A stretch of 38,720 bases of DNA from an uncultured Flavobacteriales bacterium (GTDB lineage: Bacteria > Bacteroidota > Bacteroidia > Flavobacteriales_D > Sanyastnellaceae). Location of the stretch: NCBI GenBank assembly GCA_943787435.1, contig CALSMK010000023.1, forward strand, positions 1-38,720. The letters run 5' to 3'. How positions within the stretch are numbered: the first letter of the stretch is position 1; every line of letters starts with the position of its first letter. Below are positions 1 through 38,720 of this stretch, one piece after another. The notes beneath the pieces are model-generated. The model made no database searches, was not told the origin of the DNA, and saw only the letters and a program-made list of their open reading frames with translations. The position numbers were made by a program, and so were the translations under genes.

Positions 1-30
1 GTTAGACGGTTCCATTAGAAGGCTTACATC

Positions 31-1338
31 ATGAACGATCTCGTTACCATCATTGGTCGCCCGAATGTGGGCAAGTCAACGCTGTTCAATCGTTTGACAG
101 AAACCAGGGACGCCATAACAGACCCTACCGCTGGGACAACGAGAGACCGGAAATATGGTCAGGCCCTATGGGGAGGCCGTACGTTCACTGTGATTGATAC
201 AGGTGGGTATGCCACAGGCACAGAGGACGCCTTTGAGGGGGTCATTCGGAAACAGGTAGAGTTGTCCATAGAGGAGTCAGGATTGATCTTGTTCCTGGTG
301 GATGCCCAGACAGGAATCACGGATTTGGATTCGGACATCGCGCACATGGTGAGACGCAGCGGTAAACCTGTGATGTTGATCGTGAACAAGGTGGATACCG
401 GAGCATTGGAATACACGACTGCGGAATTTTATGGCATGGGCATGGGTGACACGCTCCATGGAATCAGTGCCAACAACGGATACGGCACAGGCGACCTTTT
501 GGATGATTTGGTGAAGTTGCTTCCGCCAAGACCGGAACCAGATGAATTGGGACTGCCTAAGCTTGCGGTTGTGGGTCGTCCTAATGTGGGGAAGAGCACG
601 CTGATCAACACATTGTTGGGAGAAGAGAGGAACATCGTTACCGACATTGCTGGAACGACACGTGACAGTGTCCATAGCCATTTCAATTCCTTTGGATTCG
701 ATTTTGAAATCGTGGATACTGCCGGATTGCGGAAAAGGAAGAAGGTGGATGACAATTTGGAGTTCTACAGCACGGTTCGCACGATCAAAGCGATTGATCA
801 AAGCGATGTGTGCTTATTGCTTTTGGATGCCACTCAGGGTATGGAGAAACAGGACCAGAGTATTTTCTGGCATGTTTTGGACAGCTATCGGGGAGTGGTG
901 GTGGTGGTGAACAAGTGGGACCTGGTGGAAAAGGATGAGCACACCATGAATGCGTACCGCGCAAAATTGGAGGAGAAAATGTCTCCTTTTTCAGATGTGC
1001 CTGTGGTCTTTACTTCCAACCTAACTAAGCAAAGGGTTTTTAAATCGTTGGAGGCTGCAATACACGTGTATCATCAGCGTAGCCTGAAAATTTCTACCTC
1101 TGAATTGAATGATGAATTCCTGCCAATTGTAAAGGATCAGCCGCCACCCATTTATAAGGGTAAAAGTGTGAGCATCAAATACATTACGCAGTTGCCCTCG
1201 CAGGTTCCGACTTTTGCATTCTATTGCAATCTTCCGCAATACATCAAGGAGCCATACAAGCGTTTTTTAGAGAACCGCTTCAGGGAACGTTATGATTTTA
1301 GTGGCGTGCCTATTCGCCTGTTCTTTAGGAAAAAGTAA
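31..1338 (+). CDS. der: Ribosome biogenesis GTPase Der (EngA)
   Basis: Double GTPase that assists maturation of the large ribosomal subunit in the cytoplasm. Two G domains are visible in tandem. The first has a P-loop GRPNVGKST at residues 9-17, DTGG at 56-59 and NKVD at 119-122. The second has an identical P-loop at 182-190, DTAG at 229-232 and NKWD at 294-297. The last ~85 residues form the KH-like domain typical of the family and end in a basic tail. The length of 435 aa is normal. The ATG start places the first P-loop at the usual distance from the N-terminus. In many Bacteroidota der sits next to era; here era lies about 20 kb away in the same window on the other strand. Identification is by family motifs and is very secure. 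Confidence 0.97.
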   Translation: MNDLVTIIGRPNVGKSTLFNRLTETRDAITDPTAGTTRDRKYGQALWGGRTFTVIDTGGYATGTEDAFEGVIRKQVELSIEESGLILFLVDAQTGITDLDSDIAHMVRRSGKPVMLIVNKVDTGALEYTTAEFYGMGMGDTLHGISANNGYGTGDLLDDLVKLLPPRPEPDELGLPKLAVVGRPNVGKSTLINTLLGEERNIVTDIAGTTRDSVHSHFNSFGFDFEIVDTAGLRKRKKVDDNLEFYSTVRTIKAIDQSDVCLLLLDATQGMEKQDQSIFWHVLDSYRGVVVVVNKWDLVEKDEHTMNAYRAKLEEKMSPFSDVPVVFTSNLTKQRVFKSLEAAIHVYHQRSLKISTSELNDEFLPIVKDQPPPIYKGKSVSIKYITQLPSQVPTFAFYCNLPQYIKEPYKRFLENRFRERYDFSGVPIRLFFRKK

Positions 1339-1443
1339 GGCGCCAATAGAATCAGTGCAGCGGATTGAAGAAATTCAGATCAGCGGGTCGGATGCCTTGA
1401 ATAAGCGGGTGAGCTCGACGAGTTGGCCAGTGCAGTGGCCCAT

Positions 1444-3615
1444 TTAAGGTTGGACAAATTGTAGAATGATGTCCATGACCATTGCCCTGAGGGTGGGAGG
1501 GTCAAAGGGTTTGATCACCCTGTCGTCCATGCCCGATTGAAGAATGCGCTTGAGGGTGGATTCTTCTGCGTCTGCCGTTAACGCCAGAATGGGAGACCTT
1601 TTGATTCCTTTTTTCTTCTCTTCCTCACGTATCAGAATTGTGGCGTCAACGCCGTCCATTACCGGCATTTGTATGTCCATCAGGATCAGACAGGGGCCAA
1701 GCATGCGCCACAGGGTTACAGCCTCCTCACCGTTGGAGGCTTCATGGACTTCATGGCCCCACCGGTTAAGGAGTTTGCAGGCTACGAATCGATTCAATTC
1801 GTTGTCATCGGCCAAAAGAATGGTACACGTTTGATGAGGGGCGGAGTGTTCTGTCGTCAAGCTGTTGGGCGGCGTCGAAGGATCAAGAGTAGGTTCTAAA
1901 GCCTTGCCATCTGGGATTTGATGCTCTTGGGACAATTGCTCTTGGGACAATTGCTCTTGTGACGATCGCTCTTTTGACAATTGCTCTTGTGACGATCGCT
2001 CAATCAAGGGGAGTTGGACTGTAAACGTAGAGCCTTTGTCCAGTTCACTTTTGATGGTCAGGCGACCATCCATTTTGTCGACCAGGCTTGTTACAATGGC
2101 CAGACCCAAGCCAGTTCCTTCAATGTTGGGGTCGCCTTGAATTTGTTCAAAAGGTCCAAGGATCCGGTCAATTTCATGACTGGGAATTCCACGACCGGTA
2201 TCGATGATCGAAAATTCGATCATGTGACTGGTCTCATCTTTTTCTTCCGCTTCCTCAGCGAGCTGAACATTCAATTTTATGGATCCGAGCTGGGTGTATT
2301 TGATGGCGTTGCTGATCAGGTTGTTCAGGATTTGTGTCAACCATTTGGAGTCTGAATAGATCATCTTCGGCACCTTGGGGTCGCAATTGACGCTCCATGC
2401 AAGACCCGTTCGATCTGCTCTGTTTTGGAAGGATTCGCCTATGTTTTGGATCAAGTCAATTAAGTTGAAGAGACTGGGCAGACCCGTGACGTTTCCGGCG
2501 GCCATTTTTTCGAGGTCTAAAATGTCGTTGACCAGGCTTAAAAGATGTTTGCCTGAGAACTCCATGTAGGCCAAGTGCTGCAATTGCTGTTGTCGAGTCG
2601 GCTCGTCATGGGTGAGCAAATCTGTGAGGCCCAGTATGGCATTTAGGGGGGTTCTGATTTCATGGCTCATCACTGATAAAAACCTGCTCTTGGCTTCATT
2701 GGCGCTCTCGGCTTTCTTCTGAAGGTCCAAGATGTGGCTGATGTCGTGTCCGTATAGGTTGAACTGCCCGGACGGCAAATGCACAATGTGGAACTCAGTC
2801 ACTGTTTGATGCACTTGTTTGAGATTGGGGTCTTTTGGAGCCGGCTCTGTTTCTTTCGCGATATTGGCGGAGCGCCACATTGAGTGGCCCTTTTTGGAGG
2901 CTTTTTCTAAGGCTTTTTGAAGTCCAGGTCGGTTGTCGACCATCCCATTGATTTTGGTCTCTGGAAAAGAGGTTTTGGCTGTGCTGTTGATGAACGAAAC
3001 ACTTCTGTCGAACCCAATCTGTAGAACGGGGTTTGGATTCCTTTTGTAGAATAGGGCCAGGCTTTCGTTGCTTCTTGTCTTCTTTGAGCTTTCGATTTTG
3101 GTGGCGGTAATCCCGGCAATGGTTTCCAGAATCAATTGGTCTTCGGTTCGATAAAAGTTGGGGTCTGGGTGCTCACTGTCGATTACTCCCATGATTTCAT
3201 TGCCGAACTTAATGGGGACGGCCAATTCTGAAAGCCGTGCAGCGTCATCTTCGATGTAGCCCTTGAATTCTTGGGTATTTCCGATCCGCATTGACTCACC
3301 TGTGCTGGCTACACGTCCAACCACGCCCTTTCCAATGGGGATTTCGATGGGTTCGAAAATGGATTTGTAATCCATGCTTTTGGGACCAAATGCAGCCATT
3401 TGAACCAAAATGTTTCGCTGATCGTCTTTGAGGTATATGACGCAGTCTACCCAGCCGAGTTTGCTGATGGTCTTTTCGGCCACGGTCCAAAGCAGGCTCT
3501 CGATGTTGTCAATGTCTGCGATGTCTCCAGCGAATGACTTCAACAAGGAGAGTCCCTCTATCCTCAACAACTCATGTCGAGGTGGTATGTCGTTGGGGTG
3601 TTTCTTAGAGCTCAT
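1444..3615 (-). CDS. Soluble hybrid histidine kinase (GAF - PAS-like - HisKA - HATPase - REC)
   Basis: Predicted cytoplasmic sensor kinase of 723 aa with a fused receiver. Domains in order: a GAF domain at about 35-175; a PAS-like region at about 185-295; a HisKA dimerisation domain with the H-box SHEIRTPLN and phospho-accepting His318; an HATPase with N-box near 431-439, DTGRGIP at 472-478 and a GTGLGLAI G-box near 500; then a receiver at about 596-720 with acidic pair D603/D604, phospho-acceptor D647 and K702. No membrane segment or signal peptide is seen, so the signal is probably intracellular, perhaps a ligand of the GAF domain. A Ser/Gln/Glu-rich linker at 540-566 is encoded by 15-bp tandem repeats. 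No HPt domain or separate response regulator lies nearby, so the downstream partner is unknown. It reads in the same direction as metF but is separated by about 145 bp, so it is probably transcribed independently. Confidence 0.9.
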   Translation of the reverse strand: MSSKKHPNDIPPRHELLRIEGLSLLKSFAGDIADIDNIESLLWTVAEKTISKLGWVDCVIYLKDDQRNILVQMAAFGPKSMDYKSIFEPIEIPIGKGVVGRVASTGESMRIGNTQEFKGYIEDDAARLSELAVPIKFGNEIMGVIDSEHPDPNFYRTEDQLILETIAGITATKIESSKKTRSNESLALFYKRNPNPVLQIGFDRSVSFINSTAKTSFPETKINGMVDNRPGLQKALEKASKKGHSMWRSANIAKETEPAPKDPNLKQVHQTVTEFHIVHLPSGQFNLYGHDISHILDLQKKAESANEAKSRFLSVMSHEIRTPLNAILGLTDLLTHDEPTRQQQLQHLAYMEFSGKHLLSLVNDILDLEKMAAGNVTGLPSLFNLIDLIQNIGESFQNRADRTGLAWSVNCDPKVPKMIYSDSKWLTQILNNLISNAIKYTQLGSIKLNVQLAEEAEEKDETSHMIEFSIIDTGRGIPSHEIDRILGPFEQIQGDPNIEGTGLGLAIVTSLVDKMDGRLTIKSELDKGSTFTVQLPLIERSSQEQLSKERSSQEQLSQEQLSQEHQIPDGKALEPTLDPSTPPNSLTTEHSAPHQTCTILLADDNELNRFVACKLLNRWGHEVHEASNGEEAVTLWRMLGPCLILMDIQMPVMDGVDATILIREEEKKKGIKRSPILALTADAEESTLKRILQSGMDDRVIKPFDPPTLRAMVMDIILQFVQP
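1923..1997. repeat. 15-bp in-frame tandem repeat (five units) in the kinase linker
   Basis: Five consecutive 15-bp units on the + strand begin with GCTCTT: 1923-1937, 1938-1952, 1953-1967, 1968-1982 and 1983-1997. The first two are identical, and the third and fifth are identical. On the coding strand each unit specifies a five-residue S/Q/E/L pattern (SQEQL or SKERS type) in the linker between the ATPase and the receiver domain. Because the unit is a multiple of three, copy-number change would alter linker length without breaking the frame. Confidence 0.88.
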
Positions 3616-3760
3616 GCCTTCGGTTCAATAAAGTACGAAGACATTGATAATCGGAGTCTTGTGAGGTGCACAAACTTCTAGGGGCCGGTTCAAACCCGTT
3701 CCTTGATCAGGCCAATATCATGTGGCATGGGCCCTTGAAGTCCCAAATCTTAAGTCAGGA

Positions 3761-4729
3761 TTAGACCTGCACGGTCCCGTAGATTCTCCTGGCAATTTCG
3801 ACGGTTGGCTGGGCCTTGCCCATGGTATAGAAATGGACGGTTGGAACACCGCGTTCCAGCAATTCTTCGGCTTGTTGGGTGCACCATTTCATACCGGCCT
3901 CTTTGACTTGGTCACGTGTTTTGGCTTGGTCTACAGCCTTCACCAGTTCTTCGGGAAGGTCCACATGGAAAATTTGTGGGAGCACTTGAAGTTGCTTGGC
4001 GGTGGTCAGTGGTTTTAAGCCCGGAATGATGGGGACATGAATGTCCGCTTCCCTGCAGCGGTCCACAAAATCAAAAAACCTCTGATTGTCAAAGAACATC
4101 TGCGTCACGATGTAAGTGGCGCCATGGTCCACCTTTTTCTTCAGCCAGCGCAGATCACTGTCGGGATTGGGGGCTTCGAAATGTTTTTCCGGATACCCAG
4201 CCACACCAATGCAAAAGTTGGTTGAGACTGTATTCTTAAGGTCCGAATCCAGGTAAATGCCTTTGTTTAGATCCACGATTTGATCCACCAAGTCAATGGC
4301 GTAGGCATGGCCGTCAGGCTCTGACTTAAACCGCCCTTCACTTCGGATGGCATCGCCCCTCAAGGCAAGCACATTTCTCACACCCACAAAATCCAAATCG
4401 ATCAAGGCGTTTTCTGTCTCTTCGACGTTGAACCCCCCGCAAATGATGTGGGGGACGGTTTCGATGTGATAACGGTTCATGAGCGCAGCACAAATGCCCA
4501 CCGTACCCGGTCTTTTTCGCACCGTGCGCTTTTGGAGCAGACCTGGCCCTACTTCTCTGTATATGTATTCCTCCCGGTGGTAGGTCACATCCACAAAAGC
4601 AGGATTGAATGGCATCAGCGCATCCATCGTGTGATAAATCGAATCGATGTGCTCCCCTTTGAGTGGGGGGAGCAATTCAATGCTGAACCGACTGTGGTCG
4701 GGCCGTTCAAGAATTTCAGTGATGGTCAT
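3761..4729 (-). CDS. metF: 5,10-methylenetetrahydrofolate reductase
   Basis: Reduces 5,10-methylene-THF to 5-methyl-THF, the methyl donor for methionine synthase. The protein is a TIM-barrel flavoenzyme of 322 aa. Family signatures include the N-terminal [11 protein letters not shown] with the catalytic-region Glu, VDVTYH, the central [11 protein letters not shown] loop, [12 protein letters not shown], and [17 protein letters not shown] followed by VPIIPGLKP. The start is set at the ATG at 4729 because its ATGA overlaps the TGA stop of the upstream metH-C gene, and the resulting MTITEILER matches the usual N-terminus. A longer in-frame reading to 4786 would overlap metH-C needlessly. Co-transcription with the two methionine synthase genes fits its role as supplier of their substrate. 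Confidence 0.96.
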
Positions 4730-7425
4730 TTCGAATCGTTCGTGTGTGAATTGTCGGGTTGGTCGAGAAGAACCGGGGAAAGCCATCTGGCTGTATCCGT
4801 CTCGTTTTGACCCCGGCGCGAAGCGTAATCAGAGAGTTGATCCGGCAGAATTTTGCCCAAGCCGAAGTAGCTGGCATCTGGGTGAGCGAAATAGTAGCCA
4901 GAGACACTGGCTGCCGGCCACATGGCCAAGCTTTCGGTCAACGTAACGCCAATGTGCTTCTCTACATCAAGCAGCTCCCACAAGGTTTGTTTTTCCTGAT
5001 GGTCAGGGCATGCAGGGTAGCCTGGAGCAGGACGAATGCCTCGGTATTTTTCAGCGATCAAATCCCCGTTTTGGAGCTTTTCGTTGGGCGCGTAGCCCCA
5101 ATGGTTCATCCGGACTTCTCTATGCAGCCATTCGGCTGCGGCTTCGGCCAATCGGTCGGCCAAGGCCTTGGCCAGGATCTCGGAATAGTCGTCGTCGTCG
5201 GCCTTGAAAGGCTTGCACCATTCATCCAACCCATGCCCAGCTGTGACGCAGAATGCCCCGATGTGATCCCGCTTGAGTCCAGGGGTGCTGGCGGGTGCAA
5301 TGAAGTCGGCCAAGGAGGATTGGCCGTGCGGGCTTTGTTGCCTGAGGAAATGCAAGGTGTGTCCAGTCTCCAAAGACACATCGTCTCCAATGCGTGAGGC
5401 TGGAAACACCCCAAAAACAGCTTGGCATTGCAAGGCGTTTTCGGCCTCCATTTGGTCGAGCATGGCATTGGCATCCACCTTCAATTTCTTGGCTTCTTCA
5501 CCGATGATGTGGTCATCGAGAAGTTCGGGGTATTTGCCGTGCAGGCCCCAGCTTCTAAAGAAAGGGGACCAATCAATGACCTCCCTCAACTCAGCGATGG
5601 AAAGGTTGGCCATCACATGAATGCCCGGTTTATTGGGGGCTGGACAGCAGTTGGAGTCGAATGTTCTTTGGGCCGAGATGACGTCTGCTTTTCGCCGGGC
5701 ATCTTGGAGGGGGAGCAGGGTCTTTCTTTGTCGGTCCCGGGCATAATTCTCGCGCACTTTGCTCTGGTCCGCAAGAATGTTGGCCACATAGGGTTCCTTG
5801 GATTCCTTGCCCATGAGCTGGCCCACGACGGGGACGGCGCGCGAAGCATCATTGACGTGCACCACAGGAGCTTGACGTTCAGGGGCGATTTTTACAGCGG
5901 TGTGAACCCGTGAAGTGGTGGCTCCGCCTATCAAAAGGGGAATGGTCATCCCTCTGGACTTCATTTCTTTGGCCACATCCACCATCTCATCCAGAGAGGG
6001 GGTGATGAGTCCACTGAGTCCAACAACGTCGACGTTGTGCTCTACCGCTGCGTCCAAAATCTTTTCCTTGGGGACCATGACGCCCAAATCGATCACATCG
6101 TAGTCGTTGCATCCGAGCACCACGCCCACGATGTTTTTTCCGATGTCATGAACGTCCCCCTTCACGGTGGCCAATAGGATTTTACCCGCTTTTTGACGCT
6201 CGCCCTCTGCGGCGGCTTCCAAATGGGGGGTGAGCCAGCCCACGGCCTTTTTCATGACGCGGGCACTTTTCACCACCTGAGGGAGGAACATTTTGCCCGA
6301 GCCAAACAGATCTCCGACCACGTTCATGCCGTCCATTAAAGGGCCTTCAATGACTTTAAGTGGTGATCCGATGTCGGCGAAGATTTCGGCGATGTCGGTT
6401 TCGATGTGCTCAGCAATTCCCTTCACCAAGGCGTGCTCAATTCGCTCGCGGACCGGCATTTGTCTCCAAGATTCGTCCTTCTTGAATGTCGTTCCAGATT
6501 GACCTTTAAGCCCCTCTGCGAACTCAATGAGGCGTTCTGTTGCCTCGTCATTTCGATTGAGAAGAACATCTTCCACCCGTTCGAGAAGATCGCTGGGGAT
6601 GTCGTCATAAACGCCGAGCATGCTGGGGTTCACAATGCCCATGTCCATGCCTTCTCGGATGCCATGGTAGAGGAAGGCGCTGTGCATGGCTTCGCGCACC
6701 ACAGGATTTCCCCGAAAGCTGAAGCTGACATTGGACACGCCGCCACTGACATGGGCTCCGGGCAAGTGGGTCCGAATCCATCGGGTGGCCTGAAAAAAAT
6801 CCAAGGCATTGAGCCGGTGTTCTTCCATGCCCGTGGCGACTGGAAAAATGTTGGGGTCGAAAATGATGTCGCGCGGATCAAAACCGGCTTTCTCGGTCAG
6901 GAGGCGATAGGCGCGTTCGCAAATTTCGATTCGTCGGGTGTAGTTGTCGGCCTGACCGGTCTCGTCAAAAGCCATGACCACCACTGCAGCTCCATACCTG
7001 CGAATGGTTTTGGCCTGCTCCAAGAACTCTTGTTCTCCGCCTTTCAGGCTGATGGAATTCACCACGCCCTTTCCTTGGATGCATTGCAATCCTTCCACGA
7101 TCACCTCCCATTTAGAGCTGTCGATCATGACTGGAATGCGGGCAATGTCGGGTTCTGCTGCAATGAGGTTGAGAAACCGCCTCATGCAAGCCGCAGAGTC
7201 CAGCAGTCCCTCATCCATGTTGACATCCAAGATTTGTGCGCCCCCTTCCACCTGCTCGCGAGCGACCTCGACTGCCTCTTCGAAGCGGTCCTCTTTGACC
7301 AGCCGCAGGAATTTGCGGCTTCCTGTCACATTGGTTCGTTCTCCAATGTTGATGAAGTTGGTTTGGGGGGTGACCCAAAGCGGCTCAAGGCCACTCAGCG
7401 AAAGGAGGGGGGCTGCCTTGTTCAT
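4726..7425 (-). CDS. metH: Methionine synthase, cobalamin-binding/activation half (pterin - B12 - AdoMet domains)
   Basis: Carries the methyltetrahydrofolate-, cobalamin- and AdoMet-binding parts of B12-dependent methionine synthase as a separate 899-aa polypeptide. The pterin-binding domain is at about 20-280 ([40 protein letters not shown]). The B12 cap and Rossmann domains lie at about 320-550, with the DxHxxG motif GDVHDIGKN placing the cobalt-ligand His at 426. The reactivation domain at about 570-895 carries the E[16 protein letters not shown] pattern. The ATG at 7425 overlaps the stop of the homocysteine-binding half (ATGA), and its own stop overlaps metF in the same way, which suggests translational coupling of three genes. 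Splitting of MetH after the homocysteine domain is familiar in Bacteroidota, so this is not a disrupted gene. Confidence 0.96.
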
Positions 7426-8525
7426 GATGCAGAAGAGTTGGGGCTCGAAGGAGTCACGGCTGGGCTGCCCTTGGCTTGAAAGCGCCGAGGAGCCTGGCCT
7501 TGGACGAGATTGGCTATGGCGCGGATGTGGTCTGGTGTGGTGCCACAGCATCCCCCAAGCACGTTCACCAACCCTTTGTCCAAGAAGGGTTGCAGTTGCT
7601 TGGCCATGTCTTCGGGACCTTGGTCGTATTCTCCCATTTCATTGGGGAGGCCAGCATTGGGGTGTGCTGAGATTCCGCAGTTTGAGACATTGGACAAGGC
7701 TTCCAAGTGGGGGATGAGTTGGGTGGCACCCAAAGCACAATTGAGCCCGATTGAAAACAGTGGGGCATGGCTCATGGACACCCAAAACGCTTCGGCGGTT
7801 TGTCCGCTGAGCGTGCGTCCAGAGGCGTCTGTGATGGTTCCGCTGACCATGATGGGCACGGGCTGCCCTGTGATGTCAAATGCCTCTTCCGCGGCAAACA
7901 AAGCTGCTTTGGCATTGAGGGTGTCAAAAACCGTTTCGATCAGGAGTGCATCCACCCCTCCCTGGATCAAGGCCACCATTTGCTGGGTATACGCTGTGAC
8001 GAGCTCTTGGAAAGTGACCGCCCGATAACCCGGGTCGTTGACATCGGGGCTGATGCTGGCTGTGCGGTTGGTGGGCCCCACTGACCCGGCAACAAACCGA
8101 GGTTTTTCTGGGTTAAGTGCCGTCCAGTGGTCTGCAGACTCTCGGGCAATTCGGGCAGAGGCGAAGTTTAAGTCTTCCACCGCGGACTCCAATCCGTAAT
8201 CGGCTTGGGCAATGGTGGTTGAGCTGAACGTGTTGGTTTCGGCAATGTCAGCTCCGGCTTCGAAGTAGGCGTCGTGAATGTCCCGGAGCACATCAGGGCG
8301 CGTGAGGGCCAGCAAGTCATTGTTGCCCTTGAGGGGGTGGGAGTGGTCCAAAAAACGTTCTCCTCGGAAGTCTGATTCCTGGAGTGAATGCCGTTGGATC
8401 ATGGTGCCCATGGCCCCGTCGAGGACGAGGATGCGGTCTTTGGCTGCGGAGGTGATGGATGCGCGCATGTGTTCAAATGCTCGGCGCAAAAGCGGGCTCA
8501 ATCCTTGCGGATTTCGCGGGCTCAT
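7422..8525 (-). CDS. metH: Methionine synthase, homocysteine-binding half
   Basis: Homocysteine S-methyltransferase barrel that binds and activates homocysteine through zinc and receives the methyl group from the cobalamin subunit encoded just downstream. Visible signatures are [13 protein letters not shown] at the N-terminus, [30 protein letters not shown], and the three zinc cysteines: one in GLNCALG and two in [13 protein letters not shown]. The C-terminus ends in a Pro/Ser-rich tail after the barrel. The start is uncertain. ATG codons at 8570, 8525 and 8468 are in frame, and the last gives a distance to LDGAMGT closest to family members; 8525 is a compromise giving 367 aa. It is the first gene of the metH-N/metH-C/metF group and is divergent from metK. 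Confidence 0.94.
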
Positions 8526-8628
8526 CTTTCCCCAGATTGAACTGGAGTCGGATTTGGCACCCGCCCTCATTACGCGGGTTGCCAAGACATCTTCGGGCCG
8601 ATCCCTCCGTCTTTCACGATAAGCGGAA

Positions 8629-8636
8629 CAAAGTTA
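8629..8636 (-). promoter_or_regulatory. Possible Bacteroidota -7 box upstream of the metH-metF group
   Basis: The minus strand reads TAACTTTG here, an exact match to the Bacteroidota -7 consensus TAnnTTTG, in the ~100-160-bp gap between the divergent metK and metH genes. A TTTG lies 14 bases upstream rather than the expected ~19-21, so the -33 half is not convincing. Transcription from it would give a leader of several tens of bases before metH-N. No SAM riboswitch fold was recognised in this gap. Confidence 0.3.
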
Positions 8637-8685
8637 GCATCTTCGCGTTCCAAACGGTCGCTTCAAAGACCCTTTAAAAGCCAAT

Positions 8686-9942
8686 ATGCCATACTTCTTT
8701 ACTTCCGAATCTGTCAGTGAAGGGCACCCCGATAAGGTGGCCGATCAGATTTCTGATGCGCTGATTGATCATTTTCTCGCTTTCGACGCCCAGTCCAAAG
8801 TGGCTTGTGAAACCTTGGTGACCACCGGTCAAGTGATTTTGGCTGGAGAGGTGAAAAGCGAGGCCTACATTGACGTACAACAGATTGCAAGGGACACCAT
8901 TGAGCGCATTGGCTACACCAAGAGTGAGTACATGTTTGATGCCGCCAGTTGTGGTGTTTTGAGTGCGATTCACGAGCAGAGCCCAGACATCAACCAAGGC
9001 GTTGAGCGCGCAGCTCCAGAAGAGCAGGGAGCGGGTGACCAAGGCATGATGTTTGGCTATGCTTGCCGCGAGACGGATGATTTTATGCCTTTGCCATTGG
9101 ATTTGAGTCACCGGTTGTTGCGTGTGCTGGCTGAATTGCGTCGGGAAGGCAATGAGATGGACTACTTGCGCCCAGACAGCAAAAGCCAAGTGACCATTGA
9201 GTACGACGACAACCATGCGCCAATGCGAGTAGAGGCTGTGGTTTTGTCGACCCAGCACGATGATTTTCACCCAGATGAAGACACCATGTTGGCCCGCATC
9301 AAGGCCGATGTGGCGAACATCCTCATCCCACGTGTTTTGGCCGAGTGCCCGGAGCGTGTGAAGTCGTTGTTTAAAGGTGACCACAAGCTCCACGTGAACC
9401 CCACAGGCAAGTTTGTCATTGGTGGCCCTCACGGAGACACGGGGTTGACTGGCCGCAAAATCATTGTGGATACATACGGAGGTCGCGGAGCCCACGGGGG
9501 TGGTGCATTCAGCGGTAAGGACCCTTCAAAAGTGGACCGCAGTGCGGCCTATGCGACCCGTCATGCTGCCAAGAATCTTGTGGCTGCGGGGGTGTGTGAC
9601 GAAGCGTTGGTTCAGGTGGCTTATGCCATTGGCGTTGCGGACCCTGTTGGGCTTTACGTCAACACATACGGCACGGGCAAGGTGGGGGTGAGCGATGGCG
9701 AAATCGCCCAAAGAATGGCCCACATTTTCCCCATGCGTCCTTTTGAGATCGAACAGCGGTTTGCCTTGCGCACACCCATTTACACTGAAACGGCGGCTTA
9801 CGGACACATGGGCCGAGCCACCGAGGTGGTGACCAAGACGTTTAAAGCAGCCACAGGCCAACTGGTTGAGCGCGAGGTGCGCTTGTTCCCTTGGGAGGCC
9901 CTGGACTGTGTTGAAGCTTTGAAGTCTGAGTTCGGCTGCTGA
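8686..9942 (+). CDS. metK: S-adenosylmethionine synthetase
   Basis: Makes S-adenosylmethionine from methionine and ATP in the cytoplasm. At 418 aa it has the family length for Bacteroidota. Signature motifs are [21 protein letters not shown] at the N-terminus with the catalytic His, [12 protein letters not shown] at residues 115-126, [14 protein letters not shown] and [12 protein letters not shown] in the central domain, and the P-loop-like [19 protein letters not shown]. The ATG at 8686 gives the standard [10 protein letters not shown] beginning. It is divergent from the metH-metF group, so SAM formation is encoded beside methionine regeneration. The gene converges on the NrtR-like regulator with only 30 bp between stops. 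Confidence 0.98.
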
Positions 9943-9972
9943 CCCTTTGGATGGCCCTTTCGCAATGAAAGG

Positions 9973-10689
9973 TCAAAAAAGAAAGTCGTAGCCCTCGCTT
10001 TTCATCTTTTGGTAACGTTCACGGTCAAACGTGAACAGGCCACTGCCTTTGTGCTGGCCAATTTCCCCTCCTGTCGCTTTGCGGTTCAAGTCTTGAAGCA
10101 AAGGACTCTTGAACAGCTTCTTGCGGAAGTTCCTTTTGTCAAAGGTCTTTCCAAGGGCCTGCTCATACAGGGTCTGCAGTTGGCCAAGCGTAAACTCGTC
10201 GGGAAGGAGGTGAAAGCCCACTGGCCGGCGCTTTACGCGGCGCTTGAGACGTTCTCTGGCGTAGGCCACAACGTCATTGTGGTCAAACGCCAAGTCAGGA
10301 ACTCGGTCGACGGGGCTCCATTGAATGCCATGGTGTTCCCATTTTTCAGCCAAGAAATCGTCTTTGCGCACCAAGGCGTAGAAGGCCACATTGACCACCC
10401 TTCCAAGTGGGTGACGAAACACACTGCCAAAGGCTTTGAGCTGCTCGATGATTTCTGGGTCATCATAGCCAAACAAGCCATGGAACATGCTTCGGGCACT
10501 CAATGCCAATTCGTCTTGGGCCTCCAGATAACGGCTGGGCAGAAACAGGGCCCCCTCAAAAGGCTCCCTTTGGCTTCGGGTCAGCAACAATTGAAGTTGG
10601 CTGCCGTCAAAACCAAAGAGGACCAAACTCATGCTGAGCGCAACATTAAAGTCGGGGCTGTCTTGGGGGAATTTCAGCATTTCTGACAT
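9973..10689 (-). CDS. NrtR-like transcriptional regulator (degenerate Nudix + winged helix)
   Basis: 238-aa protein with an N-terminal Nudix-fold region (about 12-140) and a C-terminal winged-helix region (about 150-225, with FTLGQLQTLYEQALG and FDKRNFRKKL). This is the architecture of NrtR-family repressors, which use a Nudix domain as a ligand sensor in NAD or sugar metabolism. The Nudix box region (residues ~46-72, beginning GALFLPSRYL) lacks the REUXEE glutamates needed for metal binding; the equivalent stretch reads ARSMFHGLFG. Hydrolase activity is therefore unlikely and a sensor role is inferred. No NAD or pentose genes adjoin it, so its regulon cannot be read from context. The stop faces metK, and upstream lies the end of the lipoprotein gene on the same strand. 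Confidence 0.8.
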   Translation of the reverse strand: MSEMLKFPQDSPDFNVALSMSLVLFGFDGSQLQLLLTRSQREPFEGALFLPSRYLEAQDELALSARSMFHGLFGYDDPEIIEQLKAFGSVFRHPLGRVVNVAFYALVRKDDFLAEKWEHHGIQWSPVDRVPDLAFDHNDVVAYARERLKRRVKRRPVGFHLLPDEFTLGQLQTLYEQALGKTFDKRNFRKKLFKSPLLQDLNRKATGGEIGQHKGSGLFTFDRERYQKMKSEGYDFLF

Positions 10690-10743
10690 GCGTGCAAAGT
10701 TCTGTCGTAGACAGGTTAAACACGTTGTGTCAATGTGAAGTTC

Positions 10744-12162
10744 TCAAAGGGGACCGGGTCGATTGTGGGCAACACTTCCAGATGATCCCACTCCAGACAG
10801 ATTTCCAGACACATCGAGGTTGGGCAGTCCAATGGGTAACCAACCTTGTGCATCCAAGGCCATCCAAGTTTGTGCTTCACCAGGAGCAGGAGATTCCAGT
10901 ACCCAAGTGATGCCGTTTGCGCGGTCTTCCGCTGTGGCTTGAATGGGTTTGGGATGGGCCATTTGAAGGGGGACAGTCTCCTCCACCAACCATGTTCCTT
11001 CTCGGGAGAACCAGGATCGTCCGTCCTCGAGGCGGCCCGCATTGGAAACATCGGCAGAACCTGGGCAATTGCCCGATGCCAGCCCTGTGTTTCCATCCAT
11101 TTCTGTGAACCAGCGTCGAAACGTTCCGTCGGACTCAAGTCCTGCAGGATCCCCCAAAATGGAAATCAGCCACGCCTTTCCATTGGGTCCCAGTGACCCC
11201 GAGGCCTCGGGTGACCAGGTGATGGACTGGAGGCGAGCGCCCGTGTCCAAATCATGGCTGATCAAGCGAAGTTCGTTGGCTGCAGTGCGCGCCAAAACAA
11301 CCATGGCCCCTCCGAAAATGGAGGCGTCAACCAACGTCTCATCCTCGTCCAGAAGCCAGTTGGCCAAGATCAGGCCATCGTCATTCACCCATTGCACCCT
11401 GTCTGCCCAGCCCACCTCGGCAATGGCGGGGCCGCTCACCGAGGTCGATGGCCTTCTGACGAATCGAATGCCTCCGGTTTGGGGTGTCAGAGGAGGTTGG
11501 ATGGTCCACAACAAAGTGGCACCGTTGCTGGCAGTGGGCAGGGTCCAAGCGTTGAGTTGCTGGCCTCCCACCAGCATGGTTGCCTGACCATCGAGATGGA
11601 CCATGCTCGAAGCGGACTCAAAAGGGCCTTCATCCATGACCACTTCGCTGCTGCCATTGGCCAGGTGCTGCAGGGCCGCAGGTGAGGTGGTTTCCAAGAA
11701 CCAGAAGCCAGAACTGGTGAGGGGTTGACCGACCAAATTGGCGTAGGCAAAATCGGCGCCGACGGCCCCTTCTGAATCGGTGGCTGTGGCTGTGAGGAGC
11801 AGTGTCGTGCCCCCCGCTGGAAGGTTGGATGCCGCAGGGGTGTTCCATGTGGTGGACACGGTATCGACTGCATTCATGCCGCCAGGTTGAGGCGAGGTGC
11901 CCGCCTCTCCTGAAGAGCTCCACCATATTCCGCCTGTGCTGGGGCCAATGTCAATGCGCCAATTTGCCGGTGCAGTTTGTCCGCGGTCTGGCGCGGGGTT
12001 GGACAGCACAAATTCGAGCGTGACTGAAGCATCCGATGGCCATTCAGCCAATGAGCTTGGCCTGATCCACTCCACGGTGGGTGGTTGTTTTTCGGTTCTG
12101 CAACCGGTGAATAGCACGGCCAGCAGCGTCCATTTGGTACGAAAAATTCCCAGCGAATTCAC
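10744..12162 (-). CDS. Predicted lipoprotein of unknown function
   Basis: 472-aa protein when started at the GTG at 12162. That start gives a short basic N-terminus, a hydrophobic stretch (WTLLAVLF) and the lipobox LFTGC, so the mature protein should be lipid-anchored at the Cys at about residue 21. A longer in-frame reading to 12228 would bury the signal in an Arg-rich N-terminus and is less likely. The remainder is rich in Trp, Ser, Gly and Thr, with short beta-strand-like segments (about 60-150 resembling an Ig-like fold), and looks like a surface-exposed beta domain. No catalytic motif or known family was recognised. It is divergent from dnaB and ends about 50 bp before the NrtR-like gene, on the same strand. 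Confidence 0.75.
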   Translation of the reverse strand: MNSLGIFRTKWTLLAVLFTGCRTEKQPPTVEWIRPSSLAEWPSDASVTLEFVLSNPAPDRGQTAPANWRIDIGPSTGGIWWSSSGEAGTSPQPGGMNAVDTVSTTWNTPAASNLPAGGTTLLLTATATDSEGAVGADFAYANLVGQPLTSSGFWFLETTSPAALQHLANGSSEVVMDEGPFESASSMVHLDGQATMLVGGQQLNAWTLPTASNGATLLWTIQPPLTPQTGGIRFVRRPSTSVSGPAIAEVGWADRVQWVNDDGLILANWLLDEDETLVDASIFGGAMVVLARTAANELRLISHDLDTGARLQSITWSPEASGSLGPNGKAWLISILGDPAGLESDGTFRRWFTEMDGNTGLASGNCPGSADVSNAGRLEDGRSWFSREGTWLVEETVPLQMAHPKPIQATAEDRANGITWVLESPAPGEAQTWMALDAQGWLPIGLPNLDVSGNLSGVGSSGSVAHNRPGPL

Positions 12163-12163
12163 C

Positions 12164-12181
12164 CCACAATTTACGTTGTGG
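12164..12181. promoter_or_regulatory. Perfect 6-bp dyad in the lipoprotein/dnaB divergent region
   Basis: CCACAA and its reverse complement TTGTGG flank a 6-base spacer, giving an 18-bp perfect dyad. It lies immediately upstream of the lipoprotein GTG start at 12162 and inside the ~100-bp region shared with dnaB. It could be an operator or an mRNA hairpin near the start codon. No matching regulator can be named. Confidence 0.3.
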
Positions 12182-12265
12182 ATAGCCGTGTGGACGCGCC
12201 GTGAATACCTGCACGCGGTAGTCGGCAAATCAGGCCCTAATTTGGTTCTTCATCCCCGATTTCAC

Positions 12266-13804
12266 GTGTCCGACAATAAACCCCTGAGCGCCAAGCGCAA
12301 ATCCGCCCTCAAGGCACCTGCTATGGCTCCAGGCATGACTGGAATTGGCAAAAAACCGCCTCAGGCCATTGAACTGGAGGAAGCAGTTTTGGGGGCTTGC
12401 ATGCTCGAACAGTCTGCCGTGAATGCGGTGATTGACATCTTGGATCCGGCGGCGTTTTACAAAGACGCACACGGTGAGATTTATAAAGGGATCAAGGACT
12501 TGTTTGGCCGCGCCGAGCCCATCGACTTGCTCACGGTGACTGAGCAGTTGAGGAAGGATGGGACCCTAGGGTTTTGCGGAGGTCCAGCCTACGTGGCGGG
12601 ATTGACAGACCGCGTGGCCAGCACGGCCAATGTGGAAGCCCACGCGCGAATCGTGGCCCAAAAGTTCATTCAGAGGGAGTTGATTCGGATTTCGAGCGAA
12701 ACCATCGAGGCTGCATTCGAAGACACCACGGACGTCTTTGATTTGTTGGACCGTTCCGAGCAGCAGCTCTTTGAGGTGGCCGAAGGAAACATCCGCCAAG
12801 GCTACCAAGAAATGGGGGCTGTGATTCGTCAAGTCATCGATGGCATTGATCAGGCCCGATTGAATGAAGAGGGGGTGAGTGGAGTTCCCACTGGATTTAG
12901 TGATTTGGACAAAATCACGGGTGGATGGCAGAAGTCAGACATGGTGGTCCTTGCTGCACGTCCGGGCATGGGAAAGACAGCCTTTGTGCTGTCCATGGCC
13001 AGGAACATGGCCGTTGATCACGGAGTGCCTGTGGCCGTCTTCTCTTTGGAAATGAGTTCGGCCCAATTGGTGCAACGTTTGGTGGCGGCCGAGTCCGAAT
13101 TGAGCTCAGAAAAGTTCAGAAAGGGTGACCTGGAGGACTATGAGTATCAGCAGCTTCAAACCCGGATCAAAAAGTTGGCCAAGGCCAAATTGTTCATTGA
13201 TGACACGCCAGCGCTGAGTGTGTTTGAGTTGCGCGCAAAATGCCGCCGACTGAAGCAGAAGCACGGTGTCAACATGATCATCATTGACTACCTGCAGTTG
13301 ATGACAGCGGGAAGTGACAGCAGCAAAGGCAACCGAGAGCAAGAGATTTCGACCATCAGTCGATCCATCAAGAGCATTGCGAAAGAGCTGGATGTTCCGG
13401 TGATTGCCCTGTCTCAGCTGTCTCGTTCAGTGGAAACTCGGGGAGGGGACAAACGCCCCATCCTTTCCGACCTGCGTGAATCCGGTGCCATTGAGCAGGA
13501 TGCGGACATTGTGTGCTTTATCTACCGACCTGAGTACTATGGCCTCACGGAGGATGCCGACGGAATGGACACAGAAAACATGGGGGAACTCATTGTGGCC
13601 AAGCACAGAAATGGAGGTTTGGACACTGTGAAGTTGAGGTTCACAAAGCACCTTGCGAAGTTCTCCGATTACAATGCTTTTGCTGAGAGTCCATTCGATG
13701 GAGGAGGGGCCATGGCGCCCAATGCGGATTTTGAAAGTGGAGGAGCCAAAACCAGAACTGTGGGATCCAAGATGAATGGACCCGGCGAAGAATCTCCATT
13801 CTGA
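12266..13804 (+). CDS. dnaB: Replicative DNA helicase DnaB
   Basis: Hexameric 5'-3' helicase that unwinds DNA at the replication fork. The N-terminal domain begins with PPQAIELEEAVLGACML and continues with the primase-interacting region. The RecA-like motor has a Walker A motif ARPGMGKTA near residue 230, a Walker B-like IIIDYLQLM near 340, and SQLSRSVETR near 387. The GTG at 12266 gives 513 aa and about 34 residues before PPQA, as in other Bacteroidota. An ATG at 12323 is the alternative. The open frame extends further upstream to 11897, but that part is antisense to the lipoprotein gene and has no DnaB similarity. No intein is present, since the motor motifs are contiguous. Confidence 0.95.
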   Translation: MSDNKPLSAKRKSALKAPAMAPGMTGIGKKPPQAIELEEAVLGACMLEQSAVNAVIDILDPAAFYKDAHGEIYKGIKDLFGRAEPIDLLTVTEQLRKDGTLGFCGGPAYVAGLTDRVASTANVEAHARIVAQKFIQRELIRISSETIEAAFEDTTDVFDLLDRSEQQLFEVAEGNIRQGYQEMGAVIRQVIDGIDQARLNEEGVSGVPTGFSDLDKITGGWQKSDMVVLAARPGMGKTAFVLSMARNMAVDHGVPVAVFSLEMSSAQLVQRLVAAESELSSEKFRKGDLEDYEYQQLQTRIKKLAKAKLFIDDTPALSVFELRAKCRRLKQKHGVNMIIIDYLQLMTAGSDSSKGNREQEISTISRSIKSIAKELDVPVIALSQLSRSVETRGGDKRPILSDLRESGAIEQDADIVCFIYRPEYYGLTEDADGMDTENMGELIVAKHRNGGLDTVKLRFTKHLAKFSDYNAFAESPFDGGGAMAPNADFESGGAKTRTVGSKMNGPGEESPF

Positions 13805-13858
13805 GGCGTTTCGGCTTTCTTCGGATTCAGGGGGCCATGTCAGATTACCTTTGAAGAC

Positions 13859-15133
13859 ATGTTTGCACGACGCGGTCTCTCTGTTTTCTTTCTTGCCTGC
13901 TTTCTTGCCTGTTCAGGTTGGGTTCAAGCGAGCAAGTTGCTCATTCCTATGGACGGTGGACAGTCGAATCACCTCAAGGCCTATGGGGTCGCATTTTGGG
14001 TGCTGGAGCAAGGGCTCGAAGTCGAGTGGTTGCTCAATTACAGAGGAGGCAGTTTTCTGATTCCTTCGGCTCCGGTCATTTCCAGCGAATGCACCATCCG
14101 AGGGGTTGATTTTGAGCCATTGGCTGACGTTCAAGCCCGACAAATCCTGAACGGCATAGCCGACCCAGAAGTCAACCAGCAACGGGTCAAATTGGAGGTG
14201 GCACCCAAAGTGGCAGTGTACAGCCCCAAGAGCAAGTTGCCATGGGACGATGCGGTCACGATGGTCTTGACTTTTGCAGAGATTCCGTATGATGTGGTCT
14301 ATGATGCAGAGGTGATGGCTGGAGATTTGGTCAAGTACGATTGGTTGCACTTGCATCACGAAGACTTCACCGGTCAATACGGCAAATTCTACCGTTCCTA
14401 TCGAAATGCGGCTTGGTACCAGGAAGAGCAAGCCCGTCAAGAGGCCAGCGCTGCTTCATTGGGTTTCTCCAAGGTGAGTGAGATGAAGCGCGCTGTGGCC
14501 TTGGAGATGCGAAACTTCGTCCTGGGTGGTGGATTCCTGTTTACCATGTGTTCTGGGACCGACAGCTTTGACATCGCTTTGGCAGCCCAAGAAACGGACA
14601 TTTGTGAGCCCATGTTTGATGGTGATCCAGGCGACCCGCTGGCGCAGCAGAAGTTGGATTTTGAACAGGGCTTTGCCTTCTGGAATTACCGTTTGGTTAG
14701 AGACCCCATGGTGTATGAATTCAGCGATGTAGATGCCACGGAAGAGCACGGCAAGCTGAAGGAGTTGAAGGATTTCTTTACGCTGTTTGACTTTTCTGCG
14801 AAGTGGGATGTGATTCCCACGATGCTCACCCAAAGCCATGAGCGGGTGATCCACGGATTTATGGGGCAAACAACGGCCTTCAGAAAGAACTTCGTGCGTC
14901 CAGACGTGACCATTTTAGGAGAGAGCAGAAGTGTAGGGTCGGTCAAGTACCTGCACGGAACTTTGGGAGAGGGCCAATGGAGTTACTATGGTGGCCACGA
15001 TCCGGAAGATTACCGGCATTTGGTCAATGACCCACCTACAGATTTGAATTTGCACCCGAATTCACCTGGATACAGGCTGATCCTGAACAACATTCTTTTC
15101 CCAGCATCGCGGGAGAAAAAAAGGAAAACGTAA
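13859..15133 (+). CDS. Conserved exported protein of unknown function (homologues often labelled asparagine synthetase B)
   Basis: 424-aa protein with a clear Sec signal peptide: basic MFARR, a hydrophobic core rich in Phe/Leu/Ala, and cleavage likely after VQA near residue 24. The mature part starts SKLLIPMDGGQSNHLKAYG and contains LNYRGGSFLIP, HLHHEDFTGQYGKFY, a GGGFLFTMCSGTDSFDIA stretch resembling the nucleophile region of a class-I glutamine-amidotransferase-like fold, and a C-terminal YGGHDPEDY. From memory, related Bacteroidota proteins are often annotated as asparagine synthetase B. I see neither the N-terminal Cys nucleophile nor the AMP-binding domain of that enzyme, and the signal peptide puts it outside the cytoplasm, so that name is probably wrong. 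It follows dnaB by 54 bp on the same strand. Confidence 0.85.
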   Translation: MFARRGLSVFFLACFLACSGWVQASKLLIPMDGGQSNHLKAYGVAFWVLEQGLEVEWLLNYRGGSFLIPSAPVISSECTIRGVDFEPLADVQARQILNGIADPEVNQQRVKLEVAPKVAVYSPKSKLPWDDAVTMVLTFAEIPYDVVYDAEVMAGDLVKYDWLHLHHEDFTGQYGKFYRSYRNAAWYQEEQARQEASAASLGFSKVSEMKRAVALEMRNFVLGGGFLFTMCSGTDSFDIALAAQETDICEPMFDGDPGDPLAQQKLDFEQGFAFWNYRLVRDPMVYEFSDVDATEEHGKLKELKDFFTLFDFSAKWDVIPTMLTQSHERVIHGFMGQTTAFRKNFVRPDVTILGESRSVGSVKYLHGTLGEGQWSYYGGHDPEDYRHLVNDPPTDLNLHPNSPGYRLILNNILFPASREKKRKT

Positions 15134-15142
15134 AAGGGGAAT

Positions 15143-15727
15143 TCAGTCCTGTTGGACGGTGATGATCAAGGTGAACAATTCCCGTTCATTGTCTTGAGAA
15201 TCGAATCGATATTCGATGGGGCCGCTTGCTTTTTTAGCCAAGCTGAGCAGTCCAAGTCCGGCACCTCCTTTGTCTGAAAGTTCGCCGTTGCAGAGGGTTT
15301 CGATGTAAGCTTTTCGCAAAGCGTCTGGCTCCATTCCGTTGATTTCGCTGAGTCTGTGACTCAAGAGCTGCCTCATTTCAAAATCGACCATGTTGCCACA
15401 CTGAACTTGGAACCCAATGGGTGTGGCCTCGAGGGTCAAATACAGTTGAGTAAAACCATCGTCTTCGATGAGCCCGTGTCGCATCACATTTTGAAGGCAT
15501 TCAATCAGCACATTGCCAATCCGCTTCATCATGGTGCGCCCTCCTGCAGCAGCTGCGCTCTTTTCGGCCAGCGCCAAAAGCCCCTCCATTCCTGCTGAAT
15601 CCACTGGGCCGATGTAAGAAAGCAAGGTGCCGTAACGGTCCTCAAAACCATGGTCCTTTTGCAGGACAGCTCGCAACTCCCGTTGCAAGATTGCTAGGTT
15701 ATTGGATCCACTATTCGACATACTCAA
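15143..15727 (-). CDS. SiaB-family protein kinase-like protein (GHKL ATPase fold)
   Basis: 194-aa cytoplasmic protein with the features of a stand-alone HATPase domain. An N-box-like IECLQNVMRHG lies at about 75-85, and a G-box-like GGAGLGLLSLAKKA at about 154-167. There is no His-kinase dimerisation domain and no transmembrane segment. This matches the SiaB-type (DUF6272) kinases, which phosphorylate STAS-type anti-sigma-factor antagonists or act in biofilm signalling. The partner SiaC-like protein is not next to it here, so the role is inferred from fold only. The gene converges on the exported protein gene with 9 bp between their ends. Confidence 0.8.
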   Translation of the reverse strand: MSMSNSGSNNLAILQRELRAVLQKDHGFEDRYGTLLSYIGPVDSAGMEGLLALAEKSAAAAGGRTMMKRIGNVLIECLQNVMRHGLIEDDGFTQLYLTLEATPIGFQVQCGNMVDFEMRQLLSHRLSEINGMEPDALRKAYIETLCNGELSDKGGAGLGLLSLAKKASGPIEYRFDSQDNERELFTLIITVQQD

Positions 15728-15871
15728 GTTTTGGCCCTACTAATTTACAGAAATAATCGACGAGTTCGACTTTTTTCCGAATGAAATTTCTTCAGATTCC
15801 CGAATTTACCCGGAGAATGCCTTTAAACGGGCTGAAGCCAGGTACTTTTTTCCACATCGCCGATGGATCTC

Positions 15872-16138
15872 CTAGGCGGCTTGATACCCCCTCATGAGAC
15901 CTTGGGGCACAATGGGTGTGCCATTCGGTTGGTGCAACATGGCGTAAAACTCGGGTCGGCAGAAATGGAGCGACCCGCGATAGCGGCGGCCATTCAAATG
16001 GGCATGCCAAACTCCGACCGCGGTTTGCTTGAGTTCTTTCCAAGCAAAATGGCTGAACCCTTCAGGGCATGGGAAGCGCTGAATGTGGGCCCGAACGGCG
16101 GCCAAATCGGTGATGGTGGGGTGTGCAATTGTGGTCAT
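15872..16138 (-). CDS. Small protein of unknown function (second gene of an overlapping pair)
   Basis: 88-aa product starting MTTIAHPTI. The ATG at 16138-16136 shares its A with the TGA stop of the gene upstream (TGATG), a strong sign of translational coupling, and this decides the start. A longer in-frame reading to 16330 would overlap that gene. The sequence has many aromatic and His residues (FSHFAWKEL, VGVWHAHLNGRRYRG, FCRPEFYAML) and no signal peptide or membrane segment. I recognise no family. It is the last of a leftward group after DUF554, WYL and the small partner gene. Confidence 0.6.
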   Translation of the reverse strand: MTTIAHPTITDLAAVRAHIQRFPCPEGFSHFAWKELKQTAVGVWHAHLNGRRYRGSLHFCRPEFYAMLHQPNGTPIVPQGLMRGYQAA

Positions 16139-16488
16139 CAGGCTGCGGATTGAAGGGGTGAAATGTTCCGGCTTGATGAGGTGCCGAACTGAAGCGGCTG
16201 GCCTAAAATGGTGGGAACTTGAAGGAGGTTCCAGCGATGTAAACCTGAGGTGTCTGAGGTCACATTGAAATTTCGAAAAGCGTCGAGAATTGCAACGGCG
16301 GACTTGCGGTTTGCCCGCTCCCTTAGCCATTGTGAGAAGGTGGCGTAGGGAAGGCTGAGTTTGTACAACTGGCCAGTTGGAGATTGGCAGCTGAGGTGGA
16401 CCTCAAATTGGATTCCAGCATAGGCGATGGAAAGGACTTGAATGTCCGAGGTTGTAGGCAGGGGGTGGACGGTGGTGGAAGCGTTCAT
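16138..16488 (-). CDS. Small protein of unknown function (first gene of an overlapping pair)
   Basis: 116-aa product starting MNASTTVHPLP at the ATG at 16488. A GTG at 16503 in the same frame would add five residues. It contains LPYATFSQWLRERANRKSAVAILDAFRNFN, a helical, mildly basic stretch, and no export signal. No family was recognised. The stop overlaps the next small gene. Upstream are a 7-bp dyad and the end of the WYL regulator gene 78 bp away on the same strand, so the pair may be controlled by that regulator; this is inference from position only. Confidence 0.6.
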   Translation of the reverse strand: MNASTTVHPLPTTSDIQVLSIAYAGIQFEVHLSCQSPTGQLYKLSLPYATFSQWLRERANRKSAVAILDAFRNFNVTSDTSGLHRWNLLQVPTILGQPLQFGTSSSRNISPLQSAA

Positions 16489-16509
16489 GGTACAACGATC
16501 CACGTCGGG

Positions 16510-16528
16510 TCCGTAAGGGATTTACGGA
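16510..16528. promoter_or_regulatory. Perfect 7-bp dyad between the WYL gene and the small gene pair
   Basis: TCCGTAA and TTACGGA flank a 5-base spacer (GGGAT), and the arms extend imperfectly outward into GGG/CCC. On the minus strand a run of eight T at 16540-16533 precedes it, and the small gene pair starts 22 bp beyond it. Position and symmetry suit an operator or an mRNA hairpin in the leader of the pair. Confidence 0.4.
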
Positions 16529-16566
16529 GCCCAAAAAAAATGTCCTTCGGGATGGTTTATCCTGGT

Positions 16567-17607
16567 TTATTGGGCCCCATCCTGCAGCCCATCCAAGGCT
16601 TTTTGATGGATTTTTGCGATGTCTTCCACCCAGTCTTCAGGGCCCAATGGAATGATGTCTGCTCCAAACCCCAGCATCCATTGATTCAATTCATAAGTGG
16701 GGTGAACGTCAATGGCATAGCACTTCCATCCTGGCCTTGGTGCCGGTGCTTCAAAAGGCCTTTGCGAGGCGTGAATGGGCTGACTGTCGAGGTAGTGAGA
16801 GAGAAGAGGAGCGGCGGCCCACCGAAACTCTCGGACCCCTTGTGATCCTGCGGTGATGCCCAGGGAGTCCTTGAAGTATTTGTCTGCATCGAACTTTGGG
16901 TCTCGGACAAACCGAGCGTCATCCAATACCACGCCGTTCATTCGGTCCAAGGCAAAAGTTCTGACCTCAGGGGCACCTTCAGGCTTGCCAATGAGGTACC
17001 ATCGGTTGCGGTACTCTTTGAGCAAATACGGTTCAATGCAGCGTTCAGTCTGCTGGCCACCTTCGGCGGTGAATTTGCTGTAGTTGAACCTCACCGCTTG
17101 TTTTTCGCTGATCCCGGACATGAGCACTGCAATGTGCTCAGTCCCCAGTGTTTTTGGTGCCTGCTCAAATTGCACGTGTTGGTCCAGTCGGTCTCCTTGG
17201 GCGGTGGCGTGGACCCGTTCGAAAATCCGTCCAATCGCCGACTGGTACTGCTGGAACACAGGCATGTCGCGGAATTGAAGCAAGGTGAGTGTTGCGAAGC
17301 GCAGGGCCTGAAGGTCTTGCTCTTGAAGGTTGAGCCCGCTGATGCTGTAATCGGGGTCGTCATATTCATAACCCCTGTGCTCGGCGCTGTAAACAATGGG
17401 GGCGTGGTAGCCAAGGTCATTTTCGTTCCTCATGGCCCACAGGTCCTTCTCGATGGTCGAGATGCTAATTCTGTCACCTTCGCTGCCATAGAGTCCTTCT
17501 TCACAGGCTGTGCGCAGGGCCTCTTTGGAGGGGTAGGGGCGCATTTTATTGGTCAAGCATCGGTCAATGATGCGGTACCGGAGCAGGGCGTATTTGTTGG
17601 CGGGCAT
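16567..17607 (-). CDS. WYL-domain transcriptional regulator
   Basis: 346-aa regulator with an N-terminal helix-turn-helix region (about 1-80, containing ISISTIEKDLWAMRN) and a WYL ligand-sensing domain (about 130-215) carrying the diagnostic RWYLIG and FALDRM. A C-terminal extension domain follows, ending QKALDGLQDGAQ. WYL proteins sense nucleic acids or nucleotides and control DNA-damage, defence or metabolic genes. The ATG at 17607 lies 3 bp after the DUF554 stop, so the two genes are almost certainly one transcript. Two unknown small genes lie downstream. No defence nuclease or toxin is recognisable nearby, so I do not assign a defence role. Confidence 0.88.
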   Translation of the reverse strand: MPANKYALLRYRIIDRCLTNKMRPYPSKEALRTACEEGLYGSEGDRISISTIEKDLWAMRNENDLGYHAPIVYSAEHRGYEYDDPDYSISGLNLQEQDLQALRFATLTLLQFRDMPVFQQYQSAIGRIFERVHATAQGDRLDQHVQFEQAPKTLGTEHIAVLMSGISEKQAVRFNYSKFTAEGGQQTERCIEPYLLKEYRNRWYLIGKPEGAPEVRTFALDRMNGVVLDDARFVRDPKFDADKYFKDSLGITAGSQGVREFRWAAAPLLSHYLDSQPIHASQRPFEAPAPRPGWKCYAIDVHPTYELNQWMLGFGADIIPLGPEDWVEDIAKIHQKALDGLQDGAQ

Positions 17608-17610
17608 GGC

Positions 17611-18285
17611 TCAGGCGGGAAATCCAGTGACGTCAAGAATCCAAAGCACGAATGGCAGAAGGGGCAGTGACCAAGTCAAGTCGATGAGGGAAAAGGTTCG
17701 AATGTTGAGCAAATCAAGCCCCAAAGCCAGCAGAAGGATGCCGCCGAGGCCTGTTAATTCGTGGATGAGCGACTCGGGAATTCCCGTACCCATCATGGAG
17801 AAGAGCAGGGTCAGGGTGCCCTGCAAAACAAGGACGGACAAGGCGGAAAGAAGAACGCCTCGGCCCATGGTGGCTGCCAGAAACAGCGAGCTGAACAGAT
17901 CCATGGTCCCCTTGGCGAGCAAGATGGACGGGTCCCCCCTGAGGCCGTCTTGCATGCACCCCACCAAGGTCATGGCACCCACACAGAACAGAAGGGTGGA
18001 CTGAACCATAGCGGCCCCTTCACCTTGACCCAATCGGCCTGCGGCTTTCCTGATTTTTTGATCCAAACCCACCACGTGACCCAGTCCCGCCCCAAGCACC
18101 AATGCAATGAATGCTGCGATGGGACGGGTCAAGCTGCCCATCATGTCCGCCCCGATGTACAAGGTGAACAAACCAATGGCAGAGAAGACCGCAGTCCGCA
18201 GTTTTTCTGGAACCCGGCGTCGCAAGACCAGGCCCAATGATGCACCGATGGCAACTGCAACCGAATTGAAGAGGGTTCCCAACAT
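17611..18285 (-). CDS. DUF554 (YdfK-type) integral membrane protein
   Basis: 224-aa protein made largely of hydrophobic helices, with about six or seven membrane segments. It starts MLGTLFNSVAVAIGASLGL, followed by the conserved central region with LFCVGAMTLVGCMQDGL and ILLAKGTMDLFSSLFLA, and TGIPESLIHELTGLGGILLLALGL near the end. These are the hallmarks of the DUF554/YdfK family, whose function is unknown although a transporter role is often assumed. It is the first gene of the leftward group and is divergent from tgt across about 57 bp. Confidence 0.88.
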   Translation of the reverse strand: MLGTLFNSVAVAIGASLGLVLRRRVPEKLRTAVFSAIGLFTLYIGADMMGSLTRPIAAFIALVLGAGLGHVVGLDQKIRKAAGRLGQGEGAAMVQSTLLFCVGAMTLVGCMQDGLRGDPSILLAKGTMDLFSSLFLAATMGRGVLLSALSVLVLQGTLTLLFSMMGTGIPESLIHELTGLGGILLLALGLDLLNIRTFSLIDLTWSLPLLPFVLWILDVTGFPA

Positions 18286-18342
18286 GCGCCCAAGTTACTT
18301 TTGACCTGCGGCGCAAAGTGCAAAGCCGTTAATCCAATGCCC

Positions 18343-19473
<1,131 letters not shown>

Positions 19474-19483
19474 TGCAGCACTG

Positions 19484-20563
19484 ATGCGCATTCTCGATCG
19501 ATACATCATCCGGCACTTTTTGTCCACCTTCTTTTTGATGGTGGCTCTTTTCTGTGTGGTGGCCGTGGTGTTTGATATCGCCGAGAATCTGGAGCGGCTC
19601 ATCGACAACGACGCCCCTTGGGGGCGGGTTTTTGGAGAGTATTACGTGAGTTTTTGCTTGGCGTTGGGCAACATGCTGAGCTCTTTCATTGTGTTCCTGA
19701 CCATTTTGTTGTTCACCAGCAGATTGGCCCAGAGGAGTGAGATCATTGCGGTCCTTGCAGGAGGCATCTCCTTCCAGCGTTTGATGCGACCCTATTTCAT
19801 GGCTTCCACCTTGCTTGTGGTGGGCAGCTTGTTGCTTTCGCATTTCATCCTGCCCATCTCCAACCAGCGAAAATTGGACTTTGAAGTGGAGTTCGTGCAC
19901 AAGGAGTTTCACATCGCAGAGCAACACCTTTATCGAGAAATCTATCCTGGAACCATTGCCTATTTCAGGTCGGTCAATGCCGGCAGACAGGTGGGCTACC
20001 GATTCGTTCTGGAGCAGTGGGAAGGTCAAAAACTTGTCGAAAAGTGGACCGCCAGTAAGGCCAAGTGGATGGAGGAGCAGTCCACGTGGAGGGTTTCGAA
20101 TTTGCGCAAAAGGACTTGGGATGCGTCCGGTCAAGAACACTTGGAGAAAATCGCAGTCTTGGACACTGCCCTGCAGATGAAAATCTTGGATTTTGGCCAA
20201 AGAAATGAGGCCATATCGACCTTGGATCGGAATGAGCTCAAGGCTGCCATCGACCGGGAAAAGGCCAAGGGGTCAGGGGGTGAAAGGCTGCTGCAATTAG
20301 AAGGGCATACGCGAACGGCCAATGCGTTCGCCATTTATGTGATGACCTTGATCGGTGTGAGCGTGGCCAGCAGGCGGCAGCGCGGTGGCACAGGCATTCA
20401 CCTTTTGATCGGTGTTGTCATCGGCTTTGTTTACGTCTTCAGTGCCAAATTGATGTCGGTGGCCGCGATTCATGCGGGCGTGCTTCCTTGGGTGGCCGCT
20501 TGGACGCCCAATGTGCTGTTTGGACTGCTGGGGGTGTTGCTGTACCAGCGTGCGCCGAAGTGA
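19484..20563 (+). CDS. LptF/LptG-family permease (YjgP/YjgQ)
   Basis: 359-aa inner-membrane protein of the LPS export ABC transporter family, which with LptB extracts lipopolysaccharide from the inner membrane. It begins MRILDRYIIRHFLSTFF, the characteristic amphipathic start plus first membrane helix. Two more helices follow at about 60-85 and 100-125, with the coupling region QRSEIIAVLAGGISFQRLMRP between them. A periplasmic beta domain spans roughly 130-280, and three more helices lie at 285-355. Six membrane segments around a periplasmic domain match the family. It is closely linked to tgt, an arrangement I recall from other Flavobacteriales, and converges on ispE with 6 bp between stops. 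Whether it acts as LptF or LptG cannot be decided from sequence alone. Confidence 0.92.
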   Translation: MRILDRYIIRHFLSTFFLMVALFCVVAVVFDIAENLERLIDNDAPWGRVFGEYYVSFCLALGNMLSSFIVFLTILLFTSRLAQRSEIIAVLAGGISFQRLMRPYFMASTLLVVGSLLLSHFILPISNQRKLDFEVEFVHKEFHIAEQHLYREIYPGTIAYFRSVNAGRQVGYRFVLEQWEGQKLVEKWTASKAKWMEEQSTWRVSNLRKRTWDASGQEHLEKIAVLDTALQMKILDFGQRNEAISTLDRNELKAAIDREKAKGSGGERLLQLEGHTRTANAFAIYVMTLIGVSVASRRQRGGTGIHLLIGVVIGFVYVFSAKLMSVAAIHAGVLPWVAAWTPNVLFGLLGVLLYQRAPK

Positions 20564-20569
20564 ACGGTG

Positions 20570-21427
20570 TCAGATTACCGCGGGCCCGGACCAGGTTTGC
20601 CAGTGGGAAGGACACCCAAAGAACAGGTCGGGTTTAACCTCCTCCCGAAAAAATCCATAAACAGCAGATCCGCTGCCACTCATTTCCGCGTAAACGGCAC
20701 CGGAGGCTTGCAGATGGTCCAGCGCATTTTGGATGTCTGGATGGTGGGCCTTGACGGGACCAGAGAAGTCGTTCTTCAGTTGACCGGACCAATCCAAGGG
20801 AGACGAGCCGGACCATTCATTCAGACCTGGACGATTGGATTGGGGAATGACCCATTGAAAGGCCTGTGCTGTGGGAACATGAATCCCGGGATGAATCATG
20901 GCGATGTGCCAGCCTTCAAGGTCCAAATCGATGGGCGAAATGTGCTCGCCACGTCCAGTGACCCTGGCGGGTTCATTGCGAATGAAGAACGGGCAATCCG
21001 AACCGAGTTGGGCGGCAAGGCCTTCCAACTCGACAAGAGAGAGCCCCAATTCAAAATGGGCATTGAGCAGCTTCAAGGCAAATGAACCATCGGCACTCCC
21101 GCCACCCAATCCAGCTCCGGATGGGATGGCTTTGATGAGGTGGAAATCGACCGGGGGCAAGTTCCTTTCTTTTTGGAGGAGAGCATGTGCGCGACAAACC
21201 AGGTTGTCCTTGGTGTTTCCTGCGACCTGATGTCCATGAAGGTGCAGTTTGACATGGGAGTCCGATGGGGCAGAGGCGGTCACCTCTAAGGTGTCGCACC
21301 AAGGCACAGGAATGAAGAGGCTGTCAATTTCGTGATAGCCATCTGGTCTCCTCTGGATCACATGAAGACCCAGATTGATTTTGGCATTTGGGAAGGCCAA
21401 ACGTGAAGCTGCAACTGAATCAGCCAT
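20570..21427 (-). CDS. ispE: 4-diphosphocytidyl-2-C-methyl-D-erythritol kinase
   Basis: Phosphorylates CDP-methylerythritol in the non-mevalonate isoprenoid pathway. It is a GHMP-kinase fold protein of 285 aa. It has the N-terminal PNAKINLGLHV with catalytic Lys16, DGYHEIDSLF, the ATP-binding glycine loop PSGAGLGGGSADGS at 102-115, catalytic Asp144 in LGSDCPFF, and a C-terminal MSGSGSAVYGFF. The ATG at 21427 overlaps the era stop by 8 bp, so the two genes are probably cotranscribed from upstream of era. Confidence 0.96.
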   Translation of the reverse strand: MADSVAASRLAFPNAKINLGLHVIQRRPDGYHEIDSLFIPVPWCDTLEVTASAPSDSHVKLHLHGHQVAGNTKDNLVCRAHALLQKERNLPPVDFHLIKAIPSGAGLGGGSADGSFALKLLNAHFELGLSLVELEGLAAQLGSDCPFFIRNEPARVTGRGEHISPIDLDLEGWHIAMIHPGIHVPTAQAFQWVIPQSNRPGLNEWSGSSPLDWSGQLKNDFSGPVKAHHPDIQNALDHLQASGAVYAEMSGSGSAVYGFFREEVKPDLFFGCPSHWQTWSGPAVI

Positions 21428-22340
21428 CGAAGTATCCGTACTGTTTCAGTTTGCGCTCGTCGTTCCTCCAATCCTTGTCCACTTTGATGCGGAGTTCCAG
21501 GAAGACTTTCTCTTTAAGGAAGTCTTCTAAGTCTTTTCGGGCATCAGTGGCCAAGCGCTTGATCATTTGTCCTCCGGTTCCGATTAAAATGGCCTTTTGG
21601 GAGTCTCGCGCCACTTGAATCACTGCGTGAATCCGCCGAAGGGGTTTCCCCTCTTTGGTTTGGTCCTTTTTGAAGGATTCTACAATGACCTCGCTGCTGT
21701 AGGGCACCTCCTGCCGAGTGTGGGTCAGGATTTTCTCCCGAATGATTTCCGCAACGAAGAACCGCATGGGCTTGTCGGTCATTTCGTCCTTTGGAAAAAA
21801 GGCAGGCGATTGGGGAAGGAGCTCAACAATGCGGTCGAGCAAGTGGTCTAGGTTGAACCCGTGGAGTGCACTGATGGGGTGGATTTCGGCGCGGGGAATG
21901 AGGTCTTGCCACAAGGAAATGTGATGGGTCACTTTCTCTTGGTCGCTCAAGTCAACCTTATTAATGAGCAAAAGGACGGGAATGTCCATTCGCTGAATTT
22001 TCTCAAGGGTTTCTGGATGGGCGAGGGTGGTTTCCTCGGGGGTGGTGACGATCAGAAGGACGTCTGCATCTCTTAACGCCGTGCGGACAAACTTCATCAT
22101 GCCCTCTTGGAGCTTGTAAGCTGGGTCGAGCACACCAGGAGTGTCTGAGTAAACGATTTGCCAATCGTCTCCAGACACAATGCCCATGATCCGGTGACGG
22201 GTCGTTTGTGCCTTGGCATTAATGATGCTGAGTCGTTCTCCGACGAGCTGATTCATCAAAGTGGATTTCCCCACATTGGGGGAACCTATGATGTTGACGA
22301 AGCCGGCTTTGTGCTCGGCGTTTGCATTCGTTGTGGACAC
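21420..22340 (-). CDS. era: Ribosome maturation GTPase Era
   Basis: GTPase that binds 16S rRNA and assists small-subunit assembly. The P-loop GSPNVGKST is at residues 19-27, TTRHRIMGI forms the switch region, DTPG precedes VLDPAYKLQ, and NKVD specifies guanine. The C-terminal KH type-2 domain has GTGGQMIKRLATDARKDLEDFL. No ATG lies at a suitable place. The GTG at 22340 gives MSTTNANAEHKAGFVNIIG and 306 aa, and a TTG at 22370 would add ten residues. The gene starts about 70 bp from the divergent tRNA-fMet and overlaps ispE downstream. Confidence 0.95.
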   Translation of the reverse strand: MSTTNANAEHKAGFVNIIGSPNVGKSTLMNQLVGERLSIINAKAQTTRHRIMGIVSGDDWQIVYSDTPGVLDPAYKLQEGMMKFVRTALRDADVLLIVTTPEETTLAHPETLEKIQRMDIPVLLLINKVDLSDQEKVTHHISLWQDLIPRAEIHPISALHGFNLDHLLDRIVELLPQSPAFFPKDEMTDKPMRFFVAEIIREKILTHTRQEVPYSSEVIVESFKKDQTKEGKPLRRIHAVIQVARDSQKAILIGTGGQMIKRLATDARKDLEDFLKEKVFLELRIKVDKDWRNDERKLKQYGYFDG

Positions 22341-22410
22341 GGATGTGGATTTGTGCTTGCAAAGAAACAAGACAGGACTATCTTCGCCGTCCCGATTCGG
22401 GAAAATGGAT

Positions 22411-22483
<73 letters not shown>

Positions 22484-22503
22484 CAAAGGCAAGAGCCAAA
22501 ATG

Positions 22504-22534
22504 AAAGGGTCAACCACTGGTTGGCCCTTTTTTT
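22504..22534 (+). terminator. Rho-independent terminator after tRNA-fMet
   Basis: A 12-bp stem (AAAGGGTCAACC with GGTTGGCCCTTT, one G-T wobble) encloses the 3-base loop ACT and runs into a stretch of T residues. It is well placed to end the tRNA transcript. Confidence 0.9.
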
Positions 22535-22989
22535 GTTCTGAATCGTTGGGTTTGCCCTGAATTATCCACTTCTGGCTGAGGACAGTGTGGTCCTTGGTTG
22601 AGGTGGTGGTGAGGAAAGTCTTAAGCCTAACGTTCACAGCTGTTTACGTCCTGATTTAGGCCGGGGTAATGGGCTGAATCTAGCGATATAGTTTCGATGT
22701 CTTGTCGAGAGGGCTCTGGTTGAAAAGCAGTGATTTCAAGGAGAATTTGTAGACGTTTCCGCTATTTCGTAAGCGGAGATTATGAAATCTAATTGGTTTA
22801 AATCGCCTTTTGAGCTATGGATTACACTTATTGGCCGACGGCTTGATTTTCGAGATTTCCCGAGGCTCCCTCAATACCTTGTATAATTCGACGGATACGG
22901 GTAGGTGTTGATTGTGGTAACGGCAAGAATTGTGAACTTGGACGGACCTGTTTAACGACAGGAAAAACCAAGGAACCAAAACACTTGTG
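22535..22989. other. Gene-free 455-bp stretch upstream of the giant gene
   Basis: No convincing gene is seen here; a 69-codon frame on the minus strand (22815-23024) runs into the giant gene and looks spurious. The stretch is visibly richer in A/T than its neighbours. It holds a small hairpin (TCCGCT at 22758-22763 with AGCGGA at 22772-22777) and a TATAAT at 22882-22887, about 100 bp before the giant gene. I cannot place a convincing -33 TTTG at the right spacing. It probably contains the promoter and 5' leader of the giant gene. Confidence 0.5.
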
Positions 22990-23754
22990 ATGCGTCTCAC
23001 GTCTCTATTACTCGCCCTGTGCATTTGCTGGGCCCCCTCTTTCGCCCAAATTCAACAGATTGCAGTGACATCTGCTCCTGCACCTGAAGGGTATGATCTC
23101 GAAACCGAAGTAGTTGCCGAGAACATCGGCTTACTTGTAGGAGCCCTCGGTGCTGTTGACCTCACAGGTTACAACACGACCCGGGTCTACATTACTATGG
23201 TGAACGCAGATGACTTTTTGTCCTCTGTTTCCGGTGATGCCTTGAATCCAACGTTGGTCAACACCACAACCAACTTCTACCACGCTCTGTTAGGAGCTGG
23301 AACACCAAACGGCATCAACAGCGTGCTCTTCCCGGTATACCCGGATTTGGCTTACGACAGTTGGGTGACCATTGGCTTGGAGGGTACTCCTAATGCTGGC
23401 GCTGGTGAAGCCAACGTGAGCACGGTTCAATCCAATGACAACCCTTGGTTGACCAATTTCGATCCAGGAGCGGGCCAGCCTGGTGGCAACATTGCCATTG
23501 ATGATGGCATTGGTGGAGCATGGTACGCCCTGAACGGAGACGCCAACGGTGTAGCCGGAGACGACCTCAAAGTGTTGGCCGGTCAATTCACCACCACTGG
23601 TGAGCTCAGCGGTCAGATGTACATCCAGGCGTTCATCAATGGAGACGGACAGGCTGAATTCAGAGACACCTTCTATTTTGGAGCAGGTGCACCGGTTTTG
23701 GGTTGTACTGACTCTGCTGCCTGCAACTATGACTGCGGCAGCAACAGAGGATGA
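22990..23754 (+). CDS. N-terminal fragment of giant T9SS-exported protein (frameshifted)
   Basis: 254-aa reading frame with a Sec signal peptide (MRLTSLLLALCICWAPSFAQ). A domain of about 200 residues follows (YNTTRVYITMVNADDFLSS, YPDLAYDSWVTIGLEG, GGAWYALNGDANG, DDLKVLAGQFTTTGELSGQ). That domain reappears later in the same gene at about 30340-30925. The frame ends in GCTDSAACNYD followed by six out-of-pattern residues and a TGA at 23752. Removing one base near 23734 converts this end into CNYDAAATEDDSSC, exactly the repeat unit seen repeatedly downstream, and joins it to the frame reaching 32275. It is therefore the 5' part of a broken or mis-sequenced gene, not a complete protein. A GTG at 22987 just before the ATG is also in frame. 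Confidence 0.9.
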   Translation: MRLTSLLLALCICWAPSFAQIQQIAVTSAPAPEGYDLETEVVAENIGLLVGALGAVDLTGYNTTRVYITMVNADDFLSSVSGDALNPTLVNTTTNFYHALLGAGTPNGINSVLFPVYPDLAYDSWVTIGLEGTPNAGAGEANVSTVQSNDNPWLTNFDPGAGQPGGNIAIDDGIGGAWYALNGDANGVAGDDLKVLAGQFTTTGELSGQMYIQAFINGDGQAEFRDTFYFGAGAPVLGCTDSAACNYDCGSNRG

Positions 23755-26700
23755 TTCCTCATGTACTTATCCGGCAGACAGCTGTGATGGTGCTACCAAC
23801 GTGGATTGCGACTGTTCCTGCATCAATGACGCAGACGCCGATGGCATCTGCTCTGAGGATGACCTCTGTGAGGATCTGACGGCTTGCAACTACGATGATG
23901 CCGGCAACGAAGCTTGTGCCTACCTCGATGAGTGTGGCATTTGTGGCGGTGGCGGAATCGCTGATGGAGCGTGCGACTGTGATGGAAATGTCCTCGACGA
24001 GTGCGGCGTATGTGGTGGTTCAGGCATTGCTGATGGTGAATGCGACTGCGACGGAAACGTGCTGGATGCCTTGGGTGTTTGTGGGGGCGACTGCGCTGCC
24101 GACTCCGACGGTGACGCCATCTGTGACGACGCTGACAACTGCACGGATACCAGCGCTTGTAACTACAATGATGCTGGCAATGAGGCCTGCGCCTACCTCG
24201 ACGAATGTGGGGTGTGTGGCGGATCAGGTATCCCTGACGGAGAATGTGACTGTGACGGAAACGTCAACGACATCTGCGGTCTTTGCGGTGGTTCCAGCAC
24301 GGACGTAGATGGCGACGGTTTGGGTGAGCCTTGTGATGACAACTGTACTGACACCAATGCCTGTAACTACGCTGACGCAGCGAATGAGGCATGTGAGTAC
24401 GAGACATGTTCCGGTTGTGGTTTGACCGACGCTTGTAACTATAACGCTGAGGCCACGATCGTGGACAACTCCAGCTGCTTGTATCCAGAGGATCTTTACA
24501 CCTTGCCTTGTTCAGGTGTGGCCTTGGATTGCGATGGTGCTTGTGTCAATGATTCCGACGGTGACGATGTCTGTGATGAGTGTGAAATCCCCGGTTGTAC
24601 CGAGGAAGCAGCTTGTAACTACTCATCTGCAGCTACGGACGAAGACGGCTCATGCCAATACCCCATTGACCTTTACGGCATCGACTACGTTGACTGTGAT
24701 GGTGAATGTCTCAGCGACGCCGACGGAGATGGCGTCTGTAACGAAGATGAGACAGAGAGCTGCACAGATGCGGCTGCATGTAACTATGATGACAACCCCT
24801 TTGCCGACTCAGACAACACACTGTGTGTCTATCCGATTGACACCTATGGTGTCGACAACGTGGACTGCGATGGTGTTTGTTTGAATGACGTCGATGGCGA
24901 CGGTGTATGTGACGAGGACGAGATTCCTGGATGTACAGACGAGGGTGCCAACAACTATAGCTCTGCAGCCACCGATGACGATGGCAGCTGCACAGGTTGC
25001 ACCAACTCGATTGCAGACAACTACTATGCCGGAGCGGACATCGATGATGGAACCTGCGTCATTTCTGGTTGCACAGAAGCGGAGGCCTGTAACTACTTCG
25101 AGCCAGCCAACAACAACGATGGTTCTTGTGATTACCCCATTGACTTGTACGGAGCGAGCAACGTCGACTGTGACGGAGTGTGCTTGAACGACAGCGACGG
25201 TGACGGAACTTGTGACGAGGACGAGGATCTCGATGAGGTCTTGGACATCATCAATGACGCTTCAGGCGCCAACTTGGATTCTACCATCTCCATCATTGAG
25301 GACTTGGTTCTCACAGGTGGAGGCGGTTCAAGCAACTTTGCAGACGCCTTTGATGGTCTCGGCATTGGTTTTGTTCCTGGAATTGGAGGTCAAATGACCG
25401 GAATGGTGGCCACGTTGGACGTGAGCTGCAGTGGCGTGGAAGATGTGACGTCTGTTCGCATCAGCGGTCCTTGGTGGGGCTGGGATCCCAATGGAGGTCC
25501 AGAAGCGACCGAAGTTTCAGAAGGCATTTGGCAGGTTGTGTTTGATCCAGCCCCTGGAGCCGACATGGAATACAAGTGGGTCATCAACGGCGAGTATGAG
25601 GACCTCCTCGACTTCGGTGCTGACCTTCTTTATGATGATGGATATGACGATTACCTGAACGGTGCGTGTGCTCCACTCACGGACTACTTCAGCTACGCCA
25701 ACCGCCAGTGGGTGATGGGTTCAGGTGACATCAACGACACATGGGGACAGTGCACAGCTTGCACCCAAGTGGCCAACTGTGGAACCTTGTTCATGCCAAC
25801 AGACGGCGCATGGGAAACGGCAGGTTACAACCTCGAAGCATTGAGCCAAGAAGTGATCGGTGACTTGCTCGCTGGACACGTATTCCTCGGCTTCTGCGAT
25901 GAGATGCAGAACGGTGACCAAGTCACCAACTGGTACGGAGAGATTTTCCAGTTCAACGATGATGGTGCCGGCAACCGCAACATCCAGTCTTTGATCAGTG
26001 GTGATGTATACTCAGTAGAGGACGGTGCTTACAGCTTTGACAGCGGAAGTAAAGTCTACACCTTGGGAGATGTGATTGCATTGGCCAGTGCTGACCCATG
26101 CTTGGGTTGCACAGAACTGGAAATGACAGGAAGCATCGCTGACTACTCAGTGGAGTGTGAGTCTGAGCTTGATGCTGCTATGGCCGCTTCAGATGTTGCT
26201 GCCTTCGCCTGCTCCGAGCTTGAGCTCGATGCAGTCTACAGCACCAAGCTGCAATTCGATGGCCGCAACCAAATTCAAAACGGTGGTGGAACGAGCCAAA
26301 CTTGGAACGTTCTGTCTGCCGGCGATGATGCCAACTTCAACAACGGAACGGATGCTTTGCTCCAGTTCTATGACATCGACGGAGACATGGGCCAGGCGGT
26401 CTACTTCGTGGAAGATGTTGCTGCTGGTGGTGTGACCATGACCCAATATGAAAATGGTACAGCCCTCCTCGAAGGTTCAGTTGTAGACATGGACGATGCC
26501 AACCGTGGGTTGGACATCCACTTCTACTTTGACAACCGCACTGCTGGAAACGCGTGGGGTGGAGGCTTCAAAAACGACTACGGTTGTGCTGTGAACACCG
26601 ATGATTGGACCATGTATGTCCTGAACGACGACATGAGCTATGCTACTGGTCGCGGAGACTGGCAGTTCGGAACGCTGTTGCGTTTCAACCACCAGCCGTC

Positions 26701-29700
26701 TAGCCAATACTTCGGATACCAGTTGGGCGATGGTGCCAACAACCACAACTGTGATGCCAACGGATTCTCCGGGTGGTTCAGCTGGAGTGGAGCCATCGCA
26801 GGTGAGCCTGCCTTTGGACAAGCTGGTGACATCATCTCTACGCTTGATCCAACCGTAGGTTATGCCACGGATTGTCAGGACGGAGAGTTTGCGGAGTTCC
26901 ACTACGTTGCGTTCGATGAGCTCTGCAACATTGCTCAGCTCAACATCCAGACGGTTGACCGCGACGATGCCACTGCTCCTACTTACGTTTCTGGAGGAGC
27001 TGACATCACCCTTGACTGCGGAATCAGCGATCAGTGGTTGCTTGACAACCTCGCTGCAGATGAAATCGTCTTGTTCAGTGACAACTGCGACGACAGCGAG
27101 TATGGATGTGCAGCTGGGTTTGACCCCAACACCTCCGGTTTCGCTGATGGCAATACTGTCTACGTTTGTGTTGAGCTCGTGGGTGAAACCACGGCCAGCT
27201 ACACGGCCAGCAGCTGCCGCATATTGAACCGCACATGGGTGGCCACAGATTGCTTCGGCAACCAGTCCTACCATGTTCAGGTGATCACGATTGAGGACAC
27301 CACCTTGCCTGAGGTTTCCGTGACTGCACCAGCAGACATCACCCTCAATGTAAACGGACTGTGCTACGTTGATTTGGATCCTTCCAATACGGGAGAAGGC
27401 TCACCTTCATACAGCGACAACTGTGACTTGGCCGATACAGGCATGGATTACAGCGATGAGGTTGTGGACAGCGTGAGCACCGGTTGCTACAGCATCATCC
27501 GCACATGGACGGTTGCAGCAACGGACAGCTGTGGAAATGCCAACGCGACTTCAGACACACAGCGCATCGACATTCAGGATCAGATTGCCCCAAGCTTCCT
27601 TTACAACCAAGTTGACACCATTGAGTGTGACCTTTGGGTGGCAGGTGCTTGTGACTACGATTACTTGAACAGCATCGGTTTGGCTACGGCCTCTGACAAC
27701 TGCGAGTTGGATTACGTTGACGTGGCTTGCACGCCGCTCTCTAGCGCTTGTACCGATGATTACATCATTGACTACACCGCCTATGACAAGTGTGGAAACA
27801 GCACATCCATCCAACAGATTGTGGTGACGGCTGACCGCACTGCTCCTGAGTTCACGTTTGCACCTGCTGATTTGACTTTGGAGTGCAGCGATGCTTCACT
27901 CACTGGAGATGTTGATGGGTACGCCGTTCCGGTCTATACACCTGGTGACGGACTCCACGCTGAGGCCATGGACAACTGCGATGCTGAAATCACAGTGACC
28001 TACGCCGATGTCATCCTGACAACAGCATGCGCTCAGGAGTATCTGATTCGCCGTACATACAGCGTGTATGACTGCGATGAGAACCTTGGCCAGCACGTTC
28101 AGGAGATCACCATCGATGACTCGACAGCTCCAGAGTTCACCTCGTTCCCCGCTGATGTGGTGGACGTGGAGTGTGACGCTGTTCCCGCTGTAGCTTCAAT
28201 CGGTAGCTTGGGTGTCAGCGACAACTGCGACGGCGCTCCGAGTACCTCCTACGATGGAGAGGTTCGCACCGACGGTGATTGCCCAGACAGCTACACGCTC
28301 GAGCGCACATGGACCTCGGTCGACTGCGCTGGCAACAGCCACACCCAGACCCAGACCATCACGGTCTTGGACACGCAAGCTCCTGAAATGAGCATGTCTT
28401 GCCCGGCTGAATTCGAACACCCCAACGAGTGCTTCCTCGGTGGCGCTGATGGAGACGAGTCCTCTGAGGCCAGCATCCAAATGTCCACGGACATCAATGG
28501 TGAGCCTACCTGGACGGTGAGCGACAACTGCGATGCCGATGTTGAGGTGAGCTACACCTACACGGATGTCATTGTAGAAACGGATGGTGAATTCCGCATC
28601 ACACGGTCGTTCACAGTGACGGCTACGGACAACTGTGGCAACGCGACCACACAGGAATGTGACCAACTCATCACCTTCACGGACCTTGCTGGTCCTCTCA
28701 TGTCGGACGACCCGGCTGAGCTGTATCCTGCGTCCATTGCTTGTTCCGATATGGGAGATCCTTATGACGTGACCTTCATGCCGGTCAGCGCAACGGACGG
28801 TTGTGTGAGCAATTTGACCTATGAAGTTGTCGACGCATACCTCACGTCAGGTTCCTGCCCAGGTACTTGGGTCCGCCACTGGGTGGCCTACGACGAGTCC
28901 GGCAACGTGTCCGCTCAAGAAGCCATTCAATACATCCCGACATTCGATATCGTGGCGCCTGAGGTGAGCCTTGAAGCTCCAGGTTCTGATGGTGGTGATG
29001 GCGGTCCCACGACCACCACTGTCTACCTCGATGACAACTGCTATGTGGACTTGAGTCCTGAAGCCATTGGTTACGGCAGTTTGGAGTATTCCGATGATTG
29101 TGATCCCAACCCGAATACTGACCTCTCATATGTGGACGGTCCTCAAGACTTCGCTTGCAGTGGTAACGTTGGAACATACACGTTCACCCGTACCTGGACA
29201 GCTGTTGTGACCGACTTGTGTGGAAACTCCAGCTCGGCTACCGGTGATCAGGTGATCACGGTGATTGACAACAGCGCTCCAGAGCTGACGCTCGATTGTC
29301 CCAATGGAGCGAACCTCGTTAACACTTGCTTCTCAAGTGTGGACACGAGCCTGGCCTCCCTGGGCGAGGTTGAGTGGATTGCCACAGACAACTGTGACGA
29401 TGACCTCGATGTGAGCTACACCTACAGCGATGAGATTGAGTTTGACTGCAGCATGGTCGGTGTGGACGCTAACCCAGAGGGTAGCTACAACTTCGTCAGG
29501 ACCTTTACGGTCACAGCGACGGATTGCAATGGCAACTCTACTACAGAGGTCTGCACCCAGACAATCAATACGTTTGACATCTCAGCACCGACCATCGCCC
29601 TGACCTGCCCGGACACGGCCACGGTTCAGTTGGACGAGACGTGTTCAACCGATGTTGACCCATCCATCACTGGAAATGCGGTCGCCATTGGAACAGACGA

Positions 29701-32275
29701 TTGTGACACGGAAGTGACCATCACCTATAGCTATACCGATGGCGCTCCAACATACCTGTGTGGTACGAGCGGTTACGAATTCATCCGTACTTGGACGGCG
29801 ACGGCCAAAGACGATTGTGGAAACACCTCAAGTGAGAGCTGTGACCAAGTGATCGTGGTTGAAGACAACATCGCACCTGTGGCCAGCATCGAATGCCCCG
29901 CTGACCAGACGGTATCCTTGGATGCCAACTGTGAAGCTGACTTGAGCACGGACGCTCTGGGAATGGCCACCGGTTCAGGCACAGACAACTGCGATTTGAA
30001 TGTGACCATTGAAATCAGCTACACGGATGGTGCTCCATCATACACCTGCACGGGTGACGATGATCAGCTCGACGGTTCTTACACCTTCGTGCGTACGTTC
30101 ACGTCCCTCGCTACAGATGATTGTGGAAACACCCACAGTGTGACGTGTGACCAGAACATCACGGTGAATGACAACACTGCACCCATGCAGGACTTCCCAT
30201 TCCTGCCAACGGACACGGTTTACCTTGACCTGGATTGCAATGCTGACCTCACGCCTAGCGTATTGCCCATCACAACGGCAATGGACAACTGCGACAGCGA
30301 TGTGGCCATTGAGGTGACCTACGAGGATGACCCAGCCAACTTCGACGACATCTTTGGTGCAACGAATGTGGACATCGATACGGTGGCCATCCACACCACG
30401 GGTGAGCTTGCCGGAATGAGCACTTACCGCATCTACGCGGTGCTTCCTCAGGAGGGTGACTTCTTGAGCTCCATCAGTGGAGAAGGCGCATTCAGCACCC
30501 AGATCCGAACCAGCACAAGTTTCTTCCAGCATGAGTTTGGCTCACATACTGAGGCAGGTCAGAATGGGATCTTGGTTGCAGCTTATCCGGAGTTGGCCTA
30601 CGACAGCTACATCACCATCGGACTGGATAGCATTGCGGACGAAAACGCTGGAGAAGTCGGAACTGCTGCGGTTCAAACTCCGAGTGACCTCTGGTATTCT
30701 CGTTTCGAAGAAGGAGAGGACGTGTTGATCAGCAGCCTCTTTGGAGGAGCTTATTATGCGCTCAACGGAGCCACCAACGGATATGCTGACGAAGACGGAA
30801 AAGTCTTGGTTGCTCAGGTTACCACAGACGGTGTGCTGAACGGTCAGATTTTCGCTCAAATCTTCCCACAGGGAGATGGCAGCCAGCAGCAGCTCCGCAC
30901 GATCACATTCGGCGACGGCTGTGCCGGAGACGACGACAACATCGAGGGTAGCTATGTCTTCCCACGTGTTTGGACTTCAACGGTGACCGACGACTGTGGC
31001 AACCAAGATGTGGTCAACACTTACCAGTACGTGGTGGTGCTCGATACCATCGCTCCTCAGTTCACCAATACGTGTGACATTGAGAACGGAGAGACTGTTG
31101 AGTACACCTGCGGTGACGACAACGGAAACGGAGTCAACGACATCTTGGACTTCACCGAAACCCCTGCCGCTTGTGCTCCGAGTTACATCGAGAACTGCGA
31201 CAGTGAGGTGGCCTTGACGATGACATCCGACACCATGGGATATGTCCCAACGGGAGACATCGCCAACTACTGTATGCCAAGCAACGTTGAAGCCATTGCA
31301 AATGGTGAGACTTGTGACGACCGCGATCCAGAAGCGATTCGCTTGTTCAACTTCTCAGGAGGTGAGTCTTACACCCTCGTTGACGGTGGAAGCAGCTTGA
31401 TTGAGATCATGCAGGACAGCTCCATGCACATTGTGATGGAGGTTGAGAATGCAGCGGGCGATGCCGGCTTCATCTTCGACGCCATCTATGAAGGTGGACA
31501 TGACTGGAACGAGTGGCTCGCCCTCCCAGGCATGCACAACTACAAGAAGGACTGTGCTGAGATCTTCCCAGGCATCGAAATCTGGACCGAGTGGATCTAC
31601 TACATCATGGACGGTGGTACCATGAGTGGTACTGGTCGCTATGCTGGATCTGAGTTCTCATTGGCTCACCAGCCATTGAATGCCTACTACGGCATGCAAG
31701 TGGGTGAGGGTGCCAACAACAAGAACGAGAACTACGGTGCAAGCGCTTGGTTCTTCTGGACTGGTGAGTACATCCTTGATGGAGCCAGCCAAGGCACGAT
31801 GGCCTCCAGTGGAGACATCTTTATGGACCTTGACTGCTGCCTCGGTTGGCAGATCGACTACGACTACACCGTCGTGGACGATTGCAACAACAGCAACGGA
31901 TTCAGCTACACCGATCTTGGATTGGGTGAGTTCGGCAACAGCGCGAACAGCACTGTCAGCGGTGGCCACTCTCCAGTGGACATCACAGCCGGTACAACGA
32001 GCCTGAAGGATCCAATCCGCATCACTGGACTTTCACCTAACCCAACCAGTGACATCTCTACCCTTGGGTTTGTGGTCTCCAACAACATGCGCTTGCGCAT
32101 TGACCTCTACACCATGGGTGGTGGTTACGTGGGTGAGTTGTTCGATGGAAACGCCACTGAAGACGTTCAGTACATGCTCGACATTGACGCCAGTTCAATG
32201 GCCAGCGGCATGTACCAGATCCGGATGTCAAGCAACGATTACGTGCTTGTCAAGAAGCTGCTCGTGAGCGAGTAA
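23600..32275 (+). CDS. Giant multidomain surface/secreted protein with T9SS type A sorting domain (main part)
   Basis: Open frame of 2,891 codons. Its true reading starts only near 23735, because the first ~45 codons are the upstream domain read out of frame, and it has no signal peptide of its own. Joined to the 22990 fragment it gives about 3,094 aa. Order in joined numbering: Cys/Asp-rich CNY and calcium-loop repeats (~240-750); an E-set/carbohydrate-binding-like domain (~797-915); a FAS1-like domain with LFMPTDGAWETAGYNLEAL (~920-1040); an aromatic Gly-rich domain (~1077-1291); eleven of twelve HYR-like repeats (~1320-2440); a second copy of the N-terminal domain (~2450-2645); the twelfth HYR-like unit; a second copy of the aromatic domain (~2754-2971); and a T9SS type A sorting domain (~3007-3094; LSPNPTSD, LDIDASSMASGMYQIRM, VKKLLVSE). 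Secretion through the T9SS to the cell surface or medium, with a role in adhesion, is inferred. Confidence 0.9.
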   Translation: MSSAVRCTSRRSSMETDRLNSETPSILEQVHRFWVVLTLLPATMTAAATEDDSSCTYPADSCDGATNVDCDCSCINDADADGICSEDDLCEDLTACNYDDAGNEACAYLDECGICGGGGIADGACDCDGNVLDECGVCGGSGIADGECDCDGNVLDALGVCGGDCAADSDGDAICDDADNCTDTSACNYNDAGNEACAYLDECGVCGGSGIPDGECDCDGNVNDICGLCGGSSTDVDGDGLGEPCDDNCTDTNACNYADAANEACEYETCSGCGLTDACNYNAEATIVDNSSCLYPEDLYTLPCSGVALDCDGACVNDSDGDDVCDECEIPGCTEEAACNYSSAATDEDGSCQYPIDLYGIDYVDCDGECLSDADGDGVCNEDETESCTDAAACNYDDNPFADSDNTLCVYPIDTYGVDNVDCDGVCLNDVDGDGVCDEDEIPGCTDEGANNYSSAATDDDGSCTGCTNSIADNYYAGADIDDGTCVISGCTEAEACNYFEPANNNDGSCDYPIDLYGASNVDCDGVCLNDSDGDGTCDEDEDLDEVLDIINDASGANLDSTISIIEDLVLTGGGGSSNFADAFDGLGIGFVPGIGGQMTGMVATLDVSCSGVEDVTSVRISGPWWGWDPNGGPEATEVSEGIWQVVFDPAPGADMEYKWVINGEYEDLLDFGADLLYDDGYDDYLNGACAPLTDYFSYANRQWVMGSGDINDTWGQCTACTQVANCGTLFMPTDGAWETAGYNLEALSQEVIGDLLAGHVFLGFCDEMQNGDQVTNWYGEIFQFNDDGAGNRNIQSLISGDVYSVEDGAYSFDSGSKVYTLGDVIALASADPCLGCTELEMTGSIADYSVECESELDAAMAASDVAAFACSELELDAVYSTKLQFDGRNQIQNGGGTSQTWNVLSAGDDANFNNGTDALLQFYDIDGDMGQAVYFVEDVAAGGVTMTQYENGTALLEGSVVDMDDANRGLDIHFYFDNRTAGNAWGGGFKNDYGCAVNTDDWTMYVLNDDMSYATGRGDWQFGTLLRFNHQPSSQYFGYQLGDGANNHNCDANGFSGWFSWSGAIAGEPAFGQAGDIISTLDPTVGYATDCQDGEFAEFHYVAFDELCNIAQLNIQTVDRDDATAPTYVSGGADITLDCGISDQWLLDNLAADEIVLFSDNCDDSEYGCAAGFDPNTSGFADGNTVYVCVELVGETTASYTASSCRILNRTWVATDCFGNQSYHVQVITIEDTTLPEVSVTAPADITLNVNGLCYVDLDPSNTGEGSPSYSDNCDLADTGMDYSDEVVDSVSTGCYSIIRTWTVAATDSCGNANATSDTQRIDIQDQIAPSFLYNQVDTIECDLWVAGACDYDYLNSIGLATASDNCELDYVDVACTPLSSACTDDYIIDYTAYDKCGNSTSIQQIVVTADRTAPEFTFAPADLTLECSDASLTGDVDGYAVPVYTPGDGLHAEAMDNCDAEITVTYADVILTTACAQEYLIRRTYSVYDCDENLGQHVQEITIDDSTAPEFTSFPADVVDVECDAVPAVASIGSLGVSDNCDGAPSTSYDGEVRTDGDCPDSYTLERTWTSVDCAGNSHTQTQTITVLDTQAPEMSMSCPAEFEHPNECFLGGADGDESSEASIQMSTDINGEPTWTVSDNCDADVEVSYTYTDVIVETDGEFRITRSFTVTATDNCGNATTQECDQLITFTDLAGPLMSDDPAELYPASIACSDMGDPYDVTFMPVSATDGCVSNLTYEVVDAYLTSGSCPGTWVRHWVAYDESGNVSAQEAIQYIPTFDIVAPEVSLEAPGSDGGDGGPTTTTVYLDDNCYVDLSPEAIGYGSLEYSDDCDPNPNTDLSYVDGPQDFACSGNVGTYTFTRTWTAVVTDLCGNSSSATGDQVITVIDNSAPELTLDCPNGANLVNTCFSSVDTSLASLGEVEWIATDNCDDDLDVSYTYSDEIEFDCSMVGVDANPEGSYNFVRTFTVTATDCNGNSTTEVCTQTINTFDISAPTIALTCPDTATVQLDETCSTDVDPSITGNAVAIGTDDCDTEVTITYSYTDGAPTYLCGTSGYEFIRTWTATAKDDCGNTSSESCDQVIVVEDNIAPVASIECPADQTVSLDANCEADLSTDALGMATGSGTDNCDLNVTIEISYTDGAPSYTCTGDDDQLDGSYTFVRTFTSLATDDCGNTHSVTCDQNITVNDNTAPMQDFPFLPTDTVYLDLDCNADLTPSVLPITTAMDNCDSDVAIEVTYEDDPANFDDIFGATNVDIDTVAIHTTGELAGMSTYRIYAVLPQEGDFLSSISGEGAFSTQIRTSTSFFQHEFGSHTEAGQNGILVAAYPELAYDSYITIGLDSIADENAGEVGTAAVQTPSDLWYSRFEEGEDVLISSLFGGAYYALNGATNGYADEDGKVLVAQVTTDGVLNGQIFAQIFPQGDGSQQQLRTITFGDGCAGDDDNIEGSYVFPRVWTSTVTDDCGNQDVVNTYQYVVVLDTIAPQFTNTCDIENGETVEYTCGDDNGNGVNDILDFTETPAACAPSYIENCDSEVALTMTSDTMGYVPTGDIANYCMPSNVEAIANGETCDDRDPEAIRLFNFSGGESYTLVDGGSSLIEIMQDSSMHIVMEVENAAGDAGFIFDAIYEGGHDWNEWLALPGMHNYKKDCAEIFPGIEIWTEWIYYIMDGGTMSGTGRYAGSEFSLAHQPLNAYYGMQVGEGANNKNENYGASAWFFWTGEYILDGASQGTMASSGDIFMDLDCCLGWQIDYDYTVVDDCNNSNGFSYTDLGLGEFGNSANSTVSGGHSPVDITAGTTSLKDPIRITGLSPNPTSDISTLGFVVSNNMRLRIDLYTMGGGYVGELFDGNATEDVQYMLDIDASSMASGMYQIRMSSNDYVLVKKLLVSE
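23701..25240 (+). repeat. Cys/Asp-rich repeat array: GCTDxxACNY, DECGVCGG and calcium-loop units
   Basis: Protein-level degenerate repeats cover this stretch. Units of the type (G)CTDxxACNYxxxATxDDGSC occur about nine times. DECGxCGGxGIxDGxCDCDGN units occur about three times between 23928 and 24275. Thrombospondin-3-like acidic loops such as NDSDGDDVCDECE, SDADGDGVCNEDE and NDVDGDGVCDEDE occur about seven times. Their Asp spacing suggests calcium binding, and the paired Cys suggest disulfides outside the cell. Confidence 0.85.
26950..31075 (+). repeat. Array of about twelve HYR-like (Ig-fold) repeats, interrupted once
   Basis: Units of about 90 residues share the pattern DNCD...(Y)...RTWTATDxCGNxxxxxQxIxVxDxxAPE. 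I count twelve endings of the form D-x-x-AP or its variants; the last unit (30945-31075) is separated from the others by the duplicated N-terminal-type domain at 30340-30925. HYR-like domains are extracellular Ig-like modules used in adhesion. Nucleotide identity between units is low, so the array is old or under diversifying drift. Confidence 0.8.
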
Positions 32276-32299
32276 TGCTTCACCAAAACCTGTTCATTG

Positions 32300-32333
32300 G
32301 AAGGCCACCCCTCGGGGTGGCCTTCTTGTTTTT
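32300..32333 (+). terminator. Rho-independent terminator of the giant gene
   Basis: Perfect 12-bp stem GAAGGCCACCCC / GGGGTGGCCTTC with a tight TC loop, followed by TTGTTTTT, 24 bp after the stop codon at 32275. Confidence 0.93.
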
Positions 32334-32340
32334 ATGGGAT

Positions 32341-32490
32341 TGACGAAGGTCATTCTAGAACATGACCGATGTGGGTTTCGGTGCGCTTAAGTGCCTTCAT
32401 ATTCGTGATGTCTGTCAGGGGCAAGGGAAGCACAAGGCTTCTTCATCGGTCCCCTTCACATCAGCAAGCATGGTTTTGGTTTCTATCCTA
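32341..32490 (+). other. Intergenic stretch with several hairpins; possible small RNA
   Basis: No gene is seen between the giant-gene terminator and xseA. The stretch has GGTCAT/ATGACC (32348-32353 and 32362-32367), ACCGA/TCGGT (32365-32369 and 32378-32382), GAAGC/GCTTC (32427-32431 and 32437-32441), the last bracketed by GGGG/CCCC, and ends at a terminator-like hairpin. It may be a small RNA or just the xseA leader. I could not match it to SRP RNA, tmRNA or any riboswitch. Confidence 0.3.
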
Positions 32491-32525
32491 GGGAGGTGTT
32501 CGCAACGGCGTTCACCTCCCCACTT
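32491..32525 (+). terminator. Terminator-like hairpin just upstream of xseA
   Basis: GGGAGGTG (32491-32498) pairs perfectly with CACCTCCC (32513-32520) around a 14-base loop, and TTTTT follows within three bases. It lies 20 bp before the xseA start at 32546, so it would either end an upstream small transcript or act within the xseA leader. Confidence 0.55.
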
Positions 32526-32545
32526 TTTGGGGTAAGTTGCCGGCC

Positions 32546-33985
32546 ATGACCAGCCCCTCACAATTGACGTCAAATGGAGCCTCAGGCGAGGAAAGAAAGG
32601 TGTTCCCCTTGAGTGGGATCACCCGCTCTGTTGGCAAAATGTTGGACGAGCGAACGGGCGGCAAACTGTTTTGGGTCCGGGCCGAAATCAGCCAGTGTAG
32701 TTTTTCGGGGAAACACGCTTATCTGGACCTGGTGGAAGAACAGGATGGTTCGAGACTGGCCCAAGTTCGAGGCACCATTTGGGGCAGTCGATTGAATCAA
32801 ATTCGCGAAGCTTTGGGTGCGGAGTTCAAGGAGGTGCTTCAGCCAGGCCGTGAAATCGTATTCAGCGCTTACATGGCCTTTCACGCTGTCTATGGTTTCT
32901 CATTGAACATTCAAGGCATCGATCTCGATGCTTTGCTCGGGGAGATGGAGCGAAGGCGCAAAGAGACTTTGGCTGCATTGACCCGAGAAGGTGCGATCGG
33001 GAGAAACGCGAAGCTGACCTTGGCGAAGGTGCCTCAGAAGCTCGTGTTAATTGGCTCCAGCGGAACAGCAGGGCACACAGACTTCATGACCCACCTGCGT
33101 CGCAACGCTTGGGGGTATCAAGTGGACTTGGGGTGCATCGATGTTGCTGTTCAAGGGGCGACGGCCATTCCTTCTTTGGTCGCAGCCTTGCACCAAGCCG
33201 GCAGGGCAGCATTGCGCACTCCTGTCGATGCGGTCGTGCTGGTGAGGGGAGGTGGAGCCAAGCTCGATTTGGACATCTTCAATGACCTCACTTTGTGCCG
33301 CGCATTGGCTGCCATGGCCGTGCCGGTCATCACGGGAATTGGTCACGAAACCGATCAGAGTTTGGCAGACGTCGTGTCCCACACGTCGTGCAAAACGCCA
33401 ACTGCTGTGGCTGATTTCTTTTTGGACCGAATGGCGGAGTTTGAATCTTCGGTGGGTCGGGAAGGAAGAGCGATTGCGGCAGAGAGCAGGGCACAGTTGT
33501 CGGAAGAGTCAGGTTGGGTTCAGGGTTGTCAAGCACTGTTGTCTGAGCGCCCCCTGTCACACATTCGAAGGCAGAGGGCTGAGCTTCACAACGGAGCCAA
33601 TGCCGTGGTTCGTAGAACCCGATCTGCATTGGGAGATCGCAAGGCGAAATTGATGTCCATCCAGACGGCCATGGCCGTAGGGTCAAACCAGTTGCCTGCT
33701 TCATGGAAGCAAGTCCTTGGAGAGCTTGAAATGGGGATTCAGAGAGAAGCTTCTCGTCAGTTGCTCCAGCAAGAGGAGCGAATCAAGCACATGAAAAGCA
33801 CCTTGGCCTTGTTGGGACCTGGCGCAACCCTGAAGCGGGGTTTTTCCATCACGCGCAAGAACGACAAGGCGGTTCGAGATGTGCATGAGTTGGAGACAGG
33901 TGACGTGATTGAAACCCAGCTTGAATCCGGTACTTTCACTTCAGAAGTCCGTGAGATTTCTTTGAAGAAGAAAGGAGACACTTGA
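32546..33985 (+). CDS. xseA: Exodeoxyribonuclease VII large subunit
   Basis: Catalytic subunit of exonuclease VII, which degrades single-stranded DNA to oligonucleotides. The N-terminal OB-fold (about 15-125, with WVRAEISQCSFSGKHAYLDL) is followed by the catalytic domain with KLVLIGSSGTAGHTDFM, VVLVRGGGAKLDLDIFND and the strongly conserved PVITGIGHETDQSLADVV and TPTAVADFF. A long coiled-coil-like region follows and the C-terminus contains GATLKRGFSI. The ATG at 32546 gives 479 aa; a TTG three codons earlier is less likely. xseB begins 10 bp after the stop, so both subunits come from one operon. Confidence 0.95.
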   Translation: MTSPSQLTSNGASGEERKVFPLSGITRSVGKMLDERTGGKLFWVRAEISQCSFSGKHAYLDLVEEQDGSRLAQVRGTIWGSRLNQIREALGAEFKEVLQPGREIVFSAYMAFHAVYGFSLNIQGIDLDALLGEMERRRKETLAALTREGAIGRNAKLTLAKVPQKLVLIGSSGTAGHTDFMTHLRRNAWGYQVDLGCIDVAVQGATAIPSLVAALHQAGRAALRTPVDAVVLVRGGGAKLDLDIFNDLTLCRALAAMAVPVITGIGHETDQSLADVVSHTSCKTPTAVADFFLDRMAEFESSVGREGRAIAAESRAQLSEESGWVQGCQALLSERPLSHIRRQRAELHNGANAVVRRTRSALGDRKAKLMSIQTAMAVGSNQLPASWKQVLGELEMGIQREASRQLLQQEERIKHMKSTLALLGPGATLKRGFSITRKNDKAVRDVHELETGDVIETQLESGTFTSEVREISLKKKGDT

Positions 33986-33995
33986 AAACAAACCC

Positions 33996-34199
33996 ATGGA
34001 GAATCCGAAAGATTACGCGGCGGCATTTGAAGAGTTGAAGGGAATCTTGGCTGCCCTTCAACAAGATGAGATTGGAGTAGATGCGTTGGCTGAAAAAGTC
34101 AAACGGGCTGCCCACTTGATTTCATACTGCGGAGAACGCCTTCGAAGCACTGAAAATGAAGTGCAGAAGGTCTTGGATGAACTTGGTGAGGAGGACTGA
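33996..34199 (+). CDS. xseB: Exodeoxyribonuclease VII small subunit
   Basis: 67-aa helical partner of XseA. The pattern DYAAAFEELKGILAALQQDEIGVDALAEKVKRA, a pair of helices, and the closing acidic tail match the XseB family, whose members are normally 60-80 aa. It follows xseA by 10 bp, giving the expected two-subunit operon. Confidence 0.93.
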   Translation: MENPKDYAAAFEELKGILAALQQDEIGVDALAEKVKRAAHLISYCGERLRSTENEVQKVLDELGEED

Positions 34200-34295
34200 G
34201 TTTAACCCTTGGAGATTCACCGGGAACAAAGTTCCACTGCACTATTGTCCTTCACGAGAAAAGTGCGGCATCGTTGGTGATTATATTCAAGTAGC

Positions 34296-36476
34296 ATGTT
34301 TCATTGGAGTAAGATTTGGTTGGTCATTGGGGCATTTGTGTTGTCCGAAAATGGTCGGGCTCAAGACATTCAGCCGACGGTGTATGCGTCCAGCCAAGCC
34401 TCGCGCCAAGTGGCGGTGGAGAGCACAGTAGCTCGCCAATGGAACGAGGCCCTTCTCGAAGCCATTCGAGGCGATTTCGCCAGGCCAACGGTACACGCTC
34501 GAAACCTCTTCCATTGCTCGGTGGCCTTCTTCGACGCCTTTGCGGCATACGATCAGCTGGATACAACCTTGTTTTTGGGTCGAGAATGGCAGGGGTACAA
34601 CTGTCCTTTGGATACAGCCCTTTTGTCAGTTCCACAAGGGGACTTGGCCATCCAGAATGCCCAAGAGATGGCCATGAGCCACGCCGCTTATCGATTGTTG
34701 ACCCATCGTTTCGCCGACAGCCCGAGTGCAGCAGAATCCCTTGACTTGTTCGAAGAGTTGATGGCGGACTTGGGCTATGACGTGACCAATGTGAGCACGG
34801 ATTACGCACAGGGAGCTGCTGAATTGGGCAATTACATTGGAGATCAGTTGATTGCTTTCGGCTTGCAAGACGGTTCGAATGAAGCCAATGACTATGCGAA
34901 TCAAGTCTATTCGGCCTCCAATGCCGATTTGGAGTTGGCAGGTTCGGGCAACGATGATTTGACGAATCCGAATGCCTGGCAACCGCTTTCCATTCCGGTT
35001 TTCATTGACCAGTCGGGAAATGTGTTGAGTGAAACCCCTGACTTTTTAGGGGCAGAGTGGGGTCAAGTCAAGCCTTTTTCCTTGGCCGATTCCGTGAAAG
35101 AAATGAAGGTCCGGGATGGTCAAGAGTGGCCATTGTATTTGGATTGTGGCACACCTCCCTTGTTCGGAGAGGGAGAAGCGGTGGGTGAGATTGCCGATGG
35201 TTATGCCTGGGGGTTCGCCTTGGTTGGGCTTTGGAGTGAGCACTTGGACCCGGCGGACGGGGTGATGATTGACATTGATCCTGGACATTTGGGTAACCTG
35301 GGAATCACCGGGCCAGAGTCGTTTGAGTCCATGGACACGTTCTACAACTGGACCGAAGGGGGAGATTTCTCTACTGGCCATGCCAGCAATCCTCAAACAG
35401 GCTTGCCATACGAGGCCAATCAGGTGTTGAGAGGTGACTACACGCGTGTTTTGGCCGAGTTCTGGGCCGATGGCCCAGAAAGTGAGACGCCCCCGGGACA
35501 CTGGTTTGTTCTGCTCAATGGAGCCATGGATCACCCTGATTTCACGACCAAGTGGAAAGGAGCAGGAGAGGAGTTGGATGCGCTCAGGTATACAGTCCGT
35601 GCATACTTGACCCTGGGTGGGGCCATGCACGACGCAGCGATTGCGGCCTGGGCCCACAAGGGTTTTTACGACTACATCCGTCCGGTTTCGGCATTGCGCT
35701 ACATGGCCAGCTTGGGTCAACGTTCGGATTCCACTCTGGACTCTTACCATCCAGGGGGAGTGCCCTTGGTTGCTGGTCGCATTGAGGTGATTGAGTCAGG
35801 AGATCCATTGGCTGCAGGAGGACACGAAGGCGACATCAAAATCAAAGCGTGGTTGGGCCCAGATGCCATCATCAATCCGGCATGGGATGAAGCTGGTGTG
35901 GGCTGGATGCTTTGTGAAGAATGGTGGCCTTATCAGAGGCCGAGTTTTGTGACCCCACCATTCGCTGGTTATGTCAGTGGACACAGTACATTCTCCCGGG
36001 CCGCAGCAGAAATTTTAACCTCCATTACGGGAGACGCTTATTTCCCAGGTGGAATGGGGGTTTTTTCCGTCACGCAGAATCAATTTCTGGTCTTTGAAGA
36101 CGGTCCATCCGAATCGCTTGATTTGCAATGGGCGACCTACCGAGATGCGTCTGACCAATGCAGTCTTTCCCGGATTTGGGGTGGGATACATCCACCCGCA
36201 GATGACTTTCCTGGCAGGCAATTGGGATTGGAACTGGCCAGCATGGCTTTGATTCGGGCCGAGCGTCAGTTTGGCGTTTCGGATTGGGTATCATGGACCT
36301 GTACACTCGACTTGGACTCGGACGGTGTGATTGGAGCCACGGACCTCTTGATGTCTTTGGCGGACTTTGGAGAATCTGGTGTTGGATTGGAAGGAGACGT
36401 GAACAGCGACGGGGTCGTGGGGGTCAATGACATTCTGGATTTGCTGTCCATGTTCGGTGAAACTTGCACGGATTGA
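34296..36476 (+). CDS. Exported vanadium-dependent haloperoxidase-like protein with dockerin-like C-terminus
   Basis: 726-aa protein with a signal peptide (MFHWSKIWLVIGAFVLSENGRAQ). The large middle part is an all-helical PAP2/vanadium-haloperoxidase domain. Vanadate-site residues are in place: K455 and R462 in KGFYDYIRPV, S561-G562-H563 in YVSGHSTFS, and R626 with H632 in SRIWGGIHPPADD. Spacings K-x6-R and R-x5-H equal those of the fungal chloroperoxidase (K353/R360, R490/H496). It may therefore oxidise halides with H2O2 outside the cytoplasm, although phosphatases share the site. Two EF-hand/dockerin-like loops close the protein (DLDSDGVIGATD at 672-683 and DVNSDGVVGVND near 704-715), each followed by a Leu-rich helix. 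No T9SS type A domain is seen. It follows xseB by 96 bp and precedes the next exported gene by 42 bp. Confidence 0.9.
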   Translation: MFHWSKIWLVIGAFVLSENGRAQDIQPTVYASSQASRQVAVESTVARQWNEALLEAIRGDFARPTVHARNLFHCSVAFFDAFAAYDQLDTTLFLGREWQGYNCPLDTALLSVPQGDLAIQNAQEMAMSHAAYRLLTHRFADSPSAAESLDLFEELMADLGYDVTNVSTDYAQGAAELGNYIGDQLIAFGLQDGSNEANDYANQVYSASNADLELAGSGNDDLTNPNAWQPLSIPVFIDQSGNVLSETPDFLGAEWGQVKPFSLADSVKEMKVRDGQEWPLYLDCGTPPLFGEGEAVGEIADGYAWGFALVGLWSEHLDPADGVMIDIDPGHLGNLGITGPESFESMDTFYNWTEGGDFSTGHASNPQTGLPYEANQVLRGDYTRVLAEFWADGPESETPPGHWFVLLNGAMDHPDFTTKWKGAGEELDALRYTVRAYLTLGGAMHDAAIAAWAHKGFYDYIRPVSALRYMASLGQRSDSTLDSYHPGGVPLVAGRIEVIESGDPLAAGGHEGDIKIKAWLGPDAIINPAWDEAGVGWMLCEEWWPYQRPSFVTPPFAGYVSGHSTFSRAAAEILTSITGDAYFPGGMGVFSVTQNQFLVFEDGPSESLDLQWATYRDASDQCSLSRIWGGIHPPADDFPGRQLGLELASMALIRAERQFGVSDWVSWTCTLDLDSDGVIGATDLLMSLADFGESGVGLEGDVNSDGVVGVNDILDLLSMFGETCTD

Positions 36477-36518
36477 GTTGGAGTGCTGTTGATTAGGGTC
36501 TTTGGCCTAATTTTCGAC

Positions 36519-38720
36519 ATGCGCTTCTCCATGTTCCGCCTGCCCCAGTTGGGTCTGTTTTTCTTCTGTATTGTTGCCATGCTTGTCGCTTCGCAAGAGA
36601 CCTTGGCTCAAGAGGATTGTGGTTTTTTGAATGCGCCGGATGGATTGACCGCGGGTTGTCTTGACAGCTGTGTCTGGGTTGTGCCTGATTTTGAACGGGC
36701 GGCAGAGACCACTTCATACGCGCTGGACTCCATTGCTTATGCGCCCCCCTTGGATTTGGGTTCAGGCACATTGCAGACCAGCTTCAGCAACAATTTCTCC
36801 AACAACATTGACCTTCCCTTCGGCTTTAGCTTTTTTGACAATGACTTTTTCGCGATTAAAATCAGTCGGAAGGGTTTTTTGACCTTTGATACTGGGCTTT
36901 CAGGAACGTTCAATTATCCCAGTCAATCCCTTGGGTCCAGCACATTGCCGAGCAATTCTGTGATGGCGCCATACGCCTACATCGGAAGCAATGGAGGGGA
37001 GATTCGGACGGCCACATTGGGAGAGAGTCCGTGCAGGCGATTCGTGGTCAGTTGGGAGAACCTCCCTCAAACGGGCTGCAGCTCCAATGAGCTGGTGACG
37101 CAAGTTGTTCTTCATGAAACTTCGAATGCCATTGAAATGCACATTGGTGCTTTCTCTTCCTGTTTGGCGATCACGGCCTTGGTCGGGATGCAGGGCGAGT
37201 CGGCGGCGGATGTCATTGGTCCTGCAGAATTCGACACGGGAGAGTTCGACATCACGGAACTTGGGTTCAGCTTTACCCCTCAGGGTGCCACGCAAACGGA
37301 CTTGGTCTATTTGATTGGAGATGACATCATTGGCCAAGGTGACAGCGTTTCGGTGTGCATTGAAGGGTCCACTCAAGTCATCATTGGAGCCAATTTCCCA
37401 GAGATATTGCCGCCGCCGCCCGTGGCTGGAAGTTGTGACGCGATTCCAGACGATGCATGTGACACTTCCATCGTGTACAATTACAACCTCGGGGCCCTGC
37501 AAACGGGCTCGTCGGGGTTTGAATTCGACGGGGAGCTCCTCGGCTTTTCAGTGACCAACAACTGGAGCCCCAGTGGAGGAAGTTGGCCGGGGGACATGGG
37601 CCTTCAGATTTGTGACCCCTCTGGGACATGTGGTTTCATCGAAGGCTTCAATTTCAATTTGAACGGAACCAACCTTGGGGAATGGCCTTTCAATTGGAAC
37701 ACCACTCAAGGTGGATTTTACGAATCGTGTTTCACGGTTCCCAATGGATTGCTTGAGGGAGATGGAACTTGGGACTTGACCATCCAAAATGGATGGACGG
37801 GTTCAGGAGGAGGTGTCAATTTTGACGGCACCGTGACCCTCTTCTACTTGTGCAATTTGGAGCCAGAGGAGCCTGACACTTCCCAGTTCATGGCCATGGA
37901 TACCGTTTTGATTGAGTTCACCTTTGAATCTCAAACGGCGGATTTTGTGATGTTGAATGCGGATGGTAACCCATTGGATGTGTTGTGCAGTGAGGATGAA
38001 ACTGTGACCCTGAACGCAGAGACCCCTGGAGGTTTCTGGGAGGCCAGTTGCGTGGGTTGCTTGTTGACTCAAGGAGAGATTGATCCAGCTCAAGTCGCGC
38101 CGGGGACTTTGGAAGTGAGCTACACCTTGGTTGGTGATTGCGGAGAAGTTACTGAGGTCCAAGAAGTGCAAGTGGGGTTGACGCCCAATGTGAACACAGG
38201 CAATGTTGGCGCATTGTGTCCATTCTCAGATCCAGTGTCGTTGGTGGGGACCCCAGGGGGCGGAGTTTGGACGGCCGACTGTGGTGATTGTTTGAGTGAG
38301 GACGGCCTGTTTGACCCCGCTGTGGGTGCAGGTGGGTTCATGGCTGAATACACGTTTGGAACCCTTTGCACGGCCACAGGCACAGTGATGGTTCAGGTGG
38401 GCGAGGCCGTATCTGCCGACATCGAAGACTTGGCATATTGCGAGTCCATTGGAACTGTTCAATTGGATGATGAAGGGTTGGCGGGGTCTTGGACTGCCGA
38501 TTGTGGAGGATGCGTATTGCCTTCGGGAAGTTTTACGCCCCCCATGGCGGGTTCGTATGAAGTGACATTCATGCCTGGCGCCGGATGCGGAGTGGAGAGT
38601 TCAGCGACGATCACTGTGGATGAGAGTCAGCCCATTGAGAGTTCGAACGTTCCAGGGTCCTTTTGTGTCGATGCATTGCCGCTTGACTTGCAGGCCAACG
38701 TCCCTGGGGGAGAATGGAGT
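36519..38720 (+). CDS. Large exported repeat protein, partial (runs off the window)
   Basis: At least 734 codons, open to the last base of the window. It starts MRFSMFRLPQLGLFFF with a signal peptide probably cut after TLAQ near residue 31. The first ~200 residues contain DLPFGFSFFDNDFFAIKISRKGFLTF, a beta-rich domain common at the front of large Bacteroidota surface proteins. A second beta domain follows at about 310-450. From about residue 488, four Ig-like units repeat, each starting with a Cys (codons at 37986, 38217, 38439, 38664) and containing GGxWTADCGGC-type motifs. The fourth is cut by the window edge. The C-terminus, where a T9SS sorting domain would be expected, is not visible. 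Role in adhesion or gliding is a guess. Confidence 0.88.
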   Translation, partial: MRFSMFRLPQLGLFFFCIVAMLVASQETLAQEDCGFLNAPDGLTAGCLDSCVWVVPDFERAAETTSYALDSIAYAPPLDLGSGTLQTSFSNNFSNNIDLPFGFSFFDNDFFAIKISRKGFLTFDTGLSGTFNYPSQSLGSSTLPSNSVMAPYAYIGSNGGEIRTATLGESPCRRFVVSWENLPQTGCSSNELVTQVVLHETSNAIEMHIGAFSSCLAITALVGMQGESAADVIGPAEFDTGEFDITELGFSFTPQGATQTDLVYLIGDDIIGQGDSVSVCIEGSTQVIIGANFPEILPPPPVAGSCDAIPDDACDTSIVYNYNLGALQTGSSGFEFDGELLGFSVTNNWSPSGGSWPGDMGLQICDPSGTCGFIEGFNFNLNGTNLGEWPFNWNTTQGGFYESCFTVPNGLLEGDGTWDLTIQNGWTGSGGGVNFDGTVTLFYLCNLEPEEPDTSQFMAMDTVLIEFTFESQTADFVMLNADGNPLDVLCSEDETVTLNAETPGGFWEASCVGCLLTQGEIDPAQVAPGTLEVSYTLVGDCGEVTEVQEVQVGLTPNVNTGNVGALCPFSDPVSLVGTPGGGVWTADCGDCLSEDGLFDPAVGAGGFMAEYTFGTLCTATGTVMVQVGEAVSADIEDLAYCESIGTVQLDDEGLAGSWTADCGGCVLPSGSFTPPMAGSYEVTFMPGAGCGVESSATITVDESQPIESSNVPGSFCVDALPLDLQANVPGGEWS
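37970..38720 (+). repeat. Tandem Ig-like units (~75 residues each) in the partial exported protein
   Basis: Four units with an initial Cys are spaced 231, 222 and 225 bp apart. Each has a Gly-rich WTAxCGxC turn (FWEASCVGC, VWTADCGDC, SWTADCGGC, then EWS at the edge). The units are similar in protein but diverged in DNA. Confidence 0.8.

Follow-up and report, generated by a model that had tools for sequence, protein, structure and literature searches.

A gene of a marine bacterium for a giant T9SS cargo protein, which is divided between two reading frames in the window (the whole stretch of 38,720 nucleotides that was analysed), is a single gene in related genomes. The break is private to the assembly that contains the window, and similar breaks occur in essential genes of the same assembly. 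On the basis of sequence comparison, we consider it very probable that the break is an assembly or sequencing indel, and most likely no real biological feature. The living organism would then have one intact gene of ~9.3 kb for a giant surface protein secreted by the T9SS. From the N-terminus onwards, this protein would consist of a signal peptide, a beta-rich module, cysteine-rich repeats, an HYR-like region, the module once more and the sorting domain. The break at about 23733-23738 would come from one base falsely inserted in a metagenome assembly that is prone to insertions. This assembly (G000) is a MAG of 2.12 Mb in 34 contigs, with a completeness of 78.5%.

Organization of the cargo gene

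Frame 1 is open from an ATG at 22990 to the stop codon at 23752-23754 and encodes 254 amino acids (the ORF is listed from a GTG at 22987). Frame 2 stays open between 23555 and the stop codon at 32273-32275, and its first start codon, at 23600, gives 2,891 codons. They share an overlap of 200 nt, and the shift between them is +1. When joined, they cover 22990-32275, that is, 9,286 bp, which agrees with the ~9.3 kb proposed in the initial annotation of this DNA. The features of the gene and of its neighbours are as follows.

22990-23754, forward strand: frame-1 piece of the cargo gene (N-terminal fragment), 254 aa, cut short by the frame break (ORF and ortholog identity)
22990-23046, forward strand: putative Sec signal peptide of 19 residues (by eye: short basic start, hydrophobic core, SFA followed by Q)
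23065-23691, forward strand: beta-rich module of ~200 aa without a Pfam family (no Pfam match; AlphaFold2 mean pLDDT 93)
23730-23740, forward strand: junction, where frame 1 passes into frame 2 and one private extra base is present that the orthologs lack (ortholog ORFs and DNA alignment)
23600-32275, forward strand: remaining part of the cargo gene, read in frame 2 and open from 23555 (ORF; third-codon-position changes dominate in comparison with four orthologs)
23704-25270, forward strand, approximate limits: cysteine-rich GCT..ACNYD..DDGSC repeats (read from translations)
28166-28366, forward strand: best HYR-like (PF23237) stretch (23.4 bits, under the curated cut-off of 27)
30365-30922, forward strand: another copy of the N-terminal module, read in frame 2 (identity of 40%)
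32036-32266, forward strand: T9SS type A C-terminal sorting domain (PF18962; 33.1 bits, cut-off 27)
21420-22370, reverse strand: Era-like GTPase (GTPase and KH domains), upstream neighbour and synteny anchor (domain and ortholog searches)
32537-33985, forward strand: exonuclease VII large subunit (xseA), downstream neighbour and synteny anchor (domain and ortholog searches)

With a C-terminal sorting domain above its cut-off, a signal-like N-terminal start and a large repeat-rich body, the protein resembles T9SS type A cargo (PF18962/TIGR04183). It differs from such cargo in its module of ~200 aa, for which Pfam has no family and which occurs both at the N-terminus and near the C-terminus. It should be noted that the sorting domain fell just under both cut-offs when scored within the long protein (26.4 versus 27 for PF18962 and 19.2 versus 23 for TIGR04183). 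In the window as assembled, the signal-like start (by eye) and the sorting domain lie in different frames, and no signal peptide is visible by eye at the start of frame 2. Both ends lie in one frame in relatives: the single-frame proteins of G001 and G011 have a signal-like start (by eye) together with PF18962 above the cut-off. In addition, frame 2 holds a copy of the module found in the N-terminal fragment, a hint at sequence level that the two pieces may belong together as one gene.

Comparison with orthologs in the genus

A protein search with the N-terminal fragment gave matches in all 17 genomes of the genus, G000 included, and a close era match was present in 13 of the 16 relatives. Synteny was fixed by Era upstream and XseA downstream. 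The contig reached the junction in 10 relatives (G001, G004, G006, G007, G008, G010, G011, G013, G014 and G015), and it stopped before the junction, judged from coordinates, in G002, G009 and G016. The collections searched contained no second assembly of the species of G000. The frame-1 fragment was 79-81% identical to the ortholog starts in G001, G006, G007, G008, G011 and G015, 74% in G010 and 66% in G014. Full single frames had 3153 aa in G001, 3087 aa in G011 and 2818 aa in G008.

Each of the 10 era-adjacent orthologs covering the junction had one reading frame running unbroken across it, so that none of them shared the break. When ORFs of six relatives were aligned to the window, the frame switch was placed at about 23733-23738. 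A single ORF matched frame 1 until 23730-23733 and frame 2 from 23732-23750 in five of the six (G001, G006, G011, G013 and G015); in the sixth (G008), only the frame-2 stretch passed the filter. When the first 780 nt were aligned at the DNA level with the 10 orthologs, exactly one indel was private to the window, a one-base insertion within 23701-23760. These results confirm the initial proposal of one gene in two frames with a switch near 23734.

The codon pattern was normal on both sides of the junction. Differences from G001 at codon positions 1, 2 and 3 numbered 42, 31 and 132 in the first piece and 374, 301 and 1122 in the second, and changes at the third position also dominated in the frame-2 piece against four orthologs. 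Neither a second break nor a loss of codon pattern was found in the 8.5 kb after the junction. Viral contigs contained no relative of the N-terminal fragment, and plasmid records had no DNA match to 23000-24000.

Breaks at other sites of the gene were observed in two orthologs: a private one-base insertion near codon 48 in G013 (contig C4, L110) and a private one-base deletion near codon 195 in G004 (contig C119, L115). Thus, with the window counted, the gene is broken within its first 780 nt, at differing sites, in 3 of 11 assemblies. The breaks in G013 and G004 could be real or errors. Some real breakage of the cargo gene is conceivable, since break rates on the sampled contigs of both genomes were low (see below).

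Among the paralogs in G000 itself, one on contig C20 (L119; module match at 8273-8985) had several one- and two-base indels within ~150 bp, and may be either a pseudogene or an error-dense stretch. Another, on contig C11, is open for 3044 aa.

Frame breaks across the assembly

We surveyed the density of frame breaks in contigs of G000 chosen for convenience (917,339 of the 2,120,000 bases), using ORFs from parts of the G008 and G001 genomes as references; the listing of broken genes was based on 897,339 bases. With one reference set, 27 events were observed in 129,516 bp (19 of 93 genes), or 2.08 per 10 kb, and with the other, 10 events in 70,398 bp (9 of 48 genes), or 1.42 per 10 kb. Control values with the same reference sets were between 0 and 0.6 per 10 kb: 0.35 in G001 (3 of 60 genes), 0.61 in G008 (5 of 55), 0.30 and 0.00 in G013 (1 of 20 and 0 of 28) and 0.00 and 0.44 in G004 (0 of 30 and 2 of 26). 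The reverse controls (0.28 per 10 kb for G000 against G008 and 0.11 for G000 against G001) were not counted in this range, as they are biased low because the ORFs used were already cut by breaks. Some of the events stem from over-long reference ORFs, and others in any of the genomes, including G000, may do so. If false breaks number one to two per 10 kb, about one to two are expected in a gene of 9.3 kb.

Essential genes, which a living cell needs intact, were among those broken in G000. Breaks were observed in rpoC, atpA, prfB, lpxC-fabZ, gpmI and cysD. The strongest case was rpoC, which lay in seven pieces with changing frame along one contig (C21, 64981-69253; L237, L241 and L243). Matches to rpoC were obtained in 13 genomes: 10 others had it in one piece (in G003 and G004 a partial gene), and in two it was split between contigs. 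We aligned the DNA of G000 rpoC with that of eight of nine relatives; L234 (G005) was set aside, as the filter did not accept its start, and the partial copies in G003, G004 and G009 were left out. G000 had eight private one-base insertions and no deletion, and each of the eight relatives had none of either. All eight insertions fell within the last 36% of the gene. The extra bases were taken as false, since a cell with such an rpoC could hardly live.

The same type of indel was prevalent in pairwise DNA counts for G000. One-base insertions were the commonest small indel, accounting for 40 of 69 and 10 of 12 with the two references (controls, 5 of 19 and 1 of 13), and only 9 of the 69 and 1 of the 12 small indels touched a homopolymer of at least four bases. 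The break at the junction, a one-base insertion, is of this commonest kind. The density of small indels depended on the reference: with G008 it was clearly higher in G000 (7.07 per 10 kb), and with G001 it was hardly above the controls (2.5 versus 2.5 and 1.93). As pairwise indel counts contain alignment noise, our argument rests on the make-up of the indels and not on their density.

The errors were clustered. The window contig was cleaner than C11 and C21, and the junction was the only clear break among the comparable genes of the window; two further events flagged on this contig were judged to be artefacts of over-long reference ORFs. On C11, breaks affected atpA and three neighbouring ORFs near the end of the contig (about 1000-3600), which a poorly covered contig end would explain.

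Origin of the extra base

In the initial annotation, programmed frameshifting had been ranked below two other causes, an assembly error and a real mutation that disables the gene. The comparison with relatives, which the annotation had suggested, yielded no ortholog with the same two-frame arrangement (0 of 10). Of the two causes, an assembly error is now favoured, because frame breaks occur across G000, including an rpoC in seven pieces. The extra base is probably absent from the DNA of the cell, and G000 was probably derived from noisy or low-coverage long reads. Dominance of one-base insertions with few at homopolymers is a pattern that we take to be typical of older PacBio reads.

A real and recent one-base insertion could instead have inactivated the gene in the sampled population, so that the 254-aa fragment with its signal peptide would be made and the remainder with the sorting domain would fail to be translated or to be secreted. 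Cargo genes are numerous in G000 (44 sorting-domain matches, 32 of them above the cut-off) and presumably dispensable, 2 of the 10 orthologs are broken elsewhere in this gene, and few other breaks were found on the window contig. Against these points stand the breaks of rpoC, atpA and prfB in the same assembly, that of rpoC being caused by the same class of indel, and the 8.5 kb after the junction that have neither a second break nor a loss of codon pattern. We regard such a mutation as unlikely; it retains some weight because the errors of G000 are clustered and the window contig is cleaner than average. A broader version, in which the insertion is real and the gene for the giant surface protein is often switched off in natural populations by scattered one-base indels, so that cells vary in the large T9SS surface proteins they display, appears more doubtful still. 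In the open-licence literature, we found no paper combining T9SS with phase variation and frameshift.

A programmed +1 ribosomal frameshift that joins both frames in every cell would suit the overlap of 200 nt and the direction of the shift, but none of the 10 orthologs shares the two-frame arrangement, and the breaks in G013 and G004, being at other places, give it no support. Moreover, inspection of the junction by eye showed no base repeated three or more times in succession, in line with the earlier remark that the site has no homopolymer or slippery heptamer, and we rejected this reading as extremely improbable. We also rejected, as hardly credible, a reading in which a gene for a small secreted protein is followed by a separate gene for a sorting-domain protein. 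The start codon at 23600 would suit it, but the single ORF of relatives maps to both pieces and no signal peptide can be seen by eye in the second frame.

The preferred reading, a false insertion, has parallels in published work. According to Cooley and Wright (2024, PMC11017572), many apparent pseudogenes stem from assembly errors, and their number flags poor assemblies. A study of nanopore MAGs from dog faeces (PMC8103633) reports indels as the commonest type of nanopore error, and frameshift correction mattered more in low-coverage contigs. G000 resembles such error-prone assemblies in that small indels split genes, the count of broken genes flags the whole assembly and low coverage would worsen the problem, whereas its errors differ in being mostly one-base insertions outside homopolymers. 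Our search of the open-licence literature returned no paper matching PacBio insertion errors or marine T9SS MAGs.

As a piece of biology, the break at the junction would matter little. Because even rpoC is broken, a comparison with relatives should precede any interpretation of gene calls in G000, those of apparent pseudogenes and split genes among them.

A family of giant surface proteins with a beta-rich module

Judged from the orthologs, the cargo protein belongs to a family of giant surface proteins of the T9SS, whose beta-rich module matches no Pfam entry. Pfam gave no family for the 254-aa fragment at E 0.001 or for 23065-23691 at E 1, and NCBIfam had none for the ~200-aa module. An AlphaFold2 model of the module reached a mean pLDDT of 93 with a more diverse alignment (55.5 with the first alignment). 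A fold search of the PDB with this model gave no match at E≤0.001 (best E 0.016, TM-scores 0.29/0.36), and when the first alignment was used as a profile against solved structures, no hit had E≤1. No paper linking T9SS with HYR was found in the open-licence literature.

The fragment holding the module was matched in every one of the 17 genomes of the genus, in 19 of the 20 further genomes of the family and in 2 of the 23 from the remainder of the order, which makes 38 of 60 in total. Within G000 alone, it had 34 matches. At E≤0.001, G000 had 44 matches to the T9SS sorting domain (32 above the cut-off), and its secreted repertoire is large for a 2.12-Mb genome.
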